NCBI GenBank assembly: GCA_902599495.1
Contig: CACKFY010000003.1
Location: 48,204-112,203 of the forward strand
DNA length: 64,000 nucleotides
Direction of reading: 5' to 3'
From: an uncultured Pelagibacteraceae bacterium
GTDB lineage: Bacteria > Pseudomonadota > Alphaproteobacteria > Pelagibacterales > Pelagibacteraceae
Below the pieces are notes generated by a model, which made no database searches, was not told the origin of the DNA, and worked only from the letters and a program-made list of their open reading frames with translations. This document shows positions 1-64,000 of this stretch, one piece after another. The position numbers and the translations under genes are program-made. The first letter of the stretch is position 1. The number at the start of each line of letters is the position of its first letter.

Positions 1-1164
1 TTCACCAACTTTACTTTTAATTTCCAATTCTCCTCTATGTTGAATGATTCTATGACGACAAATCGCAAGGCCAAGTCCTGTGCCTCCTACCTCTCTACTT
101 TTTTTGGCATCAACTCTATAAAATCTTTCTGTTATTCTAGAAATATGTTCTGCCGGTATTCCAATTCCTTGGTCAGAAATAGAAATTTTATAAGAATTAT
201 TTAATAACTTTCCATCACCTTTTTCAATTTTAATTTCTATAGATTTTTTATTTTCTGAATACTTAATGCTGTTGTCTATTAAATTAGAAAAAATATCTAC
301 CAAAGCTTCAAAGTTTCCTTTAACAAAAAAATCAGATTGTATCTTATTGGTGAATTTAAAGTTGAGTAATTTATTTTGATGAATATCTTCTACAGAATTA
401 AAAATTTCTTTTAAATTAACTTTATCCTGTGGTTGAATATGTTCTTCAAGTTCAATTTTGCTTAATGACAATAAATCTTTTATCAAATTTTCCATTCTGT
501 CAGCTTGTTCTAACATTATTGGTATAAACTTTTTTTGAGCTTCAGGATCATTTTTTGCATGCCCATTTATGGTTTCTAAAAACCCTTTGATCGATACTAA
601 TGGAGTTTTTAATTCATGACTAACATTTGCTACAAAATCTGATTTGAATTTTTGTGCTTTTACAATTTCAGTATAATCTTTTAAAAAAAGATTTATGGTA
701 TCTGGATCATCAGAAAAAATACTTTCGCCGATCATGATATAAACTTTAAAAAATTGAAAGGAAGGCTGACTCAACTCTAAATCCATATTAATAGTTTTTC
801 TTTTATTTACAACTAAATCAATATTTTGTAGCAGATCAGGAACTCTTAATATTGTAGCAATATGTTTACCAAGACTTTCTTTGCCAAATTTATTTTTAGC
901 GCTTGGATTTAAATACTTTATATTTTTATATTTATCTAAAATTATTAAATAATCATCTAATTGATTTAATATTGCTCCTTTCTGAGGGTCGTCCTCAATA
1001 TCTTCGTTGGTAATATCTTGAACTTCTTGATATAAATTTTCAGTTTGTTTTTGATCTCTAACTTCACTTCTGGCATCAAATCCGGCCTTGATGAATTTTG
1101 CAGAAACTAGAATAACAACGATTGAAATAATTGCAGCTAGCGATAAAAATAATAATGTCATCAT
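1..1164 (-). CDS. phoR: PhoR-type sensor histidine kinase, C-terminus beyond window
   Basis: My own minus-strand translation gives 388 residues and runs off the left edge, so the track does not list it. One N-terminal membrane segment (about residues 4-21) is followed by a PAS-like linker and a HisKA box with the phosphoacceptor histidine near residue 183 (VSHELKTP). The ATPase domain shows an N-box (NLIDNSIKYSE), G1 (DQGIGIP) and G2 (GGTGLGLAI). A short membrane anchor without a large periplasmic domain is typical of PhoR, the phosphate-starvation kinase. The partner regulator is not in the window, so the PhoR assignment rests on architecture. The start is the first of two adjacent ATGs. Confidence 0.85.
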   Translation of the reverse strand, partial: MMTLLFLSLAAIISIVVILVSAKFIKAGFDARSEVRDQKQTENLYQEVQDITNEDIEDDPQKGAILNQLDDYLIILDKYKNIKYLNPSAKNKFGKESLGKHIATILRVPDLLQNIDLVVNKRKTINMDLELSQPSFQFFKVYIMIGESIFSDDPDTINLFLKDYTEIVKAQKFKSDFVANVSHELKTPLVSIKGFLETINGHAKNDPEAQKKFIPIMLEQADRMENLIKDLLSLSKIELEEHIQPQDKVNLKEIFNSVEDIHQNKLLNFKFTNKIQSDFFVKGNFEALVDIFSNLIDNSIKYSENKKSIEIKIEKGDGKLLNNSYKISISDQGIGIPAEHISRITERFYRVDAKKSREVGGTGLGLAICRHRIIQHRGELEIKSKVGE

Positions 1165-1253
1165 TGTTTAAGTTTTCCTAAAACATTTATAAGAATTGCT
1201 TCATATAAATACGAAATTATAACTTAAACTTTAAATTATGCAAAATATAGAGG

Positions 1254-2285
1254 TCAATTAGGTGCAGTGTTAGCTAAAAATATTTTAGCACAGTTCTCCC
1301 AAGTATATTTTTTAGCTATTTCTTTACAATCGTCTCTATTTAATTTTAAAGCTTCTAGAGCGGCTACTTTTAAATCTTTATTTAAAACACCACCATTCGT
1401 TCCCTCTAAAATATCTTTTGGACCTGTAACTGGATAGGCTGCAACAGGTGTTCCGCATTGTAAACCTTCAATAATAACTATACCAAAAGTATCTGTTAAG
1501 CTCGGCATAACAAAAACATCTGCTGATGCAAAGTAAGATGCTAACTCACCATTTGTTTTCTCGCCTTTAAAAATGACATTAGGAAATTCTTGTTTTAATT
1601 TTTTTAAATCTGGCCCCTTTCCTACTACAATTTTAGTTCCTTCTAGATCAAGATTAAGAAAAGCTCTAATATTTTTCTCAATGGAAACTCTACCTACATA
1701 TAGCCAAATAGGTCTTTTATATTCTAAATTAATGCGCCTGGGGTTTTTAAATGCTCCATGATTGGCCCCTCGTGTCCAAACAGTGAGTTTTTCTGGATCA
1801 AAACCAATTTTTTTTAAATCCTCTTTCATTGATTTTGTAGTTACTAAAGTTTTGTAAGCGGCTGAGTGAAAGTTTTTGAGAAATTTTTGAGGTATTTTAA
1901 TAGGTATAAAAGGTGCGTAAAGTTTAATATATTTATCGAAAGACGTGTGGTAACTGGTTGTAAATTTTAAATTATTTTTTAAACAATATCTTCTTGCAAA
2001 GTAACCCAGCGTATCTTCTGTGGCTATATGGATAACTAACTTTTCTTTATTTTTTTTAGCAAATTCTAACTCTTTTTGAATCATTCTTCCAACTTTAGGC
2101 CATACATTTAAAGCAATTTTAATATCATTATATTTAGGCAACGGAACAGTCAAAAAATTTACTGGAGTTATAAAGTTAACAGTATGCCCAAGTTTTTTTA
2201 ATTCTTCTTTTAATTGTTCAAGGGTTCTCACTACACCATTTATTACCTGTTCTTTGCAAGCTCCTGTGACTATTAATATTCTCAT
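1254..2285 (-). CDS. GT4-family glycosyltransferase
   Basis: This 343-residue protein has the two-Rossmann layout of group 1 (GT4) retaining glycosyltransferases. The donor-binding half begins at VGRVSIEKN, and the C-terminal half carries DTFGIVIIEGLQCGTPV, the usual E-x7-E-like nucleotide-sugar region. It is probably cytoplasmic or membrane-peripheral and transfers a sugar from a nucleotide donor to a lipid or polysaccharide acceptor; the acceptor cannot be read from sequence. It ends three bases before the downstream start of the phosphoesterase reading the same way, suggesting a shared transcript and a lipid or envelope role. Confidence 0.85.
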   Translation of the reverse strand: MRILIVTGACKEQVINGVVRTLEQLKEELKKLGHTVNFITPVNFLTVPLPKYNDIKIALNVWPKVGRMIQKELEFAKKNKEKLVIHIATEDTLGYFARRYCLKNNLKFTTSYHTSFDKYIKLYAPFIPIKIPQKFLKNFHSAAYKTLVTTKSMKEDLKKIGFDPEKLTVWTRGANHGAFKNPRRINLEYKRPIWLYVGRVSIEKNIRAFLNLDLEGTKIVVGKGPDLKKLKQEFPNVIFKGEKTNGELASYFASADVFVMPSLTDTFGIVIIEGLQCGTPVAAYPVTGPKDILEGTNGGVLNKDLKVAALEALKLNRDDCKEIAKKYTWENCAKIFLANTAPN

Positions 2286-2288
2286 GGA

Positions 2289-3104
2289 TTATTTATTAAC
2301 GATTTTTAAATATGGTTCGTAATTTACAACTTCTTCTCTTATTTTGTCCCAATCTATAACTTCCATTCTACCATCAAAATGCTCAACTAAAAATGTTGCT
2401 CCCTCAACCCAGTCGCCACAGTTTAGGTAATTTATTCCATCAAGATTTTGGTTTGCAGCATGATGTATATGACCACATATAATACCATCAGCTTTTTTCT
2501 TCTTTGCGTAATTTGCTAAGGTCTTTTCATAGTCACCAATATACTTAACTGCATTTTTAACTTTATGTTTTAGATATTTTGCTAAAGACCAATTTGGCTT
2601 TTTGAATAATCTTCTGATGAAATTTATTACTACATTAAATTCTAACAGAAAGCTGTATGCTACTGCTCCAACTTTTGATAACCAAGGTGCATATTTCATT
2701 ACACCGTCCCATGCATCGCCGTGTACTACTATATATTTTTTATTATCACTTGAAACATGTAAGCAGCGGTTTATAACTTCGATACCACCAAAATGAAGTG
2801 GTAAAAATTTTCTAAAAACGTCATCATGATTACCAATTATATATTTTACTTTTGTTCCGTGTCTTGCTTTTCTTAAGGTTTTTTGAATAACGTCATTATG
2901 TTCCTGAGGCCAATAAAAATTATTTTTCAAAGCCCATATATCAATAATGTCACCTACGAGATATAAATTTTCTGATTTTGAATGCTTATAAAATTCAAGT
3001 AGCTTATTTGCAGAACTTTTTCTGTGTCCTAAATGAACATCACTTATAAAAATGCTTTTATAATTTAAAATTTTTCCTTTAGATTTTGTTTGAATTGTTT
3101 CCAT
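2289..3104 (-). CDS. LpxH-like calcineurin-fold metallophosphoesterase
   Basis: All five metallophosphoesterase motifs are visible: DVHLG, GDIIDIW, GNHD, VVHGD and GHIHHA. This pattern fits UDP-2,3-diacylglucosamine pyrophosphatase-like enzymes, which release lipid X in lipid A synthesis, although related phosphoesterases look similar. The track extends to an earlier ATG at 3143. I prefer the ATG at 3104 because homology to the family begins about 15 residues after it and the extra 13 residues look non-coding. It sits next to a glycosyltransferase and divergent from a lipid kinase, consistent with an envelope-lipid neighbourhood. Confidence 0.75.
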   Translation of the reverse strand: METIQTKSKGKILNYKSIFISDVHLGHRKSSANKLLEFYKHSKSENLYLVGDIIDIWALKNNFYWPQEHNDVIQKTLRKARHGTKVKYIIGNHDDVFRKFLPLHFGGIEVINRCLHVSSDNKKYIVVHGDAWDGVMKYAPWLSKVGAVAYSFLLEFNVVINFIRRLFKKPNWSLAKYLKHKVKNAVKYIGDYEKTLANYAKKKKADGIICGHIHHAANQNLDGINYLNCGDWVEGATFLVEHFDGRMEVIDWDKIREEVVNYEPYLKIVNK

Positions 3105-3168
3105 AAATTTAATAAAACGAATCTCTAGTAACAGTTGAATCATATAAATGTTACAGAATTGTTAAAAA

Positions 3169-4065
3169 ATGATTAAGAAACTAAATTTTGCAGTTATATT
3201 CAACGCCAATGCAGCAGGCGGTAGAAAACTTAAGTTAATTAATAAGGTCATTTATCTTCTAGAGAAAAATCACACTGTAGAACTTTTTAAAACTCAAAGT
3301 GAAGAACATGCGAGAAAAGTGTTTAAAGAATTGTCTAATAAACAATTTGATCGATTAGTATTTGCTGGAGGTGACGGAAGTGTTTGCTTTGGTATCAATG
3401 AAATGTTTAAAAGTGACAATTTAAAAGACAAATTAGTTGGATACATACCTGCAGGTACTGCAAATATTCTGCAAATAGAAACTCAAATTAAGAAAAAGGC
3501 TGAGGAGATTTACAATGTCCTCGTATCAGATAATCATAAGAAAATTTCATTAGCAAAAATAAATGATAAGTATTTTTTCTTAATGGCTGGTGTAGGTTTT
3601 GACTCTAGAATTGTTGAGTCCATAAATACAAATATTAAAAAGTATCTCGGAAAAGTAATTTTTGCTTTTAAAGGTTTTCAGCATTTTTTATTTTTAAAGA
3701 ATAATAAAATGGAGGTTGAGTTAGAAAATGAAAAAATAATGGCTGATTGGATTTTATGTACTAATTCAAAATACTATGCTGGTCCCCATTCTATTACAAA
3801 CGATACAAATATATTTGAAAACAAGATAGTGGCTTACATATTTAAAGACCTAACCAGAATAAAATTGCTTTACTATGTTTGGTTAATATTGACTAAGGGT
3901 GACTTAGGTCCAGCAAAAAGTGTGATCAAAAAAGAACTGGACAGATTAAAAATAAATGGCGTTAACAATAAAGTTCTATCTCAGGTTGACGGTGAAAATT
4001 GTGGTTACGTAAACAGTCTTGAAATCCAAAAAACAGACAGGTTTATCAATTTATTAGTTCCGTAA
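3169..4065 (+). CDS. Diacylglycerol/lipid kinase family protein
   Basis: The 298-residue protein has the DAGK catalytic signature: a glycine-rich phosphate loop near residues 60-75 (FAGGDGSVCFGINE) and PAGTANILQIE, matching the GGDGT and P-GTxND motifs of DgkB/YegS-type kinases. A C-terminal beta-rich domain follows, with VDGENCG near the end. It probably phosphorylates diacylglycerol or a related lipid at the inner membrane. GGDGS and GTANI replace the usual GGDGT and GTGND, so substrate is uncertain. It is divergent from the LpxH-like gene. Confidence 0.85.
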   Translation: MIKKLNFAVIFNANAAGGRKLKLINKVIYLLEKNHTVELFKTQSEEHARKVFKELSNKQFDRLVFAGGDGSVCFGINEMFKSDNLKDKLVGYIPAGTANILQIETQIKKKAEEIYNVLVSDNHKKISLAKINDKYFFLMAGVGFDSRIVESINTNIKKYLGKVIFAFKGFQHFLFLKNNKMEVELENEKIMADWILCTNSKYYAGPHSITNDTNIFENKIVAYIFKDLTRIKLLYYVWLILTKGDLGPAKSVIKKELDRLKINGVNNKVLSQVDGENCGYVNSLEIQKTDRFINLLVP

Positions 4066-4171
4066 AATTTTCTAAATTTTTTTTCAACTTTTAGTTTAAA
4101 AGGTTTTTCTAAATTTCATTTGAAAACTTTTTAAAACTGTTCTAAGATTTTTAAGTTTTTGGAGGAACAAT

Positions 4172-4372
4172 ATGAAAAAAAAATTGAAAAAAAACGAAAA
4201 AAAGAAAAAGAAAATACTAAAATCAATCGATAAGCTTAAAAATAAAATAAGCACTAAACAAAAAAAACTATCAAAGGTTGAACTAAAGATAGCTAGTCTC
4301 GAGAAAAAAATTGCTGAAAAAAAAGCTAGCAAAAATAATAAAGAGCCTATCGCAGCATCTTTAAATAATTAG
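4172..4372 (+). CDS. Small lysine-rich coiled-coil protein
   Basis: This 66-residue ORF has a strong Shine-Dalgarno (GGAGG at 4161-4165) six bases before ATG, stronger than most genes here, and is followed by a clear hairpin terminator. About 40% of residues are lysine, with heptad-like hydrophobic spacing between residues 15 and 50 suggesting a coiled coil. I do not recognise a family. The basic character suggests nucleic-acid binding or charge neutralisation, but that is only inference. The overlapping minus-strand ORF 4096-4332 is its phenylalanine-rich shadow. Confidence 0.7.
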   Translation: MKKKLKKNEKKKKKILKSIDKLKNKISTKQKKLSKVELKIASLEKKIAEKKASKNNKEPIAASLNN

Positions 4373-4391
4373 TTTATATAGAAATTAAATG

Positions 4392-4422
4392 CCCCTGATC
4401 CTAAAAATCAGGGGTTTATTTT
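4392..4422. terminator. Intrinsic terminator between convergent genes
   Basis: A perfect 8-bp stem (CCCCTGAT / ATCAGGGG) with a 7-base loop is followed by TTTATTTT on the plus strand. It ends the small basic-protein transcript. Because the next gene is convergent, the stem may also serve the minus strand, though it overlaps that gene's last codons. Confidence 0.85.
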
Positions 4423-4760
4423 AATTCACCAAAAAGGTTTAAAAGTATTACTCCTGAAACAATTAAGATTAATCCAACAGTTCCATAAAGGTTTGGGGTT
4501 TGATTATATTTAAATATTCCAAATAATGTAACTGCGGTTATCGTTAATGCTCCGTAGGTCGCATAAGTAAATCCAACTGGAATTATTGTCATTGCTCTAG
4601 ATAAACAAAAAATACAAACAACAATACTTGAAATACAAAAAAGTGTAGGTGTAAGCTTAGTAAAACTTTCTGTAGTTTTTAAAAAACCGTTAGTGGCAAT
4701 ACCTGTAATGATTGCAAGAGTTAAATAAATATATCCTGAAAATAAACTTAAACTCTTCAT
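4416..4760 (-). CDS. SMR-type four-TM membrane protein lacking the usual glutamate
   Basis: At 114 residues with four hydrophobic segments, this aligns along its length with EmrE-type small multidrug resistance proteins: YIYL near the N-terminus, FTKLTP after helix 1, the GFTYATYGAL helix-3 motif, and a C-terminal GVILLNL. The membrane glutamate in helix 1 that couples protons and substrate (EmrE Glu14) aligns with Gly20 here (codon GGT). The helix-3 tryptophan aligns with tyrosine. It overlaps the upstream SDR gene by four bases. It may be a non-transporting or functionally changed SMR protein, or a single EamA-like half. Confidence 0.75.
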   Translation of the reverse strand: MKSLSLFSGYIYLTLAIITGIATNGFLKTTESFTKLTPTLFCISSIVVCIFCLSRAMTIIPVGFTYATYGALTITAVTLFGIFKYNQTPNLYGTVGLILIVSGVILLNLFGELK

Positions 4761-5704
4761 TTTGCTTTTGCGAATTGCCCTCCATCACGATAACGCCACA
4801 ACCATTTTTCCATAGCTTGTTCAACGTCTTTTGGATTTATCTCTAAATCACTAATTGTAAGCTCTTTATTAGAAACAACATTATCAGCCTCTGATAAAAT
4901 TTCACATTGGTCTCTCGTTAAAACTGGTGGGATCGGTAATAAGCTTAAAATTGAACTTTGTATTTTCGCTATAGCCATAGGCATCTCTATAACAAATCTT
5001 TTTTTATTAATAGTTTTCATGATAGATTTTACCATATCACCGAAACTTATTACTGTAGGGCCACCTATCTCGTAAATTTTTCCCTCGTTCTTTTTTGCCT
5101 GTATAGCTTTAACAATAGCATCAGCTACATCTGTTACCATTATCGGTTGAAATTTATAATCTATTCCCACAATTGGAATTACTGGTGAAAAACTTAATTT
5201 AGAAAATAAATTAGTGAAATTATCTTCAGGTCCGCACACAACGCTTGGTCTTATTATTACTGTGTTTTTAAAGTTCATTAGAGATTTTTCTTCTCCAGCA
5301 AATTTAGATCTTTGATATGCAGATTTTGAATCTTTGTTGGCCCCTATTGCTGAAACATGAATATATTTTTTGACTTTATGTTTTTCACATAATCTTGAAA
5401 TAATATCTGGGATATCTGAGTGAATTTTTGTAAATTTTTGCTTTCTATTTTCAAACAAAATTCCAATTAAATTAATCACCACATCCGAATTACTGATGGC
5501 CTCTTCTATTTTATCAAAATTTTTTGCTTTAAAATCAATTAACTCAACAGCGCCTGAAGGGGCTTGGGTCTTAAGATAGCCCTTTTGGAACGCGTTTCTA
5601 GTTGGAATGATGCATCTATAGTGTTTATTCGTCAAATTTCGAACAAGATATCGTCCTATAAATCCCCCACCGCCAAGGATTGTTGCTATTGGGTAATTGT
5701 TCAT
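4757..5704 (-). CDS. NDUFA9-like atypical SDR / NAD-dependent epimerase
   Basis: The 315-residue protein opens with an NAD(P)-binding glycine motif, GGGGFIGRYLV, as in atypical short-chain dehydrogenases of the complex I 39-kDa subunit type. VINLIGILFE and HVSAIGANKDSKSAYQRSK fit that subgroup, whose YxxxK motif is often incomplete. Alphaproteobacterial homologues are thought to be complex I-associated or to act on quinone/lipid substrates; the exact role is unknown. It is translationally coupled to the SMR-like gene. Confidence 0.85.
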   Translation of the reverse strand: MNNYPIATILGGGGFIGRYLVRNLTNKHYRCIIPTRNAFQKGYLKTQAPSGAVELIDFKAKNFDKIEEAISNSDVVINLIGILFENRKQKFTKIHSDIPDIISRLCEKHKVKKYIHVSAIGANKDSKSAYQRSKFAGEEKSLMNFKNTVIIRPSVVCGPEDNFTNLFSKLSFSPVIPIVGIDYKFQPIMVTDVADAIVKAIQAKKNEGKIYEIGGPTVISFGDMVKSIMKTINKKRFVIEMPMAIAKIQSSILSLLPIPPVLTRDQCEILSEADNVVSNKELTISDLEINPKDVEQAMEKWLWRYRDGGQFAKAK

Positions 5705-5718
5705 GGTAATTAGATAAT

Positions 5719-6345
5719 ATGGTAAAAATTCATAGATTAAAAGGCGACATTACTCCCAAAATAGCTAGCTCATTTAAAGGAAGTATTGCAATAGATACTG
5801 AAGCAACTGGTCTTAAAATTCCAGGGAGGGATAAATTAAGTTTAATACAAATTTGCGGAAAAGATGGAGAAGTTTTTATCATTCAACCTGATAGAAATAA
5901 TTATAAAGCACCAAACTTGGTTTCTTTATTAGAAAATGAAAAAATTCTAAAAATTGGACACTTTCTCAGATTCGACAAAAATGCTCTAGAATATTTTTTA
6001 AAATGTAAAATAAAGAATATCTTTGATACCAAAATTGCATCTAAAGTCGTAAGAACTTATACCGATCAACATGGATTAAAAAATTTGGTTTTTGAGTTTT
6101 GCAACAAAAATTTGGACAAAAGACAAGGAAGCTCGGACTGGAATAAGGACTTAGATGAACTAACTGATAAACAATTAGAATACGCAGCTGGAGATGTCAT
6201 TTATTTGCACAAAATTAAAGCTCAATTAGAAAAAATGCTAGTAAGAGAGAAGAGGATAAATTTATATAAAAGATGTATTGATTTTTTAGATACAAGAATC
6301 GAGTTAGACCAAAACGGTTTTAAGTTTGATATTTTTGAACATTAA
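5719..6345 (+). CDS. rnd: Ribonuclease D-like 3'-5' exonuclease (short form)
   Basis: This is a DEDD-family exonuclease with exo I (IDTEATGL, D and E), exo II around GHFLRFDKNAL, and exo III YAAGDVIYLHKI containing the Y-x3-D of the DEDDy subgroup. At 208 residues it has only the nuclease domain and lacks the HRDC domains of enterobacterial RNase D, as is common in alphaproteobacteria. It probably trims 3' ends of tRNA or other structured RNA. Its stop overlaps the kdsD start, so it leads the LPS-related run. Confidence 0.85.
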   Translation: MVKIHRLKGDITPKIASSFKGSIAIDTEATGLKIPGRDKLSLIQICGKDGEVFIIQPDRNNYKAPNLVSLLENEKILKIGHFLRFDKNALEYFLKCKIKNIFDTKIASKVVRTYTDQHGLKNLVFEFCNKNLDKRQGSSDWNKDLDELTDKQLEYAAGDVIYLHKIKAQLEKMLVREKRINLYKRCIDFLDTRIELDQNGFKFDIFEH

Positions 6346-7322
6346 TGAATAAAAAAAACTACATAAAACTAGCAAGAAAATCTGCGGCTAAACAAATTTC
6401 TGAGCTTAAAAAAATTAATAAAGTTTTTAATAGCTCTTTTGTCAGAGCTATTGAGTCAATTTATCAATGTAGAGGTAAGGTAATCTGTGCTGGAATAGGA
6501 AAATCAGGTTTGATTGCTAGAAAAGTTTCTGCAACTTTATCATCTGTAGGTATCTCATCATTTTTTTTAAGTCCCAGTGAAGCAAATCATGGTGATCTAG
6601 GGCAAATTGATAAGAAAGATTTACTATTAGTTTTCTCTTATTCTGGAAACACAACAGAACTTACCAGTATTTTAAAATATGCAAACAGATTTAATATTAA
6701 GATAATCGGAGTTGCTTCAAAGCCAGATAGTACATTAATTAAGGCAAGTGATATTAAAATATTAATTCCAAGTGTAAAGGAAGCAGATCCCACAGGAATG
6801 GTGCCGACATCAAGCACAAGTATAACTTTATTATTGGGTGACTGCTTAGCTGTAGCTTTAATGAATAAAATTAAATTTTCAAAAGAAAGGTTTAAAGTCT
6901 TTCATCCGGGTGGGAATATCGGTCAAGCTTTGCTTTTGGTAAAAGATATAATGGTTTCTGGCTCAAAAATTCCAAAAATAAAAATATCAAGCAATATTAA
7001 AGAAGCTTCAAGTAAAATTACAAGATATAAACTTGGGTTAGCAATAGTTATGAAAAAAAATGTTGTTGCAGGTATTCTAACTGATGGAGACGCTAGAAGA
7101 AGTTTGCGGTATAACTTAAAATCTCAAAATCTAAAAAATATTATGACTTCAAAACCTATATTTATTTCAGAAAATTCTTCCGCTTCAAAGGCTTTGGCAA
7201 TAATGAATAAAAAAAAAATTACGAGTCTTTTAGTTACTTCTGAAAAAAATTTAAATAATAAAAATAAAAAATTAAAGGGTATTGTTCATATTCATTCAAT
7301 ATTACAATATGGAATTAAATGA
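6345..7322 (+). CDS. kdsD: Arabinose-5-phosphate isomerase (KdsD/KpsF)
   Basis: An N-terminal SIS sugar-isomerase domain (GIGKSGLIARK, SYSGNT, GNIGQALL) is followed by two CBS domains in about residues 205-325. This is the family arrangement at the usual length (325 residues). It interconverts ribulose-5-phosphate and arabinose-5-phosphate, the first step to Kdo for LPS inner core. Overlaps of one and four bases with rnd and lptC argue for one polycistronic mRNA, and its position before lptC is the typical proteobacterial order. Confidence 0.93.
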   Translation: MNKKNYIKLARKSAAKQISELKKINKVFNSSFVRAIESIYQCRGKVICAGIGKSGLIARKVSATLSSVGISSFFLSPSEANHGDLGQIDKKDLLLVFSYSGNTTELTSILKYANRFNIKIIGVASKPDSTLIKASDIKILIPSVKEADPTGMVPTSSTSITLLLGDCLAVALMNKIKFSKERFKVFHPGGNIGQALLLVKDIMVSGSKIPKIKISSNIKEASSKITRYKLGLAIVMKKNVVAGILTDGDARRSLRYNLKSQNLKNIMTSKPIFISENSSASKALAIMNKKKITSLLVTSEKNLNNKNKKLKGIVHIHSILQYGIK

Positions 7323-7906
7323 GCTATAGAAAAAAGAGACTGCTTTTAATTCAAATTTTACTTTTTACAACGGCAATATTATTAATGTATATATTCTATT
7401 ATCAAGGTACTTCTAATGATAAGGAGGTAGAAAAAGTTGAGCTTAAAAACGAAGAATTGACAGGTGATAATTCTGCAAATTTTTTTGAGGATGTTGAATA
7501 CAGAGGTCTAGACGCGAACGGAAATAGATATTTACTAGAATCTGAAGTTGCGTCTTTTAATGATGATAAACCTGAGCTTATAGATATGATTGGTATGAAT
7601 GCTACTTTTTACTTCAAGGATGGAAAAACACTTAAAGTTTCTGGAGATAAAGGGAAATATAATAATAAGACAAATGATATGTTGTTCAGAGATAATGTTG
7701 TCGTACTACAAGCAGATAATGAAATATTTGCTGATAATTTGGACTATTTTAATTTAAAAAAATTAATTAAAATATATGGTAACGTTAAAGGAAAAAGTTT
7801 AGATGGAAATTTTACTTCTGATATTTTAAACTTAAGTATTGAAGATCAAGCTGTTGAATTATTAATGAAAGATAATGAACAAGTAAAAATAAATCTAGAA
7901 AAATGA
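7319..7906 (+). CDS. lptC: LPS export protein LptC
   Basis: One N-terminal membrane anchor (about residues 9-27) is followed by a periplasmic beta-jellyroll-like region with repeated D-G-N and F-x-D segments, as in LptC. LptC joins the LptBFG transporter to the periplasmic LPS bridge. It overlaps both neighbours by four bases. In most proteobacteria lptA lies between lptC and lptB; here lptC runs straight into lptB, so any LptA is encoded elsewhere. Confidence 0.85.
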   Translation: MSYRKKRLLLIQILLFTTAILLMYIFYYQGTSNDKEVEKVELKNEELTGDNSANFFEDVEYRGLDANGNRYLLESEVASFNDDKPELIDMIGMNATFYFKDGKTLKVSGDKGKYNNKTNDMLFRDNVVVLQADNEIFADNLDYFNLKKLIKIYGNVKGKSLDGNFTSDILNLSIEDQAVELLMKDNEQVKINLEK

Positions 7907-8667
7907 AAAAAAGCTTTAAAATCATAAAATTCAAAAAATCAAAAACTCGATTTGAATTTCAAAATATAAGTAAATCATTTGATGGTCGGCCAATTTTAAA
8001 AAAAGTATCCATGAAAGTGTATCCAGGAGAAATAGTTGGATTATTAGGACCAAACGGTGCTGGAAAAACTACATTATTCAATATTGCAATTGGTGCGGAG
8101 AATGCAGACAACGGTAATATTTTAATTGACGGAAAATCTATAAAAGATATTCCTATTCATTTGAGATCAAAAAGTGGTTTGTCTTATTTACCTCAAACAA
8201 GATCTCTTTTTGATAATCTAAGTGTATTTGATAATTTGCATGGACTAGTCCAGCTATTTGAAAAAGATAATAGTAAAGCTATAGAAAAAACTGAACAATT
8301 ACTTAACAATTTTAACCTTGTCCATCTTAGTGGATTAAAAGCTTCGGCATTGTCAGGAGGAGAAAGCAAAAGAGTTTTGTTGGCAAGATTAATGATTAGC
8401 AATCCTAAGATAGTTTTAATTGACGAATTATTCAGTTTTGTCGATCCAATTGTAATTCAAGAAATGCAAAAATATATTTTTCAGATACAATCACAAGGCG
8501 TAAGCTGTATCTTGACTGACCATAGTGTAAATACTTTATTCGAGACAACAGATCGTAATTATATGATGACTGACGGCCATATTGTTGCTGAGGGAACTAA
8601 AAGTGAGTTACTAAAAAATTCAATAGCTATAAAGTCTTATTTTGGTCCAAGTTATAATAAGGATTAA
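7903..8667 (+). CDS. lptB: LPS export ABC ATPase LptB
   Basis: An ABC ATPase of 254 residues with Walker A (GPNGAGKTT), signature (LSGGESKRV), Walker B with catalytic glutamate (IVLIDELFSFVDP) and switch histidine (LTDHSV). Gene position and the TDH-x-V ending match LptB, which powers LPS extraction from the inner membrane. Two features are unusual: the proline after the Walker B DE is leucine (family: DEPFAGVDP), and there is a basic N-terminal extension of about 15 residues. Its last base overlaps the aroA ATG. Confidence 0.88.
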   Translation: MKKSFKIIKFKKSKTRFEFQNISKSFDGRPILKKVSMKVYPGEIVGLLGPNGAGKTTLFNIAIGAENADNGNILIDGKSIKDIPIHLRSKSGLSYLPQTRSLFDNLSVFDNLHGLVQLFEKDNSKAIEKTEQLLNNFNLVHLSGLKASALSGGESKRVLLARLMISNPKIVLIDELFSFVDPIVIQEMQKYIFQIQSQGVSCILTDHSVNTLFETTDRNYMMTDGHIVAEGTKSELLKNSIAIKSYFGPSYNKD

Positions 8668-10016
8668 TGTCTTCTAAGAGCTTTTCATTAACTATAAAAG
8701 ATAAGATTAAACCTTATAATAAAACTATAAAAGTGGACTCTGACAAGTCAATATCGATAAGATCCTTTTTATTTGGTTCTATAAGTAATGGAATCTCATC
8801 AATAAGAAATGTTTTAGAGTCTGAAGACGTGTTTTCCACAATTAATTGTCTAAAAAAATTAGGAGTAAAAATTGTTTACAAAAAAAAACAAAATTATCAA
8901 ATTTTTGGTAAAGGTCTAGGTTCTTACAATATTAAAAGTAATTCAAAATTGAATTTTGGAAACTCTGGAACTTTAGCAAGGTTAATTTTGGGTATTATCA
9001 CATCAACACCAAATATGAATTTAATAGTTTCTGGTGATAAATCTCTAAATAAAAGAAATATGAAAAAGTTAATTCAATTAATGAATGAATTTGGAGCCGA
9101 GTTTTTTCCAAAAAAAAAATATTTTTTTCCACTCCGCGTTTTATCGTCAAATTACCCTATCGGTATAAATTATCAATCAGGTACTTCGGCTCAGCTTAAA
9201 AGTGCAGTCATATTAGCTGGTTTAAACTCTTACGGTTTAACTCAAATTATCGAAAAACAAAAAAGTAGAGACCATACTGAGAATATGTTGAAAAAAAATA
9301 ATAAAGCTATGAAAATTGTAAATAAAAAAAATAAAATTATTAAAGTTATTGGGAAGGAAAGTTTAGATAAGTTTTCAGTAGACGTGCCTGGTGATCCGTC
9401 ATCTGCAGCTTTTTTTACAGCATTGACTTTGCTAAAAGAAAATTCTGTTCTTAAAATTAAAAATGTTGGACTTAATCCAACAAGAATTGGTTTTTATGAA
9501 TTATTAAAAAAAAGTGGAGCTAATATTAAATTTTTAAATATTAGAAAAGTTAATAACGAGAAAGTTGGAGATATTTTGGTTAAAAGCAGTAATTTAAAAC
9601 CTTTAAGGGCCTCAAAAAATTACATAACTAGCACCATGGATGAGTATCCAATTTTATTTGTTATGTCAGCTTTGATTAAAGGCAAAAGTTATTTCTATAA
9701 TCTTTCAAGTCTCAAGAACAAAGAGAGCAATAGGGTGTTAGAAATGCAAAAAATTTTAAAACAGATAGGAATTTATTCAAAACTTAATAAAGATAAATTA
9801 TTTATTATAGGGAAGAATATTCATACAATTGCTTTAAATAAGGTTAAAGTTAACAATGTTTTCGATCATCGCATAGCAATGGCATCAGCGATACTAGCTT
9901 TACTAACAGGTGTCAAAATCGTTATAAATGGTTTTGATACAGTTAAAACATCATCTCCAAATTTTTTAAAAATAATAAAAACTCTAGGTGGAAAATTTGA
10001 AAAGAAAAAAAATTAA
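8667..10016 (+). CDS. aroA: 3-phosphoshikimate 1-carboxyvinyltransferase (EPSP synthase)
   Basis: The 449-residue protein has AroA landmarks: DSDKSISIRS, FGNSGTLARL, KSRDHTENML, PGDPSSAAFF, MDEYPILFV and DHRIAMASAI. It condenses shikimate-3-phosphate with phosphoenolpyruvate in chorismate synthesis, feeding the tryptophan genes about 4 kb downstream. It is translationally coupled to lptB (TAATG) and overlaps the start of cmk. It is unusually lysine-rich for the family, matching the local A/T bias. Confidence 0.93.
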   Translation: MSSKSFSLTIKDKIKPYNKTIKVDSDKSISIRSFLFGSISNGISSIRNVLESEDVFSTINCLKKLGVKIVYKKKQNYQIFGKGLGSYNIKSNSKLNFGNSGTLARLILGIITSTPNMNLIVSGDKSLNKRNMKKLIQLMNEFGAEFFPKKKYFFPLRVLSSNYPIGINYQSGTSAQLKSAVILAGLNSYGLTQIIEKQKSRDHTENMLKKNNKAMKIVNKKNKIIKVIGKESLDKFSVDVPGDPSSAAFFTALTLLKENSVLKIKNVGLNPTRIGFYELLKKSGANIKFLNIRKVNNEKVGDILVKSSNLKPLRASKNYITSTMDEYPILFVMSALIKGKSYFYNLSSLKNKESNRVLEMQKILKQIGIYSKLNKDKLFIIGKNIHTIALNKVKVNNVFDHRIAMASAILALLTGVKIVINGFDTVKTSSPNFLKIIKTLGGKFEKKKN

Positions 10017-10641
10017 ACAATTAGTTATTAGTTGCGACGGTGGGGCAGCAAGCGGTAAAACAACCGGTGCAAAGTTAGTATCAAAGAAATATAACCTTAA
10101 ATTTCTCTCTTCAGGCCTACTCTACAGATATGTAAGTTATCTTTTGCTTAAATCAAAACCAAGAAATAAAATATTTTTTTTGGAAAAAAAATTTAATAAC
10201 TTAAATTATAATAAATTAAAAAAAATAAACTTACATACTCCTGAAATTTCAGAGTATAGTGCGATTATAGCAAAAAATAAGGACGTAAGAAAAATCTTAA
10301 AAAGATATCAAATAAAATTTTCAAAAAAATTTAAAAGCTGCTGTATTGAAGGTAGAGACATATCTACAAAAATTTTACCAAATTCAGATCTTAAATTTTA
10401 TTTTATATGTAATATAAATACAGCAGCGCTTAGAAGATATAAAGAGCTTAAAAAAAAATCAAAAAATATTCGGCTAAAAGATGTAAAGCGAGCTTTAAGA
10501 AAACGAGATAGACTTGATAAACAGCGCAAAATTTCACCTTTACTTAAACATAGAGATTCGATAATTGTAAACACGCAAAAATTAAATAAAAAAGAAATGG
10601 TTGAAAAAATGTCAAAACATATAGAGAATTTAATTAATTAA
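9988..10641 (+). CDS. cmk: Cytidylate kinase
   Basis: P-loop GGAASGKTT near residues 18-26, a dTG-like LSSGLLYR segment, and EGRDISTKILP match CMP kinase (family: GRDIGTVVxP). It phosphorylates CMP/dCMP. The track start is GTG within aroA; a TTG at 9997 is an alternative. Either start overlaps the aroA end by 20-29 bases. The aroA-cmk-rpsA order is widely conserved. The P-loop ends KTT rather than the usual KGT. Confidence 0.88.
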   Translation: MENLKRKKIKQLVISCDGGAASGKTTGAKLVSKKYNLKFLSSGLLYRYVSYLLLKSKPRNKIFFLEKKFNNLNYNKLKKINLHTPEISEYSAIIAKNKDVRKILKRYQIKFSKKFKSCCIEGRDISTKILPNSDLKFYFICNINTAALRRYKELKKKSKNIRLKDVKRALRKRDRLDKQRKISPLLKHRDSIIVNTQKLNKKEMVEKMSKHIENLIN

Positions 10642-10644
10642 ACT

Positions 10645-12375
10645 ATGCCTACTGAGCAAGATCAAAATCAATCGAATACAAACCCAAAGCATAAAGAATT
10701 CCAAACTTTACTCGACGAAGATTTTAAAGAGAGAAAGCTTAAAGAGAATGAGATTATTAAAGCTACTGTTACTGAGATAACAAAAAATTTTGTAATTTGC
10801 GATCTAAGAGCCAAGCAAGAAGCTATGATCCCTATCGAAGAATTCAAAAATGATGGGGAACTTGATAAACTTAAAATTGGATCGGTAGTTAGCGTTTATC
10901 TTGAAAGAATTGAGAGCTTTAAAGGTGAGATTGTTGTTTCAAGAGAGAAAGCGAGAAGAATGGTCGCCTGGAAACGAGTTCTGAAATTATTTGAAACACA
11001 AGAAGAGACCGTCGGCTATTTAAAAGGACGTGTCAAGGGAGGGATGGTTTGCGAAATCGACGGACTCCCGACGTTTATGCCCTCTTCACAAATCGATCAG
11101 CGCCCAATGAAAAAAATTGATCACTTAATGAACGTTCCAATTAAAGTAATAATCACGCGGGTTGACTCTCAAAGAGGAAATGCCTGTTCAAGCAGAAGAG
11201 CGGTTCTTGAGAAAAGCAAAAATGCTGAGCTTAAAGAAGCTTTAAAAAATTTGAAAGAGGGAGACATTGTTGAAAATGCAAAAGTAAAAGCAACCACGGA
11301 CTGGGGAATATTTTTAGATATTGATGGTATAGACGCTTTATTACATGTATCCGATCTTTCATACGGTAGGGTTAAAAAACCATCCGATTTAGTGACGATT
11401 GGCCAAAATTTAAAAGTTAAAATTACAAAAATAGACAAAACGACAAACAGAGTTTCAGCTTCTATCAAAGCTCTTACAGAAGACCCTTATGAAAACTTAT
11501 CTAAAAAATTTAAGATAGGAGAGATATACGAGGGTACATGTACTAAATTAATGGACTACGGAGTTTTTGTAAAACTTGAAGAGGGTATAGAAGGATTAAT
11601 CCATAATAGTGAGTTATCTTGGCAAAACAGAAATGTTCAACCTAGTAAAGTTTTGTCCCCTTCTCAAAATGTAAAGGTAAAAATAATTAATATAGATAAG
11701 GATGCTAAAAGAATTTCTCTCTCTTATAAAGAAACTTTAGAAAATCCTTGGACAAGTGCGATGCAATCTGTTGGTAAAAAAGTAAAAGTAAAAATTAAGA
11801 ACATAACTGACAAAGCTATATTTGGAGAGCTTGAGTCTGGCTTGATTGGAATGCTTCACTATAAAGAGATAAGTTTTGACGAAAAGCAAGAAAATCTAAA
11901 TAAATATAAAAAAAACGAATTTATAGATGTAAAAATTATTGAAGTTAAAGATGAAAAAATAAGATTCTCAAAAAGAGCTTTGGATAAAGATCCTATGGAT
12001 TGGTTTAAAGATAATAAAAAAAAAGTTGGAGATATTATCACTACAAGAATACACGAGGTTATGAAAACTGGTGTAAAAGTATCAGTAGATGAAGATAAAA
12101 AAATAATTGTTTCAATAAGAAAAGCTGACTTAGCAAAATCTTCAGCTGACGCGCGCCCAGAGATTTTCAGTCCAGGGAATCAGCTCGATAGTAAATTAGT
12201 GGAGCTCGATTTGGTGAAGCGCAAAATAAAATTAAGTGTTAAAGCAGCTCAAATAGATGAAGAAAAAAGTCTTGTTGCAAAATTTGGTGAGGGAGCAACT
12301 AAATCTGGTGCCACATTAAAAGGTATATTTGAGAAAGCTTTAGGAAAAAAAAGTACTAAAAAAAAAGATAAGTAA
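10645..12375 (+). CDS. rpsA: 30S ribosomal protein S1
   Basis: At 576 residues this has the expected size and repeated S1 RNA-binding modules, recognisable by recurring GDIVENAKVK...WGIFLDIDGIDALLH and VFVKLEEGIEGLIH blocks, including the motif HVSDLS/HNSELSW. S1 helps load mRNAs with weak ribosome binding sites, relevant here because many starts lack a clear Shine-Dalgarno. GC and codon use are higher than in neighbours, as expected for a highly expressed gene. It lies three bases after cmk and abuts ihfB. Confidence 0.95.
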   Translation: MPTEQDQNQSNTNPKHKEFQTLLDEDFKERKLKENEIIKATVTEITKNFVICDLRAKQEAMIPIEEFKNDGELDKLKIGSVVSVYLERIESFKGEIVVSREKARRMVAWKRVLKLFETQEETVGYLKGRVKGGMVCEIDGLPTFMPSSQIDQRPMKKIDHLMNVPIKVIITRVDSQRGNACSSRRAVLEKSKNAELKEALKNLKEGDIVENAKVKATTDWGIFLDIDGIDALLHVSDLSYGRVKKPSDLVTIGQNLKVKITKIDKTTNRVSASIKALTEDPYENLSKKFKIGEIYEGTCTKLMDYGVFVKLEEGIEGLIHNSELSWQNRNVQPSKVLSPSQNVKVKIINIDKDAKRISLSYKETLENPWTSAMQSVGKKVKVKIKNITDKAIFGELESGLIGMLHYKEISFDEKQENLNKYKKNEFIDVKIIEVKDEKIRFSKRALDKDPMDWFKDNKKKVGDIITTRIHEVMKTGVKVSVDEDKKIIVSIRKADLAKSSADARPEIFSPGNQLDSKLVELDLVKRKIKLSVKAAQIDEEKSLVAKFGEGATKSGATLKGIFEKALGKKSTKKKDK

Positions 12376-12657
12376 TTGTCGAAGATTGAAATTTTAAAAA
12401 TATTAAAAAATAAACATCCTGAAATTACAAATAAATATCTCGAAAAAATCTTTGATGTTTTTATTGAAAGTATCTCACAGAATCTGGTGGATAAGAAATC
12501 TTTAGAAATTAGATCTTTTGGAACATTTTTTGTAAAAGAAATTAAAGAAAAAAAACAAGCCAGAAATCCAAAAACTGGTGAAATTATATATATTCCAAAA
12601 AGGAATAAAATAAGATTTAGGGCTAGTAAAAGACTTAAAGAACTAATAAATAAATAA
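12376..12657 (+). CDS. ihfB: HU/IHF-family DNA-bending protein, probable IHF beta
   Basis: The 93-residue protein has the whole HU/IHF fold, with RSFGTFFVKE before the flexible arm and ARNPKTGE at the arm tip, where the intercalating proline lies. The position directly after rpsA is the classic site of ihfB. The start is TTG, immediately after the rpsA stop with no gap, so translation probably reinitiates. It bends DNA in nucleoid organisation and regulation. Confidence 0.88.
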   Translation: MSKIEILKILKNKHPEITNKYLEKIFDVFIESISQNLVDKKSLEIRSFGTFFVKEIKEKKQARNPKTGEIIYIPKRNKIRFRASKRLKELINK

Positions 12658-12659
12658 GT

Positions 12660-13349
12660 ATGAGAAATATTTTTATTGCTTGCGATACCAGCAGTGTTCC
12701 AAAAATAAAATCAATTATAAAAAAAACACAAATTAAAATTAAAGGATACAAAATAGGTTATAAATTTGGATTAGAATTTTTTTATTCTATTAAAGGTCGT
12801 CAGGTCATATCGAAACTAAAGAATAAAATTATTTTTTTAGATTTAAAACTCAATGATATTGGAAATACGTGTGCTGCTGCAATCAAATCATTAAAAGATT
12901 TAAAAAATATAAATTATCTTACAGTTCATGCTAATTCTGGAGAGGCTACACTTAAATCTGTTGTTAAGGCAACTAGGAAGTATAATAAAAAAATTCGTGT
13001 AATCGCAATAACAGTTCTTACAAGTATTTCGAATGCAAATATAAAAAAAATTGGGCATACTAGATCTATAAAAGATCTTGTTAAGAAACAAACTCTTTTA
13101 GCTAAAGCATGTGGTTGCCATGGAATTGTTTGTGCTGGCTCAGATACAAAGTTTGTTAAAAAAATTTTCAAAAAAGAAATCATTGTGCCTGGTATTAGAC
13201 TTAAAGGTGACAGTGTTGGAGATCAAAAAAGGGTTAGTGGTCCTAAAGAAGCTTTTTCAAATGGAGCAACATCAATTGTAGTTGGCCGTTCAATTACTAA
13301 AAATAATATTAGAAAAAATATTAAGAGATTAATTAAAGAATTAAAGTAA
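12660..13349 (+). CDS. pyrF: Orotidine 5'-phosphate decarboxylase
   Basis: The catalytic D-x-K-x2-D block appears as FLDLKLNDIGNT, matching the Lys/Asp catalytic tetrad. A C-terminal VVGRSIT phosphate-binding loop completes the TIM barrel. It converts OMP to UMP in pyrimidine synthesis. At 229 residues it is normal length. It lies two bases after ihfB and shares one base with trpF. Confidence 0.92.
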   Translation: MRNIFIACDTSSVPKIKSIIKKTQIKIKGYKIGYKFGLEFFYSIKGRQVISKLKNKIIFLDLKLNDIGNTCAAAIKSLKDLKNINYLTVHANSGEATLKSVVKATRKYNKKIRVIAITVLTSISNANIKKIGHTRSIKDLVKKQTLLAKACGCHGIVCAGSDTKFVKKIFKKEIIVPGIRLKGDSVGDQKRVSGPKEAFSNGATSIVVGRSITKNNIRKNIKRLIKELK

Positions 13350-13963
13350 TGCGTATTAAAATTTGCGGTTTAAATCCAATTAGGGATGTTCAAATTTGTA
13401 TTGACCTTAAAGTTGATTTTCTAGGATTTGTTTTTTACAAAAAATCACCCAGAAACGTAAATTTAACCGAAGTTAAAAATCTTCTTAATTATAATAAGCA
13501 AAAATCATCTTTTGTTGCTGTTACTGTTGATCCCACTGATGATTTTATTAATAAAACTATACTAAATCATTTTGATTATATTCAACTACACGGAAATGAA
13601 ACAAATGAAAGAGTAAAAGAGATTAAATCTATGGGATTAAAAGTAATTAAAGCTATAAAAATTAAAGAGGAGTCTGACATTGTCAACCATAAAAAATATG
13701 TTGAGGCTGATATAATTTTATTTGATACTCCTGGTATGGAGAAGTCAATCGAGTTTCCAAAAAGTTTAATTTCAAAACTTCCTAAAGGTGAGAAGTACGC
13801 ACTTGCTGGATCTGTCTCAGTGGAAAATATAGAAAATATAGCAAAATTAGGAGTTTCTTTTTGTGATTTATCAAGCAGTTTGGAAATAGATAGGCAAATA
13901 GGATACAAAGATCATCAAAAAATAGAAAAATTTGTAAATAAAGTAAATGAGCTTAAAAATTAA
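13349..13963 (+). CDS. trpF: Phosphoribosylanthranilate isomerase
   Basis: The protein begins MRIKICGL with the catalytic cysteine motif KICG and has GFVFYKKSPR, the conserved phosphate/substrate segment, and LHGNE. ALAGSVSVEN near residue 150 is the phosphate-binding loop (family: LAGGLxPxNV). It converts PRA to CdRP in tryptophan synthesis. The GG-L to GS-V change in the loop is a mild deviation. It overlaps trpB by 17 bases. Confidence 0.9.
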   Translation: MRIKICGLNPIRDVQICIDLKVDFLGFVFYKKSPRNVNLTEVKNLLNYNKQKSSFVAVTVDPTDDFINKTILNHFDYIQLHGNETNERVKEIKSMGLKVIKAIKIKEESDIVNHKKYVEADIILFDTPGMEKSIEFPKSLISKLPKGEKYALAGSVSVENIENIAKLGVSFCDLSSSLEIDRQIGYKDHQKIEKFVNKVNELKN

Positions 13964-15188
13964 AAAAGGAATACCTTTAATAGACCAACACGATAAAAAT
14001 GGAATGTGGGGTGGAAAATTTGGTGGAAATTTTGTTCCTGAAACACTTAAAAAACCTATAGAAGATTTAGAAAAACTATTTTCAAAACTTAGAAAAGACA
14101 AAAGTTTTGTTAAAGAAAGAGACTATTATTTCGAAAACTATGTAGGCGCTCCAACTCCCCTAATACCATTAAATCAATTGACTGATTATTTAGGTGGAGC
14201 TCAAATATGGGCTAAAGTGGTGTCTGAGAATCCTGGTACAGCTCATAAAATCTACAATGCAATTGTTCATTGCTTAATAGCAAAAAGAGCAGGGAAAAAG
14301 TTTGTTTGTGGTGACACGGGAGCAGGTATGGCCGGAAAGACACTTGCTATGGTCGCTAAAAAATTTGGTTTGAAGTGTAAAATTTTTATGGGCGTAAAAG
14401 ATATTAAAAGACAAAAACCTAATGTAGATGCTATGAAAAAATTTGGAGCTGAAGTAGTTCCTGTTACCTCAGGAAGTCAAACTCTAATTGATGCAGTCAG
14501 TGAGTGCATGAGATACTGGGTGGCCAACTGTTTAGAGTCTCATCTAGTTGTAGGCAGCACAGTCGGACCAAATATCTTTGTAAAGATATGCGGATATTCA
14601 ACTTCTCAAATTTCTAGAGAGCTTATAGTTCAAATTAAAGATGAATTTGGAAAAATTCCAAGACGATTAAAGCTTTTGAATGTATGTGGAGGTGGCTCGT
14701 CAAGTTATGGATTTTGGAGTTCATTTATGGATTACGACAAAAAACAAGTTGAATTTGTGGGAATAGAAGCTGGTGGTCCTAAAAAAAGTAAATTACATGC
14801 AGCACCTCTCACTAATAATTCTAAAATTGGAATTTTACATGGAGCAGCTCAATATGTTATCCAAGATAAAGATGGTCAGATAGGTCTGACAGATTCAATA
14901 AGTGCTGGACTCGACTATAGTGGAATTTCTCCGCTTCATTGTTTTTTGAAAGATACAAAACGTGCGAGATATACCTCTGCAACTGATGAAGAAGCACTTA
15001 GTGCCTTTAAATTAGTTTCTAGTATGGAAAATATTTCACCTTCACTTGAACCAGCTCATGCTTTTGCTGAAGCAATAAAAATTGCGCCTAAACTAAGTAA
15101 AGATACAATAATTGTGGTGAACAGTTGTGGCGACAGCCTAAAAGATAGAGATATAATTAAACAACGATTAGGTTCATACGTAAGATGA
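13947..15188 (+). CDS. trpB: Tryptophan synthase beta-like protein, active site divergent
   Basis: The gene sits in the canonical trpF-trpB-trpA order and the fold matches TrpB throughout (GGKFGGNFVPE, SGSQTLIDA, SISAGLDY). Lys101 in AHKIYNA is the expected PLP Schiff-base lysine. Nearby catalytic segments differ: the usual KREDLxxxGAHKTN reads VVSENPGTAHKIYN, the catalytic glutamate of AETGAGQHG aligns with Asp123 (GDTGAGMAG), and the serine contacting the pyridine nitrogen (NLSGRGD) aligns with Cys394 (NSCGDSL). It may still make tryptophan from indole and serine, or have shifted specificity. No second trpB is in the window. Confidence 0.8.
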   Translation: MSLKIKKGIPLIDQHDKNGMWGGKFGGNFVPETLKKPIEDLEKLFSKLRKDKSFVKERDYYFENYVGAPTPLIPLNQLTDYLGGAQIWAKVVSENPGTAHKIYNAIVHCLIAKRAGKKFVCGDTGAGMAGKTLAMVAKKFGLKCKIFMGVKDIKRQKPNVDAMKKFGAEVVPVTSGSQTLIDAVSECMRYWVANCLESHLVVGSTVGPNIFVKICGYSTSQISRELIVQIKDEFGKIPRRLKLLNVCGGGSSSYGFWSSFMDYDKKQVEFVGIEAGGPKKSKLHAAPLTNNSKIGILHGAAQYVIQDKDGQIGLTDSISAGLDYSGISPLHCFLKDTKRARYTSATDEEALSAFKLVSSMENISPSLEPAHAFAEAIKIAPKLSKDTIIVVNSCGDSLKDRDIIKQRLGSYVR

Positions 15189-15985
15189 AATCTAAAATAC
15201 AATTAGCTTTTGAAAAATGCAAAAAAGAGAAAAGGCCAGCTTTGATTTCTTATACGGTTGCTTCAGACCCTAATCAGAAAAAATCCCTAAGAATTTTAAG
15301 TTCTATATCTCCTCACGTCGATTTAGCAGAGATTGGATTTCCATTTTCTACACCAATTGGAGATGGCCCAGACATACAAACAAGCTCTTTCAGAGCAATA
15401 AAAAATGGTTTTAAATTGAGGGATATTTTTAAGATTATTAAAGAATATAATAAAATAAATAATCCAAAGCCGATAATATTAATGGGCTATTATAATATGA
15501 TTTATCAGTATGGGGAAAATAATTTTCTAAAAGATTGTAAAAAAGTAGGTGTCTCTGGAATTATTTGTGTAGATTTGCCATGGCCAGAAAATAGAATTTT
15601 TGCAAAAAAATGTAAAAAAAAATCAATTAATTTTATACAACTCGTAGCTCCAACTACAACAAAAAACAGGATCAAGAAGATTATAAGAGAATCTCATGAT
15701 ATGGTGTATTACATATCTATGCTTTCAACGACTGGTGGAAAGCTTAAGGTTTCACCAAAAAAGATATTAGAAAATTACAATAAGATTAAAAAGATTAACC
15801 CTAAAAAAAACTATGTTATTGGTTTTGGAATCACTGATAAGACTATAAAGTCTCTAAAATCGGCAGATGGACTTGTAGTAGGGAGTTTGTTGTGTAAAAC
15901 AATAACAAATTCACTCAAAATGAGACAAAATCCTGTCACAAAAATAGGTAAAGTCGTATATTATTTAAAAAAGCGGATTATATGA
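15185..15985 (+). CDS. trpA: Tryptophan synthase alpha subunit
   Basis: Catalytic Glu49 (LAEIGFPFS) and Asp60 (PIGDGP) are present at the same positions as in well-studied TrpA proteins. FGIT and VVGSLL form the phosphate-binding region. It cleaves indole-3-glycerol phosphate to indole for TrpB. Loop 6, usually SRTGVTG, reads SMLSTTGGK, so the lid that communicates with the beta subunit is altered in parallel with changes in TrpB. It overlaps trpB and accD by four bases each. Confidence 0.88.
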   Translation: MKSKIQLAFEKCKKEKRPALISYTVASDPNQKKSLRILSSISPHVDLAEIGFPFSTPIGDGPDIQTSSFRAIKNGFKLRDIFKIIKEYNKINNPKPIILMGYYNMIYQYGENNFLKDCKKVGVSGIICVDLPWPENRIFAKKCKKKSINFIQLVAPTTTKNRIKKIIRESHDMVYYISMLSTTGGKLKVSPKKILENYNKIKKINPKKNYVIGFGITDKTIKSLKSADGLVVGSLLCKTITNSLKMRQNPVTKIGKVVYYLKKRII

Positions 15986-16899
15986 ACTGGATTAGCAAAT
16001 ATTTAAAACCAAAAATTAAGTCTATTTTTAAAAAAAAATCTTCGGAGAACGATGATACTTTATGGACTACATGTTCATGTAAAAATTTAATTTTAAAAGA
16101 AGACTTAGAAAAGAATTTTTTTTGCTGCCCTAAATGTGGTGATCATCATAAATTAACATGCATACAAAGATTTAATACCTTCTTTGATTCAGATTATACA
16201 ATCTTGGAGACACCCAACCCTGTAGACGATGTTTTAGGTTTTAAGGATAAAAAAAGTTATAGAGATAGATTGGACGCTGCAAGAAAATTGACTAAGCAAC
16301 AAGATACCGCTTTAGTAGCTTCGGGTGCTGTTGGAGGTGTTAAATGCACAGTTGGAAGTATGGACTTCAGATTCATAGGTGGTTCAATGGGCCGACATTT
16401 TGGTGAAGCTTTTTTATATGCTTGTAATTATTCTATAGAAAATAAACAGCCTCTAATATTTTTTTGTACAAGTGGAGGAGCTCGCCTCATGGAGAGTACG
16501 GCAGGTGGACTTTCTCAAATGGCACGGTCTGTTTTAGGAGTAAATGAATTAAAAAAAAGAAATATACCTTTCATAGTTGTTTTGTGTGAACCCAGCACTG
16601 GAGGTGCCCTCGCCAGTTGGGCGTCTTTAGGGGATCTTCAAATATCAGAAAAGGGTGTTCGTAATATATCATTCGCCGGGGCCCGGGTAGTGCAACAAAC
16701 AATCAAAGAAACTTTACCCGAAGATTTTGGTACAGCATCATTTCAAAAAGACAAAGCTGGTCAAGTTGATCTTATTGTTGAAAGAAAATATCTAAATCCT
16801 ACGATAGGTACATTATTAAATGTCTTATTGAAAAAAGCAGAAGCTAAAGATAAACAATCGAATGTCTCAGTCGATAAATCTATACAAGCAGCTTCTTGA
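15982..16899 (+). CDS. accD: Acetyl-CoA carboxylase carboxyltransferase beta-like subunit
   Basis: An N-terminal zinc ribbon (TTCSC...CCPKCG) is followed by a crotonase-fold carboxyltransferase region with FIGGSMG, CTSGGARLMES, STGGALASWASLGD and SFAGARVV. It would transfer carboxyl from biotin to acetyl-CoA with AccA in fatty-acid synthesis. The first zinc pair is spaced C-x-C instead of C-x2-C, and core motifs differ from the usual GGARMQE, TTGGVSAS and GFAGPRV. Position between trpA and folC is the standard order, so it is probably the orthologue but divergent. Confidence 0.82.
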   Translation: MNWISKYLKPKIKSIFKKKSSENDDTLWTTCSCKNLILKEDLEKNFFCCPKCGDHHKLTCIQRFNTFFDSDYTILETPNPVDDVLGFKDKKSYRDRLDAARKLTKQQDTALVASGAVGGVKCTVGSMDFRFIGGSMGRHFGEAFLYACNYSIENKQPLIFFCTSGGARLMESTAGGLSQMARSVLGVNELKKRNIPFIVVLCEPSTGGALASWASLGDLQISEKGVRNISFAGARVVQQTIKETLPEDFGTASFQKDKAGQVDLIVERKYLNPTIGTLLNVLLKKAEAKDKQSNVSVDKSIQAAS

Positions 16900-18124
16900 T
16901 CATAAATTATTTAACAAATCAGTAAAATTTGGTCTTAAGAGGATCAGGCTAGCTTTAAGTTTATTAGGAAATCCAGAAAGAAAACTTAATAATGTTATTA
17001 ATGTACTTGGGGAGTCAGGAAAATTTACTACGTTATGGGCATTAAAAAATTTTATAGAGGCTAACAATCAGACAGTATCAACTTACATTTCCCCGTCTCT
17101 TCAAGATATTAGAGAGAGATTTTATATGGGAAGTAGATATTTAACTTATAAAGAAATAAAAGACACTATAAGAAAAATTGAAAAATTAAAAATACCCTTA
17201 ACTGTATATGAAGTTCTTACTTTAGTTTACGTAATTAATGCTTCCAAACTTAATGTAGATTATTTCATTTTAGAAACAGGAGCTCTTTGGAAGCATGATT
17301 GTTCGAATATCTTTGATTTTCCCTTATTACAAATAGTAACTAATATTAACCTTCAACATAAGATATTCTTACAAAAGAAAACTTTGAATGAAATAATTAA
17401 AGAGGATGTTGGATATTTAAGTAATTTTACAAACATATATATAGGAAAACAAACGCCTTATGTGTTAAAGAAAATTAAAGTTCATTTAAAAAGAAATAAA
17501 AGTCAAATTCATTATCCAAATTCGTGGAGATTAATAAAAAGAAATAAATATTACTATTATCAAGATAAAAAAATTAAAATCAAACTTAATGCTAAGAATG
17601 TACATTCTTTAGGAATGTATCAAAATTTAGCGCATGCTATTAAAATAGCCTTAGATTTAAAAATAAATAAAAAAATAATAGAAAAAACTATACCAAGCTT
17701 AGCTTTTCCTGGACGATTTAATTATTTAAAAAAAGGGAAGATTAAAAAGCTATTGCACAAAAATGAATTGATAATGATCGATGGAGCTCATTCACCCGCG
17801 GATGCACTTAATTTATGTAAATATCTTAAAACTATAAAATTACCTAAATATGGTATTTGGTCGATGACTAAAAATAAAGAGCCTGATTTATTTATTAAAG
17901 AGCTAAAAAATGTGTTTCAAAAAATCGTAACTATGCCAATTGAAAATGAAAATGGTTCTGAGTCTGCTGGTAAACTGAATAGAATCGCTTTTAAGAACAA
18001 AATTGTCTCGGAGACAGCTTATAATTTTAAAGATGCTTTGAAAAAAATAAGTAGCAGTGAAAAAAAACTTATTGTGGCATTCGGCAGCTTATATGCCGCT
18101 GGATCTATATTGAACAAAAACTAA
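16862..18124 (+). CDS. folC: FolC-like folylpolyglutamate/dihydrofolate synthase, divergent
   Basis: Position after accD and a Mur-ligase-like layout identify a FolC relative that would add glutamate to folates. The C-terminal markers PGRFNYL and DGAHSPADAL are kept. The N-terminal ATP/folate motifs are changed: the P-loop GTNGKGS is GESGKFT (residues 50-56), and the LEVGLGGRxDATN element reads LETGALWKHDCSN. The YISPSLQDIRERF segment still resembles the TSPHL element. Activity is uncertain; it may be a very divergent FolC or a repurposed ligase. It starts 38 bases inside accD. Confidence 0.7.
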   Translation: MSQSINLYKQLLDHKLFNKSVKFGLKRIRLALSLLGNPERKLNNVINVLGESGKFTTLWALKNFIEANNQTVSTYISPSLQDIRERFYMGSRYLTYKEIKDTIRKIEKLKIPLTVYEVLTLVYVINASKLNVDYFILETGALWKHDCSNIFDFPLLQIVTNINLQHKIFLQKKTLNEIIKEDVGYLSNFTNIYIGKQTPYVLKKIKVHLKRNKSQIHYPNSWRLIKRNKYYYYQDKKIKIKLNAKNVHSLGMYQNLAHAIKIALDLKINKKIIEKTIPSLAFPGRFNYLKKGKIKKLLHKNELIMIDGAHSPADALNLCKYLKTIKLPKYGIWSMTKNKEPDLFIKELKNVFQKIVTMPIENENGSESAGKLNRIAFKNKIVSETAYNFKDALKKISSSEKKLIVAFGSLYAAGSILNKN

Positions 18125-18468
18125 CTCTTATTTTCTTCTACTGTAGTTTTTACAAATTCAATAAATTTAGATTCTTCTACGAAGCCAACTTTTGTGCCTA
18201 AAATCTTGTTGCCTTTCATGACATGAGATGTTGGCACCCCTCTCACATTCATCATAGTTGAAAAATTTAGACCAGTATCTTCCGTTGCAACAACTCCAAA
18301 TTTAACACCCGGAACTTTGTTATTTTTTGCTATTGACTCAATCACGGGATGAAGCATTTTACAAGGCTGGCAAAAAGAAAGTGCGCTAAATGTTACACAC
18401 CAAATATCATTACTTTGATGAATTTCTTTTTCATAATTTTGATCAGTTATTTGAATAAGATCAGACAT
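18121..18468 (-). CDS. Thioredoxin-fold protein with CQPC motif
   Basis: The 115-residue protein has a thioredoxin fold with active-site CQPCKML near residue 34 and the cis-proline region MNVRGVPTSHVM. The usual WCGPC is FCQPC here, so redox potential or partner choice may differ from housekeeping thioredoxin. No signal peptide is visible, so it should act in the cytoplasm. It is convergent with folC, overlapping by four bases. Confidence 0.82.
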   Translation of the reverse strand: MSDLIQITDQNYEKEIHQSNDIWCVTFSALSFCQPCKMLHPVIESIAKNNKVPGVKFGVVATEDTGLNFSTMMNVRGVPTSHVMKGNKILGTKVGFVEESKFIEFVKTTVEENKS

Positions 18469-18507
18469 AATACTTAAATAATTAAAATTTTTTATAAGTC
18501 AATACTT

Positions 18508-18669
18508 TTAATGATAAATTGCTACCTGTTTATAACATTGAGGTTTAGTTTTTGATTTGCCCACAGTTATTATTTCTCCGGTATCTTTGACGCAATAAAT
18601 ATAATAATAAAATTCGTTGTTTTCATAATCCTTAACTTCTTCTATTCTGATTTCAGATATACTTTGCAT
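18508..18669 (-). CDS. Small hypothetical protein (53 aa)
   Basis: I translated this ORF myself because it falls below the track cut-off. It runs from ATG to TAA and fills the gap between two genes on the same strand. It is acidic then tyrosine-rich (EFYYYIYCVKDTG) and looks like a small beta-rich fold. Codon use matches the neighbourhood. No family is recognised and the Shine-Dalgarno is weak, so it is plausible rather than certain. Confidence 0.5.
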   Translation of the reverse strand: MQSISEIRIEEVKDYENNEFYYYIYCVKDTGEIITVGKSKTKPQCYKQVAIYH

Positions 18670-18694
18670 TATTTTTCAAAATTCAATTTTATTT

Positions 18695-20134
18695 TCATGC
18701 TACAGCTTTCTCGTATTTTATTCTCATTTCTTTGATCATTTCATCAATTTCATTCATATACTCTAATTTTTCTGATGAAATATCTTTTTCTGCCCTAATA
18801 TTATCTATTAGCTGTTCTGCCATGGGAATTGTAGTAAAATTTTCCTCTTCTAAGCTCAATAATCTTTTAGCTGTTTCTATGTGTATTCTGTCAAAATCAT
18901 TTTTAGGTAACGACTCTGGTTGATTTTGATAAATTAATCTTTCTCCAAAATATTTAAATCTTTCATCCTTTAATGACTGTAATAATGAAAATCTCTGTGA
19001 CCAGTCAATTGTGTGAAATTTTTTCATAATTTCTTGATCTTTGTTTTCAGGAAAACCCCCACTATATAATTGATTGTGAGGATCTTTAGAAGTTTTGTCG
19101 TTTTTATTTTTTTTAGATAATTCTTTCTCTTCTGCTATTTCTAACAATGCTTTGCTACAATTTTCTAAAAATTTGGGGTTATCTTTTATAATTTTTGCCC
19201 GTTCTTTTAATTTTTGCATACCAATTTGGGCGTACATTGGTTCTTTTTGTGAAAAAGAAATATTTAATATAACTGGATGTTTGAGTGGTATCGCCCTTAG
19301 AAATTTTCCTGGCTTTTTCATTTTTTCTTTTAAATCATAATAACTTAATTTTATTAATTCTTTTGGATCTGTTTCAAGACAATAGACCATAGGCCAAAAA
19401 TATTTTTTATGATCAAATAGATAAGTGCAAGCAAAAGCTCGGGCTTTACCAAAGAAATAAAGTACGGTTGTAAATAGTTCATTTTCAGTGATCAATTTTT
19501 TAGCTTTATCTTTTGAAGTTGATAAAAAAGCTGAGTCATAAATAGGTTTAGCTGTAGATCTAAATTTATTCATCACTTTAGCACTTACCTCCACATCTTG
19601 AGTAGCTGTGTGAAATTTTGATTTATCAAGTTCAGGAAAGTTTTGCATACCTAAATCCTCTAATTTAAATACTGGATTAGCTGATTTAGAAAACGTGGTC
19701 TTAAGAGAGTCAGGGAAAAATAATTTTGCCGCCCTAGCCCAAGGAAGAAAATCTGCAGCTTCATTTCCTCCAGTTTTAAGAACATAAATAGGTAAAAGAG
19801 ATCTATAATTTTCTTTTTCAATTAGAGGATAATCGTAACCATGACCATTCCAAGTAGCCCAGATGCAAGGAGACCATTTCTGTATAATTTCATGCAAAGC
19901 AAGCATCATAGAGTAATGGCTCATATTAGACTCTTTAAATTTCTTTAATCCTTTATTAACCCAAAGAGAATAAGGGTCAGGACAATAGCCAGGGATATTA
20001 CCATTACAAAAAAATTCAAATCGATCAAGTTCCTGAAAATTATCGTTATATAAAATTCCAGAAATTGAGATTATTTTTCCTGTGCTTGTAGAGCTGCTTT
20101 GGGCTTCACAATCAATTACTGCTATATTGCTCAT
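18695..20134 (-). CDS. sbcB: Exodeoxyribonuclease I (SbcB)-like 3'-5' exonuclease
   Basis: The N-terminus has a DEDDh exonuclease pattern: exo I IDCEAQ, a middle NGHGYDYPLI, and exo III HTATQDVEV. The C-terminal half matches E. coli exonuclease I, notably QLYSGGFPENKDQEIMKKF (family: QLYNGFF) and the KHPVILN segment. It would degrade single-stranded DNA 3' to 5' and help recombination and mismatch repair. It overlaps rmuC by four bases, so two DNA-end-processing genes are coupled. Confidence 0.82.
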   Translation of the reverse strand: MSNIAVIDCEAQSSSTSTGKIISISGILYNDNFQELDRFEFFCNGNIPGYCPDPYSLWVNKGLKKFKESNMSHYSMMLALHEIIQKWSPCIWATWNGHGYDYPLIEKENYRSLLPIYVLKTGGNEAADFLPWARAAKLFFPDSLKTTFSKSANPVFKLEDLGMQNFPELDKSKFHTATQDVEVSAKVMNKFRSTAKPIYDSAFLSTSKDKAKKLITENELFTTVLYFFGKARAFACTYLFDHKKYFWPMVYCLETDPKELIKLSYYDLKEKMKKPGKFLRAIPLKHPVILNISFSQKEPMYAQIGMQKLKERAKIIKDNPKFLENCSKALLEIAEEKELSKKNKNDKTSKDPHNQLYSGGFPENKDQEIMKKFHTIDWSQRFSLLQSLKDERFKYFGERLIYQNQPESLPKNDFDRIHIETAKRLLSLEEENFTTIPMAEQLIDNIRAEKDISSEKLEYMNEIDEMIKEMRIKYEKAVA

Positions 20135-21249
20135 TTTTTTTTAGTCTTATGATATAGTTTAATAAAATCTTGACGGCTTCCACCTTGTTTACCCAGCTTT
20201 CTGAACATTTCAGTTTTTGTTTTACTGTTCTCATCATTTGTTTCTTCTTCGTCTACATCAAATGGAACCTGTTTTTTAGGAGATAAACCTAACTTGTTCA
20301 TCTTCTGAATTTTGCTTAGAAAACTTCCTCTTCCATCTTTAATTTTTTCCATTACTTCTCCCATACTTTTAGAAGTTTTATTTATTGCTTCCTGGGCTTT
20401 TTGAGCTGAACCATAAATGTCTACGGCTTGAGAACTTACTTTGTTTGCTAATTCGATTATATCTTGAACATGTTTTGATTGTTTATCAGCTTTCCATGAG
20501 TATTCCGCTGTTTTTAGCATGTAATATAATATGGATGGTGTACATAGAGTTATTTTTTTCTTTAAAGCATAATCCATTAGTTTGCTTCCACCTTCTCGAG
20601 GCAGATCAGAGATTGCACTTTGATCTGGACAGAACATTATTACAGTGTCTATGGTGTTTAAGTCTTGAATACCTTGATAATCTTTCTTAGCCAAAGTATC
20701 GATGTGATTTTTTAACGATTGTTTATGTCGATCTAATGCATTTTCTTTCGTAAATTCATCTTCTGCATTCACATATTCATCCCAAGCTGTAAGAGAAACT
20801 TTTGAGTCAATGATTGCGTGTCTGCCATCTGGAAAATTTATGATAACATCTGGTATTTGTGTGCCTTCGTCTGTTTTAAAACCTTTGTGAAAATTAAATT
20901 CTTCGCCCTCAGTAAATTTAAGATTTTCAATTAATATGTGATTAAGTAAAAGTTCTCCCCAAGCTCCTTGTTTTTTGCTACCACCTGAAATAAGGGTGTT
21001 TTTTAGCTCTTGAGCAACTTTTACCAACTCACCTTCAGATTTCATGACTGAGTCGAATTTCTCTTTTACTACACCTCTATCTGTAACATTATCCTCGTGA
21101 TATTTATCTAATTTATCATTTAAACTTCTAATATCATTCTCAAAAGAACTAATATCTGTTTTTTTAGTAAAAAAGGATTTTAATAAAAAACCTAAAATCA
21201 AACCAAGAATTAAACCTAATAAAATTTCTATGCTAAATAAATTTATCAA
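20131..21249 (-). CDS. rmuC: DNA recombination protein RmuC
   Basis: An N-terminal membrane segment (about residues 8-27) is followed by a coiled-coil stretch and the RmuC nuclease-like core with GAWGELLL, IPDVIINFPDGRHAIIDSKVSL and FCPDQSAIS. D-V-I, the IDSKV acidic/lysine motif and GEL resemble a PD-(D/E)XK fold. RmuC proteins limit recombination at inverted repeats. It shares four-base overlaps with both sbcB and the lysine-rich gene upstream. Confidence 0.9.
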   Translation of the reverse strand: MINLFSIEILLGLILGLILGFLLKSFFTKKTDISSFENDIRSLNDKLDKYHEDNVTDRGVVKEKFDSVMKSEGELVKVAQELKNTLISGGSKKQGAWGELLLNHILIENLKFTEGEEFNFHKGFKTDEGTQIPDVIINFPDGRHAIIDSKVSLTAWDEYVNAEDEFTKENALDRHKQSLKNHIDTLAKKDYQGIQDLNTIDTVIMFCPDQSAISDLPREGGSKLMDYALKKKITLCTPSILYYMLKTAEYSWKADKQSKHVQDIIELANKVSSQAVDIYGSAQKAQEAINKTSKSMGEVMEKIKDGRGSFLSKIQKMNKLGLSPKKQVPFDVDEEETNDENSKTKTEMFRKLGKQGGSRQDFIKLYHKTKKK

Positions 21250-21638
21250 TGTAATTTCTCCGGATTAGTTGGATGAACGTTAAGCTCTGGGTGATGTTCT
21301 TCTATAAAAGACTTATAATTATCTTTGTTTTCTTTAGTAGTTTGTTCATCGATTGATTTAAAATAAGCTATATTGGTAGACCACATAACTTCTTGCTTAA
21401 TATAATAAAGGATATTATACCAGGCGTCCTCTCTAGAAATACGAGCTTCATTAACAAATTTTCTTAGATCTTTTACTATTTCTTTTGAATGAGCATTAAT
21501 TCGGTCAATCTCTGCTTTTCTTAAACACTCTGGACTAGAATTATTTAATACTTTGAATTTTTTCTTAAAGGGAATTACTTTATTATCCTTTATTTTCCTC
21601 AACTTTTTAGACTTTTTCTTACTTTTTACGTCAGACAT
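21246..21638 (-). CDS. Hypothetical lysine-rich protein (130 aa)
   Basis: The N-terminal 35 residues are strongly basic (KKKSKKLRKIKDNK) and the rest is helical and mixed-charge, including VKDLRKFVNEARISREDAWYN. A clear Shine-Dalgarno (AGGAG) precedes ATG. I recognise no family. It is the first gene of a tightly overlapping unit with rmuC and sbcB, suggesting a DNA-related role, but that is inference from context only. Confidence 0.75.
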   Translation of the reverse strand: MSDVKSKKKSKKLRKIKDNKVIPFKKKFKVLNNSSPECLRKAEIDRINAHSKEIVKDLRKFVNEARISREDAWYNILYYIKQEVMWSTNIAYFKSIDEQTTKENKDNYKSFIEEHHPELNVHPTNPEKLH

Positions 21639-21658
21639 ATTTCTCCTTTTTTGTTCTG

Positions 21659-21726
21659 ACGCCTATAAGAGTAATGTGAGAATTTAATTTCAACAAAACA
21701 CTTTCTAATACAATTTATATAGGCGT
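21659..21726. promoter_or_regulatory. Spaced inverted repeat upstream of the rmuC/sbcB unit
   Basis: Two 9-base arms, ACGCCTATA at 21659-21667 and TATAGGCGT at 21718-21726, are perfect reverse complements about 50 bases apart, in an otherwise A/T-rich spacer. On the minus strand a TTGAAA and TTATAG pair lies between them. The arms could be operator half-sites or the base of an RNA stem. Confidence 0.35.
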
Positions 21727-21798
21727 TCGTTACAAAATTCTTATACAAAGGATTTTTAATTATGTCAATAATTTTATTTAAAAATTTTAGTCGTTCCA

Positions 21799-22020
21799 TT
21801 ATTTACAATTACAATTAAGATTTTCTTTCCCATAATAAACTATACCTGTGCCATCACAACTAATGCAGAATATTTCCTCGTAATCCACTAAATTAATTCC
21901 CATACCTTTGCAGTCATAACATTCACCAACTATTTCGTTACAATATAGTTTTCCTTCTTCTATTATTCTTTTTTTTATAAAATAATCAGAAAAAAGTATT
22001 ACATTATTTTTTTTTATCAT
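21799..22020 (-). CDS. Small CxxCxGxG zinc-motif protein
   Basis: The C-terminal half contains two DnaJ-type repeats, CYDCKGMG and CISCDGTG, ending in CNCK, so one zinc site is likely. There is no J domain. The track starts at GTG 22032; I prefer ATG at 22020 because neither has a clear Shine-Dalgarno. It lies just downstream of the tRNA-like element and hairpins, on the same strand as the defence-like genes. A zinc-dependent protein or nucleic-acid interaction is inferred; no function is known to me. Confidence 0.6.
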   Translation of the reverse strand: MIKKNNVILFSDYFIKKRIIEEGKLYCNEIVGECYDCKGMGINLVDYEEIFCISCDGTGIVYYGKENLNCNCK

Positions 22021-22050
22021 CTTTCGAAACACTCTCTCAGCCTATTTAAC

Positions 22051-22091
22051 GGAGAAGGGATCTATCCTTCCCCGCAAGATATAGTCATCTT
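22051..22091 (-). promoter_or_regulatory. Two hairpins between the tRNA-like element and the zinc protein
   Basis: Just after the tRNA-like CCA, the minus strand has a small AAGAT/ATCTT stem (22076-22091), then an 8-bp GGGGAAGG/CCTTCTCC stem with one G-U pair (22051-22073). No U-run follows the larger stem, so it is not a standard terminator. It may be a processing signal, a 5' leader structure for the zinc protein, or part of one longer structured RNA. Confidence 0.5.
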
Positions 22092-22176
22092 TGGTACCCA
22101 AAATCAGACTTGCACTGATACTCACCGTAGTGAAACAAGACTAGCTTGTCGCGTCTAACTTTTTCGCCATTTGGGC
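22092..22176 (-). tRNA. Degenerate class II tRNA-Leu-like element
   Basis: The 85-base minus-strand element folds as a cloverleaf: a 7-bp acceptor GCCCAAA/TTTGGGT with a G-U first pair, A then encoded CCA, a D-arm TGGCG...TTAGACGC like tRNA-Leu, a long variable arm TCAC-TACG-GTGA, and a 5-bp T-stem ATCAG/CTGAT. Three positions are abnormal. The anticodon helix closes with a 5-base loop CTAGT (or a 7-base GCTAGTC lacking U33 and purine 37). The T-loop is TGCAAGT with G for the usual U55. The D-loop has GT for GG. UAG sits where an anticodon would be. It is either a pseudo-tRNA or a repurposed tRNA-like RNA. Confidence 0.65.
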
Positions 22177-22190
22177 ATATATTTTTAAAG

Positions 22191-22289
22191 TTAAAAACCA
22201 AACAATAATTTAACTATAAAAAACAATCCAAAACCTAATATTACGAACAAAATAAAACTGCTCAAAAATTGCCATATAAAACTAAACAT
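22191..22289 (-). CDS. Possible 32-residue membrane peptide
   Basis: My translation gives MFSFIWQFL followed by one continuous hydrophobic helix and a short KLLFGF end. It lies between the 93-residue gene and the tRNA-like element on the same strand. No Shine-Dalgarno is clear, and A/T-rich DNA readily produces hydrophobic ORFs, so this is weak. If real, it would be a single-pass peptide, a form often seen in small toxins. Confidence 0.3.
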   Translation of the reverse strand: MFSFIWQFLSSFILFVILGFGLFFIVKLLFGF

Positions 22290-22296
22290 TTTTCAT

Positions 22297-22578
22297 TTAT
22301 TGTTCGTATTTACTTAATTCTTTTTCTAAAACTTCTATTTCATTTAGAACTTTTCTGCAGTTAAAAGTACACAGTAAGTATCTAAAATATTTAATAAAAT
22401 CAGTAGGTAAATTTAATAATCGAACAAAGATATAAAGAATTGGTTGATCTTTATAAAACTCTCTTTGTATTTTATTGTAAAAATTTAAGCTTCGCAAATA
22501 TGCATTTGTATCTTTTAAATAATCTTTTGCGTATTCAAGTCTGTCTCTTAAAATATAATAGAAGTTATCTTTACGCAT
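22297..22578 (-). CDS. Hypothetical protein (93 aa), helical
   Basis: The protein is rich in tyrosine, lysine and leucine, with a mildly hydrophobic centre (LYIFVRLLNLPTDFIKYF) and a charged coiled-coil-like C-terminus (LNEIEVLEKELSKYEQ). There is no recognised domain. It follows vsr by 12 bases on the same strand and is probably co-transcribed. It could be an accessory part of the island, but nothing in the sequence shows its activity. Confidence 0.6.
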   Translation of the reverse strand: MRKDNFYYILRDRLEYAKDYLKDTNAYLRSLNFYNKIQREFYKDQPILYIFVRLLNLPTDFIKYFRYLLCTFNCRKVLNEIEVLEKELSKYEQ

Positions 22579-22590
22579 ATTATTTTTTAA

Positions 22591-22953
22591 TTAAACAGCT
22601 CCATTTATTAAAAGCTCTAAATTTTTAAAAGTTCTAGCTTTAGCTTTTTCATCATTAAGTACACATTCCCAAATATTAATTATTTTATATCCTAAAGCTT
22701 TAAGCTTTTTTGTGTTTTCGTAATCTCTTGCTTTATTTTTTTCAAATACACTTAACCAATAATTAGTATTTTTTTCAGGAATTCTTGAGTGAACACATCC
22801 ATGATTATGCCAAAAACATCCATGAATATTAATTATTAAATTTTTTTCTTTAGTGTAGAAGTCTGGTTTAAAGTGAAAATTTTTTGGTTGGAATTCATAT
22901 TTAGTTTGTAAATCTTCAAGAAACTTTTCTATAATTTTTTCTGGCTGTGTCAT
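22591..22953 (-). CDS. vsr: Vsr-family endonuclease
   Basis: This 120-residue protein keeps the Vsr core: FKPDFY with the metal-binding aspartate, HGCFWHNHGC with the zinc/catalytic histidines and cysteines, NKARD, and GYKIINIWECVL. Vsr enzymes share a PD-(D/E)XK-like fold and nick T:G mismatches next to 5-methylcytosine sites. Here no 5-methylcytosine methyltransferase is nearby; the methyltransferase about 3.5 kb away is of amino type. It may be the nuclease of a restriction-like system. It starts six bases after the winged-helix gene. Confidence 0.88.
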   Translation of the reverse strand: MTQPEKIIEKFLEDLQTKYEFQPKNFHFKPDFYTKEKNLIINIHGCFWHNHGCVHSRIPEKNTNYWLSVFEKNKARDYENTKKLKALGYKIINIWECVLNDEKAKARTFKNLELLINGAV

Positions 22954-22959
22954 ATTTTT

Positions 22960-23652
22960 CTAAATTTTTTTACGTGCAATCCCGGATCTTTCTTTTTTTA
23001 TATAATCAATTTCTTTTTTAAATTTGGTTTCAAAAAATTCTTGATTTTTTTTAAGATTTTTTAATTGCTTTTTATCTATAGTTAAACTTTCATCTATATT
23101 TAAATATTTTGTATCTTTTTTAAAATCTTTTTCTAAAATTGAAATCCAAGTTTTTATTTGTTCTAATTTTTCTGTTAGGACAGGTCCATTCACTCGTGAA
23201 GTTATTCCCCAAAAGTAACAAATTTGATCAAAAGTAGTATTTTCAACATTTTGAAATTTAAGGATTTTTTTCGCGATCTCATCTTCTAAAAATTTTTTTA
23301 CTTTTTCATATATGTTTCTGGAAAGATTGGCTCTCATTTCTTTTTTTTCAGATCTTTTACTTTTGAGCTCTTCTAAAATATAATTCTCAGCTGTGTCAGT
23401 TATTTTATATTGTTTTTCACCGACTTTTCTTATCCAGCCATTCTTATACATAGGACCATTTTTGTTCATTAAAAAAGTATAAATTTGATTTGAGTTTGGA
23501 AATTGCTGATAACCTCTAAGACTGAAATCATCTTGATAAAGTTCCCAACTTTTGACTGTAAGATCCTCAGCAGAAAAAATTTTTTTAGATTTCGACAGCT
23601 CACTAGCAGATATTAAAATTTTTTCAGCTTGGGATAATTTATTAGATTTCAT
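22960..23652 (-). CDS. Uncharacterised defence-island protein with winged-helix-like N-terminus
   Basis: The N-terminal ~95 residues (SQAEKILISASELSK, FSAEDLTVKSWELYQ, WIRKVGEKQYKITDTAENYI) read as a winged helix-turn-helix. The remainder is helical, with QICYFWGITSR and a lysine-rich coiled-coil end. I recognise no named family. It is coupled to the GHKL ATPase by a one-base overlap and followed closely by vsr, so it is likely a subunit or DNA-recognition partner of that ATPase. Confidence 0.75.
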   Translation of the reverse strand: MKSNKLSQAEKILISASELSKSKKIFSAEDLTVKSWELYQDDFSLRGYQQFPNSNQIYTFLMNKNGPMYKNGWIRKVGEKQYKITDTAENYILEELKSKRSEKKEMRANLSRNIYEKVKKFLEDEIAKKILKFQNVENTTFDQICYFWGITSRVNGPVLTEKLEQIKTWISILEKDFKKDTKYLNIDESLTIDKKQLKNLKKNQEFFETKFKKEIDYIKKERSGIARKKI

Positions 23653-26024
23653 TATTCTACTTTAAATATCCCTGCGCTTAAAAGTCTTTCTAAATGTGGT
23701 TCAATAAGTTTATGGAATTTTGTGGTCTCTAAATCAATTAACTTTTGTCTTTCATCCATAGACTCGACTTCGGTATCTTTTTTATTCATTAAATTAATTC
23801 TTGCCATAATTTCAAACCATTGCATTACTACATAAATTCTAAATTGTTTAGATCTTGCTCCTGCTAAGTCACCAAAAGACTTGCTTTTACTTTCCCAAAG
23901 AAAATGAGCAAAAGGAGATTGTAAATTAATCCACCAAATATTTTTTTCTACATCCATTACTCTTTGCCAAACTGGAGGCGTGTCTCTTGAAAATCTTACA
24001 ACTTCCTCTTTTTCAGGTTCTAAGGGATCAAAACTAATTCCGCTATATTTGATTGTTGGAAAACCTCCTTCTTTAGGTTTTTTTTCTTTCTTCTCATTAT
24101 ACTCTATAATTACTTTTGCATCATTACTCTCACAATCTTGTGACATTGCTCTTATTTGTGTTTCACCTACACTTCTACCCCTTACTAAACCTGTAGATGC
24201 TGGAGAAGCTACTCTATCATCATTAGCAATGTAGGTTAAGTAAGCTGAAGAAATTTCAGAATTATTGTTATCAATAATTTTTGGATTAAGTCTGATACTT
24301 GTTCTTTCTTTAAATGAAAAAATTTTATCGTCGAAATTTATTTTAGAAATTTTAGTAACGTTGAGATTTACCCAGTTTGATTTTATCTTTTTATTTTTGG
24401 TTAAAACTCTTATAGCTGTTGATCCAGATTTTTTAGTCTGAAGCAAGTTTAACTTTCTTTCATGAGGAGCTACTATACTTTCATCTCTAATTTGAAAATC
24501 TAAACTTTCATTTGTAACTTCTTCACCATTCTCGTCAAAAGACTTAATATTAGGTCTAAAAACAACTCCAATACCGGCATATTTATGAGTAAACTTTAAT
24601 TCTATATGTGTAATTTTACCCTTTTTCTTAGGAGGGACCGGGGGATCAACATCGTCATCTTCATTACCGTCCTTTTCATTAGGTTTTCCTGAACCTTTAT
24701 CAGACCCAAAAGGATTGTCTAAAAATTTATTATCTTTAATAATGTCTTGCAGAGCTTCGCTGAATTGTAAGATTTTTTCTTGAGACTGTTTGTCAACCTT
24801 GTCACTCTCACTTTCTGCAAATTCTTTTGCAATTTCATCAATTATTTCTGACATCCAATGTTCCAAAGCTCTTATAAATGGATCTCTATTAAAGTCTTTT
24901 CTCGTATTTGAGGATCTTGCCTCTAGTCCGTCGTGAAAAACATCGCCATATAAATATTTAGGAAAGCCACTTGGGAAATTTGTTAGGTTTTTTACCCTAA
25001 ATAATCCATGAGTAACTTTTAATCCTGTTGAGTGTCTTCCTCTAATTACATGTCTTTGTCTAAGAATAGGAGATTTTAAAAAGTCTGTATCTGAAGTTTT
25101 TAAAATTAAATATTTTTCTGTAGAATCTTTAAATGAAATAGTTTCTCCTGTAAGTGGATCAACAAGTTCATCTGGAATATCTATTTTTTTAGATTTGAAA
25201 AATTCATGTGGTAATATCTTTTCTTGTCTGTGGATGTAATCTTTATTAGTATTTTCTAGAATTTTTTTGCCGTCTTTTATTTGATACAAATTTATATTTT
25301 CAAGAGTTTCATAAGCTTCTGGATCCTTCAGAAATTCTTTAATAATATTACTAGGCACAAAATTTTTTGGGTTTTTACCAATAAAAAAAGTGAAATTTTC
25401 TATTTGTGAGAATTCACGCCTTAAAGTGAGTAATTTTGCGTAAGAGTACCCAAATTCTTTAAGTAATTTACTAAGTTTTGTTGCAGGATTAGTAACATGT
25501 TGTTCATCAAATACCTTTAAACCTAATTTTTTTGCTTTACCATAATTAGTTTCATACGTAAGCTGATTATATTTGTTGTTCAAGCACGTATGCCATGTTG
25601 CTTCTTCAAAGTGAAAAGCTCCATAAACTTTTCCACCATTACCGTGTCCTCCTCTAGCATCCTCTTTTTTTGTATGACTGTACAAAGCTGCATCTGATTT
25701 ATTGAGTACCTCAAATTTTTCTACTCTCGATCTGTCAAAACCTATAAAATCTAAAAAACCGATTAATGGAACATCTTTAGCACTTTTTCGTTGTGAAAAT
25801 AATAGAATACAATCTCTACCTGTATGCTTAGGTGCAACTTTGTTTCCTATCATTGCATTTTCAGAATTTTTAGCTAATTCTCTTAAACCTTCAGCGTGCG
25901 AACTTAGAGTTCTTGATAACGATTTGAATGTACTATCGTAATCAATTCTGTTTGAAATTCTAAAATTTGCTTTAGAATTATTTTCTTTTTGATTAGTATC
26001 TTCCATAAAATTTACAATTTCCAT
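23652..26024 (-). CDS. GHKL ATPase (MORC/MutL-like) with two Ig-like domains
   Basis: The 790-residue protein has a Bergerat-fold ATPase in roughly residues 30-340. Its N-box is LRELAKNSENA (Glu49, Asn53), the G1-like turn is DFIGFD (about 92-97), and the G2 loop is GGHGNGGK (125-132). An acidic and proline-rich linker (about 440-470) leads to two Big_2-like immunoglobulin modules (about 470-556 and 560-643), the second with DDRVASPASTGLV and SVGETQIRA. A helical C-terminus follows. There is no signal peptide. MORC/MutL-type ATPases act as ATP-driven DNA clamps, and prokaryotic versions occur in restriction clusters. The gene is coupled to the winged-helix gene. Confidence 0.8.
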   Translation of the reverse strand: MEIVNFMEDTNQKENNSKANFRISNRIDYDSTFKSLSRTLSSHAEGLRELAKNSENAMIGNKVAPKHTGRDCILLFSQRKSAKDVPLIGFLDFIGFDRSRVEKFEVLNKSDAALYSHTKKEDARGGHGNGGKVYGAFHFEEATWHTCLNNKYNQLTYETNYGKAKKLGLKVFDEQHVTNPATKLSKLLKEFGYSYAKLLTLRREFSQIENFTFFIGKNPKNFVPSNIIKEFLKDPEAYETLENINLYQIKDGKKILENTNKDYIHRQEKILPHEFFKSKKIDIPDELVDPLTGETISFKDSTEKYLILKTSDTDFLKSPILRQRHVIRGRHSTGLKVTHGLFRVKNLTNFPSGFPKYLYGDVFHDGLEARSSNTRKDFNRDPFIRALEHWMSEIIDEIAKEFAESESDKVDKQSQEKILQFSEALQDIIKDNKFLDNPFGSDKGSGKPNEKDGNEDDDVDPPVPPKKKGKITHIELKFTHKYAGIGVVFRPNIKSFDENGEEVTNESLDFQIRDESIVAPHERKLNLLQTKKSGSTAIRVLTKNKKIKSNWVNLNVTKISKINFDDKIFSFKERTSIRLNPKIIDNNNSEISSAYLTYIANDDRVASPASTGLVRGRSVGETQIRAMSQDCESNDAKVIIEYNEKKEKKPKEGGFPTIKYSGISFDPLEPEKEEVVRFSRDTPPVWQRVMDVEKNIWWINLQSPFAHFLWESKSKSFGDLAGARSKQFRIYVVMQWFEIMARINLMNKKDTEVESMDERQKLIDLETTKFHKLIEPHLERLLSAGIFKVE

Positions 26025-26251
26025 TTTTTATTTCTTTTGTTTTCTTGTGCTTTTAATTTGGACTTTATTAATGAGAGTTCATCTCCAATGTCTTTTAAAA
26101 TTTTTTCGAATTCGTCGCCATCGTAGCTATAGTTATTTTTATTTGTCATATTCCCAACCAATCTGAGATGTTTGAGAACATTGTTGACCCTGATAGGAGC
26201 CAAATCTGTAAATCTTTTTCTTTTATTAACATTCTTCTTTTTTTCTTCCAT
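26012..26251 (-). CDS. Small conserved-looking protein (79 aa) at head of defence operon
   Basis: A basic N-terminus (KKKNVNKRKRF) precedes a helical core RVNNVLKHLRLVGNMTNKNNYSYDGDEFEKIL, then a charged coiled coil. This core resembles short proteins often found beside DNA-modification genes, but I know no function for them. A GGAAGAA Shine-Dalgarno precedes the ATG. It overlaps the ATPase start by 13 bases and is the first gene after a large inverted repeat, so a regulator or adaptor role is possible. Confidence 0.65.
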   Translation of the reverse strand: MEEKKKNVNKRKRFTDLAPIRVNNVLKHLRLVGNMTNKNNYSYDGDEFEKILKDIGDELSLIKSKLKAQENKRNKKWKL

Positions 26252-26494
26252 TTCTTCCTTTCTTAGGCTAACTAATATTAGAAAGGAGTTAAATATCAGC
26301 TAGCCTTAATTTGCTTTAAAGCCATGGACAATATAAACCTATGAAACAAAGCAAAATCGGCGCAGAAAGACAAAAAACCACCGATTTATTAAGTATTTTA
26401 CAATTGCAACTTGTATAATACTTATAATCCATATTGTACATATAAGCACTATATAGTAATATATATATAATTGTCAATAGATTAATTAAAAGAA
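26252..26494. promoter_or_regulatory. Divergent control region with inverted repeat
   Basis: This 243-base gap separates the minus-strand ATPase unit from the plus-strand methyltransferase. Near the minus start lies an imperfect inverted repeat, TTAGGCTAACTAATATT (26263-26279) and AATATCAGCTAGCCTTAA (26292-26309). Toward the methyltransferase are TATAAT-like hexamers and runs such as ATATATATATAA. A 25-codon ATG ORF at 26341-26418 is present but unsupported. The arrangement suits co-regulation of modification and effector genes. Confidence 0.5.
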
Positions 26495-27535
26495 ATGGGA
26501 AAAAATCCGATAAAAAAAAAATTAAATGGAAGTGGAATTATTTACCGCGAAATAGCCAAGAAAAATGGCGGGATCATTTATCAAGGAAATTCTCTCCAAT
26601 TAATCAATAATCCAAAATTTATTAGAAGATATGAGGGTAAAATAGACTTGATACTTACTTCCCCTCCATTTGCACTTAATAATCCAAAAAATTATGGCAA
26701 TCATGCAGGTAATAAAAAACCCAACGCATCTTTAGCTGTTGGAGAAGGAGAAGAATATATAAAATGGTTTTCTAGTTATGCAAAGCCACTTGCAAAACTT
26801 CTTTCAAAAAAAGGTTCAATTGTAGTTGAGATGGGCAATTCTTGGACCAGAGGAGAGCCGACCATGTCTTTGACCACTTATGAGGCTTTAAAGGGATTTA
26901 TGAAAAAAGGCAATCTTAAATTATGCCAAGAATTTATTTGGAATAATACAGCAAAACTCCCGGGTCCAGCTCAATGGGTTACAAAAAATAGATGGAGAGC
27001 AAAAGACTCTTTTACAAAAATTTGGTGGTTCTCAAAAACTGCATACCCAAAAGCAAATAATCGTAAAATTCTTAAGCCCTATAGTAAGGAAATGATAAAA
27101 TTATTAAACAGGCAGACGTATAATTTTGGTAAAAGATCTTCGGGTCATAGAATTTCAGCCGAAAGTTTTTTAAATAGAAATAAAGGCTCAATACCATCAA
27201 ATGTATTTAAAAACGAGGAATTTTATTTAAAGGACCCTTCCAGTGTAATTGAGATATCAAATACGATCGAAACAAAATATTTAAGGTATTGTAAAATAAA
27301 TAATATACAAATCCATGATGCTCGGATGCCTACGCATATTGCTGCGTTTTTTATTGATTTTTTAACCACTCCTGGAGATAAAGTTTTAGATCCCTTTGCA
27401 GGTTCTAATACAACAGGATACGTTGCATCGCGAAAAAAAAGAAAATGGGTTTCAATAGAATTAAATAGAGATTATATAAGAGGTAGCTTGGGATGGTTTA
27501 AGGGGAAAAAATATTTTAAGAATAAAGAAATATAA
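26495..27535 (+). CDS. Amino-type DNA methyltransferase (N4-cytosine or N6-adenine)
   Basis: Motif IV TSPPF (residues 55-59) comes first, and the SAM-binding motif I VLDPFAGSNTTGY (about 297-309) is near the C-terminus, the order of beta-class methyltransferases. TSPPF favours N4-methylcytosine but does not exclude N6-methyladenine. The enzyme would modify chromosomal sites in the cytoplasm. It is transcribed away from the GHKL ATPase and Vsr genes, as expected for a modification gene paired with a restriction-like module. The recognition site is unknown. Confidence 0.9.
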   Translation: MGKNPIKKKLNGSGIIYREIAKKNGGIIYQGNSLQLINNPKFIRRYEGKIDLILTSPPFALNNPKNYGNHAGNKKPNASLAVGEGEEYIKWFSSYAKPLAKLLSKKGSIVVEMGNSWTRGEPTMSLTTYEALKGFMKKGNLKLCQEFIWNNTAKLPGPAQWVTKNRWRAKDSFTKIWWFSKTAYPKANNRKILKPYSKEMIKLLNRQTYNFGKRSSGHRISAESFLNRNKGSIPSNVFKNEEFYLKDPSSVIEISNTIETKYLRYCKINNIQIHDARMPTHIAAFFIDFLTTPGDKVLDPFAGSNTTGYVASRKKRKWVSIELNRDYIRGSLGWFKGKKYFKNKEI

Positions 27536-27546
27536 CAGCTTAATTG

Positions 27547-27567
27547 AGGGGTAGCTAAGCTACCCCT
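27547..27567. terminator. Palindrome between convergent genes
   Basis: The 21-base sequence AGGGGTAGCTAAGCTACCCCT is a nearly perfect palindrome lying between the methyltransferase stop and the end of the convergent 63-residue gene. It can form a strong stem on either strand, but no T-run follows on either side, so it is a weak or factor-assisted terminator candidate. Confidence 0.5.
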
Positions 27568-27574
27568 ACAAGAG

Positions 27575-27766
27575 TTAAATGTTGTCTGAAGATTTTTTTA
27601 AATGCTTAAGAACCCTACCACGATTTTTACCCTCTTTGATGGTATATCCTGCCGTGCCATGTTTATTCACTGCTACGGCTTTTCTGGACTTTTGCATTTT
27701 GTTAAGTAATTCAGCCTGAGATTTGCTTCGGCTGAACTCATTTAACAATTTTGTATGTCTATCCAT
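27575..27766 (-). CDS. Small basic hypothetical protein (63 aa)
   Basis: The protein is lysine- and arginine-rich (SRKAVAVNKHGTAGYTIKEG) with a helical N-terminal half. It has a strong Shine-Dalgarno GGAGG six bases before ATG, unusual for this genome. No family is recognised. The upstream region has two mini-hairpins that could lie in its leader. The basic composition suggests nucleic-acid binding, but no motif proves it. Confidence 0.65.
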   Translation of the reverse strand: MDRHTKLLNEFSRSKSQAELLNKMQKSRKAVAVNKHGTAGYTIKEGKNRGRVLKHLKKSSDNI

Positions 27767-27794
27767 ACATCCTCCTTGTTATTTTATTCAACCT

Positions 27795-27842
27795 ACTTTT
27801 AACTCATGTAGATGAGCCACTTTTGACCATGTGGATGGTAAT
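27795..27842. repeat. Tandem pair of covarying mini-hairpins
   Basis: Two adjacent about 24-base units begin ACTTTT and share the core CATGTRGATG. Each core is a short palindrome: CTCAT-GTAG-ATGAG at 27803-27816 and ACCAT-GTGG-ATGGT at 27826-27839. The outer base pairs differ but stay complementary. They lie upstream of both the minus-strand 63-residue gene and the plus-strand 51-residue gene, and could be operators or leader RNA hairpins. Confidence 0.55.
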
Positions 27843-27888
27843 TTAATTCTATTGTATTATATTTATAAATGTCAATATAGGAAATATT

Positions 27889-28044
27889 ATGAAAAATAGA
27901 CATTTAGGCATATTTTTAGTACTCGCTGGTGTGCTAACTGTTTTTGTAAAACACGAATCAGCATGGATAGTTTCTGCTATTTTAATAGGTGGAGGAACTG
28001 GAATATTTTTTTGGAAGGATAAAGTTGAAAGTGAAGATAAGTAA
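27889..28044 (+). CDS. Small two-helix membrane protein (51 aa)
   Basis: My translation of an ORF below the track cut-off gives MKNRHLGIFLVLAGVLTVFV, a charged turn, a second hydrophobic segment with AILIGGGTGIFFW, and an acidic tail. An AGGA lies seven bases before ATG. It looks like a two-pass inner-membrane protein. The following membrane-protein ORF begins inside its end, suggesting coupled translation. Function is unknown. Confidence 0.6.
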   Translation: MKNRHLGIFLVLAGVLTVFVKHESAWIVSAILIGGGTGIFFWKDKVESEDK

Positions 28045-28246
28045 ATTTTTTTTTATTAATGGATTTATTGGATCTTTAATTTTTTATTATTTTGTAAGGA
28101 AAATTCAAACTTTCTATGAAGTAGATATTAGTATTGATGGTTATGGTTTAGCAGGTGCAGTGTGGTACGGTATAGGATTGGGATTTGTTTTTGGAATTAA
28201 ATTTATCAGGGTGCAAGAAATAATTGAGTATTTCAAAAAAAATTAG
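28025..28246 (+). CDS. Small membrane protein (about 73 aa)
   Basis: The track opens this frame at GTG 27989, inside the previous gene. GGAAGGA at 28013-28019 points to TTG 28025 or GTG 28031 as the real start. The product has two hydrophobic segments (FFFINGFIGSLIFYYFV and AVWYGIGLGFVFGI) around a short polar loop, so it is probably an inner-membrane protein. It overlaps the 51-residue gene by 20 bases. No family is recognised. Confidence 0.55.
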   Translation: MKVKISKFFFINGFIGSLIFYYFVRKIQTFYEVDISIDGYGLAGAVWYGIGLGFVFGIKFIRVQEIIEYFKKN

Positions 28247-28258
28247 TAAAAGAATGAG

Positions 28259-28834
28259 ATGAGCAGAATTTTTGTTGTATATGGCCATCACAATGTAGAT
28301 AAAAGTTTTAACCAAGAGATAAGAGATACATTTTGCTCAGAGGCAAAAAAATTAGGTCATGAGATTGATTTAATAAATTTACATAAAGAAAAGCCCATAC
28401 CCTTTTATAATGGCTCTAAGCCAAGTGAACAAATTTTAGATTATAGAAAAAGATTAGAGCAGAGTGATGTGTTATTTATGATATCCCCTTGTTACAACTT
28501 AAGAGCAACTGCGATACTGGAAAATTGGATTGATCACGTACTTGCTCCTAAATGGTTTTTTTCATTTAAAAGGTTGATAGGCAACTGGGGATATCCTTTG
28601 GCTGGAGCAATGAAAGGTAAAACAGCTATAATGTCCATGTCCTATGGTGGAAATTTTTTTAGTATAGAAACTTGGTTTCAAAATATACCCTTTAGAAGAA
28701 TAAAGGCTGGTGTTTTAAAACTTGGAGGTATGAAAACGAGCTACATAAGATTTTATGAAGTCTTGCCTGGAATGTCGCAGAAAAAATTTGAAAAGCATAT
28801 GAGCAGAGTAAGAAATTTGGTAAGGAAATTATGA
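28259..28834 (+). CDS. NAD(P)H:quinone oxidoreductase, flavodoxin-2 fold
   Basis: The 191-residue protein matches the Flavodoxin_2/MdaB-KefF group: an N-terminal beta strand with VVYGHHN, SDVLFMISPCYNLRATAILENWIDHVL for flavin and substrate binding, and GAMKGKTAIMSMSYGG. Such enzymes reduce quinones by two electrons using NAD(P)H and FMN/FAD in the cytoplasm. The exact substrate is unclear. It is 12 bases downstream of a small membrane protein and shares the strand with the next gene. Confidence 0.85.
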   Translation: MSRIFVVYGHHNVDKSFNQEIRDTFCSEAKKLGHEIDLINLHKEKPIPFYNGSKPSEQILDYRKRLEQSDVLFMISPCYNLRATAILENWIDHVLAPKWFFSFKRLIGNWGYPLAGAMKGKTAIMSMSYGGNFFSIETWFQNIPFRRIKAGVLKLGGMKTSYIRFYEVLPGMSQKKFEKHMSRVRNLVRKL

Positions 28835-28870
28835 ATTTTATTTTCAATATAAAAAGTATATAAGTCGATT

Positions 28871-29317
28871 ATGGAAAGTTTAAAAAATTGGATGGTAGAA
28901 ACAGCAAACATAATGTTTGACGACAGTAAAAATGATTTAAGATCGCTACCAAAAACTGTCAGGCTTCAAATTTTAATAGTATTATCTTTTGTATGGTCAA
29001 CTGTTTTTAGTTTATATGTATTTAGCTTAACAAGTTTTATTTGGGGATGGGCTGGTGTTGTATTAGCACATATTGGTTTAATAATTGCAGTATATATAAC
29101 TTTTAAATTTTTCCACAAAGCAAACGTAGAAAAAAAAAGTGTTTTTGAGACAGGAAACTATAATCCAGCAAAGATATTTGTAGTTTTTTTTATAATATTT
29201 TTTATTTTTATATTTACAAAAGGTGTTGAAGTTTTAACTACGTCAAACTCATATTCGATTAAATACGATGGTCCAAAAAAAAGTACGATCGAGCGTATAA
29301 AAGAATTCGTAAAATAA
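28871..29317 (+). CDS. Hypothetical three-TM membrane protein
   Basis: Three hydrophobic segments are visible: about residues 33-52, 58-76 and 98-115, with a polar N-terminus (SKNDLRSLPKTVRL) and a charged C-terminal tail ending in KSTIERIKEFVK. It is probably an inner-membrane protein. I recognise no family. It lies eight bases before the SRAP gene on the same strand, but no functional link is evident. Confidence 0.7.
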   Translation: MESLKNWMVETANIMFDDSKNDLRSLPKTVRLQILIVLSFVWSTVFSLYVFSLTSFIWGWAGVVLAHIGLIIAVYITFKFFHKANVEKKSVFETGNYNPAKIFVVFFIIFFIFIFTKGVEVLTTSNSYSIKYDGPKKSTIERIKEFVK

Positions 29318-29324
29318 ATTTCTA

Positions 29325-29963
29325 ATGTGTGGAAGATTTGCACAAACCAATATAATAAAAGCAACATCAGATATAGTAAAAACTGTCATTGGAAAAGTAG
29401 ACAACATAGATAATTTTAATATAAGTCCAGGACAAGAGGCTGCTGTTATAAAAAAATACAGTAATGGGAGAGCATTAGAGCTTGGTAAATGGAGTATTTT
29501 TCCAAGTTGGGCAAAAGACAAAGAAGGTTTTAAACGTCTTCACAACACGAGATTTGAGAGTTTAACCAAGCCATATTTTAAAAGATTAATTTTGACAAAC
29601 CGGTTATTAATACCTTGTAGTTTTTTTTACGAGTGGTCAAAATCTGAAGATAAAAAAAAAATTCCCTATTGTTTTAAATTAAATGACGAAAACGAATTAA
29701 TGTATTTTGCAGGAGTTTTTGAAAATAATCAATTTAGTATCATTACAAGAGAAGCTGAGGGCAAGAACATTAAAATTCACCACCGTCAACCATTAATAAT
29801 AAATAAATCGAAAATTAATGATTATTTAAATCTTAAAAATGATGCATTAGATGTTTTGAAATCTATAAAGCCACCAACTCTTGATTTTTATAAAATTGGT
29901 CTTGAGGTAAATAATCCAAAAAATAATTTTAAAGAACTGGTTAAACCTTTACCAAATCAGTAA
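29325..29963 (+). CDS. SRAP-family DNA-protein crosslink protein (YedK-like)
   Basis: Hallmarks of the SOS-response-associated peptidase family are present: the catalytic MCGRFAQ start, where Cys2 becomes N-terminal and binds abasic DNA; HNTRFES; CSFFYEW with the catalytic glutamate; and IHHRQPLI in place of the usual HxRMP. These proteins trap abasic sites in single-stranded DNA as stable thiazolidine crosslinks. Length (212) is normal. It converges with purK without overlap. Confidence 0.93.
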   Translation: MCGRFAQTNIIKATSDIVKTVIGKVDNIDNFNISPGQEAAVIKKYSNGRALELGKWSIFPSWAKDKEGFKRLHNTRFESLTKPYFKRLILTNRLLIPCSFFYEWSKSEDKKKIPYCFKLNDENELMYFAGVFENNQFSIITREAEGKNIKIHHRQPLIINKSKINDYLNLKNDALDVLKSIKPPTLDFYKIGLEVNNPKNNFKELVKPLPNQ

Positions 29964-31010
29964 TTATTCTTTTAAAATTGTTAGATGGCCCATTTTTCGG
30001 CCTTCTCTTGGCTCTTTTTTTAAATAATCATAAAAAAACTCATTTTCTTTTAAAGTCCTTTTTTTATAATCTTGAATTTCAAATCCTAAAACATTATACA
30101 TTTCTGCGTTTGAAACTTTTTTAATCAACTTAGGTTGTAAATTACAAACAGCTCTTACATGATTTTCAAATTGAGAAATATTAAAAGCTTCAATTGTAAG
30201 ATGACCCGAATTATGAAAACGTGGAGCTATTTCATTAACCAATAATTTGTCGTTTTCAGTAATAAAGTATTCCACAGTAAGTACGCCCACATATGAGAAA
30301 CTGTCAGCAATTTTTTTTGCATTATTTATGGCCTCTTTTGATATTTCTTTACTTATTTCAGCAGGAATTTTTGATTTATATAAAATCTGATTTTTGTGAA
30401 CATTTTCGATTGGTTCGTAATAAGATGTGGTGCCGTCCAAATATCTTGTAATTATAACTGAAATTTCTTTTTTTAATTTTACTTTTTTCTCTAAAATATA
30501 ATCAGATGTAAAACACCAGTCTTCTTTTATATCATCTATGGAGCTAAGAATAAATTGACCTTTTCCATCGTAACCTAATGTGTTTGACTTAAGTATTCCT
30601 GGTAGAAGATGCCGATTTTTTTTTATATCTTCAGCAGATTTTATATATATCCAATCAGTCGTATTAATTCCAAGCTCGTTAATAAAAGTCTTTTCTAGTT
30701 TTCTGTTTTGAGCAATTTTATTTATTTTTGGATAAGGCAGAACTTTTTTTTGTCTCTCTATTAAGTTTAAAAAATTTACTGGGATATTTTCAAACTCATA
30801 GGTAACTACATCAACTTTACTTATAAACTCTTTGATTTTTTCATTATTTTCATATTTGCTAACAATAAAATAATCACAAAAGTTTTTAGCAGGTCCGTCT
30901 TTGTCATCAGATAGTACAACTGTTTCTATATTTATTTTTTTTGCAGCCATACATAAAAGTGAGCCCAATTGACCTCCACCAATTACTCCTAAACGAACAG
31001 ATTTTGACAT
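29964..31010 (-). CDS. purK: N5-carboxyaminoimidazole ribonucleotide synthase
   Basis: An ATP-grasp enzyme of 348 residues starting with GVIGGGQLGSLL, with GYDGKGQF and VNEIAPRFHNSGHLTIEAF, all typical of PurK. It uses ATP and bicarbonate to carboxylate AIR in de novo purine synthesis. It lies directly after purE, sharing no bases but with adjacent start and stop, so the two are an operon. No truncation is seen. Confidence 0.95.
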   Translation of the reverse strand: MSKSVRLGVIGGGQLGSLLCMAAKKINIETVVLSDDKDGPAKNFCDYFIVSKYENNEKIKEFISKVDVVTYEFENIPVNFLNLIERQKKVLPYPKINKIAQNRKLEKTFINELGINTTDWIYIKSAEDIKKNRHLLPGILKSNTLGYDGKGQFILSSIDDIKEDWCFTSDYILEKKVKLKKEISVIITRYLDGTTSYYEPIENVHKNQILYKSKIPAEISKEISKEAINNAKKIADSFSYVGVLTVEYFITENDKLLVNEIAPRFHNSGHLTIEAFNISQFENHVRAVCNLQPKLIKKVSNAEMYNVLGFEIQDYKKRTLKENEFFYDYLKKEPREGRKMGHLTILKE

Positions 31011-31493
31011 TTATTTTGGTTTTATTTTTACTGATTTTGTTTGTCTTACTCTAAAACTTTCAAGTTTAAGTCTAACTTTTTTGTCTTGTAAAGCAATTAT
31101 AGAAATTGCTAACAAGCCGGCATTAAGCGCTCCATTAATTGCTGTTGTTGCAACGGGAATTCCATTAGGCATTTCAGCTACAGAAAACAAAGCAGAAACT
31201 CCGTCAGTTTTTTTATCTTTTATTGGAACTCCTATGACTGGGATTTTCGTTAAAGAAGCACACATTCCAGCTAAATGAGCAGCTCGTCCAGCACCAGCAC
31301 AAATAACTGAATAGTTTTTATGTGCATTTTTTGCGAATTTGAAAAGTCTTTCGGGAGTTCTATGAGCGCTCACTATTAAAACATCATTTTTAACTTTGAA
31401 TTTTTTTAAAATTTGCTCGCATTTTCTCATCACAGGGTAGTCGTTTTTACTACCCATAATTATAGCTACTTTATTTGGAGAATTTGCTCTCAC
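31011..31493 (-). CDS. purE: N5-CAIR mutase, class I PurE
   Basis: The 160-residue protein has IMGSKNDYPVM, SAHRTPERLF with the catalytic histidine, and GAGRAAHLAGM, which define class I PurE. It rearranges N5-CAIR to CAIR after PurK. The next stretch, PVIGVPI, completes the active site. It is transcribed first in the purE-purK pair. Confidence 0.95.
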   Translation of the reverse strand: MRANSPNKVAIIMGSKNDYPVMRKCEQILKKFKVKNDVLIVSAHRTPERLFKFAKNAHKNYSVICAGAGRAAHLAGMCASLTKIPVIGVPIKDKKTDGVSALFSVAEMPNGIPVATTAINGALNAGLLAISIIALQDKKVRLKLESFRVRQTKSVKIKPK

Positions 31494-31541
31494 AGAATAT
31501 TTTTAACAATTTTTACGAAAATTACAATAGAGCTTTTAAAA

Positions 31542-31931
31542 TTAAATTAAGGATAAAAGCTTATCTGGTAACTTAGTAATTTTTCCGTTAGAGGAAACTA
31601 CAGCTAATTCAATCGTTGATGTAAAAATCAATTTATTGACTTTTTCTATATTTTGTTCAAGTAAAAGTCTTACGGGGCTTTTTTCTAAAATTTTTGAAAC
31701 TACAACTAAATCATCTTCAAATTTAGCTGGTGCTATATATTTAGAGGATAATGATTTTACAACAAAAATAACATCAAATTTATTTTTTAAATCTAGGTGT
31801 TTAAGTTTTAGTCTTTCATAAATAAGTTCTGATCTAGCTCTTTCAGTATATTTAAAATAATTTGCATAAAATACTACTTGTCCAGCATCAGTGTCTTCAT
31901 AGTATATTCGAACATTATATTTATGATCCAT
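31542..31931 (-). CDS. ybgC: YbgC-type acyl-CoA thioesterase
   Basis: A hotdog-fold protein of 129 residues with YYEDTDAGQVVFYANYFKYTERARSE, the 4-hydroxybenzoyl-CoA thioesterase motif with the catalytic aspartate. In many proteobacteria YbgC precedes tolQ in the Tol-Pal locus; no tol genes are adjacent here. It probably hydrolyses short- or medium-chain acyl-CoA or acts on acyl-carrier protein in phospholipid metabolism. Confidence 0.88.
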   Translation of the reverse strand: MDHKYNVRIYYEDTDAGQVVFYANYFKYTERARSELIYERLKLKHLDLKNKFDVIFVVKSLSSKYIAPAKFEDDLVVVSKILEKSPVRLLLEQNIEKVNKLIFTSTIELAVVSSNGKITKLPDKLLSLI

Positions 31932-32042
31932 TTTCTAAATATATGATTTTATTTCTATAACTTCAACTTGCTTAAATTTCGTTCTTATTTTGAACAATTT
32001 TATGACAACCAAATTGCTAATTTTATATTTAAATAAGCTTAT

Positions 32043-32246
32043 ATGAAAATATTATCAATTGTAGCTTTACTTCTCATGTTGACAAACTGTGCCGGTGGTA
32101 ATGTTGCAAAAATTAAATTAGGCAAAAAATGTACCGTTGCTGACTCAAAACAAATACAGGAGTCCTCATTTATTTGGTTCGTATCAAAAGAAGCGCTTAA
32201 TGACTTTGATAAACGGATCAATAAAAAACATTGTTTAAATAGTTAA
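32043..32246 (+). CDS. Small lipoprotein (67 aa)
   Basis: A short signal peptide ends in a lipobox LTNC (cysteine at residue 16), so the mature protein is a lipid-anchored 52-residue product with two further cysteines. The remainder (KIKLGKKCTVADSKQIQESSFIWFV) matches no family I know. It is followed by a hairpin and T-run that may terminate its transcript. The minus-strand ORF 32039-32221 is its shadow. Confidence 0.7.
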   Translation: MKILSIVALLLMLTNCAGGNVAKIKLGKKCTVADSKQIQESSFIWFVSKEALNDFDKRINKKHCLNS

Positions 32247-32278
32247 TTTATTTAGAAAAAAAACTAAAATGTGCTAAT

Positions 32279-32305
32279 AAGGGGTGATGTCTTCATCCCT
32301 TTTTA
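32279..32305 (+). promoter_or_regulatory. Terminator-like hairpin overlapping the next start codon
   Basis: AAGGGGTGATG, a four-base TCTT loop, and CATCCCTTTTT form a stem (with a small bulge) followed by T residues. It can end the lipoprotein transcript, but its 5' arm also contains the purine-rich ribosome site and ATG (32287) of the next ORF. Read-through mRNA could therefore hide that start. Confidence 0.5.
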
Positions 32306-32505
32306 GCTTCAATGTATTTGGATATAATATCTTCGATATTATTATTATTATTATTGGTTTAATTCTCACTTTTTTTCTTCTTTATTTATTAAAAAATTGG
32401 AGAAATAAAAAAGAAAAAGATGATAAAAAATTTTTAAGTGAATGGGACAAAATTAAGAAATATGGAAAAAGTATTAATGAAAAAACTAGAAATAAAAATA
32501 AATAA
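32287..32505 (+). CDS. Small single-TM protein (72 aa)
   Basis: One hydrophobic segment (IFDIIIIIIGLILTFFLLYLL) is followed by a basic and charged cytoplasmic tail (NWRNKKEKDDKKF). I choose ATG 32287 rather than the overlapping GTG 32284. Its stop overlaps the ATG of the metallo-beta-lactamase-fold gene (TAATG), a coupling that supports it being real. Function is unknown. Confidence 0.6.
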   Translation: MSSSLFSFNVFGYNIFDIIIIIIGLILTFFLLYLLKNWRNKKEKDDKKFLSEWDKIKKYGKSINEKTRNKNK

Positions 32506-33554
32506 TGAAATTATACTTAATTTGTTTTTTAATCTTAAATATATTATCCTCAATTAATGTAATGGCGGAAAGACCTTATCATCACTTATCAGATGGAACT
32601 TTTAGAAACCCTGAGGGATCACCAAAAAGAGATCCAAATATAAAATGGTCATACAAAATTTTCAATGAGGAGAGAAAAAAAATTAAAATTAATTTTCCCA
32701 AAGATCATGTTGTTCCAAGAAATAAAGTTTTAAAAGATTTAAAAGATAACATTAATAATGATTATGTTGCATGGATAGGACATGCCACATTTTTGATAAA
32801 ACTTGGAAATATTACGATTATTACTGATCCTTTATTCTCAAAAAATACAGGACCTTTGATTTTTGGACCAAAAAGATACGTTGACCCAGCTATAAATTTA
32901 AGTGAGGTGCCTAAAACAGATGTCTTTTTACTGACACATAACCATTATGATCATCTAGACGTAAATGCTGTTAGAAATTTTCCGCATAAAAATGTAAAAG
33001 TAATTACTCCTTTAAAATTGTCGAAATATTTTAATCGTTACAAAGATGTTAACGAATTAGATTGGTATGAAAAAATTAAAGTAAATGACGATTTACATAT
33101 TACCCTGCTGCCAGCAGTGCATTGGTCTAAAAGAAGTTTGTTTGATACAAACAAAACTCTGTGGGGAAACTATCTAATTGAATACAAGGATAAAAAGATT
33201 CTATTTGCATGTGATACAGGCGTGGGAGACATTTATAAGGAACTTGGAAATAAATATGGTCCAATTGATATAACTTTTATAAATATTGGTGCATATAATT
33301 TTTTTCCAATTTTGCCTGAAAAAGATAAATCTATTTATCATACTAACCCGGAAGAAGCTTTAGGTTTGGCTAGGGATCTCAATAGTAAAAAAGTTATTGG
33401 GATGCATTGGGGAACTGTTATTCTCTCATTAGAGCCAATTATGGAACCACCAAAGAGATTTAAAAAAAATGCAAATAAATTTGGTTTTAAAAATAGTGAT
33501 GCAATTATATTTAAAATTGGACAAGTAACAAAGTTATCTGATATTTTAAATTAA
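32505..33554 (+). CDS. Secreted metallo-beta-lactamase-fold protein (NAPE-PLD-like)
   Basis: A signal peptide (about 20 residues, ending VMA) precedes a zinc hydrolase with LLTHNHYDHLD, the H-x-H-x-D-H motif, and further metal ligands in FACDTGVG and GMHWGT. AWIGHATFLIKLG is typical of the NAPE-PLD/UlaG-like branch, so it may be a periplasmic phospholipase D-like or lactonase-like enzyme. The substrate cannot be assigned. It is co-directional with the small membrane gene. Confidence 0.85.
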   Translation: MKLYLICFLILNILSSINVMAERPYHHLSDGTFRNPEGSPKRDPNIKWSYKIFNEERKKIKINFPKDHVVPRNKVLKDLKDNINNDYVAWIGHATFLIKLGNITIITDPLFSKNTGPLIFGPKRYVDPAINLSEVPKTDVFLLTHNHYDHLDVNAVRNFPHKNVKVITPLKLSKYFNRYKDVNELDWYEKIKVNDDLHITLLPAVHWSKRSLFDTNKTLWGNYLIEYKDKKILFACDTGVGDIYKELGNKYGPIDITFINIGAYNFFPILPEKDKSIYHTNPEEALGLARDLNSKKVIGMHWGTVILSLEPIMEPPKRFKKNANKFGFKNSDAIIFKIGQVTKLSDILN

Positions 33555-34723
33555 TTTAATTTTTTCTTATATTCTCTGTCAATCATTGAGGTAAGAGAGT
33601 CAACAAGGGCATCAGAAAATTTAAAAATTTCATTAGGTTTGTATTCAGAAGACTGATTTTTAGATAGGTTAGTTTTATCTTCAACAATAATATTTGAAGT
33701 TGGATCATTATCTTTTAAATATACTAACATTATCCAGTTTTCATCTGTCTCTTCATCAAGTTTAATAAAAATTTCAGAAGTCTCGTATCTTCTATCTATT
33801 ACCCTTAATAGTGACATTTTTTTTGGTAACCATCTCCTGTTAAGTTGAAAAACACAAGAAGCCATACTTCTATAAAAGCTCTCCAAATTATTTTCTATTT
33901 TTTCTCTAGCAATATTAAATTGTCTCTCTTTTTCTAATAAATCGGATCTTGTATCTTCATCTGATACCTCTATACCTAGTTGCTCTATTCTTTCTCTAAT
34001 TTTTTGATCTCTTATAGCTTGATATTTTAATTTAATTTTTTCTATTCTTTCTTGAACTTCCTCATAATTTTCTCTTTCTTGATTTAAAACAAACTTCTCT
34101 AAATTTTTAATTTCTAATGCCTCTCTCTTTCTAAATTGATCGATTTTCTTCTCTAGTCTGATTTTTTCGTAGAACAATCTTTGCTTTTCTGCTTGATCTT
34201 TTCTCACTTGCGCTTGTTCTTCTTTTATAAATTTCTTTAATTCAATTTTTCTCTCTTTGACTAATTTTATTTCTTCCTTAATTTCACTTTGCTTAGCTTT
34301 TAATTCCTCTTGTTTCATCATTTTATCTCTTTTTATAATATCGTCTTTTTCCTTTTTCATTTTCTTGAGCTGTTCCTGTCTTTTTCTATCTCGTTCCTCT
34401 TCAATTACCTGTTTAAAAGAGTTAATTTTATCTGATATATTTTGAAAAAAACTTTGAAGTTTTTGATCCAAATTAAAATTTATTTTAAAATTAAAACTAA
34501 TTTTATCCGTTAATCTTATAATTTTTCTAAAAGTTTCTTTAGTAGATCTTTTTCTTTTTTTTGATGAAACCTTTCTTTTTTTAGATAAAAATTTTAATTT
34601 TTTCTTTAAGGAACGTTTTCTTGTTTTTTTTTTGTATTTTTTTCTTCTTTTTATTCTTTTTTTTATTTTCGACTTTTTTTTAAATCTTGTTTTTTTTCTT
34701 ATTTTCTTTTTCTTTTTTTTCAT
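33551..34723 (-). CDS. Extremely basic coiled-coil protein (390 aa)
   Basis: The first 65 residues are almost all lysine and arginine (for example RFKKKSKIKKRIKRRKKYKK). Residues about 100-270 form a long charged coiled coil rich in E, K, Q and R. The C-terminal ~100 residues are a folded-looking domain with ASCVFQLNRRWLPKK, YETSEIFIKL and NWIMLVYLKD. No family is recognised. The basic arm suggests binding to DNA, RNA or membranes; an RNA- or nucleoid-associated scaffold is inference. It converges with the hydrolase gene by four bases. Confidence 0.7.
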   Translation of the reverse strand: MKKKKKKIRKKTRFKKKSKIKKRIKRRKKYKKKTRKRSLKKKLKFLSKKRKVSSKKRKRSTKETFRKIIRLTDKISFNFKINFNLDQKLQSFFQNISDKINSFKQVIEEERDRKRQEQLKKMKKEKDDIIKRDKMMKQEELKAKQSEIKEEIKLVKERKIELKKFIKEEQAQVRKDQAEKQRLFYEKIRLEKKIDQFRKREALEIKNLEKFVLNQERENYEEVQERIEKIKLKYQAIRDQKIRERIEQLGIEVSDEDTRSDLLEKERQFNIAREKIENNLESFYRSMASCVFQLNRRWLPKKMSLLRVIDRRYETSEIFIKLDEETDENWIMLVYLKDNDPTSNIIVEDKTNLSKNQSSEYKPNEIFKFSDALVDSLTSMIDREYKKKLN

Positions 34724-34749
34724 ACCTGATAATTATTAAATATCAGTTT

Positions 34750-35955
34750 TTATGAATATATATAGTCTCTTGTAGGTCTGGCTGCACTAAAGTTCTTCAC
34801 AATTTGTAATTGAAATACCGCTAAGTCTCTATATCTAAAAGCTGCAGCACAACTTGCTAGATAAAAAGACCACATTTTTACAAATTTTTCATCAAACATG
34901 TCTTTTACTAAATCCTTCTTTGCCATAAATCTACTCAACCAACTTAAAAGTGTTTTATCATAATGACGAATTAGTGTTTCTGTGTCTGCTACTATTAATC
35001 CTGTTTTTTCAATTGGTTTTACTATTTGACTCAATGATGGACAAATTCCTCCAGGGAAAATATATTTATTAATAAATTTATTGGGGGGAGTAGGTTTGTC
35101 TACTACTCCAATAGTATGTAACAAAAATATCCCGTCATCTTTTAAAAGTTTGCTTATTGATTTAAAAAATATATTATAGAATTTTTTTCCAACATGCTCG
35201 AACATTCCTACTGAATAAATTCTATCATATTCCCCTTTAACTTCTCTGTAATCAGCTAATTCAAATGAAACTTGATTGTCTAAGTTTAATTCTTTAGCCT
35301 TTTTTTTACAGTAATTAATTTGATTTTTACTTAATGAAATTCCTTTAACCTCGCACCCTTTTTGTTTTGCTATTTCAAAAGCCATACCTCCCCAACCACA
35401 TCCTACTTCTAAAATCTTTTGTCCGCTTTTGATATTTAGCTTTTTAATTATATGATCTATTTTATTTTGTTGCGCATCCTCTAAAGTTTTAGTTCCTTCC
35501 TTCCAGTAAGCACAAGAATATTGTCTGTGTTTAGTGTCTAAAAATATATCGTATAATTTTTCTCCTTTATCGCCCCCAATATCATAATGATGCTCGACAT
35601 TTTTTCTTGCTTTTCCAGGTAAATTAAAATTTGATAAAAATCTTACAATTTGAAAGATTCTTTTCGATAAATAGCTAGCGGTAGTAATTTCCTCTCTGCC
35701 AAGATTTTTTATTAAAGACATTAAAAACTCCTCTAAAGATCCATTTTGAATTATAATTTCATTTCTCATATAAGCCTCGGGAAACTCTAATTCTGGATCA
35801 AGAATTAATTTCCATTTAAGGTTATCTTTTAACAATTTGATCGTTAAGGGGTTTTCTTTTTTAGGATTGCCACAAATATATTTTTGTCCAGTTGAGTCTT
35901 CTAAAATAATTCCATCATTTTTATAAATTTTACTTAGAACTTTTGCTAAAATCAT
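34750..35955 (-). CDS. cfa: Cyclopropane-fatty-acyl-phospholipid synthase
   Basis: The 401-residue protein has the SAM-binding EVGCGWGGMAFEIA and the downstream GMFEHVG, both typical of CFA synthases. It adds a methylene across double bonds of membrane phospholipid acyl chains, using SAM. The C-terminal YRDLAVFQLQIVK is a family-conserved tail. It lies three bases from the DapA-family gene upstream on the same strand. Confidence 0.93.
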   Translation of the reverse strand: MILAKVLSKIYKNDGIILEDSTGQKYICGNPKKENPLTIKLLKDNLKWKLILDPELEFPEAYMRNEIIIQNGSLEEFLMSLIKNLGREEITTASYLSKRIFQIVRFLSNFNLPGKARKNVEHHYDIGGDKGEKLYDIFLDTKHRQYSCAYWKEGTKTLEDAQQNKIDHIIKKLNIKSGQKILEVGCGWGGMAFEIAKQKGCEVKGISLSKNQINYCKKKAKELNLDNQVSFELADYREVKGEYDRIYSVGMFEHVGKKFYNIFFKSISKLLKDDGIFLLHTIGVVDKPTPPNKFINKYIFPGGICPSLSQIVKPIEKTGLIVADTETLIRHYDKTLLSWLSRFMAKKDLVKDMFDEKFVKMWSFYLASCAAAFRYRDLAVFQLQIVKNFSAARPTRDYIYS

Positions 35956-35958
35956 ATA

Positions 35959-36843
35959 TTAAGCTGCAATATTTTTATTGAAACCAAACTTTAAAGTTTC
36001 AAGTTTTTTTAATAATTCTTTATTTTTTTTTGAATTTAATAATGTTAAGGGAGGCAATAAATTTTTAAATTTAGAATTTTGAGTAGACATATAGCTATGT
36101 AAACCAGAGATCAAATTATAATTATCAAAAACATGTCTTACCATGATCAATTTTTCATTTGAAGTTTGAGGTTTATTTTTTTCAAAATTATCAAAAACTT
36201 CTCTAGCTAATTTATGAGTAACGTTAGCAATAGCAGATATACATCCAGAGCAACCGATTTCTAAACCTTTAAGTAATTTAGACTCATCTCCCGGAAAAAT
36301 TAAAAAATCTTTAATTTTAAGTTTTTCGTACAAGTTATAAGTGGAGTCTTTACATCCAATTATATTTTTGGGAAATGAATCTACTAATTTTTTAACGAAA
36401 TTTACCTCAAATTTAAAACCACTTAATTTTTCAAAATTATATAAAATAATTTTTACTTTAGGTATTTTCTTTATAATCTCAGAGTAAAATTTAAAAACTC
36501 CATCTTCAGAATTGCCTTTATAGTAAGCAGGCGGCATTATAAGAAAATTTTGAAAATCATATTCAATCGAGTATCTTATAAATTCAATAGTTTCTGTAAG
36601 TGAATTACAACCAGTTCCTAAGTGAAAATTTTTTTTAAATTTACTTAATGGAAGTTTTGATACTAATTCTTTTTTCTCAGCCATTGAAATTAATTGACTT
36701 TGCCCTGTGGAGCCAAAAAAGAATACACCATGCAAACCCTCTTTTATTATATCTTCAGCGTGAGATATAGTTTCATCAATATCTAATGAAAAATTTTCAT
36801 CTAAAACACTTAAAGTTGCTGCATAAACACCTTTTTTAATCAT
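35959..36843 (-). CDS. DapA/NAL-superfamily aldolase, substrate uncertain
   Basis: A TIM-barrel enzyme of 294 residues with Schiff-base lysine in GCKDST and the catalytic tyrosine in LYNFEKLSG. It differs from true DapA: the GTTGE pocket is GSTGQ and the YNxPxRT strand is YNFEKLS, so pyruvate-plus-aldehyde specificity cannot be inferred from DapA itself. Related family members act on keto-deoxy sugars, sialic acid or 4-hydroxyproline products. It is probably co-transcribed with cfa. Confidence 0.8.
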   Translation of the reverse strand: MIKKGVYAATLSVLDENFSLDIDETISHAEDIIKEGLHGVFFFGSTGQSQLISMAEKKELVSKLPLSKFKKNFHLGTGCNSLTETIEFIRYSIEYDFQNFLIMPPAYYKGNSEDGVFKFYSEIIKKIPKVKIILYNFEKLSGFKFEVNFVKKLVDSFPKNIIGCKDSTYNLYEKLKIKDFLIFPGDESKLLKGLEIGCSGCISAIANVTHKLAREVFDNFEKNKPQTSNEKLIMVRHVFDNYNLISGLHSYMSTQNSKFKNLLPPLTLLNSKKNKELLKKLETLKFGFNKNIAA

Positions 36844-36890
36844 AATCTTACCTAAATTTATATGTCTAAGTTATAATAATATTTTTCAAA

Positions 36891-37835
36891 ATGAAAGTTC
36901 TTGTTATTCAGCAAAGATATGGGATAGGGGATATGCTTATATTTTTACCTTATCTTAAGGCTTTGGCAGAAAAAAATAATGTAAAAATTTCTTTGTTAGC
37001 AAAAAAAACATCTAGATCATCAGAGTTATTTAAAGCAGAGAATTTTTTGGATGAAATTATAGATTTAGATTCTACTAATGATGGAATAAGAGGTTTTTTT
37101 AAATTATCAAAAGAAATCAAAAAAAGAAAATTTGATAAGATATATATTTTTAATGGATCTTTAAGATACAAGATCTTAGCTATATTTGCTGGTATAAAAA
37201 GTATATATCAATATCCGCTTTTTACTTCTAAAGATATTATATTTCAAACAGCAAAAGTTTTTACTGAACCACTGGTCGGTAAAATTTTATCTACAGAACC
37301 TAATCTTTTATTAAAAGAAGAAGATGTTAATGATGCGAAAAATACTTATAGAATAAATGAAAAAACAAAAAATATTGTTTTGGGTGTTTCTGCTTCTGGA
37401 CCAACAAAAAGATGGGATATTGAACATTATATAAAATTAGCAGCGCAATTAAGTCACCATAAAGAATGTAGGTTTTTTATTGCGGTTGGCAAAGATGATT
37501 TGGAAATAATAAATAAAATTAAAAATTCAAATATTAACTCTATTTGTATGACTATGGAAAAATTACAAATTTCGAATATTTTAAATATTATTAAAAATTG
37601 TAATTTATATATCGGTAATGATACTGGGTTCATGCACATGAGCGCTGCACTTGGGATAAAGTCGATCGGAATTTTTACAGACTCACCAGCTTATTCTTAT
37701 AGTGCTTATTCTAAAAATATAATTCCAATTGTTCCTAGGGGGGAAACAGTTGAAAGTACAACCCACGATACTTTGGGTAAAGATAGAATTTCTTTAGAAG
37801 AAGTTTTAGGTGTTGCGAAAAAAGTTTTAAACTAA
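36891..37835 (+). CDS. GT9 heptosyltransferase-like glycosyltransferase
   Basis: The N-terminus QQRYGIGDMLIFLPYL and the C-terminal CNLYIGNDTGFMHMSAALG are the diagnostic GT9 motifs for ADP-heptose:LPS heptosyltransferases. It would act at the cytoplasmic face on LPS inner core, or on another lipid if this genome lacks heptose. It is divergent from the DapA-family gene and convergent with the J-domain gene. Confidence 0.87.
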   Translation: MKVLVIQQRYGIGDMLIFLPYLKALAEKNNVKISLLAKKTSRSSELFKAENFLDEIIDLDSTNDGIRGFFKLSKEIKKRKFDKIYIFNGSLRYKILAIFAGIKSIYQYPLFTSKDIIFQTAKVFTEPLVGKILSTEPNLLLKEEDVNDAKNTYRINEKTKNIVLGVSASGPTKRWDIEHYIKLAAQLSHHKECRFFIAVGKDDLEIINKIKNSNINSICMTMEKLQISNILNIIKNCNLYIGNDTGFMHMSAALGIKSIGIFTDSPAYSYSAYSKNIIPIVPRGETVESTTHDTLGKDRISLEEVLGVAKKVLN

Positions 37836-38332
37836 CTAAAGTCAGTTTTTATAATTTTTTCCTTCGCTTCATTTACTAATTGACTTAGCCGCTCTGAATT
37901 AACGTCTCGATTCATATCTGGATGAATTTTTTTTTGTAATTTCGCTGCAGTTTTTAAAACGTCTTCTTTTGAACATCCCTTTTTTAAACCTAAAATTTTA
38001 TAGCTTTCCTCAGTAGATATACTTGTAGTTGCTTGTGAGGTTTTGTTGCCAAATCTACCTGAGCTCCTTAAAACTTGTATAAGCCTCCATAATTGAAATA
38101 ATTGTAATGCTGTAAAACCTTTTATTTTCAATCCGCTTAGGAGAATTAATAAAAATGGTAGTGAAAATATATATTTACCGCCTATTGCTAAAATTGCTGC
38201 TAAAAATATAGATATAACTATAGCTAATCTTTTCAAAAATTGTGCTATTTTTTTAGTACTAGTTTTAGCAAACCAATTTAAAAATAAATAAACAATGACA
38301 AATATGATAATTCCAATTAAAAACCAATTCAT
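37832..38332 (-). CDS. Membrane-anchored J-domain protein
   Basis: Two hydrophobic segments (about residues 2-19 and 40-62) precede a C-terminal J domain, EESYKILGLKKGCSKEDVL followed by KIHPDMNRD, where HPD is the DnaK-activating motif. The topology resembles DjlA/TimB-like membrane J proteins, which recruit DnaK to the membrane. It overlaps the GT9 gene by four bases, convergently. Confidence 0.85.
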   Translation of the reverse strand: MNWFLIGIIIFVIVYLFLNWFAKTSTKKIAQFLKRLAIVISIFLAAILAIGGKYIFSLPFLLILLSGLKIKGFTALQLFQLWRLIQVLRSSGRFGNKTSQATTSISTEESYKILGLKKGCSKEDVLKTAAKLQKKIHPDMNRDVNSERLSQLVNEAKEKIIKTDFS

Positions 38333-38346
38333 ATAATTCTTTAAAA

Positions 38347-40425
38347 ATGAGTATACCAGAATTAAAAAAAATAAAGAGCGAGAAAAAGTATCACAATACT
38401 ACTTTAAAGGATGATTATTCTTGGGTGGATCAGCCTGATATTTTAGATGTTTTAAAAAATCCAAATAAGCTACATCCTGAGGTTAAAAAGTACATTGAAG
38501 AAAATAACTTATTAACTGAAAAATATTTTGATGATGTTAAAGATTTGCAAAAAAAACTTTTTAATGAAATTAAATCAAAAATAAAACTCGATGATACATC
38601 TTTAAAATTTAAAGATAAAAAATACTTTTATTGGAGTAAAACTGAAGCTAAGGGGAATTATGGTAAGCGATTAAGACAATTAATCGATAAATCTAAACCA
38701 GAAGAAATTTATTTCGATGGAGACTTAGAAAAGAAAAAATCTGGATCCGAATATTTTGGCCTAGGTAGTGTCAGTGTTTCACATAATGATGACTTTATGG
38801 CATATTCTCTAGATTTAAAAGGATCTGAGTATTACACTATTTATTTAAGAGATTTAACTAATAGTAAAAATTTACCTGATCAAATTGAAAATACTAGCGG
38901 AAGTATTACTTGGTCACTAGATAGTAAAAGTTTTTTTTATTCAAAACTAGACAAATTTCACAGACCTAGAAAAATTTATAAACATTTTTTAGGTAAGCCT
39001 GTTGAAAGTGACGAGCTTATTTTTGAGGAAAAAGATGAAACTTTTACATGTAGTATTGGTTTAACATCGGATGAAAAATATTTCATAATTTCCACCTCAG
39101 ATCATATTACCACTGAGGAACATTTTTTTGAGTCAACTAGCGAAGAAATTAAACTAAGACTGTTTAAAAAAAGAAAAAAAGACGTACGTTATTCTTTGGA
39201 CTCCTGGGGAGATTATTTCTATGTTCACACCAATGAAAATGCAAGAGACTACAAAATTTTAAGGTGTAAAAAAGATAATATTGAAAATTTGGAGGAATTC
39301 GTTCCACCAAAAAAAGAGACGGTTATTGGTGGTTTAGATTTTTTGGATAATTATATAATTAGAGCTGAAAAATCTGATGCTATTCCAAAGTTATATGCGA
39401 GAAATATTAATACAAATGAGGAAGAGGAAATAAAAATTTCTAACGAACCTATTGGTGTTCCCGGAGCCAGTTTAATGCAAAAAGATACTAATACCTCTAA
39501 AATAAGAATTAGTTGGGAGAGCATGGCGACACCGGGTAAAATATTTGAATATGATATTAAAACAAAAGAAAAAAAATTAGTTAAGGAAGTTGAAATCCCT
39601 TCTGGCCATAATCCAGATAAATATATTGTTGAAAGAATAAAAGCTAAATCTCATGATGGACGTATGATACCTATTAGTTTAGTTAGACTTAAAAATTCAA
39701 AACAGGACGGAAAATCAAAAATATTATTATATGCTTACGGAGCTTATAAACATAGTGTATCTCCATCATTTAGTGCTTCAAGATTTTGCTTAGTTGATAG
39801 AGGTATTACATTCGCAATCGCACATATAAGAGGTGGGGGAGATTTAGGAGACAATTGGCACACAGAAGGGAAAAAGAAACTTAAGAAAAATACTTTTCAC
39901 GATTATATCGCATGTGCAAATCACTTAATTGAGCAAAGGTATACACATAAAGGCGGATTATGTTTTTACGGAGGTAGTGCTGGAGGACTTACAGGAGGTA
40001 GTGTAGCAAATATGGCTCCAGAATTATTTTTTGCAATGTTATTGCTAGTGCCTTTTGTAGATACAATGACAACGATGTTAAATGAAAAACTGCCACTCAC
40101 ACCAGCTGAGTGGGAGCTTTGGGGAAATCCAATTAAAAGTAAAGAGTACTTTGACTACATACTATCTTATTCTCCTTATAATAATTTAAGTAAAAAAAAA
40201 TACCCACCAATGTTAATCACGTCTTCAATATTTGATAACAGAGTTTTATATTCCGAGCCTGTAAAATATATTGCTAAGTTAAGAGATGTTAAAGAAGATG
40301 ACAACGAACAATTATTAAAGTGTAAAATGGAAGCAGCTGGTCATGGCGGAATGAGTGGTAGAGATAATGCTATTAAAGAACTTGCTGAAGAATATAGTTT
40401 TATTTTAAAGAACGCTAAAGTTTAA
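38347..40425 (+). CDS. S9 prolyl oligopeptidase / oligopeptidase B-like
   Basis: An N-terminal beta-propeller region precedes the hydrolase with nucleophile GGSAGG, acid in IFDNRVLY and histidine in EAAGHGG. The 692-residue length and HIRGGGDLGDNWH favour oligopeptidase B (PtrB), which cleaves short peptides after basic residues, over prolyl endopeptidase. No signal peptide is seen. It is followed directly by the heat-shock region. Confidence 0.9.
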   Translation: MSIPELKKIKSEKKYHNTTLKDDYSWVDQPDILDVLKNPNKLHPEVKKYIEENNLLTEKYFDDVKDLQKKLFNEIKSKIKLDDTSLKFKDKKYFYWSKTEAKGNYGKRLRQLIDKSKPEEIYFDGDLEKKKSGSEYFGLGSVSVSHNDDFMAYSLDLKGSEYYTIYLRDLTNSKNLPDQIENTSGSITWSLDSKSFFYSKLDKFHRPRKIYKHFLGKPVESDELIFEEKDETFTCSIGLTSDEKYFIISTSDHITTEEHFFESTSEEIKLRLFKKRKKDVRYSLDSWGDYFYVHTNENARDYKILRCKKDNIENLEEFVPPKKETVIGGLDFLDNYIIRAEKSDAIPKLYARNINTNEEEEIKISNEPIGVPGASLMQKDTNTSKIRISWESMATPGKIFEYDIKTKEKKLVKEVEIPSGHNPDKYIVERIKAKSHDGRMIPISLVRLKNSKQDGKSKILLYAYGAYKHSVSPSFSASRFCLVDRGITFAIAHIRGGGDLGDNWHTEGKKKLKKNTFHDYIACANHLIEQRYTHKGGLCFYGGSAGGLTGGSVANMAPELFFAMLLLVPFVDTMTTMLNEKLPLTPAEWELWGNPIKSKEYFDYILSYSPYNNLSKKKYPPMLITSSIFDNRVLYSEPVKYIAKLRDVKEDDNEQLLKCKMEAAGHGGMSGRDNAIKELAEEYSFILKNAKV

Positions 40426-40432
40426 ATACCAT

Positions 40433-40463
40433 CTTGAAAATTAAAAAAAAGTTACCATATAAA
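40433..40463 (+). promoter_or_regulatory. Heat-shock (sigma-32 type) promoter for hsp20
   Basis: CTTGAAA at 40433-40439 and CCATATAAA at 40455-40463 are separated by 15 bases. They match the RpoH promoter pattern of CTTGAA plus C-rich -10, and lie directly upstream of an sHsp gene. Transcription would begin near 40470, giving a short structured leader. Confidence 0.65.
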
Positions 40464-40466
40464 TTC

Positions 40467-40521
40467 TTGTTGATTGCCGAAAGGGATCAACATTAACCTT
40501 GCTAACAAAGGAGGAAATATG
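40467..40521 (+). ncRNA. ROSE-like RNA thermometer in the hsp20 leader
   Basis: The leader can form a first hairpin (TGTTGAT/ATCAACA, 7 bp, with a CC-GAAA-GG cap) at 40468-40492. A second stem can pair CTTGCT (40498-40503) with the Shine-Dalgarno AGGAGG (40509-40514) around a 5-base loop, including the U-U-G-C-U against A-G-G-A-G arrangement with a central G-G pair known from ROSE elements. At low temperature it would hide the ribosome site; heat would melt it. Confidence 0.6.
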
Positions 40522-40962
40522 ACAAGTAAGGATCTATCGATCTTTAATTCACTAAGACCTTTTAGCATTGGATTCGATGACATGTTTGATCAGTTCGAGT
40601 CTATGTTAGGGAATGGCAGTCTTGCTGTACAAAGCAATTACCCGCCATATAACATTCGAAAAGCAGGCAAAGATAAATATGCTATTGAAGTAGCAGTTGC
40701 TGGCTTTAACAAAGACGATGTTGAGGTAGAATATGAAGATAATCTTTTAACTGTAAAAACTAAACAAGTTAAAAGCACTGAGAAAAAAGATGGTGAAGAG
40801 ATAATTCATAGAGGTATTTCTCAAAGATCTTTTGCCAGATCATTTACAATTGCAGATGATGTAAAAGTAGGTGGTGCTGAGTTAAAAGATGGACTTTTGA
40901 CAATTTCTTGTGAAAAGATTGTGCCAGAAGCAAAGAAAAAAAGACTTATTGAGATCAAATAA
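40519..40962 (+). CDS. Small heat shock protein, Hsp20/IbpA family
   Basis: The alpha-crystallin domain spans about residues 40-140, with EVAVAGFNKDDVEVEYEDNLLTV and FARSFTIADDV. The track starts at TTG 40474; the real start is ATG 40519, preceded by AAAGGAGG with ideal spacing. The protein (147 residues) binds unfolding proteins during heat stress. Regulation is visible upstream: a heat-shock promoter and a likely RNA thermometer. A strong terminator follows. Confidence 0.93.
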   Translation: MTSKDLSIFNSLRPFSIGFDDMFDQFESMLGNGSLAVQSNYPPYNIRKAGKDKYAIEVAVAGFNKDDVEVEYEDNLLTVKTKQVKSTEKKDGEEIIHRGISQRSFARSFTIADDVKVGGAELKDGLLTISCEKIVPEAKKKRLIEIK

Positions 40963-40970
40963 GTTTACCT

Positions 40971-41007
40971 TACTTGCGGAGCAATCTCCGCAAGTAAACT
41001 TTTTTTA
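40971..41007 (+). terminator. Strong intrinsic terminator after hsp20
   Basis: An 11-bp stem TACTTGCGGAG / CTCCGCAAGTA with a 4-base CAAT loop is followed after AAC by TTTTTTT. It isolates the heat-shock gene from the next ORF, which starts just after it. Confidence 0.92.
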
Positions 41008-41009
41008 TT

Positions 41010-41450
41010 ATGGAGATAACAGAAAAATTTGATTGGTTTTGTAAAACTACTTGGTCCAAAAGTGCTTATAATACTTTATGGTGCCTCATTGGATGTTCTA
41101 TAGGCGACTTTGGAACTATTTATTATTTTCAAATAACTCCTCACTCTTTATCAGTATTTTTAGTAATGTTAATTGCTATAATTAATGGAATAATAACTTC
41201 TATCATTCTTGAAACTATAATTTTATTTAGACAAAAGTTTAAGTTAATAGAAGCGTTTAAAATTGCTTGTGGGATGTCACTAATCAGTATGATTTCTATG
41301 GAAGTGGCAATGAATTTGACAGACTACTTAATTGTAGGTTCAGCAAAATTAGTATGGTGGGTCGTACCTATAATGTTGCTAGTTGGATTTTTAACACCTT
41401 GGCCTTATAATTATTGGAGGTTAAAAAAATTTAATAAAGCTTGCCACTAA
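41010..41450 (+). CDS. DUF4396-like membrane protein
   Basis: The 146-residue protein has four hydrophobic segments and starts a conserved-looking block WCLIGCSIGDFG near residue 25, with SMEVAMNLTDYLI later. This resembles DUF4396 proteins, sometimes adjacent to or fused with copper-related domains. No cysteine-rich metal site is seen beyond these segments, so no substrate can be given. It starts three bases after the hsp20 terminator T-run. Confidence 0.65.
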   Translation: MEITEKFDWFCKTTWSKSAYNTLWCLIGCSIGDFGTIYYFQITPHSLSVFLVMLIAIINGIITSIILETIILFRQKFKLIEAFKIACGMSLISMISMEVAMNLTDYLIVGSAKLVWWVVPIMLLVGFLTPWPYNYWRLKKFNKACH

Positions 41451-41752
41451 AAACAGTTTTTGCTTGTAAAGCCTACAACTTTATTATTACTGTTAATTTC
41501 AAATGTTCTTTCGCATTTAATTTTTAATTTTTGTCTTGTGTAAACATAAAACCTATTTTTTGAACTATCTTTAAAACTAACTTTATCAGGCTTTCCAAAC
41601 TTTATTTTTAATTCTTCTTCAGATTTATTAAGCCACATACTTAATTCTTTTTCTTCCTGCGAAACTTTTTCATCAATTTTATTTGATACAGTTTGACAAG
41701 ACGCTAAATTAACGAATAAAAAAATTACTATAAAAATTAATTTCATTTTCAA
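41447..41752 (-). CDS. Small lipoprotein (101 aa)
   Basis: A signal peptide ends in lipobox LASC (cysteine at residue 19). The mature domain, with MWLNKSEEELKIKFGKPDKV and a C-terminal VVGFTSKNCF, resembles the SmpA/OmlA-like folds that hold two short helices and a sheet, but identity is uncertain. It converges with the DUF4396-like gene by four bases. Confidence 0.65.
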   Translation of the reverse strand: MKMKLIFIVIFLFVNLASCQTVSNKIDEKVSQEEKELSMWLNKSEEELKIKFGKPDKVSFKDSSKNRFYVYTRQKLKIKCERTFEINSNNKVVGFTSKNCF

Positions 41753-41799
41753 CCAAGTGTAGAATATACATCAATTTTATAAACAGAAATATTTATCAT

Positions 41800-41880
41800 A
41801 GGTTGTAATTACGAAACTACCTGGTTTTTTAAAAGATTTATTTAGAGAATCATTGTAATCACTGTTTATAGGAGGTTTTT
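41800..41880 (+). promoter_or_regulatory. Structured leader candidate of the purine permease
   Basis: A weak hairpin AGGTTGT/ACTACCT (one T-T mismatch) is followed by GGTTTTTT, and then AGGAGG eight bases before the permease ATG. It could be an attenuator-like leader. It does not match the purine riboswitch consensus I know; no ligand can be claimed. Confidence 0.3.
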
Positions 41881-43191
41881 ATGCTCGAAAAATATTTTGA
41901 ATACAAAAAACACAAAACAAACTTTAGAACAGAAGTAATAGCTGGTGTAACAACATTTCTTACAATGGCTTATATAATGTTCTTAAATCCTTTTATTTTA
42001 TCTGGAGAATTTGCAGGGCCGGAAAAAGGATTTTTTGATTTTGGTGCTGTCTTTACTGCAACAATTGTAGCTACTGCCATAGCTTGTTTTATAATGGCTT
42101 TTTACGGAAAAACTTGGCCGATTGGATTAGCGCCGGGAATGGGAATTAATGCTTTTGTTGCATTCGGTGTCGTCGCAGGAATGGGCTATACACCACAACA
42201 AGCTTTAGGAGCAGTTTTAGTTGCTGGTGTATTGTTCCTATTGATTTCTTTAACTCCAATAAGAGCCTGGTTAATTAACTCTATTCCAAGAAGTTTAAAG
42301 TTAGGAATTGGAGCCGGGATAGGTGGCTTTCTTGCAATAATAGGACTTGAAATCATGGGGGTTGTTGGTGATCACCCTGTTACCTTAGTTACTTTAGGTG
42401 ACATCAAAAATCCATTAGTTTTACTAGGATGTTTGGCTTTTGTATCCATGGTTGTAATGGAAAAAATGAAAATACGTGGAAACATTATAATTGGAATACT
42501 TGTTTTTAGTATTATCGCGTGGGTAACTGGTCTTGCAAAATTTAATGGTGTGGTAAGCAGCCCTCCACCCATGACTTATCTTTTTGCATTTGATCTAGGG
42601 GCGGCTTTGACCGCAGGAATGTCAACAGTAATATTTACTTTATTATTTATTGACTTCTTTGATACAGCCGGAACCTTGACTTCTGTTGCAAACGTTGCTG
42701 GTAAAGTTGGCAAAGATGGAAAAGTTCAAGACATAAATAAAGCTATGTTGTCTGACAGTGTCGGTACAGTTGCTGGTGCTTTTATGGGAACTACCACAGT
42801 AACAAGTTATGTAGAATCGGGAGCCGGTGTAAAGGCTGGTGGAAGAACTGGCATGACTTCTTTAGTAATTGGAGTTTTATTTTTAGCTTGTTTATTTTTC
42901 TCTCCATTAGCAACAAGTTTGCCTAAAGAAATCGATGGAGCTGCATTACTATACGTTGCTGTATTATTTATTAGGAATTTAGTAGATATAGAATGGAATG
43001 ATATAGCTGAGTCAGCACCTGCGGTGGTAGCTTTTATAGCAATGCCTTTAACTTATTCTATAAGTCATGGGATAGCTTTAAGTTTTATAGCTTATGCGCT
43101 AATTAAAATTTTCACAGGAAAATTTAATTCTACTTCACCGGCTATCTGGTTAATAGCGGCACTAAGTGTTGCTAGTTTTGCTGTAGCTTAA
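41881..43191 (+). CDS. NCS2-family purine permease (AzgA/PbuG type)
   Basis: The 436-residue protein has about 12 hydrophobic segments and starts FRTEVIAGVTTFLTMAYIMFLNP, the AzgA-like signature. GLAPGMGINAF is the family's substrate-motif region. It imports guanine, hypoxanthine or adenine by proton symport across the inner membrane. A phosphoribosyltransferase 31 bases beyond the terminator, on the opposite strand, completes a salvage pair. It has a strong AGGAGG. Confidence 0.92.
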   Translation: MLEKYFEYKKHKTNFRTEVIAGVTTFLTMAYIMFLNPFILSGEFAGPEKGFFDFGAVFTATIVATAIACFIMAFYGKTWPIGLAPGMGINAFVAFGVVAGMGYTPQQALGAVLVAGVLFLLISLTPIRAWLINSIPRSLKLGIGAGIGGFLAIIGLEIMGVVGDHPVTLVTLGDIKNPLVLLGCLAFVSMVVMEKMKIRGNIIIGILVFSIIAWVTGLAKFNGVVSSPPPMTYLFAFDLGAALTAGMSTVIFTLLFIDFFDTAGTLTSVANVAGKVGKDGKVQDINKAMLSDSVGTVAGAFMGTTTVTSYVESGAGVKAGGRTGMTSLVIGVLFLACLFFSPLATSLPKEIDGAALLYVAVLFIRNLVDIEWNDIAESAPAVVAFIAMPLTYSISHGIALSFIAYALIKIFTGKFNSTSPAIWLIAALSVASFAVA

Positions 43192-43197
43192 AAATTT

Positions 43198-43223
43198 AAA
43201 GGGCTGGGAAACTGGCCCTTTTT
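43198..43223. terminator. Terminator after the purine permease
   Basis: AAAGGGC and GCCCTTT form a 7-bp stem with a GAAA-containing loop, followed by TTTTTA on the plus strand. The stem has a complementary A-rich left side, so it could also end the convergent phosphoribosyltransferase transcript. Confidence 0.85.
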
Positions 43224-43743
43224 ACTTTTGACTTTTTTTTAAATCTTCAATTCTTATTTCCTCATACTTTTCAAAAGGCTGTACTATCCAAGGATTGTCT
43301 TTAAGTTTTTGTGCACAAAAATCAGGTTCAAAAGTCGAGTCTGCTTTTTTCCAAAGTACAGCAGTTTTAATTGATTTAATTTTTCCTTTTAATGGAGGAT
43401 AATTTTTTAACCAATCAATGCTTTTGTTTAACGTAACTCCAGTATCTGATAAGTCGTCACATAGCAAAATATTACCACTCATCTCTTGCACAGTAGAGCT
43501 TAGTTCTCTAGAAAAAACTAGTTCTCCCTGTTGATCCTCAATGTTTTCTCCGGAATAAGACTCCACAGCTAGATATGCACATTTTAATTTAAAAACTCTA
43601 CTTAAAACATCTATTATGGGCGCTCCACCTCTCATTATTCCTATTAATAAATTGGGTTTAAAGCCACTGTCATAAATCTGTATTGCAAGCTTCTCTACTA
43701 TTTGATTATACTCTTTCCAATCTATGATTAATTTGTTGGCCAT
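43222..43743 (-). CDS. Purine phosphoribosyltransferase (Gpt/Hpt-like)
   Basis: The PRPP-binding loop ILLCDDLSDTGVTL and the substrate-hood strand IMRGGAP are clear. The protein is 173 residues and has no membrane segment. It would convert a purine base and PRPP to the nucleotide, matching the adjacent permease. Gpt versus Hpt cannot be decided by eye. It is convergent with the permease. Confidence 0.85.
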   Translation of the reverse strand: MANKLIIDWKEYNQIVEKLAIQIYDSGFKPNLLIGIMRGGAPIIDVLSRVFKLKCAYLAVESYSGENIEDQQGELVFSRELSSTVQEMSGNILLCDDLSDTGVTLNKSIDWLKNYPPLKGKIKSIKTAVLWKKADSTFEPDFCAQKLKDNPWIVQPFEKYEEIRIEDLKKSQK

Positions 43744-43776
43744 AGAAAAAATTAATTTATTTTAAGGGAGTTGTAA

Positions 43777-44064
43777 ATGAAAGGTTATGTAGTTTGTGTT
43801 TATAAAAGTATAAGTAACGAGGAGAAGTTGAAAGAATATGCTGTTAAAGCTAGAGCAGCGGTTGAAAAATATAAAGGGAAATTTTTGATCAGGGGAGGTA
43901 AATCTAATTTAAATGAAGGTGAAAAATCACCTAGAACAGTTGTAATTGAGTTTCCATCTTTCGAAGAAGCAAATTCTTTCTACATTTCTACAGAATATCA
44001 AGATGCACATTCTATATTAAAGGGTTATGCTATTAGACAGCATCAAACAATTGAAGGTGTTTAA
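43777..44064 (+). CDS. DUF1330-family protein
   Basis: A 95-residue ferredoxin-like fold protein: VVCVYKSISNEEKLKEYAVKA, GKFLIRGG and VVIEFPSFEEANSFYISTEYQ form the DUF1330 signature. GGAG precedes the start. Structures in this family are dimeric alpha/beta barrels related to heme- or small-molecule-binding ABM domains, but their activity is unknown. It is divergent from the phosphoribosyltransferase. Confidence 0.9.
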   Translation: MKGYVVCVYKSISNEEKLKEYAVKARAAVEKYKGKFLIRGGKSNLNEGEKSPRTVVIEFPSFEEANSFYISTEYQDAHSILKGYAIRQHQTIEGV

Positions 44065-44687
44065 TACTGTATTGGTTCATCATCAATTGAGCGCCAGAGA
44101 TACCAAGTAGCAACAGAGCAGTAAGGGCTAAATTTTTTATAAAGTTTATTTAAAAAACTTTTTGGTGGAAAATATTTTTTTTTATAATTATTTGATATTG
44201 CTCTTAAGAGACCAATATCTTGTAGTGGCCAAATATTTGATCTATTGAATGTAAATAATAATATCATTTCCGCAGACCATCTACCTATTTGCCTCAAATT
44301 AGATAAATACTCGATAGCTTCTTCATCATTCATCCTTTTAATTAAATTTGGATTAAACTCTTTGCTTAAAGTTTTTTTAGCTAGTTCTTTTATTCCTTTA
44401 ACTTTTTGTTTGCTTAACCCACAGCCTTTTAAACTAGGTGTGGATAATTTATTTACAATTTTAGGATTTATTCTTCCATTACATTTTTTTTTAAATTTTA
44501 AAAAGACTGAATTAGCTGCTGCTACACTTATTTGTTGACCAATTATACTTTTGCATAATGAAAAAAATACATCATTTCTAGTTATCAATGATCCATCTTT
44601 ATAATTTAAAATTAGTCTAGCCATTACTTTATCTCTTTTAGATAGAATTTTTTTGGCTTTAGACCAGTACCTCGGTGGTTTACTCAT
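44061..44687 (-). CDS. AlkA-like HhH-GPD DNA glycosylase
   Basis: Residues about 100-170 hold the helix-hairpin-helix plus Gly/Pro/Asp element: SNLRQIGRWSAEMILLF followed by NIWPLQDIGLLRAI, with the catalytic aspartate in QDIG. The length (208) fits the short AlkA-like 3-methyladenine glycosylases rather than Nth, as no Fe-S cysteines follow. It removes alkylated bases. It overlaps DUF1330 and EamA genes by four bases each. Confidence 0.85.
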   Translation of the reverse strand: MSKPPRYWSKAKKILSKRDKVMARLILNYKDGSLITRNDVFFSLCKSIIGQQISVAAANSVFLKFKKKCNGRINPKIVNKLSTPSLKGCGLSKQKVKGIKELAKKTLSKEFNPNLIKRMNDEEAIEYLSNLRQIGRWSAEMILLFTFNRSNIWPLQDIGLLRAISNNYKKKYFPPKSFLNKLYKKFSPYCSVATWYLWRSIDDEPIQY

Positions 44688-45565
44688 GACCTTGGATTTA
44701 TAATTTGCTTTTTGAGTTTGTTTTCTCTAATGAAAATTATTAGTGAACTAGTTATGACTAGTAAAGCACCAAAAAGTGTTAACAATTTTGGTATTTCACT
44801 CCAAATTAAGAAACCAAACACAATTGCAAAAACTAAACTTAGATATTTAATCGGCGTTACTAAGGATGCCTCTGCTAATCTGTAACTTTGAGTAAGTAAT
44901 AGATTTGCAACACTACCGCATAAACCCATTGTGATAAAAATTGCTAAATCAATTCTTGTTGGTAAAACCCAATCTCCTTTTAATATAGTTGCCATACCTA
45001 AGATTGAGCAAAGAAGAGTAAAGTAAAAAGCAATTCTATAATTTGGTTCAGTTTTAGATAAAGATCTAACACTTATAGCTACACAAGCAAAAAAAATGCA
45101 AAAGACAATTGGTGTGATATAGTAAAAATTTAATTCAATAAAAGCTGGCTGAACTATTAAAAGCATTCCAATAAATCCTAAAAATACCGCTGACCATCTT
45201 TTTATTCCAACTTTTTCAGATAAAAAGAAAATTGAAGCAACAGTAACGAATATTGGTCCTCCAAAAGTTAAGGACACTACGTCGGCTAAAGGCAACTCTC
45301 TAAGTCCAATAAATAATGCAATGATAGCTGCTGCACCTGTTATAGCACGAAAAGCATGTAGACCCGGTCTAGATGTTTTGTAAAAGTTAAATAATTTTTC
45401 CTTAGGTATTATGAAAAAAATTGGGATAAAACCAATAAAAAATCTTAAGAATAAAACTTGTCCAACAGGATAATAATTAAGCCATTTTACGCAAATATCC
45501 ATTATAGAAAAGCAAACTACGCTCCCTACCATGTACAATACGCCTATTTGATTTTTAGTAAGCAA
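44684..45565 (-). CDS. EamA-family (DMT) transporter
   Basis: Ten hydrophobic segments in 293 residues form two EamA repeats, each ending near G-x-P-I / AL-x3-P-T elements, as in RhaT/DMT exporters. YMVGSVVCFSIMDICVKWL and GLCGSVANLLLTQSYRLAEAS are typical. The substrate is not deducible; family members export amino acids, sugars or nucleotide-like metabolites. It is divergent from msrA. Confidence 0.9.
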   Translation of the reverse strand: MLTKNQIGVLYMVGSVVCFSIMDICVKWLNYYPVGQVLFLRFFIGFIPIFFIIPKEKLFNFYKTSRPGLHAFRAITGAAAIIALFIGLRELPLADVVSLTFGGPIFVTVASIFFLSEKVGIKRWSAVFLGFIGMLLIVQPAFIELNFYYITPIVFCIFFACVAISVRSLSKTEPNYRIAFYFTLLCSILGMATILKGDWVLPTRIDLAIFITMGLCGSVANLLLTQSYRLAEASLVTPIKYLSLVFAIVFGFLIWSEIPKLLTLFGALLVITSSLIIFIRENKLKKQIINPRS

Positions 45566-45604
45566 TTTATTATCCTCATAACTTCATAACATATAAAATT
45601 ACTT

Positions 45605-46054
45605 ATGCAAAAAATTTACTTTGGGATGGGCTGCTTCTGGAAACCAGAGGAGCAATTTAAAAATATAAAGGGTATATTAGAAACTGAGGTAGGTTACGCC
45701 GGAGGGTATAAATCTAAAGTAACTTATGAAGAGGTTTGTCAAGGAAACACAGGTCATGCAGAAGTAGTTAAATTATCATTTGATGAAAATGTTATATCTT
45801 TTGAAAAAATTTTAGAACTCTTTTTTAAATTGCACGACCCAACTCAAAAAGACATGCAATTTCCAGACGTTGGGACTCAATACAGAAGCGAAATATTTTA
45901 TGAAAATGATGGGCAAAGAGACTTAGCAATTAAAACAAAAGACAAATTCAATAAAATTTTAAATAATAAGATTGAAACTAAAATCTCCCCAATTAAAAAC
46001 TATTGTAAAGCAGAAGAATATCATCAAAAATACATTGAAAAAAATCGCAGATGA
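45605..46054 (+). CDS. msrA: Peptide methionine sulfoxide reductase A
   Basis: The catalytic GCFWKPEEQF, VGYAGGYKSKV and DVGTQYRSEIF motifs identify MsrA. It reduces methionine-S-sulfoxide in proteins, using thioredoxin. A further cysteine lies in KNYCKAEEYHQKY, where the resolving residue usually is. The protein is 149 residues, at the shorter end. It overlaps the sulfurtransferase by four bases, a plausible redox pair. Confidence 0.95.
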   Translation: MQKIYFGMGCFWKPEEQFKNIKGILETEVGYAGGYKSKVTYEEVCQGNTGHAEVVKLSFDENVISFEKILELFFKLHDPTQKDMQFPDVGTQYRSEIFYENDGQRDLAIKTKDKFNKILNNKIETKISPIKNYCKAEEYHQKYIEKNRR

Positions 46055-46866
46055 ATCCTTTAAAAACAACTGGTTGGCTCGCAGAGAATATAGATAAAGT
46101 AAAATTGCTTGACGCTACCTGGCATCTGCCAAATTCAGATAGAAACGCATTTCAAGAATATGAGGATGGCCACATCGAAAATTCAATTTTTTTTGACTTA
46201 GATAAAAACTCAAATCAAAATGTTTCTCTTCCACATATGCTTCCAAAAAAAGGTGAGTGGGAAAAAATAGTTTCTAGTCTTGGAATTAAAAATAGTGATC
46301 ACATAGTAATATATGACAATTCTGATGTACTTAGTGCCAGCAGATGTTGGTTTTCATTTATATATTTTGGGCATGATTATAATTTAGTCTCAGTTTTAGA
46401 CGGCGGATTAAAAAAATGGAATTTGGAAAATAGAACTCTCACTAGTAAGAAAAAAAAATTGACACGCACAAATTATAAAGCTTCAACCAAAAATGAAATG
46501 GTAATTGATTTTAAACAAATTGAAAATAACATAATAAAAAAAGATTTTTGTTTAGTTGATGCTAGAGGAGAAAAAAGATTTAAAGGTTTAGAAGAAGAAC
46601 CAAGAAAAAATTTAAAGAAGGGAAACATAAATGGATCAAAAAACCTTCCATTTTCAAAAGTTATAAACCCTGAAAATAATACCTTTAAAAAAAAAGAGGA
46701 ATTAGAGAAAATATTCTTAAACCACGACATAAACTTCAATGAAAAATTAGCTTTTAGCTGCGGAAGTGGTATAACAGCCTGTGTCTTAGGTCTGGCTAGT
46801 TCTATTATTAATAACAAACTGCCTGTTATATATGATGGTTCTTGGGCAGAATACGGGCTCAAATAA
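46051..46866 (+). CDS. sseA: 3-mercaptopyruvate-type sulfurtransferase (SseA-like)
   Basis: Two rhodanese domains are visible; the second carries catalytic FSCGSGITACVLGLA, the CGSGVTA-type loop of mercaptopyruvate sulfurtransferases. The first has the conserved DATWHLPN. It transfers sulfur to thiol acceptors or cyanide in the cytoplasm. No signal peptide is seen. It abuts the RND adaptor gene, with no clear functional link. Confidence 0.9.
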   Translation: MNPLKTTGWLAENIDKVKLLDATWHLPNSDRNAFQEYEDGHIENSIFFDLDKNSNQNVSLPHMLPKKGEWEKIVSSLGIKNSDHIVIYDNSDVLSASRCWFSFIYFGHDYNLVSVLDGGLKKWNLENRTLTSKKKKLTRTNYKASTKNEMVIDFKQIENNIIKKDFCLVDARGEKRFKGLEEEPRKNLKKGNINGSKNLPFSKVINPENNTFKKKEELEKIFLNHDINFNEKLAFSCGSGITACVLGLASSIINNKLPVIYDGSWAEYGLK

Positions 46867-46868
46867 AA

Positions 46869-47741
46869 ATGAAAACATCAACTAAAATTAAAACTTTTAT
46901 AATTATATTCTTAATTGCAATTACAATTGTTATAACTGCAAGACATTTCGTAGGCTTACACTTTAAAAAAAAATTTAGTGTTAGACCGGCTCCAGGTGTA
47001 ATAGTAAAAGAGGTTGAGAAATCACAATTTTATAAAAGTATTGAAACATTCGGTACCGCAATAGCTCAAAATTCTAAAACATATAGGATCAAAAAAGAAA
47101 ACATAATAGGGAACTTAAGAATAGAAAATAGGTTTGTTAAAAAAGGAGAGATCATTGCTGCTTTAAAAAATAATGATAATGTTATAGCAGAATTTGCTGG
47201 AAAACTTGGTAAAAGAGAAATTGCTCAAGGAGTTCTAGGATCTGATAGCTTGATTATAACTTTAGATGATTTAAAAAAGATTGTAATTGATATTAAAATT
47301 CCCGAGACTTATGTTGGAATACTAAAACCAGGACTAAAAGCAGAAATAACTAGTTCTGCAATTTCACAAAAAAATTTTAAAGGCAAAGTATCTTCTATTA
47401 GCTCAAGAATAGACCCTTCAACGAGATCAATTTTAGCAAGAATTTCCGTGAATAATAAAAATTTTGAAATTATTCCAGGCCAATTAATGACTGTAAAAAT
47501 AATATATGATGAAATTAATCAGATAGGTGTCCCCGAGAGTGCAGTAACAATTCAAGGAAGTACTTCTTTTGTTTACATTGTAAAAAACAATATTGCTGAA
47601 AAAAGAAATATCAAAATAGGAAATAGAAATTTTGGTAAGATTTCTGTTGTGTCAGGAATAGAGGAAGGGGATATGGTGATTTCTGAGGGTGTTTCTAAAG
47701 TAAGAAACAAATCTAAAGTAAAAATTATCAATACTAAATAA
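46869..47741 (+). CDS. RND pump periplasmic adaptor (MFP/HlyD family)
   Basis: The track begins at an earlier in-frame start; ATG 46869 (MKTSTK) avoids overlap with the sulfurtransferase and is preferred. A membrane anchor (about residues 7-25) is followed by a lipoyl-like and beta-barrel region, with IPGQLMTVKI and VSGIEEGDMVISEG, which is characteristic of RND adaptors. It is short (290 residues) and seems to lack much of the helical hairpin. It is coupled to the pump gene downstream. Confidence 0.85.
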   Translation: MKTSTKIKTFIIIFLIAITIVITARHFVGLHFKKKFSVRPAPGVIVKEVEKSQFYKSIETFGTAIAQNSKTYRIKKENIIGNLRIENRFVKKGEIIAALKNNDNVIAEFAGKLGKREIAQGVLGSDSLIITLDDLKKIVIDIKIPETYVGILKPGLKAEITSSAISQKNFKGKVSSISSRIDPSTRSILARISVNNKNFEIIPGQLMTVKIIYDEINQIGVPESAVTIQGSTSFVYIVKNNIAEKRNIKIGNRNFGKISVVSGIEEGDMVISEGVSKVRNKSKVKIINTK

Positions 47742-47745
47742 TAGA

Positions 47746-50700
47746 ATGTTTTTAACAGATTTATCAATTAAAAGACCTGTAGTTGCCTCTGTGATGAGCT
47801 TGGTTTTAGTAATTTTTGGTTTATTTACTTTTAATGAAATACCTACAGATGAATTGCCGGATGTTCAACCTCCTGTGGTCACTATACAGACTGAGTATAA
47901 AGGTGCTTCTGCAGAAATAATTGATACTCAGATAACTCAAAGAATAGAAGATTTTGTTGGGGGAACACCTGGATTAGAAACTATAGATTCTTTTAGTGAG
48001 GATGAAAGTTCTAGAATTACTCTTACTTTTGAAAACAATTTAGACTTAGACGATGTAGCTAATGACGTAAGAAGTTCTGTTGCTAGAGTATTGGATAATC
48101 TCCCAGACGGAGCTGAACAACCTGAGATTTTCAAACAAAGTGCCGGTATGAGAACAACAATGTGGTTATCTTTCAGTTCAGATACTATGACGGACTTAGA
48201 GCTAACTGATTATGCTGATAGATATCTAACTGATTTATTTTCAACTGTAGAAGGAGTTGGTAGAGTTCGTTTAGGAGGGGAAAGAGATCTATCTTTAAGA
48301 GTATGGCTTGATCCTATTGCTCTTGCAGCAAGAGATTTAACTACACAAGAGGTGGAATCTGTCTTAAGAAAAGAAAATGTTGAGTTTCCTGCAGGAAGAA
48401 TAGAGTCTAAAGATGTTGATTTAACTATTAAGTTAGATAAAGCCTATAAAAATTTAGAAAGCTATAAAAAATTACCACTTAAAAGAGCGAGAGATGGTTC
48501 AATTATTACACTTTCTGATGTAGCTAGAGTCGAGCTCGGAGCGGAGTCAACTAGAACCTTATTTAAAGGAAATGGAAAACAAGTTGTCGGTATTGGTATT
48601 TATCAACAGTCTGATGCTAATACTATTAAAGTAGCAAATGGAATAAAGAATAAGATCAAAGAAATTAGACCTGGATTACCTCCTGGAACATCTTTAGAGG
48701 TTTCTTTCGATAGAAGTAATTATATAAAGGCTGCAATAAAAGAAGTTTATAAAACTTTATTTATTGCTTTAATATTGGTGACAATAATAATCTATCTCTT
48801 TTTAGGTAATATCAGAGCATTAGTGGTGCCCCTTATAGCCTTGCCAGTTTCTTTAATATCTACTTTTTTATCAATATACTTTTTTAATTTTTCAATAAAT
48901 CTATTCACATTAATGGCTCTAGTTTTAGCAATAGGGATAGTTGTCGATGACGCTATTGTAATGCTCGAGAATATCGTAAGAAGAATAGAACTAGGAGATA
49001 CACCTCTAGTTGCTGCTTACAAAGGAGCAAAACAAGTTTCTTTTGCAATTATAGCTACTACAGTTGTATTAGTTGCAGTATTTGTTCCGCTTGTATTTAT
49101 CAAAGGTATCACTGGTGTTTTATTTACTCAAACTGCAATTACTTTGGCTTCAGCAGTTGTTATATCAAGTTTTGTAGCGCTTTCTTTGAGTCCAATGATA
49201 GGTAGTAAAGTTTTAAGAAAAAATATGAATAAGTCGAAAATTGTAATCAAATTTGAAAAATTTTTAAAAAATATAACTTCAGTTTATAAACAATCTTTAA
49301 TAACTTGGGTGCGAAAGAGAAAAATTATAATTTCATTTTTAGGAATTGTATTATCTCTAACTATTTTTTTATTTAATTATGCACCAAAAGAATTAATTGC
49401 TCCAGAAGACAGGGGTGCTTTTTTCGTAATAGTAAAAGCTCCACAGGGATCAGGGTTCAATTTTACAAAGTCTAAAGCTGAAGATATTGAAAATCTTTTA
49501 TTGCCTAGTGTTGGTAATGGAGAATACAGAAAATTAATATTACGAGTCCCTGGATTTGGAAAATCAGCAAAACAAGTGAACAGTGGTTTTATAATAGTTC
49601 TTTTAGAACCGTGGGCTAAAAGAGACCGTCATGGTGTTAAGATAATGAGAGAGTCTTTCGGAAAAATTTCTCAAGTGCCAGGTGTATTAGCGTTTCCAAT
49701 AATGCCTCAAGGTATAAGAACAGGCGGCGTAGAAAGTCCAGTTCAATTTGTGATTTTAGGAAATACGTATGATCAATTAATAGAATGGAAAAATATTATT
49801 AAAAAAGAAGCAAGAAAGAATCCAGGACTAACATCAATACAGGATGACTTTGATTTAAACAAACCCCAACTTAATGTTCAGATAGATCAAAAAAAAGCTG
49901 CTGATCTAGGTGTTTCAACAGAGGATATAGGAAGAACAATTGAAACTATTTTTGGATCTAAACGTGTAACAAATTTTACTAGGGATGGGAAAGAATATTC
50001 AATCATCCTTCAAGGCGATATTAAAGATAGACAAGAACCGGACAGTATTAGTAAAGTTTTTGTTAGATCTAATAATAATGGTAAACTTGTATCAGTCTCA
50101 AATCTAATTCGATATGATGAAGAGGGTCAGTCACCTTTTTTAGCAAGATACAATAGGCAAAAAGCTGTAACAATTTCAGCTAGATTAGTGGGTGATTACT
50201 CTTTGGACGAAGCTTTAAATTTTTTAGTTAAAGTTGTTGAGAATAATGTTCCAGAGGCAAAAATTGCTTATAAAGGAGAAAGCGAAGAGTACAAGAAAAC
50301 TAATACAGAATTATATATCATATTTATATTAGCTTTGGTTACGGCATATTTAGCAATGTGCGCACAATTCGAAAGCTGGAGACACCCACTAACTATAATG
50401 CTAACTGTTCCCCTAGCAATATTAGGAGGTTTATTAGGAATATTGGTAGTAGGCTCATCTTTAAATATTTATAGTCAAATAGCTCTAATTATATTGATTG
50501 GCCTGTCAGCCAAAAATGGAATCTTAATTGTAGAATTTGCAAATCAACTAAGAAAAGAGGGTAAAAATTTAGAAACATCAATAATAGAGGCCGCATCCAT
50601 AAGATTTAGACCTATTTTAATGACAAGTCTTTCAACTATTATAGGAGTCCTTCCCCTTATACTGGGCTCAGGGCCAGGAGCTGCAAGTAGACTTACTGTA

Positions 50701-50841
50701 GGAATAACTATATTTGGTGGAATGCTTTTTTCCACTTTTTTTACTTTATATGTGATTCCAACGATTTATTCTATTATTGGAAAGAATACCCAAAGAATCG
50801 ATGCTGTTGAAATTGAATTAAATAAGCAGCTTAAAAAATAA
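47746..50841 (+). CDS. RND efflux pump, AcrB/HAE1-like inner-membrane subunit
   Basis: The 1031-residue protein shows the RND layout: TM1 at the N-terminus (LSIKRPVVASVMSLVLVIFG), two large periplasmic loops, and TM4 IGIVVDDAIVMLEN with the paired aspartates of the proton relay. Lysine in LIGLSAKNGILIVEFAN is the partner. It exports hydrophobic or amphipathic compounds with the adaptor and an outer-membrane channel. No TolC gene is adjacent, so a shared channel is likely. Confidence 0.95.
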   Translation: MFLTDLSIKRPVVASVMSLVLVIFGLFTFNEIPTDELPDVQPPVVTIQTEYKGASAEIIDTQITQRIEDFVGGTPGLETIDSFSEDESSRITLTFENNLDLDDVANDVRSSVARVLDNLPDGAEQPEIFKQSAGMRTTMWLSFSSDTMTDLELTDYADRYLTDLFSTVEGVGRVRLGGERDLSLRVWLDPIALAARDLTTQEVESVLRKENVEFPAGRIESKDVDLTIKLDKAYKNLESYKKLPLKRARDGSIITLSDVARVELGAESTRTLFKGNGKQVVGIGIYQQSDANTIKVANGIKNKIKEIRPGLPPGTSLEVSFDRSNYIKAAIKEVYKTLFIALILVTIIIYLFLGNIRALVVPLIALPVSLISTFLSIYFFNFSINLFTLMALVLAIGIVVDDAIVMLENIVRRIELGDTPLVAAYKGAKQVSFAIIATTVVLVAVFVPLVFIKGITGVLFTQTAITLASAVVISSFVALSLSPMIGSKVLRKNMNKSKIVIKFEKFLKNITSVYKQSLITWVRKRKIIISFLGIVLSLTIFLFNYAPKELIAPEDRGAFFVIVKAPQGSGFNFTKSKAEDIENLLLPSVGNGEYRKLILRVPGFGKSAKQVNSGFIIVLLEPWAKRDRHGVKIMRESFGKISQVPGVLAFPIMPQGIRTGGVESPVQFVILGNTYDQLIEWKNIIKKEARKNPGLTSIQDDFDLNKPQLNVQIDQKKAADLGVSTEDIGRTIETIFGSKRVTNFTRDGKEYSIILQGDIKDRQEPDSISKVFVRSNNNGKLVSVSNLIRYDEEGQSPFLARYNRQKAVTISARLVGDYSLDEALNFLVKVVENNVPEAKIAYKGESEEYKKTNTELYIIFILALVTAYLAMCAQFESWRHPLTIMLTVPLAILGGLLGILVVGSSLNIYSQIALIILIGLSAKNGILIVEFANQLRKEGKNLETSIIEAASIRFRPILMTSLSTIIGVLPLILGSGPGAASRLTVGITIFGGMLFSTFFTLYVIPTIYSIIGKNTQRIDAVEIELNKQLKK

Positions 50842-51430
50842 TATACTTATTTTTATCTAAGTTTTTTTTACAAGAAGTTAATTGCTTCCTATATTTTGAA
50901 GCCATTTCTTTTACTGACTTAGCGTAGATGATGGCTTTTTTATCTTTAGAATAATTTTTATAATCCCCCCAACCCTTGTAATAAGCTAAGTATTGTTTGT
51001 AAGCATTTTTTTTTGAAATTCTTAAAATCTTATTGGTTTTATTAATGTACCAGCCGATAAAATCAACCGAGTCTTTAAATCTCGCCCTTGTTGCTAAAGG
51101 ATTTTTAGTCTCTCTTTTATATTGTTCCCATGTTCCCTTTACAGCTTGTGAATATCCAAATGATGAAGAAGGTCTTTTAAAAGGGATAACCTTGAAGAGC
51201 TTTTTTCTTGGTGGTTTAGCCAACCAATTAAAGTCACTTTCTTTTTTTACAAAAGCTAATTGTAAATGTATTGGGGCTCCCCATTTTTCATAAGAGGCTT
51301 TGGTATGTTTATACCACAGATATCTTTCTTCAAATATTGCACAACTATTCTGAGTATTTTTTGGAATTGAAGAGCATGCTGATAAAATTAAAAAAATAAA
51401 TATAATTAATTTTTTTCTATAAAGAATCAC
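50831..51430 (-). CDS. Lytic transglycosylase-like (SLT) lipoprotein
   Basis: A signal peptide ends in lipobox LSAC (Cys19). The mature region has the SLT-type catalytic glutamate in VKKESDFN, followed by SSSFGYSQAVKGTWEQY, the SLT core. It would cleave peptidoglycan glycan strands at the outer or inner membrane face. The C-terminal half is lysine-rich. It converges with the RND gene by 11 bases. Confidence 0.8.
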   Translation of the reverse strand: MILYRKKLIIFIFLILSACSSIPKNTQNSCAIFEERYLWYKHTKASYEKWGAPIHLQLAFVKKESDFNWLAKPPRKKLFKVIPFKRPSSSFGYSQAVKGTWEQYKRETKNPLATRARFKDSVDFIGWYINKTNKILRISKKNAYKQYLAYYKGWGDYKNYSKDKKAIIYAKSVKEMASKYRKQLTSCKKNLDKNKYIIF

Positions 51431-51450
51431 TGATCAATTTATACTAAATA

Positions 51451-51942
51451 TTAATTAAGCTTTCTCCATTTTTCTGGGTTTAAAAATTTACCTTGCCACA
51501 AACCTAGCTTATTTTCTCTAGCGAAATCTTCATCAGGTATATATTCTTTTGAATATCGTCTATAAGCTACTGCATGACCGTTTCTAACCATCCACCGGTT
51601 AAGGTTTATTTTACCTTTGAAACACTTAGCTAAGTATCTTTTATATCTGTCCTTAGTGAGAGAAATACATTTAATTTTTGATCCTTTAACCTTGGCTTCT
51701 AAATTTTCTTTTGAATGCTTTCCGCAATAATAATTTTCATAAAATGTATAGCCTATAATTGATGAAATTTTAAGTTTTTCTTTTTTACATTTTTGTTTCA
51801 TTTCTGGAGCGTCTATACCCTCAAGTCTTATTTTATAATTATTAATATATACAGTATCGCCATCCACAACTTTAGGAATTCCAATTATCTCTTGGGCTAA
51901 AATGTTAGTGGAAAACATTAAAAATATTATTATTGTTCGCAT
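51451..51942 (-). CDS. Secreted staphylococcal-nuclease-like (SNase) protein
   Basis: After a signal peptide (about residues 1-17, ending AQ) comes an SNase domain: VVDGDTVYINNYKIRLEGIDAPE with the catalytic Asp/Arg region, then SLTKDRYKRYLAKC and NGHAVAYRRY. It probably degrades nucleic acid in the periplasm or outside, aiding phosphate or nucleotide recovery. Two cysteines may form a disulfide. It lies three bases upstream of the VanZ-like gene's end. Confidence 0.88.
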   Translation of the reverse strand: MRTIIIFLMFSTNILAQEIIGIPKVVDGDTVYINNYKIRLEGIDAPEMKQKCKKEKLKISSIIGYTFYENYYCGKHSKENLEAKVKGSKIKCISLTKDRYKRYLAKCFKGKINLNRWMVRNGHAVAYRRYSKEYIPDEDFARENKLGLWQGKFLNPEKWRKLN

Positions 51943-51945
51943 AAT

Positions 51946-52338
51946 TTAATTTTTTAACTTTTTAATAAAAATTAGTGTAAAAAAGGCAGATAAAACTCCT
52001 GCACTATTAGCAAATAGATCATTAAGTTCAAAAGCTCTGTTAGGAATTATTAAATGCAACAATTCAAATAAGACTGAAACACAAATTAAAAAAGGGAAAC
52101 TATAAATTATTTTTTTATGTTTGATGTGTATAATAAAACTAAGAATACCCAAATAAAAAAAGAATATCAGATGGTTAATTGAGGTACCGATTGGATTAGA
52201 AATTAGATTAGGTTGTTTTTCAAGATCACCATATAACAAAAAACCAATTAGACTACCTGGAAATAAGTATAAAATTAGCAACACTATTAAAGATAAATAG
52301 TATGTATGTTTTATTGCTTTAAATATAGTATATTTCAT
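51946..52338 (-). CDS. VanZ-like membrane protein
   Basis: Four hydrophobic segments and the motif INHLIFFFYLG followed by ELLHLIIPNRAFELNDLFANSAGV match VanZ-like proteins, where the E-x-x-Q/H-x-x-I-P-x-R-x-x-x-x-x-D pattern is diagnostic. The track start at 52386 overlaps the divergent gpmA; ATG 52338 (MKYTIF) removes that overlap and is preferred. The role of VanZ-like proteins outside glycopeptide resistance is unclear. Confidence 0.75.
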   Translation of the reverse strand: MKYTIFKAIKHTYYLSLIVLLILYLFPGSLIGFLLYGDLEKQPNLISNPIGTSINHLIFFFYLGILSFIIHIKHKKIIYSFPFLICVSVLFELLHLIIPNRAFELNDLFANSAGVLSAFFTLIFIKKLKN

Positions 52339-52378
52339 TTTGATATTATTATAGTACAAAATAATTGAATAAACTATT

Positions 52379-53098
52379 ATGAGCAAACTAATCCTTACTA
52401 GACATGGTCAAAGTATCTGGAATGCAGAAAATAGATTTACAGGATGGGTGGATATAGATCTATCAGAAAAAGGTGTTGAAGAAGCAGAAAAATCAGGAGA
52501 CCTGATAAAAAAGCTTAATATCAAAATTGATATTTCTTATACTTCTTTTTTAAAAAGAGCGATTAAAACTTTGACGACTATACTTCAAAAAAATGATCTT
52601 GAGCTTAAATTTAATACTGCTTGGCAGTTAAATGAGAGACATTACGGGTCATTAACTGGTCTTAATAAAGACGAAACTAAAAAAAAAATTGGTGAGGAAC
52701 AGTTTAAAAAATATAGAAGATCATGGGATATTCCTCCTCCCCCAATGCAAGAAGACAGTAAATATCTATCAAATTTCAGTCCATTAAATGGAAGTATTCC
52801 GATTGGAATGACTCCATTTGCTGAGTCTTTAAAAAATACTTATGAAAGAGTAATTCCTTTTTATGAAAATGAAATTAAAAAAAATCTTATTGAAGATAAA
52901 AATATTCTGGTTTCAGCACATGGAAACTCTTTAAGAGCGCTATTCAAATATTTATTCAAAATTTCAGATGAAAAAATTAATGAATTGGAAATTCCAACTG
53001 GCAATCCATTAGTGATTGAATTTGAAAAAAATTTAAAGATTGAAAAATATTTTTATTTAGATAGAGCAAGAGCCAAAAATATAATTTTTAATCAATAA
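52379..53098 (+). CDS. gpmA: 2,3-bisphosphoglycerate-dependent phosphoglycerate mutase
   Basis: The 239-residue protein has the phosphohistidine motif LTRHGQSIWN, the ERHYG loop, and SAHGNSLRA with the second histidine, as in dPGM. It interconverts 3- and 2-phosphoglycerate. It converges with murU by 11 bases. The order with murU and amgK is not functionally related. Confidence 0.95.
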   Translation: MSKLILTRHGQSIWNAENRFTGWVDIDLSEKGVEEAEKSGDLIKKLNIKIDISYTSFLKRAIKTLTTILQKNDLELKFNTAWQLNERHYGSLTGLNKDETKKKIGEEQFKKYRRSWDIPPPPMQEDSKYLSNFSPLNGSIPIGMTPFAESLKNTYERVIPFYENEIKKNLIEDKNILVSAHGNSLRALFKYLFKISDEKINELEIPTGNPLVIEFEKNLKIEKYFYLDRARAKNIIFNQ

Positions 53099-53786
53099 AA
53101 TCTAAATTAGAAATTTTATTATACATCTCTTCAGTGTTAAGATGGTAAAACTTTTGACTACTTTCTAAACCAGAAAGCTTATTATTGTTTATTAATTTGT
53201 TCCAAACTTCATTCATTGAAAAAACTTTTTTGTCAATCGGATCTAGATAGTTTCTGTGTAATAGTTGAAGGCCAGTAAAAATAAGATTGTTTTCAGTATC
53301 TTTGGAGACTATGTTATTTCTTAAATTAAAATCTCCTTTAAAAGAAGTGTCGAAAGATAGTCTTTTATTAACTAATAACAAACATGGTTTTTTAGTCTTG
53401 AAATAAATTTTCTCTAAAGATTTCATTTCGCTTGTATAATCTGTTGACCACAACGTATCTGGGTTTAAGACAAAAAAAGGATTTTTACCAAAAATTTTTG
53501 TTCCTTCTTTTACTCCACCACCGGTATCTAGTAGTAAATCTTTTTCATTCGAAATGATTATTTTTACTTTTGTTTTAAAATTTGAAACAAATTTTTCAAC
53601 TTGATCTGCTAGATAATGAACATTTATAGTTATTTGTTCTATCCCATAATTTTCTAAAAGATTAATAGATCTTTCTAATAAACTTTTACTTCTTACTTTT
53701 ATTAATGGTTTGGGTATTTTTAAGGTTAAAGGTTTCATTCGTGTTCCAAGTCCTGCGGCTAATATCATTGCATGTTTTACATTCAT
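53088..53786 (-). CDS. murU: N-acetylmuramate-1-phosphate uridylyltransferase-like (MurU)
   Basis: A nucleotidyltransferase opening with AMILAAGLGTRMKPLT and with LLLDTGGGVKEG, a pattern typical of MurU/HddC sugar-1-phosphate nucleotidyltransferases. Following amgK by a four-base overlap gives a well-known peptidoglycan-recycling pair, in which MurU makes UDP-MurNAc. The 232-residue length fits. An HddC-like function cannot be excluded. Confidence 0.82.
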   Translation of the reverse strand: MNVKHAMILAAGLGTRMKPLTLKIPKPLIKVRSKSLLERSINLLENYGIEQITINVHYLADQVEKFVSNFKTKVKIIISNEKDLLLDTGGGVKEGTKIFGKNPFFVLNPDTLWSTDYTSEMKSLEKIYFKTKKPCLLLVNKRLSFDTSFKGDFNLRNNIVSKDTENNLIFTGLQLLHRNYLDPIDKKVFSMNEVWNKLINNNKLSGLESSQKFYHLNTEEMYNKISNLDFID

Positions 53787-54745
53787 AAATTATTAATTTT
53801 TTTTAATTTTTTTATCTTTACGTGTTTGTTTAATAGTAATTGAAAATTTTTAAAAATGGGATTTTTAAGCCGTCTATTAATTAAACTCCAAGTGTGAGGT
53901 AAAAATCTCAAATAAAATGACTTATTATCCCTTTTGCTTAATCTAACAAATATTCCTAAAATTTTGAAATTTCTTTGAACTGATAAAATATCGTAATCGT
54001 TTTTTAAATTCTGAAAATTTTCTCCCTTAAATTTTGACTTTGAATAGTAAAATTTTAGAAGTTTATTTTGTAAATTAATAGGCAGTTTTATTCTAACATC
54101 ATCAATTAGTGAAGCTACATCGTAAAGAGGATTGCCAATTATTGCATCTTGGCTGTCAACCAAACCAAAAGTTTTTTTGTTAACCATAATGTTTGAAGCA
54201 TGAAAATCTCTATGTACAAAAGTATTATTTTTGAAATAAAGTTTTTTATAAATTTTATTTAGTTCTATTTTTAAAATTCTTTTAATTTTACTAATTTTTA
54301 AATTTTTTGAACTAAACTTGAGATACCAATCAAAAAACAAATCGGACTCTTTGTGAAGATTCTGTAAAGAATATTTTTGAAATTTAAATTTGTATTTTCC
54401 TAAATAGTAGTTTTTTTTAATCTTTATTTTTTGTAATTTCAAAATAATTTTTATTAAATCTTTATAATAATTAAATTTATTTCTTTTTTTTGAAATTATG
54501 TCGTAAAAGGATTTTTCCCCTAGGTCCGAAATTTCAATCATATTATGCTGATAATGATTACTTATGAGTTTAGGTGCATTAATTTTATTTTCCTTAAGAA
54601 TTTTATTTATTATTGCGTAAGAAATTAAATTTTTAAATTTTTCTTTATTGGCTTTGACTATAATTGAAGTTCTATTTCCTTTTTTCAATCTATAAAATTC
54701 TCTAAATGAAGCATCTCCAGAAATTTTTTTTAATCTATAATTCAT
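53783..54745 (-). CDS. amgK: Anomeric MurNAc/GlcNAc kinase-like (AmgK)
   Basis: An aminoglycoside-phosphotransferase-fold kinase of 320 residues: catalytic loop FVHRDFHASNIMVN (with the HxD variant HRDFH) and metal-binding LVDSQDAIIGNPLYDVASL. N-terminal RLKKISGDASFREFYRL matches AmgK, which phosphorylates MurNAc at C1. It overlaps tsaE by 11 bases and murU by four, the tsaE-amgK-murU order of many alphaproteobacteria. Confidence 0.85.
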   Translation of the reverse strand: MNYRLKKISGDASFREFYRLKKGNRTSIIVKANKEKFKNLISYAIINKILKENKINAPKLISNHYQHNMIEISDLGEKSFYDIISKKRNKFNYYKDLIKIILKLQKIKIKKNYYLGKYKFKFQKYSLQNLHKESDLFFDWYLKFSSKNLKISKIKRILKIELNKIYKKLYFKNNTFVHRDFHASNIMVNKKTFGLVDSQDAIIGNPLYDVASLIDDVRIKLPINLQNKLLKFYYSKSKFKGENFQNLKNDYDILSVQRNFKILGIFVRLSKRDNKSFYLRFLPHTWSLINRRLKNPIFKNFQLLLNKHVKIKKLKKINNL

Positions 54746-55184
54746 TAAAATCTTTCCATTTACCTGTTCCTAGTAGTTTTAGTTTTCTCTCATTATCATG
54801 TTGAGCATAGTCTAGATGAATTTCTAATTTATCAGATTTATGAATTTTTATTAAACTTGGCCATTCTATAATTTTTATAGCATTTTCATTTTCTTGAAAA
54901 ATGCCTAAATTATTTAGTTCTTTTTCATTCTTAAGTCTGTACAGATCGTAATGCATGATTTTATATTTCTTTAAATCGTACTCATATAACAAGTTAAAAG
55001 TAGGGCTTAATACTTCTGTAGCCTTTGAGCCTTCTTTTTTTTGTAAATAATTAATCAAATATCTTGTAAATGTAGTTTTTCCAACTCCAATTTCTCCTGT
55101 CAAAAAAATACAGTCTTTTTCTTTTAAGTGATCTGCTACTTTTTCTGAAAGCGAGTTGAGTTGATCTAAAGATTTTATAATCAT
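54735..55184 (-). CDS. tsaE: tRNA threonylcarbamoyladenosine biosynthesis ATPase TsaE
   Basis: A P-loop ATPase of 149 residues with GEIGVGKTTFTRYL and the Walker B-like HYDLYRL segment, typical of TsaE (YjeE). It assists TsaB/D in t6A37 modification of tRNAs. It leads the three-gene unit and starts 11 bases downstream of ahcY on the same strand, so ahcY might share the transcript. Confidence 0.93.
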   Translation of the reverse strand: MIIKSLDQLNSLSEKVADHLKEKDCIFLTGEIGVGKTTFTRYLINYLQKKEGSKATEVLSPTFNLLYEYDLKKYKIMHYDLYRLKNEKELNNLGIFQENENAIKIIEWPSLIKIHKSDKLEIHLDYAQHDNERKLKLLGTGKWKDFNEL

Positions 55185-55195
55185 TAGCTACTAGT

Positions 55196-56488
<1,293 letters not shown>

Positions 56489-56531
56489 TCATCGGTTTTT
56501 AACAATATAAACTACCCTAATCAAGTAAGAT

Positions 56532-58052
56532 CTAGGATAAAATTTTTGGTAACAAGACTTTTACCTGAGCCCCTTTTTGATTTATTCTATTTGATGCGGC
56601 TATAGCCCCCTTATGCAGCTCTACTATGTTTTTAGCAATATTTAAGCCTAAGCCAGAATGTTCTCCAAACTTTGATGGTCTGTTACTATAAAATCTTTTG
56701 AAGATTTTTTGTGGGGCGGCTTCAGTAAAACCAGGTCCTTGGTCTTTTATAGTCATTACAAAATTATTTGACGTTTCTGTAAGGTCAATTTCAATCTTTT
56801 GTTTGTCCGAACTAAAAGAAATAGCATTATCAAGTAGATTAGCTATGACTTGCTCAAGTCTATTTTCAATGCCAATTATGAAGTAGTTCTTTTCATCTTT
56901 ATTTGAAAAATTTGTTAGTATCTCTATGTTTTTGTTTTGGTTTACAAGATCTTGTTTGAAATCTTCAACTACATTTAAGATAATTTTCATTAAATTAACT
57001 TTTATCATTTTTTCTCGGGATAACGATGCCTCATCTTTAAGCATTTGAGAATAATCTGTAATCAATCTTTCAATTCTTTCAACATCATGATTAATTATCT
57101 CAAATAATTTATTTCTGTCTTTTGGATTCTCTGTTTTATCTAGCAGCTCCGATGCACCTTTTAATGAAGCTAGCGGATTTCTAATTTCATGGGCTAAGTC
57201 CGTGGAAAATGTTTCTGCTCTAGTAGTTCTTTTTTGGAGCTCTTTTGTCATTTCGTCTATTGATTTTGTTAATTTTCCTACTTCATCTTCTCTAACAAAA
57301 AATTTTTGTATATCAATATTTTGATCTGACTTATTTTTAATGGCTTCTGTAAAAGAAACTAAAAATTCAATTGGTTTTAATATATATTTATTTAAGAACA
57401 TTGAAAAAATCAAAATAACTAACGCTATTGCTAAAACAGTTCTGATTATAAAATTTTTTCTTTCTGAGACAGCTATTAAAATATCGTTGGCTTCATTGGT
57501 GACAACTATATAGCCAGCTGTATCATCTTTTAATCTAAGCTCACTAATAGTAGTAACAAAAAAAGAGTTGTTGATTTTATTTTCAATAGTAATTGGTTGA
57601 TTTTTATATTTATTTTTAATTATATTTGGTATCGAATTTTTTTCAGAACCATCTTCTGATAAAGGTTTTCTCTCAATTTGTTTTCTTACAACCCCTTCTT
57701 CTATGACTTCATCTGATTTTTCAAAAACACTTGTATCTAAATCTAATATATTCGTGTCTCCTATCAAGTTGGCATTCTTAGAAAAAAATTGAACTCTATC
57801 AAGGCCTTGAAAAAGGAACCTAGTGGACAATAAGAACTGTTTAATGCCCTCTTCATCAAACTCAACACCTAATCTTTCAATATGATCTGAAGTGTTATTT
57901 ATTATTATGAAATGATTAGATGAAACTTTTTTTACTAAATTAGGCTGTATTGCATTAAGGTAAAAGATAGTTAATAGTCCCAAAACAGAAAATATCGAAA
58001 AATTAAAAAGTAAGAATTTTCTTAAAATTGATGATTTTTTTTTCTTTTTCAT
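56532..58052 (-). CDS. chvG: ChvG-like sensor histidine kinase
   Basis: Two membrane segments (about 13-32 and 205-222) flank a periplasmic domain of about 170 residues with RLGVEFDEEGIKQF, as in ChvG/ExoS kinases. HAMP, then HisKA with DLAHEIRNPLASLKG, and the ATPase with NLLDNAISFS, DQGPGF and SGLGLNI follow. In alphaproteobacteria ChvG senses acid or envelope stress. It overlaps chvI's stop by one base and forms a two-component operon. Confidence 0.87.
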   Translation of the reverse strand: MKKKKKSSILRKFLLFNFSIFSVLGLLTIFYLNAIQPNLVKKVSSNHFIIINNTSDHIERLGVEFDEEGIKQFLLSTRFLFQGLDRVQFFSKNANLIGDTNILDLDTSVFEKSDEVIEEGVVRKQIERKPLSEDGSEKNSIPNIIKNKYKNQPITIENKINNSFFVTTISELRLKDDTAGYIVVTNEANDILIAVSERKNFIIRTVLAIALVILIFSMFLNKYILKPIEFLVSFTEAIKNKSDQNIDIQKFFVREDEVGKLTKSIDEMTKELQKRTTRAETFSTDLAHEIRNPLASLKGASELLDKTENPKDRNKLFEIINHDVERIERLITDYSQMLKDEASLSREKMIKVNLMKIILNVVEDFKQDLVNQNKNIEILTNFSNKDEKNYFIIGIENRLEQVIANLLDNAISFSSDKQKIEIDLTETSNNFVMTIKDQGPGFTEAAPQKIFKRFYSNRPSKFGEHSGLGLNIAKNIVELHKGAIAASNRINQKGAQVKVLLPKILS

Positions 58053-58750
58053 TAACTAACATTCCATCTATATCCACTTCCATATCTTGTTTCAATTGCT
58101 GAAAATTTCTCGTCTACCTTTTTGAATTTTTTTCGAATTCTTTTCACGTGGCTATCAATAGTTCTATCCTCAATTTCAGTGTTTTCTTTATAAGCAATAT
58201 CCATTAAATGAGCTCTTTCTTTGATTACACCTGGTCTTTTAGCTAATTCTTTAACTATAAGAAATTCTGTGGTCGTAAGTTTATCTGGTAAAGCCTTGCC
58301 ATTCCATTCGCACTCCAATTGGGATGGGTCTAGTTTTAATTTCCCGTGAGTTATTATATTTTTAGTATCTTCTACCTTATCTGCTTTTTTTCTTAATTGA
58401 ACTCTGATTCTCTCTACTAAAATTTTCATTGAAAAACCGCCAGATTTTTTTACAAAATCATCAGCTCCAAGTTTTAATCCAAGTAACTCGTCTACTTCTT
58501 CATCTTTAGAGGTTAAAAATATAATAGGGATAGACATTTTTTTTCTTATTTTTTTTAATAATTCCTCACCATCCATTCTGGGCATTTTAATATCTAAAAT
58601 AGCAAGATCTGGAGGATTTCGAGTAAGACCTATTAGTGCAGACTCTCCGTCTATGTATGTTTGTACTTTAAAGCCTTCTCTTTCTAAAGCTATGCTTATA
58701 CTTGTCAAAAGATTTCTATCATCATCTACTAAAGCTATTGTGTGACTCAT
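58052..58750 (-). CDS. chvI: ChvI-like OmpR-family response regulator
   Basis: The receiver domain has acidic pocket VDDDRNL, phosphoacceptor [11 protein letters not shown] and lysine in LTSKDE. The C-terminal winged helix ends [15 protein letters not shown] and RYGSGYRWN. It is 232 residues and is directly followed by the kinase gene, so the pair matches ChvI/ChvG. Targets in this genome are unknown, though envelope genes are likely. Confidence 0.88.
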
Positions 58751-58799
58751 AATTAATTTATCATAATCAAATTGTCAAAATTTAGGCGACAATTTTTTA

Positions 58800-61571
58800 T
58801 TAATGTGCCTCTCCCCAATTATATCCTGAATTCACACTTACTTCCAATGGAATTGAAAACATGTGGTGCTCAGAAGATGAGACTGATGTCATAACCTTTT
58901 TGATCAATTTCTCATTGCTTTTTTGATCATTTTTTGTGCTTTCAAATACAAGCTCATCATGAATTTGAAGTAACATCTTTGCACTTATTTTATTTTCTTT
59001 TTCTATCATTTTATCAATATCAATCATCGCCAATCTTATTATATCTGCAGCGGATCCTTGTATTGGAGCATTAATTGCTGCTCTTTCTTGAAATGATCTA
59101 ACACTAAAATTTTTATCATTTATATTTCTCAAGTGAATTTTTCTTCCAAAAATATTATTTACATATCCATTTTTCCTACAAAATTTTATTGTAGTGTTCA
59201 TATAATCTTTAATTTCGGGAAACTTTTTAAAATATTCATTTATAAAATTTTGAGCTTCATTATTTGATACTGAAATTTGTTTTGCTAAACCATATTGAGT
59301 TATGCCGTATATAATCCCAAAATTAATTGCTTTTGCTTTTCTTCTCAAATCTTCGTTTATTTTGTTAATGGGCGCGTTAAACACCTGACTAGCAGTCAAG
59401 GAATGAATATCTATATTGTTTTTAAAAGCTTTTTTAAGTTCTTTTACATCTGCCATGTCAGCAAGTATTCGCATTTCAATTTGATTGTAATCAGCAGAAA
59501 TTAAAACGTTACCTTTATCGGCGATAAATGCTTTTCTAATTTCTTTTCCATCAGCAGACTTTATTGGAATATTTTGTAAGTTTGGGTCGCTTGATGCAAG
59601 TCTGCCGGTATTAGTTGCTGCTAGTAAAAATGAAGTATGAACTCTTTTTGTTTTTCGATTTATATGATCCTGTAAAGCATCGGTATAAGTGCTTTTTAAT
59701 TTAGAGTCTTGTCTCCATTCTAATACTAATTTTGGAAATTTATGGCCTGTTAACGCAAGATCTTCAAGTATTTTAGCACTTGTTGCTAAGCTACCTTTCT
59801 TTGTTTTTTTCAGTTTTGTAATTTTCAAGTCATTATAAATTATTTCTCCTAGTTGTTTTGGTGAACCTATATTAAATTTTTTACCTGAAATTTTAAAAAT
59901 CTCTTTTTCTTTTTTTACGAGTCTTTCCTCAAATTTTTTAGATAATTTTTTTAAATAAATATCATCAATTTTTATTCCACTCATTTCTAATTTCGATAAT
60001 AATTTGATCATAGGTTTTTCAAATACTTCATAAATTTTATTAAGTTTTTCGTTATCAACTCTATCTTTTAAAATATTATAGAGTCTTAGGGTAACATCAG
60101 CATCTTCTGCTGCATATTTAGTGGCATCTTTTAGATTTACCTCTGAAAAACTTAATTGTTTTTTACCTGATCCTACTACTTCTTTATATGTAATTGTTTT
60201 ATGGCCCAGGTGTATCTCCGATAAGATATCCATATTATGTCTGTTATTTCCTGCATCCAAAGTATACGAAAGAAGCATAGTGTCTTCTATTGGCTCAATT
60301 TCAATTCCATATTTTTTAAATATCATGAAATCATATTTGATATTTTGACCAACTTTTTTAATACTTGAGTCCTCAAGAATTTTTTTAATCTTTTTTAAAA
60401 CTAAATCTTTGTTCAAATTTTTTACATTTTTATGTGCTATGGGAATATAATACGCTTCGTTTGTATCACAACAAAAAGAAATACCCACTAGCTCAGCATC
60501 GATAGGGTTAAGCGAGGAGGTTTCACAATCAACTGAGATTATAGATTTTTCATACAATTTATTAATTAAATTATCTAGGTCTATTTCTTTTAATATATTT
60601 TTATAATTGTTTATGTCTACTTTTGTAGTTTTAGATTGTTCTTCTTTTCCTTTTTTCTCACTCTCAGTGCTTTCACCATAGAAATTAATGGCCAAACTTA
60701 ATAATCTGTTAAACTCCATCTCTCTTAAAAAATTAAATAAATTTTCTTTATTTACATCTTTTAAGATAAAACTACTCAGCTCATCTTTAACTGGAACATT
60801 AGATTTTAAAGTTACCAGTTCTCTACTCAACAAAGCTTTTTCTTTGTTTTCTATTAATGTTTCTCTCCTTTTATTTTGTTTAATCTCTGAAGCATTATTT
60901 AATAGAGTGTCTAAATCTTTATATCTATTAATAAGTTCTGCAGCTGTTTTAATACCAATGCCTGGTACTCCGGGAATATTATCTGATGAGTCTCCAGCTA
61001 ATGACTGAACGTCTATCACTTGATCTGGTTTAACTCCAAATTTTTCTATTACCTCTTTTTCTCCAATAATCTTATTTTTCATTGGATCGTACAGCCTAAT
61101 ATTTTTTGAAACGAGCTGCATTAAATCCTTATCGGACGAGATAACTGTAACTTTAGCTCCCAATTTAGTAATTTGTTTTGCGTAAGTTGCTATTAAATCA
61201 TCTGCTTCATAGTTTAATAATTCTATTGAAGGCAAATTAAAGGCTTTTACTGATTTTCTTATATATTCGAATTGAGGCGCTAAATCCTCGGGTGCCTCAC
61301 TTCTGTTTGCTTTATAATCTTTATATATTTCATTTCGAAAATTTTTTCTTGCAGAGTCAAAGATAACTGCAAAGTGTGTTGGTCTCTCTTTGCTATCATC
61401 AGCTCTTGAATCTTCTAATAATTTGAATAGCATAGAACAAAAACCGCTTACCGCACCAGTTGGTAAACCGTCACTTTTTCTTGAAAGAGGTGGCAAAGCG
61501 TAATAGGCTCTGAAAATATAACCTGAGCCATCAATTAAATAAAAATGGTCTGAATTTTTAATTTTACTCAT
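58800..61571 (-). CDS. polA: DNA polymerase I
   Basis: All three domains are present in 923 residues: 5' flap nuclease (LIDGSGYIFRAYYALPP, SLAGDSSDNIPGVPGIG), 3'-5' proofreading with intact exo motif SVDCETSSLNP and YAAEDADVTLRLY, and polymerase motifs ADYNQIEMRILAD, NFGIIYGITQYGLA and QIHDELVFE. It fills gaps in repair and removes RNA primers. Proofreading seems active, unlike in some A/T-rich bacteria where it is lost. Confidence 0.97.
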   Translation of the reverse strand: MSKIKNSDHFYLIDGSGYIFRAYYALPPLSRKSDGLPTGAVSGFCSMLFKLLEDSRADDSKERPTHFAVIFDSARKNFRNEIYKDYKANRSEAPEDLAPQFEYIRKSVKAFNLPSIELLNYEADDLIATYAKQITKLGAKVTVISSDKDLMQLVSKNIRLYDPMKNKIIGEKEVIEKFGVKPDQVIDVQSLAGDSSDNIPGVPGIGIKTAAELINRYKDLDTLLNNASEIKQNKRRETLIENKEKALLSRELVTLKSNVPVKDELSSFILKDVNKENLFNFLREMEFNRLLSLAINFYGESTESEKKGKEEQSKTTKVDINNYKNILKEIDLDNLINKLYEKSIISVDCETSSLNPIDAELVGISFCCDTNEAYYIPIAHKNVKNLNKDLVLKKIKKILEDSSIKKVGQNIKYDFMIFKKYGIEIEPIEDTMLLSYTLDAGNNRHNMDILSEIHLGHKTITYKEVVGSGKKQLSFSEVNLKDATKYAAEDADVTLRLYNILKDRVDNEKLNKIYEVFEKPMIKLLSKLEMSGIKIDDIYLKKLSKKFEERLVKKEKEIFKISGKKFNIGSPKQLGEIIYNDLKITKLKKTKKGSLATSAKILEDLALTGHKFPKLVLEWRQDSKLKSTYTDALQDHINRKTKRVHTSFLLAATNTGRLASSDPNLQNIPIKSADGKEIRKAFIADKGNVLISADYNQIEMRILADMADVKELKKAFKNNIDIHSLTASQVFNAPINKINEDLRRKAKAINFGIIYGITQYGLAKQISVSNNEAQNFINEYFKKFPEIKDYMNTTIKFCRKNGYVNNIFGRKIHLRNINDKNFSVRSFQERAAINAPIQGSAADIIRLAMIDIDKMIEKENKISAKMLLQIHDELVFESTKNDQKSNEKLIKKVMTSVSSSEHHMFSIPLEVSVNSGYNWGEAH

Positions 61572-61610
61572 AATTTATAATACCTAAAATTAATGTTATA
61601 TTAAAATTTT

Positions 61611-62543
61611 ATGATGAAAACTGCCTTATCTGTTGAAAACCTTTCAAAAGTATATTTACGAGAGAAAAAAAAGAATTCCAACGTAAACGCATTAAATAAT
61701 ATTACTCTTGAAGTAAAACAAGGTGAAATTTTTGGTTTATTAGGTCCAAACGGAGCCGGTAAAACCACATTTTTGAGTATATTGGCTGGTACAGTAATTA
61801 AAACAAGCGGCAAAGTAAATGTTTGGGGATTTGATTTAGATAAAAATCCAAGACAAGTAAGAGCATCGATTGGAATAGTGCCGCAAGAAGTAAATTTAGA
61901 TGCTTTTTTTAGCCCAAAAAAATTATTAGATTTACAGGCTGGCCTTTATGGGGTCAAGAATAGTGAAAAAATTACTGAAACAATTTTAAATCTCGTTTCT
62001 TTGAATAAACAGGCAGATAGTTACTCTAGAAATTTATCAGGTGGGATGAAAAGAAGATTGTTGATCGCTAAGGCAATGGTTCATCAACCTCCAATTCTTG
62101 TGTTGGATGAGCCTACAGCGGGAGTGGACGTTGAATTAAGAAAGAACTTATGGGAAAACGTTAAAGAGCTTAATAAAATAGGCGTCACTATAATACTAAC
62201 TACTCACTATTTGTTTGAAGCTCAAGAAATGTGCGATCGAATAGCAATAATAAACAAGGGTAATTTAGTGGCTTTGGATACTACCAGAAAACTTTTGGAA
62301 AGGATTAAAACAAAAAAAATTGCATTTAAGCTTAATCAATTTGACACAAACCTTTCTCTAAATTTACCAAACGTTAAATTTCAAATAGAGTCAAATGACA
62401 CAATTATAGTCAATTATGAAAAAGAATCAGTTAATTTTGAACAATTAATAAATTATCTCAAAGAAAAAAACTTGAAAATACTTGATATTTCAATAGATGA
62501 AGGTGACCTTGAAGATGTATTTCTTCAATTAACAAAAAACTAG
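61611..62543 (+). CDS. ABC-2-type transporter ATPase, permease not adjacent
   Basis: The 310-residue protein has GLLGPNGAGKTTFLSIL, signature LSGGMKRRL and Walker B LVLDEPTAGVD with HYLFEAQEMCDRIAI, the drug/lipid/O-antigen exporter (CcmA/NatA-like) branch. A C-terminal regulatory segment follows. Permease genes of this type are usually next to the ATPase, but the next gene is bioY, so the partner must be elsewhere. Two ATGs in tandem start the ORF. Confidence 0.85.
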   Translation: MMKTALSVENLSKVYLREKKKNSNVNALNNITLEVKQGEIFGLLGPNGAGKTTFLSILAGTVIKTSGKVNVWGFDLDKNPRQVRASIGIVPQEVNLDAFFSPKKLLDLQAGLYGVKNSEKITETILNLVSLNKQADSYSRNLSGGMKRRLLIAKAMVHQPPILVLDEPTAGVDVELRKNLWENVKELNKIGVTIILTTHYLFEAQEMCDRIAIINKGNLVALDTTRKLLERIKTKKIAFKLNQFDTNLSLNLPNVKFQIESNDTIIVNYEKESVNFEQLINYLKEKNLKILDISIDEGDLEDVFLQLTKN

Positions 62544-62574
62544 AAAATTTCTTTAAATAGATGTAAGCTTAATT

Positions 62575-63132
62575 ATGGAGTTGGTAAAAAATTTAAAACA
62601 AATAAAAATTGTAAAGTACTTTCTTATAATTTTACTAAGCTCAACTTTGTTGGCGATTTCTGCAAAATTAAAAATACCATTTTACCCTGTACCAATGACT
62701 ATGCAGACTTTTGTGGTTCTTTTAATTGGCGTGTGTTTTGGATGGAAACTAGGTGGGACAATTATTATTTTTTATTTATTAGAAGGTATAGTTGGGCTAC
62801 CCGTATTTTCAGGAACTCCTGAAAAAGGATCTGGTATTGTATACTTTGTTGGACCAACGATGGGATACTTATTGGGATTTTTATTTGCTGCGGTTCTTTG
62901 TGGTATTTTTAAATTTGATAAAAATATTGTTTTGAATTTTCTAAAATTAGTTCTAAGTGTAAGTATTATTTATCTTTTAGGCGTTATATGGCTAGGTACA
63001 TTAATCGGATGGGATAAGCCAATAATAAATTTAGGTATTAAACCTTTTTTATTAGCAGAGCTTTTTAAAATGACTCTGCTATCTATTATAATTACTTTAT
63101 TTAATGATAAGTTATATATTTTGAAAAAATGA
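62575..63132 (+). CDS. bioY: BioY biotin transport protein
   Basis: Six hydrophobic segments and the family motif YPVPMTMQTFVVLLIGVCFGW identify BioY, the substrate-binding S component for biotin uptake. GLPVFSGTPEKGSG and VGPTMGYLLGF are also diagnostic. No bioM or bioN energising genes are adjacent, so it may work alone or with a shared ECF module. It suggests biotin salvage, which fits biotin-dependent AccD-type chemistry in this window. Confidence 0.93.
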   Translation: MELVKNLKQIKIVKYFLIILLSSTLLAISAKLKIPFYPVPMTMQTFVVLLIGVCFGWKLGGTIIIFYLLEGIVGLPVFSGTPEKGSGIVYFVGPTMGYLLGFLFAAVLCGIFKFDKNIVLNFLKLVLSVSIIYLLGVIWLGTLIGWDKPIINLGIKPFLLAELFKMTLLSIIITLFNDKLYILKK

Positions 63133-63140
63133 ATATAAAC

Positions 63141-63713
63141 TTATCTTGGAGATCTTTTAGATAAAATTCTCTGCAAAGTTCTTCGATGCATTTTCAAACG
63201 TCTTGCTGTTTCAGAAACGTTTCTATTACAAAGTTCAAATACCCTGTGAATATGCTCCCATTTTACCCTATCAGCGGACATTGGATTTTCTGGTGGCTTG
63301 GCTTTCGACTCTGGGGCTGCTAATAAAGCTGATTCTACGTCGTCTGCATCCACTGGTTTAGCAATATAATCAATGGCTCCTGCTTTCACAGCTGCTACTG
63401 CTGTTGGTAAGTTTCCATAACCTGTTAACATCACTATTCGACTGTCTGATTTACTCTTATAAAGCTCTTTTACGACGTCTAAACCATTTCCATCTTCTAA
63501 CCTTAGGTCAACTACAGCGAAGTTTGGGGGTGATTTCTTCACAATTTCAAGCCCTTCGGACACTGATTTCGCCTCTTTAACCATAAAACCCTTTTTCTCC
63601 ATTGCTCTAGACAATCTTCCTCTAAGAGGATCATCATCGTCGAGGATTAGTAAGGATTTGTCTTCAAAATCACTTAAATTTAGCTGCGGTGTTTGTAAAT
63701 TTGTCTTTCTCAT
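63141..63713 (-). CDS. regA: RegA/ActR/PrrA redox response regulator
   Basis: The receiver domain has LILDDDD acidic pocket, phosphoacceptor VVDLRLEDGNG and LTGYG. A proline-rich linker (KPPENPMSADR) leads to a Fis-type helix-turn-helix NVSETARRLKMHRRTLQRIL. This compact 190-residue form is the alphaproteobacterial RegA/ActR, controlling redox-dependent genes with RegB. The cognate kinase is not in the window. Confidence 0.9.
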   Translation of the reverse strand: MRKTNLQTPQLNLSDFEDKSLLILDDDDPLRGRLSRAMEKKGFMVKEAKSVSEGLEIVKKSPPNFAVVDLRLEDGNGLDVVKELYKSKSDSRIVMLTGYGNLPTAVAAVKAGAIDYIAKPVDADDVESALLAAPESKAKPPENPMSADRVKWEHIHRVFELCNRNVSETARRLKMHRRTLQRILSKRSPR

Positions 63714-63832
63714 ACGACATATATAGGGTCTCTAATAGTATTTTCAACCCACACCGGTAGAAAATTCATACATCTCTGCTATGCATTTTTTTCTTTACAT
63801 TAAGGTGAAAAAAACCCTAAATGCGAACTGTT

Positions 63833-63864
63833 AAGAGTTTTTTATAAATTTTTTGAAAACTCTT
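63833..63864 (+). promoter_or_regulatory. Leader hairpin before the decarboxylase gene
   Basis: AAGAGTTTT (63833-63841) and AAAACTCTT (63856-63864) are a perfect 9-base inverted repeat with a 14-base loop, followed by TTGTGTT. It lies 29 bases before the ATG and could be an attenuator or simply a stable leader stem. Confidence 0.4.
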
Positions 63865-63892
63865 TTGTGTTAATTAAAGGGAGACACATTAA

Positions 63893-64000
63893 ATGGAAAA
63901 ATTTAGTAACGTTAACGAGCTAGTTAACACACTTAAACCAGTAAATCCAATATACTGTATACGCCCAGATACCATAAAAAATTCAGTCAAGGTCTTTAAG
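63893..64000 (+). CDS. Ornithine/diaminopimelate/arginine decarboxylase family, N-terminus only
   Basis: Only 36 residues are inside the window. The segment PVNPIYCIRPDTIKNSVKVF resembles the start of fold-III PLP decarboxylases of the ornithine/lysine type used in polyamine synthesis, but the PLP lysine lies beyond the right edge. A GGGAG element precedes ATG by about 10 bases. The assignment is tentative because it rests on a short match. Confidence 0.5.
   Translation, partial: MEKFSNVNELVNTLKPVNPIYCIRPDTIKNSVKVFK

Follow-up and report, generated by a model that had tools for sequence, protein, structure and literature searches.

A Vsr-family nuclease as putative effector of an N4-type restriction-modification system in SAR11 bacteria

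The window analysed here, a stretch of 64,000 nucleotides from a SAR11 (Pelagibacteraceae) genome (911 kb, 78% complete), was found to carry a Vsr-family nuclease gene in an operon with a GHKL ATPase, next to a divergent methyltransferase of the N4-cytosine type. Operon and methyltransferase probably constitute a single MORC/paraMORC-type restriction-modification system with Vsr as its ATPase-gated nuclease, and Vsr most likely cuts foreign DNA rather than repairing the cell's own. The original prediction was that Vsr might serve restriction as an effector, together with the GHKL ATPase and a winged-helix protein; comparison with related loci supports this role, in which Vsr would act on unmethylated DNA. 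The role is favoured because no 5-methylcytosine (5mC) methyltransferase was found in the three genomes of the N4 type, MutL was not found and the mismatch-clamp helix is missing. It is further favoured by a switch of the partner methyltransferase from C5 to N4 with the active site kept, by a location in a defence hotspot and by changes in the Vsr N-terminus that go together with those of the ATPase cassette. The three N4-type genomes (71–78% complete) are that of the window (G000), G338 (AG-904-I05, locus L017) and G761 (locus L051), the latter two having the same Vsr/methyltransferase pair and belonging to the window's genus.

The vsr gene and its neighbours

The interval predicted to encode a Vsr-family nuclease coincides exactly with an open reading frame (Table 1), on whose identity Pfam (PF03852, E=5.6e-12, 45.8 bits against a cut-off of 27), PADLOC (Vsr, E=2.5e-19) and the solved E. 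coli Vsr (1vsr, E=8.5e-19) agree. Its score with NCBIfam TIGR00632 is under the curated cut-off (85.9 vs 97.85 bits). In the alignment with E. coli Vsr, residues E25, D51, C66, W68, H69, H71, C73, W86 and C117 are all conserved, comprising the nuclease residues (E25/D51/H69), the zinc ligands (C66/H71/C73/C117) and the aromatic wedge that serves to recognise T:G (W68, W86). T63 is replaced by isoleucine, and no counterpart of E. coli residues 1–20 was found in this alignment.

Table 1. Features of the locus, in window coordinates
Feature	Position	Strand	Description	Evidence
79-aa small protein	26012..26251	-	First gene of the operon; overlaps ATPase start	82–95% identical in L017, L051
GHKL (Bergerat-fold) ATPase	23652..26024	-	790 aa; MORC-like N-terminal half and Ig-like beta-sandwich domains	Motifs, Foldseek
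Ig-like region of GHKL protein	24099..24608	-	Residues ~473–642	Foldseek, LigA and S-layer Ig-like domains (E=3e-12); PF02368 Big_2 in homologues
Winged-helix-like protein	22960..23652	-	230 aa	AlphaFold2 pLDDT 83, winged-helix topology; weak winged-helix PDB matches
vsr	22591..22953	-	PD-(D/E)XK nuclease, 120 aa, without canonical N-terminal helix; proposed restriction nuclease	PF03852, PDB 1vsr, residue alignment
Vsr residues 1–43	22825..22953	-	Proposed docking part; varies together with ATPase cassette	Codon comparison; E. coli Vsr-MutL precedent
Vsr residues 44–120	22594..22824	-	Proposed catalytic/DNA-recognition part	Codon comparison
93-aa small protein	22297..22578	-	Downstream of vsr	In most SAR11 GHKL-Vsr loci, both types
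Beta-class DNA methyltransferase, M.PvuII type	26495..27535	+	Divergent; proposed self-protection enzyme	PF01555, PDB 1boo, motifs

The 3′ end of the winged-helix gene (22954–22990, minus strand) lies in frame with vsr, separated from it by a single TAG (ERSGIARKKI*KNMTQPE), and this stretch faintly resembles the canonical N-terminal helix of Vsr. The resemblance is probably due to chance, as the stretch is absent from L017 and L051. The Vsr profile extends in the 5′ direction across the in-frame TAG into the winged-helix gene, but a split or read-through fusion of the winged-helix protein and Vsr was rejected since the starts in L017 and L051 are overlapping and out of frame; the differing C-terminus of the winged-helix protein in these two loci is a further argument against it.

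The operon runs in the order 79-aa gene, GHKL ATPase, winged-helix protein, vsr and 93-aa gene, the two small genes being conserved additions to those originally predicted. Homologues of the 79-aa protein also precede the GHKL genes of the C5-type loci, of L057 and of an Ensifer plasmid (L111). Proteins of 75–115 aa sharing the core R..K.L..(I/V).NLSN...Y were seen before GHKL in the window and in L017, L051, L009–L012, L057 and L111, and these pre-GHKL proteins had no family match in Pfam, PHROGs or PADLOC.

The GHKL protein of the window went unrecognised in the Pfam scan, and its assignment needed motifs and fold comparison. The GHKL boxes (E49, K52-N53, D92-F-x-G95 and GHGNGGK126-132) are invariant among the aligned relatives, and a model of modest confidence (pLDDT 69) resembles the ATPases of MORC2/3/4 (Foldseek E down to 9e-8). 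With regard to an S5 domain following GHKL, the matches in this model span MORC ATPase cassettes of ~390–500 residues. Assignment to MORC proper was rejected, since a regular-expression search of the protein gave no match to the MORC-specific motif GhXhhpXXRhl of Iyer et al.; on sequence grounds it is better described as MORC-like or paraMORC-like. Homologues of the winged-helix protein adjoin GHKL genes in IMG/VR contigs. The ATPase and winged-helix protein of the original prediction are thus real, given the GHKL boxes and the MORC-like and winged-helix-like models.

The amino-type methyltransferase said to lie across a divergent promoter was likewise recovered, with the motif TSPPF followed by DPFAGSNTTG. 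It matches PF01555 (E=1.2e-30) and is closest to the N4-cytosine enzyme M.PvuII (PDB 1boo, E=1.6e-58), and because it is of this type its product is probably N4-methylcytosine. Deamination of N4-methylcytosine yields uracil and not thymine, and the classical Vsr substrate would therefore not arise at the methylated site. The divergent promoter is no argument against a single system, as each of the three N4 loci has retained this arrangement. Avoidance of the PvuII site CAGCTG, taken as a sign of PvuII specificity, was rejected: none was detected in the N4-type genomes, with 205 sites in G000 at a density equal to that of its relatives, and the site of the methyltransferase need not be CAGCTG.

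Methyltransferase partners and descent of the SAR11 Vsrs

The prediction that this Vsr has no 5mC methyltransferase was borne out on a check of the assembly. No PF00145 match above threshold was found in the 78%-complete G000 (best sub-threshold match 14.5 bits), nor in G338 or G761 (assemblies 71–78% complete), with a match in 10 of 14 control genomes. The other amino-methyltransferase of G000 is on contig C11. A C5 methyltransferase adjoins the GHKL-Vsr operon in each of the six C5-type SAR11 genomes (L009, L010, L011, L012, L013 and L052). No MutL (PF01119) was found in the five SAR11 genomes searched, and mutS/mutL have been reported absent from SAR11 subclades Ic and IIa.A (PMC12374537).

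All nine SAR11 Vsrs (that of the window and eight others) lack the N-terminal helix, while an RSxxM-type helix is present in 41/41 Vsrs from 40 other alphaproteobacterial loci, 39 of them called by regular expression and two by eye (L084, VRSALMKRVR; L087, SRRMARVR). In E. coli Vsr this helix (residues 1–20) reportedly takes part in T:G recognition, according to a structure from 1999. A C5 methyltransferase lies within ~8 kb of Vsr in 37 of these 40 loci. Because the C5-linked SAR11 Vsrs also lack the helix, its loss is a feature of the system's SAR11 lineage and not a sign of the N4 switch; and since the nine proteins are related, its absence does not represent nine independent losses.

In the maximum-likelihood tree the nine SAR11 Vsrs form one clade (97/90). 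The three N4-linked proteins sit within it on a long branch, surrounded by C5-linked ones (95/92, 100/100), their exact nesting being less sure than the clade because the rows of the tree differ in composition. This position among C5-linked SAR11 proteins indicates that the methyltransferase partner was switched from C5 to N4, with the nuclease kept intact and under constraint. Residues 44–120 are 91–96% identical among the three N4 loci, with synonymous differences in 18–20% of codons. A repair enzyme deprived of its substrate should decay; this part of Vsr is instead constrained.

Outside SAR11, GHKL and winged-helix genes were found with an M.PvuII-like methyltransferase and no Vsr in four IMG/VR contigs (L054, L055, L057 and L058) and on the Ensifer plasmid (NZ_CP118613.1). 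L054 and L111 have an AAA_5 ATPase and a protein with sub-threshold PD-(D/E)XK/VRR_NUC matches in place of Vsr, and no nuclease was recognised at the loci of L055, L057 and L058. The closest non-SAR11 relatives of the GHKL/winged-helix/N4 set being without Vsr, the GHKL/winged-helix pair can do without it. The methyltransferase and the effector joined to this core seem to vary, Vsr taking the place of effector in SAR11. Among the GHKL loci of viral contigs, no Vsr was found except in the IMG/VR contig L056, where a C5 methyltransferase-Vsr fusion (9818–11617) lies beside GHKL and winged-helix genes; the N-terminal helix is still present in this fusion, and the residue equivalent to E. coli C66 is a threonine. 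A single-sequence GHKL query against the genome contigs gave no match, a two-row alignment query matched AG-904-I05 only, and only the window's own genome was returned when 399 genomes across the phylum were searched for GHKL. The combination of Vsr, N4 methyltransferase and MORC-like ATPase is that of a few ocean SAR11 bacteria.

Genomic slot and exchange within vsr

As far as the contigs show, the GHKL-Vsr loci share a slot beside sbcB/rmuC, L013 being on a short contig without those flanks. Most flank-bearing relatives examined (L119, L121–L128) have nothing between rmuC and ADP-ribosylglycohydrolase/rlmN/fmn; in G307, a congener with a 99% identical p30 protein, only two short ORFs occupy this interval. 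The slot of G252 (L120; 2811–9953) holds an OLD-like AAA_15 ATPase together with NurA- and HerA-like genes, and NurA with HerA is a known defence combination. These gene contents make the slot a SAR11 defence hotspot. In G318 (L118; 5019–8643) it holds proteins of 533 and 258 aa beside RmuC, the best PADLOC match of this RmuC being to a reverse-transcriptase defence (DRT) model, in its RmuC part. The C5-type GHKL protein of L009 (4946–7123, plus strand) has a PADLOC match (E=6e-17) to PDC-M33A, a phage-defence candidate. The sbcB/rmuC genes of the window (18695–21638, minus strand) are unusual alleles, SbcB being only 33–35% identical to that of most congeners; the window RmuC resembles that of L009 (58%), and an extra 130-aa gene is common to both. 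The hotspot flanks themselves seem to have been exchanged.

Within the N4 loci, the methyltransferase (72–76% identical), the 79-aa protein (82–95%) and the C-terminal part of Vsr are retained. The GHKL and winged-helix proteins of L017 are only 40% and 44% identical to those of the window, and L051 has a single unrelated 802-aa GHKL protein in place of both. The latter (10197–12605, minus strand), located between the conserved small genes and vsr, was recognised by a match to HATPase_c_3 (E=3e-4) that is under the Pfam cut-off. ATPase exchange is also seen among C5 loci, L009 and L052 sharing 74% identity in the methyltransferase, ~90% in Vsr and 31% in GHKL.

Vsr residues 1–43 are only 47–49% identical among the N4 loci, leaving the N-terminal part 44–47 points below the C-terminal part, compared with a gap of at most 26 points in all 820 alphaproteobacterial Vsr pairs. 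DNA identity between the window and L051 is 88% over window positions 21796–22945 (the C-terminal part of Vsr through the small gene) and 66–73% in most other alignable blocks; synonymous divergence is 18% in this block vs 43–50% in the flanking genes. The pattern suggests homologous recombination that broke within vsr, the C-terminal part staying with the methyltransferase and the N-terminal part with the ATPase. In E. coli, the interaction of MutL with Vsr is described as involving the N-terminal (GHKL) domain of MutL and the N-terminus of Vsr (Monastiriakos 2004 and Heinze 2009, as cited in PMC6116569), and the MutL domain binds and stimulates Vsr (PMC6116569). Because of this contact the N-terminal part of the SAR11 Vsr may be read, from a small sample, as a dock for the ATPase.

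Proposed mechanism, alternatives and known systems

In the mechanism proposed, the methyltransferase would mark recognition sites in the cell's own DNA, probably as N4-methylcytosine. The GHKL ATPase and the winged-helix protein would act as an ATP-driven clamp on unmarked foreign DNA, which would dock the N-terminal part of Vsr and switch it on, and the C-terminal part would read the shared site and cut, in place of the nick made in T:G repair. We infer that the proteins form a complex, that Vsr and the methyltransferase share a site, that unmethylated DNA is cut and that phages are stopped. Against this mechanism count the Vsr-less GHKL/winged-helix/N4 relatives outside SAR11, the retention of W68 and W86, the lack of CAGCTG avoidance and the 71–78% completeness of the genomes. 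It is plausible, if slightly short of probable, that a Vsr once devoted to 5mC repair now serves an N4mC restriction-modification system as its site-specific nuclease under ATPase control. Its C-terminal part would then recognise the same site as the methyltransferase, and its N-terminal part would be a dock, exchangeable to suit different GHKL ATPases, that recombination inside vsr would have swapped in nature. In VcSduA, a fusion of GHKL and PD-(D/E)xK domains, both activities are needed for phage defence (PMC12137116).

The GHKL and winged-helix proteins could be the real effector, acting by MORC-like entrapment or compaction of DNA or by blocking phage DNA, with Vsr an accessory that only improves the outcome. 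We consider this unlikely: the Vsr-less viral contigs and Ensifer plasmid described above, and a model resembling the MORC2 ATPase solved with DNA, speak for it, but a catalytically intact Vsr is kept in 9/9 SAR11 loci, even with an unrelated GHKL replacement, and L056 has Vsr and the C5 methyltransferase as one fused protein next to GHKL/winged-helix genes. Very-short-patch repair, either of T:G at sites of an undetected 5mC methyltransferase or of replication errors in cells without MutS/MutL, would agree with membership of the Vsr family, with the conserved aromatic wedge, with the incompleteness of the assemblies (71–78%) and with the 5mC enzyme of the C5-type cousins. It is nevertheless improbable, given that a 5mC enzyme would be missed in all three genomes with a chance of ~0.22 x 0.22 x 0.29 = 1.4% if independent, that the helix with its mismatch-contacting residue is missing, that linkage to the ATPase and the N4 methyltransferase is strict, and that the five SAR11 genomes searched gave no MutL.

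Two further readings carry little weight. Type IV-like restriction, in which ATPase and Vsr would attack foreign 5mC or hypermodified cytosine and the N4 methyltransferase would only block self-recognition, can draw on the action of Vsr relatives at 5mC sites and on the existence of such ATPase-nuclease pairs (GmrSD-like; PMC12137116). The methyltransferase is, however, always kept, as classical self-protection predicts, and no modified-base reader domain was recognised, which makes this a very slim chance. That Vsr is a decaying passenger, left after the N4 methyltransferase replaced the C5 one, is hardly credible in spite of the truncated N-terminus and the long branch in the tree, as the frame is open, the catalytic and zinc residues are all intact and residues 44–120 have stayed nearly identical despite the synonymous differences.

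The preferred reading, of an ATPase-gated restriction nuclease, has precedents. Predicted restriction systems combining MORC/paraMORC, methylase and Vsr were described by Iyer, Abhiman and Aravind (2008; PMC2292703), with Candidatus Pelagibacter among the species in their Figure 2. These have a GHKL ATPase, a methyltransferase and a Vsr-superfamily nuclease in one neighbourhood, as here, and a restriction role is predicted in both cases; the window locus differs in having no superfamily II helicase, in that the MORC-specific S5 motif was not found, and in its N4-type methyltransferase. Related neighbourhoods in which Vsr occurs with methyltransferases of the C5 and N6/N4 types have also been reported (Bellieny-Rabelo et al., 2021; PMC8011034). 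Those RR-like/HEF_HK systems likewise place a GHKL protein, Vsr and a methyltransferase (C5 or N6/N4) side by side, but Pfam gave no match to their Response_reg_2 and HATPase domains in the window proteins. In comparison with Vsr/Dcm repair in E. coli, the nuclease fold and the catalytic and zinc residues are the same, and E. coli Vsr also works with a GHKL protein, MutL; the window Vsr, in contrast, has no N-terminal helix, 5mC partner or MutL, and is found in a variable defence slot with an ATPase of its own. The methyltransferase is homologous to M.PvuII over its length, but it is paired with GHKL/winged-helix/Vsr, and no PvuII-type endonuclease was recognised by Pfam or PADLOC among the window proteins scanned. 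In the type I-D Shedu protein VcSduA (PMC12137116) a GHKL ATPase controls a PD-(D/E)xK nuclease, as is only proposed for the window locus; VcSduA is, however, a single fused protein without a methyltransferase and with a nuclease of a different family. As for Mza (MutL-Z1-DUF-AIPR), no Z1/AIPR match was found in the window proteins with Pfam or PADLOC, the latter possibly having no Mza model.

Since 2008 two roles have been considered for Vsr in MORC-type operons, that of a repair guard of 5mC sites and that of a restriction nuclease, and both fit most of these Vsrs because nearly all adjoin 5mC methyltransferases. An N4mC partner weighs against repair where neither a 5mC enzyme nor MutL is detected in the cell, and the restriction role thus becomes cleanly testable. 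The three loci, with a common nuclease end and differing ATPases and Vsr N-termini, also form a natural domain-swap set for the switching of a nuclease by a MORC-like ATPase. The general kind of system was already predicted in 2008; what is new is the N4 partner in cells without a detected 5mC enzyme or MutL, together with the switch from C5 to N4 indicated by phylogeny and the apparent exchange, in nature, of the Vsr N-terminus along with the ATPase.

Follow-up and report, generated by a model that had tools for sequence, protein, structure and literature searches.

A probable short ROSE-type RNA thermometer upstream of hsp20 in SAR11 bacteria, and similar leaders in tailed phages

The DNA analysed here (the window) is a stretch of 64,000 nucleotides from a SAR11 (Pelagibacteraceae) genome of 911 kb in 27 contigs, with an estimated completeness of 78%; it is placed there by its closest named relatives, which are uncultured members of that family. 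It carries hsp20, the only HSP20-family gene that a Pfam search found in this 78%-complete genome. Read directly from the sequence, the leader consists of CTTGAA, CCATAT, a hairpin with a bulged G, CCTTGCT, AACA, AAGGAGG and the ATG at 40519, in this order, and hsp20 is a single-gene unit. The features are as follows.

40433-40460, plus strand: RpoH-type promoter, CTTGAA at 40433-40438, spacer of 16, CCATAT at 40455-40460 (sequence, conservation)
40469-40491, plus strand: 5' hairpin of the ROSE hairpin I type, 23 nt, bulged G at 40476 (covariation)
40497-40503, plus strand: CCUUGCU, predicted anti-Shine-Dalgarno strand, containing U(U/C)GCU (CUYGCU conserved in the leaders compared; consensus fold)
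40508-40514, plus strand: Shine-Dalgarno (SD) sequence AAGGAGG, predicted partner of CCUUGCU (sequence, folding)
40519-40962, plus strand: hsp20, small heat-shock protein of 147 aa (open reading frame; 70.7 bits against Pfam HSP20, above the curated threshold)
40525-40531, plus strand: AGUAAGG (codons 3-5), alternative partner for CCUUGCU (minimum free energy pairing; fixed synonymous sites)
40528-40545, plus strand: coding inverted repeat competing with the codon 3-5 pairing (fold to +42; identical in 69 of 116 leaders)
40965-41006, plus strand: inverted repeat resembling a terminator, with a run of T, 3' of hsp20 (direct reading of the sequence, no scan)

An RpoH-like promoter had been proposed in a sequence-only reading of the locus, and this proposal was supported. 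The genome contains an rpoH gene (360.9 bits vs. a cut-off of 323.1), the exact CTTGAA-N16-CCATAT occurs at two genome sites, upstream of hsp20 and of groES-groEL, and a loosened pattern (TTGA-N-CYATAT-like) was present in 111 of 116 hsp20 leaders of the family. The pattern CTTGAA-N13-18-CCATNT is by itself weak proof, since it yielded seven sites in the genome and seven for the reversed control. Judging from these sequences, the hsp20 promoter is presumably used by RpoH. RpoH-dependent transcription is usual, not universal, for ROSE-like thermometers.

The hairpin downstream of the promoter had been described as 7 bp long. The hairpin is present, but the count of seven pairs was wrong: a lower stem of 7 bp is followed by the bulged G, CC/GG and a 4-nt loop, giving 9 pairs, or 10 if U40468-A40492 is counted. 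Covariation, which had been suggested as a check, was strong in this hairpin. In an alignment of 88 sequences (A2), 99.6% of the hairpin cells were paired and 5/9 pairs changed on both sides; the covariation score was 0.450 vs. 0.284 for shuffled alignments, none of 500 shuffles scored as high, and the score fell to 0.13 or less when the partner strand was slid. An alignment of 38 diverse sequences (A6) showed two-sided changes in 8/9 pairs, with 99.1% of cells paired and a score of 0.621 vs. 0.295 shuffled. The bulged G and the GCC..GGG core are kept. These sequence comparisons indicate that the 5' hairpin is an RNA structure under selection.

The pairing of CTTGCT with AGGAGG, also proposed before, was recovered as an RNAalifold consensus in which CCUUGCU pairs with AGGAGG. 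The central G-G position of the proposal did not stand as such, since another register has almost the same energy: the one with G-G and the one with a bulged G (U40500.G40511 paired, G40501 bulged) are about 0.6 kcal/mol apart at most between 5 and 37 C. As judged from the aligned strands, other genera retain the SD helix with a changed sequence. Two such leaders (L116 and L118) have CUCGCUU/AAGGAG, with six pairs and the best fit in the bulged-G register, and a third (L117) has the pairing strands ACUUGCUU/AAGGAGU. Within the sampled genera no covariation was found in this helix, because it is nearly invariant there (5/6 pairs of the SD-helix strand were constant in the 45-sequence model alignment). 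FourU thermometers have four consecutive U paired with the SD; the anti-SD strand here is CCUUGCU, and the leader does not belong to that type.

Isolated SD hairpins from 89 leaders had median folding energies of -5.86, -4.62, and -3.17 kcal/mol at 15, 25, and 37 C, respectively. The cost of opening the SD at 15 C exceeded that of shuffled sequences by more than 2 sd in only 3/89, 1/21, 0/6, and 0/12 leaders, by group; for this comparison the start position had been moved manually in five divergent leaders (L114-L118). Folding energy was rejected as proof of SD occlusion since so few leaders exceeded the shuffles. In folds of the window leader that ended at the AUG or at +42, the SD was predicted to be closed even at 42 C; in the fold that ended at +22, it was partly open and opened gradually from 4 to 42 C. 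No sharp SD switch was predicted in these folds over 4-42 C.

That the SD occlusion energies lie mostly inside the shuffled controls would fit a leader with no regulatory structure, in which an ordinary strong SD sits in a conserved neighbourhood. We consider this very improbable. None of the 500 shuffles reached the covariation score of the 5' hairpin, and among the 59 window ORFs of at least 120 aa a UYGCU-SD combination lies upstream of a single one, hsp20. The same combination also precedes hsp20 genes across the class far above the shuffled mean (58/80 vs. 1.06, see below). The short pattern YGCT-N3-9-AGGAG had 46 sites in the genome vs. 22 for the reversed control; as it is common genome-wide, the weight of the argument rests on position and conservation and not on the pattern.

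The gene hsp20 was found in 104/169 genomes of the genus, in 13/14 of those at least 90% complete, and in 259/297 genomes of the order. From 111 loci, 89 distinct upstream stretches were obtained, and further ones were added from more genera. CUYGCU followed by the SD was present in 116/116 family leaders compared, and the CTTGCT pairing was thus not lost in sister strains that keep hsp20. A model (R1) was built from 45 leaders. In the window it scored 67.3 bits at the hsp20 leader, with the next match at 13.4 bits, and it found 212/297 genomes of the order at E <= 0.001, one match per genome among the matches listed. All 40 R1 places checked ended 4-5 nt before the hsp20 match; these 40 were the ones for which an hsp20 position was also listed, and the others were dropped. 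Genome-wide, R1 missed four genomes from other genera (G169, G175, G220, and G425), which gave 26.8 to 20.8 bits when the locus was searched directly. The whole R1 model found neither the order's second family nor the Rfam ROSE loci L155-L157. Leaders of that second family (L120-L132) have several hairpins, with near-palindromic TTTAATCGCTTAAGGAGGATTAAA-like stems around the SD, and still contain UCGCU. Two genomes 99-100% complete (G200 and G315) and two others (G255 and G321) gave no hsp20 match and no leader match. With gene and leader both absent from some family genomes that are nearly complete, the unit was apparently lost in places.

The CCUUGCU strand has a second potential partner. 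In the minimum free energy structure of the leader with 22 nt of coding sequence at 37 C, it pairs with AGUAAGG in codons 3-5 and not with the SD. This structure suggests an alternative lock in which the CCUUGCU-AGUAAGG helix encloses the SD and the AUG in its loop. The two pairings are mutually exclusive, so the leader would then be a switch or a double lock and not a ROSE zipper. Codon usage agrees with such a constraint in the genus of the window and its neighbours, where AGT AAG is fixed at synonymous sites: codon 3 is AGT in 110/110 genes, and all 108 of these genes in which codon 4 still encodes Lys use AAG, a codon that accounts for 216 of 1338 Lys codons further along hsp20. The mean major-codon share is 0.947 in codons 2-13 (in the window, the region 40519-40560) vs. 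0.835 later in the gene. AGTAAG occurs within the first five codons in 109/116 leaders, and in one leader (L113) it is shifted to codons 2-3 and still complementary. The codon constraint may, however, stem from elsewhere, e.g. initiation efficiency. With 42 nt of coding sequence the codon 3-5 pairing loses, because the coding inverted repeat, found in 69/116 leaders, takes up AAGG, and RNAalifold picked the SD pairing. Complementarity to codons 3-5 is lost or weakened in L114 and L115 (one mismatch), L116, L117, L118, L152, and the second family, all of which keep the SD partner. We regard the alternative lock as possible but doubtful, and take the SD pairing to be the older mechanism and the coding pairing possibly a local addition.

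The resemblance of the leader to ROSE thermometers was evaluated with Rfam models. The Rfam ROSE model (RF00435) gave no match at E <= 10 in 40300-40700 and none over the cut-off across the window. When the isolated 69-nt leader was searched against 4227 Rfam families, the one match at E <= 10 was a full-length match to ROSE_3 (RF02523), with 16.6 bits and E 0.09, short of the gathering cut-off of 43 bits. The consensus of Rfam ROSE opens with a hairpin in which six pairs are followed by a bulged G, then CC, a four-base loop, and GG. The 5' hairpin of the SAR11 leader has this bulged-G form of hairpin I, shared by Rfam ROSE and ROSE_3, a feature that the sequence-only reading had not recognised. 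Rfam ROSE resembles the SAR11 leader in hairpin I (GCC, 4-nt loop, GG, and bulged G) and in UUGCU at the SD, but differs in its 94 positions, its central hairpin, and a longer SD stem. ROSE_3 shares with the leader the two hairpins, the bulged G of hairpin I, and a UYGCU-type strand at the SD.

ROSE-like thermometers have been described as carrying U(U/C)GCU imperfectly paired with the SD in the 3' hairpin of a small heat-shock gene (PMC3669281), and they have two to four hairpins in all (PMC4166951). The SAR11 leader has one upstream hairpin, with covariation, U(U/C)GCU on the SD, where the pairing is present in the consensus fold and absent from the single-sequence minimum free energy structure to +22, and a small heat-shock gene downstream. 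On these sequence features the leader is ROSE-like by the published description and lies outside the Rfam cut-offs; the CUYGCU-SD conserved in 116/116 leaders together with a 5' hairpin like hairpin I supports the ROSE-type reading. The same paper (PMC3669281) reports that Pseudomonas ROSE leaders with two hairpins and the same motif function as thermometers, and that the second hairpin of Pseudomonas ibpA is thermoresponsive alone. Further likenesses between ibpA and the SAR11 leader are a small heat-shock gene, an RpoH-type promoter, a stable hairpin 1, and a short hairpin 2 that places U(U/C)GCU on the SD. The SD hairpin is weaker in SAR11, at about -3.2 kcal/mol at 37 C compared to the -4.1 to -7.6 kcal/mol quoted there for Pseudomonas, and the SAR11 leader differs from ibpA in being AT-rich and in its extra complementarity to codons 3-5. 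In a passage of Stav et al. 2019 (PMC6429828) 'a possible RNA thermometer' is mentioned in SAR11 strain HIMB5, which belongs to the same clade; the passages of the main text on it give neither gene nor sequence. It may be this very leader, in which case the SAR11 hsp20 leader has perhaps already been noted there without detail. Among the papers listed in our literature search, which covered mainly open-access texts, no SAR11 hsp20 thermometer appeared except in this remark.

Both parts of the leader recur across the class. UYGCU-SD was found upstream of 58/80 alphaproteobacterial hsp20 genes, compared to a mean of 1.06 and a maximum of 4 in shuffles, and 50 of those 58 leaders had a GCC..GG hairpin with a bulged G, vs. 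0/58 when shuffled. The 80 upstream regions were chosen by rank, without the top-scoring ones and some between, and all 80 were counted. A hairpin-only model (R2) matched 6/80 of these regions at E <= 0.06. One of its matches (L216) was the same place as a candidate (L155) from the Rfam ROSE search, which ran with stricter filters. A search of the 30 top-scoring class-wide HSP20 loci with the whole R1 model led nowhere. The idea that the short leader results from genome streamlining was rejected: among 50 class-wide leaders the length from hairpin I to the SD, a rough measure as the hairpin finder may sometimes take the central hairpin, was uncorrelated with the size of the genome (Spearman 0.07, p = 0.62), and genomes of 2.3-5.4 Mb can have short leaders too.

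The covariation, the conserved bulged G, and the GCC..GGG core all reside in the 5' hairpin, and the predicted opening of the SD has no sharp temperature step. These observations would also be expected of a protein-binding or mRNA-stabilising element, for instance a regulator on the 5' hairpin, with the UUGCU-SD complementarity being no sensor; in a passage of Krajewski et al. (PMC3669281) mRNA stabilisation is suggested for hairpin I in Pseudomonas. Such a role and that of a thermometer can coexist, though. Class-wide and in phages, small heat-shock genes have these two hairpins upstream, with UYGCU at the SD, and in the Pseudomonas passages cited above the second hairpin responds to temperature without the first. 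As a replacement for the thermometer, this explanation seems unlikely to us.

Viral contigs were scanned for relatives of Hsp20, which yielded 73 loci. Of 71 viral loci searched with R1, 54 gave a match at E < 0.1, in each case upstream of hsp20 and on the coding strand; many of the contigs are near-identical, and the matches therefore do not count as independent. With a simple pattern search, 50/70 viral loci were marked, of which at least three (L330, L338, and L343) look spurious, and Rfam scans of 17 viral loci gave no ROSE. In viral leaders such as L310, L314, L317, L332, L341, and L346, ACUGUCU replaces UUGCU and a similar upstream hairpin is kept; these are possibly another variant of the SD lock. 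In two viral loci (L302:2008-2058 and L311:2009-2059) hsp20 is closely followed by a glutamine riboswitch (RF01739, 64-67 bits).

Among named phages, 508/50,697 records had an Hsp20 relative. We fetched 26 of these phages, 14 from the best matches and 12 from a spread list, in a sample that excludes phages of Pseudomonas, Vibrio, Salmonella, Campylobacter, and E. coli. They comprised the Pelagibacter phages HTVC008M, Mosig, HTVC103P, and HTVC115P, phage Melnitz-3, and phage C48C1 (host not stated), the rest being cyanophages. UYGCU-SD was present in 25/26 of their hsp20 leaders, the bulged-G hairpin in 22/26, and both in 21/26; one shuffle of each leader gave 0, 0, and 0, respectively. The phage hairpins were aligned (A7 and A8) from 20 and 12 of 33 distinct hairpins retrieved with a loose pattern, and one hairpin (L300) was omitted as it fitted neither register. 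Covariation was seen in 6/8 pairs with 20 sequences (score 0.611 vs. 0.201) and in 5/8 pairs with ten distinct sequences (0.675 vs. 0.193). Rfam ROSE_3 matched 4/20 phage loci at E 0.0015-0.33, below the cut-off and each time in the hsp20 leader. When R1 was run with strict filters on 16 whole phage records, the hsp20 leader was the best place in nine, one record had only an unrelated weak match, and six had none. Several phage hsp20 leaders sit behind a TATAAATA-like stretch, which by its sequence resembles the T4 late promoter, quoted as TATAAAT in a passage of PMC3037559.

The phage leaders are the unexpected part of the finding. Tailed phages that infect SAR11, a methylotroph, or picocyanobacteria probably carry their own ROSE-type thermometer before hsp20, through which chaperone synthesis would be gated by sea temperature independently of the heat-shock sigma factor of the host, and the phages may have taken leader and hsp20 together from an alphaproteobacterium. 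PMC3037559 gives hsp20 as a core gene of cyanobacterial T4-like phages. A term search of the available text of two marine-phage hsp20 papers (PMC3827213 and PMC3037559) returned no mention of a thermometer, and the papers listed in our literature search gave no phage or cyanophage hsp20 thermometer; one of them was on a Sphingomonas small heat-shock protein. If the reading is true, the phage leader would tie viral chaperone output to warming water.

For the SAR11 leader itself, the sequence parts, their conservation, the covariation of the 5' hairpin, and an architecture common to known ROSE leaders were observed directly. In our view this leader very probably serves the single-gene hsp20 unit as a short RNA thermometer of the two-hairpin ROSE type, in which the SD helix melts on warming. 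From the same features we infer promoter use, SD occlusion in the cell, a melting temperature, and a heat response. Under protein-folding stress RpoH would transcribe the hsp20 mRNA, as its promoter suggests, and the stable 5' hairpin, at or near the start of the mRNA, probably helps folding or stability. At ordinary sea temperature CCUUGCU would pair imperfectly with AAGGAGG and keep ribosomes off; warming would melt the weak SD helix, and Hsp20 would be made. The weakness of this helix predicts a set point near upper sea temperatures and not at 42 C. SAR11 bacteria belong to the most abundant cells of the ocean, and the regulators that they retain are very few. That a thermometer of this probable kind is found in nearly every hsp20-bearing genome of a family with so few regulators may be taken as a sign that temperature-gated chaperone synthesis pays.
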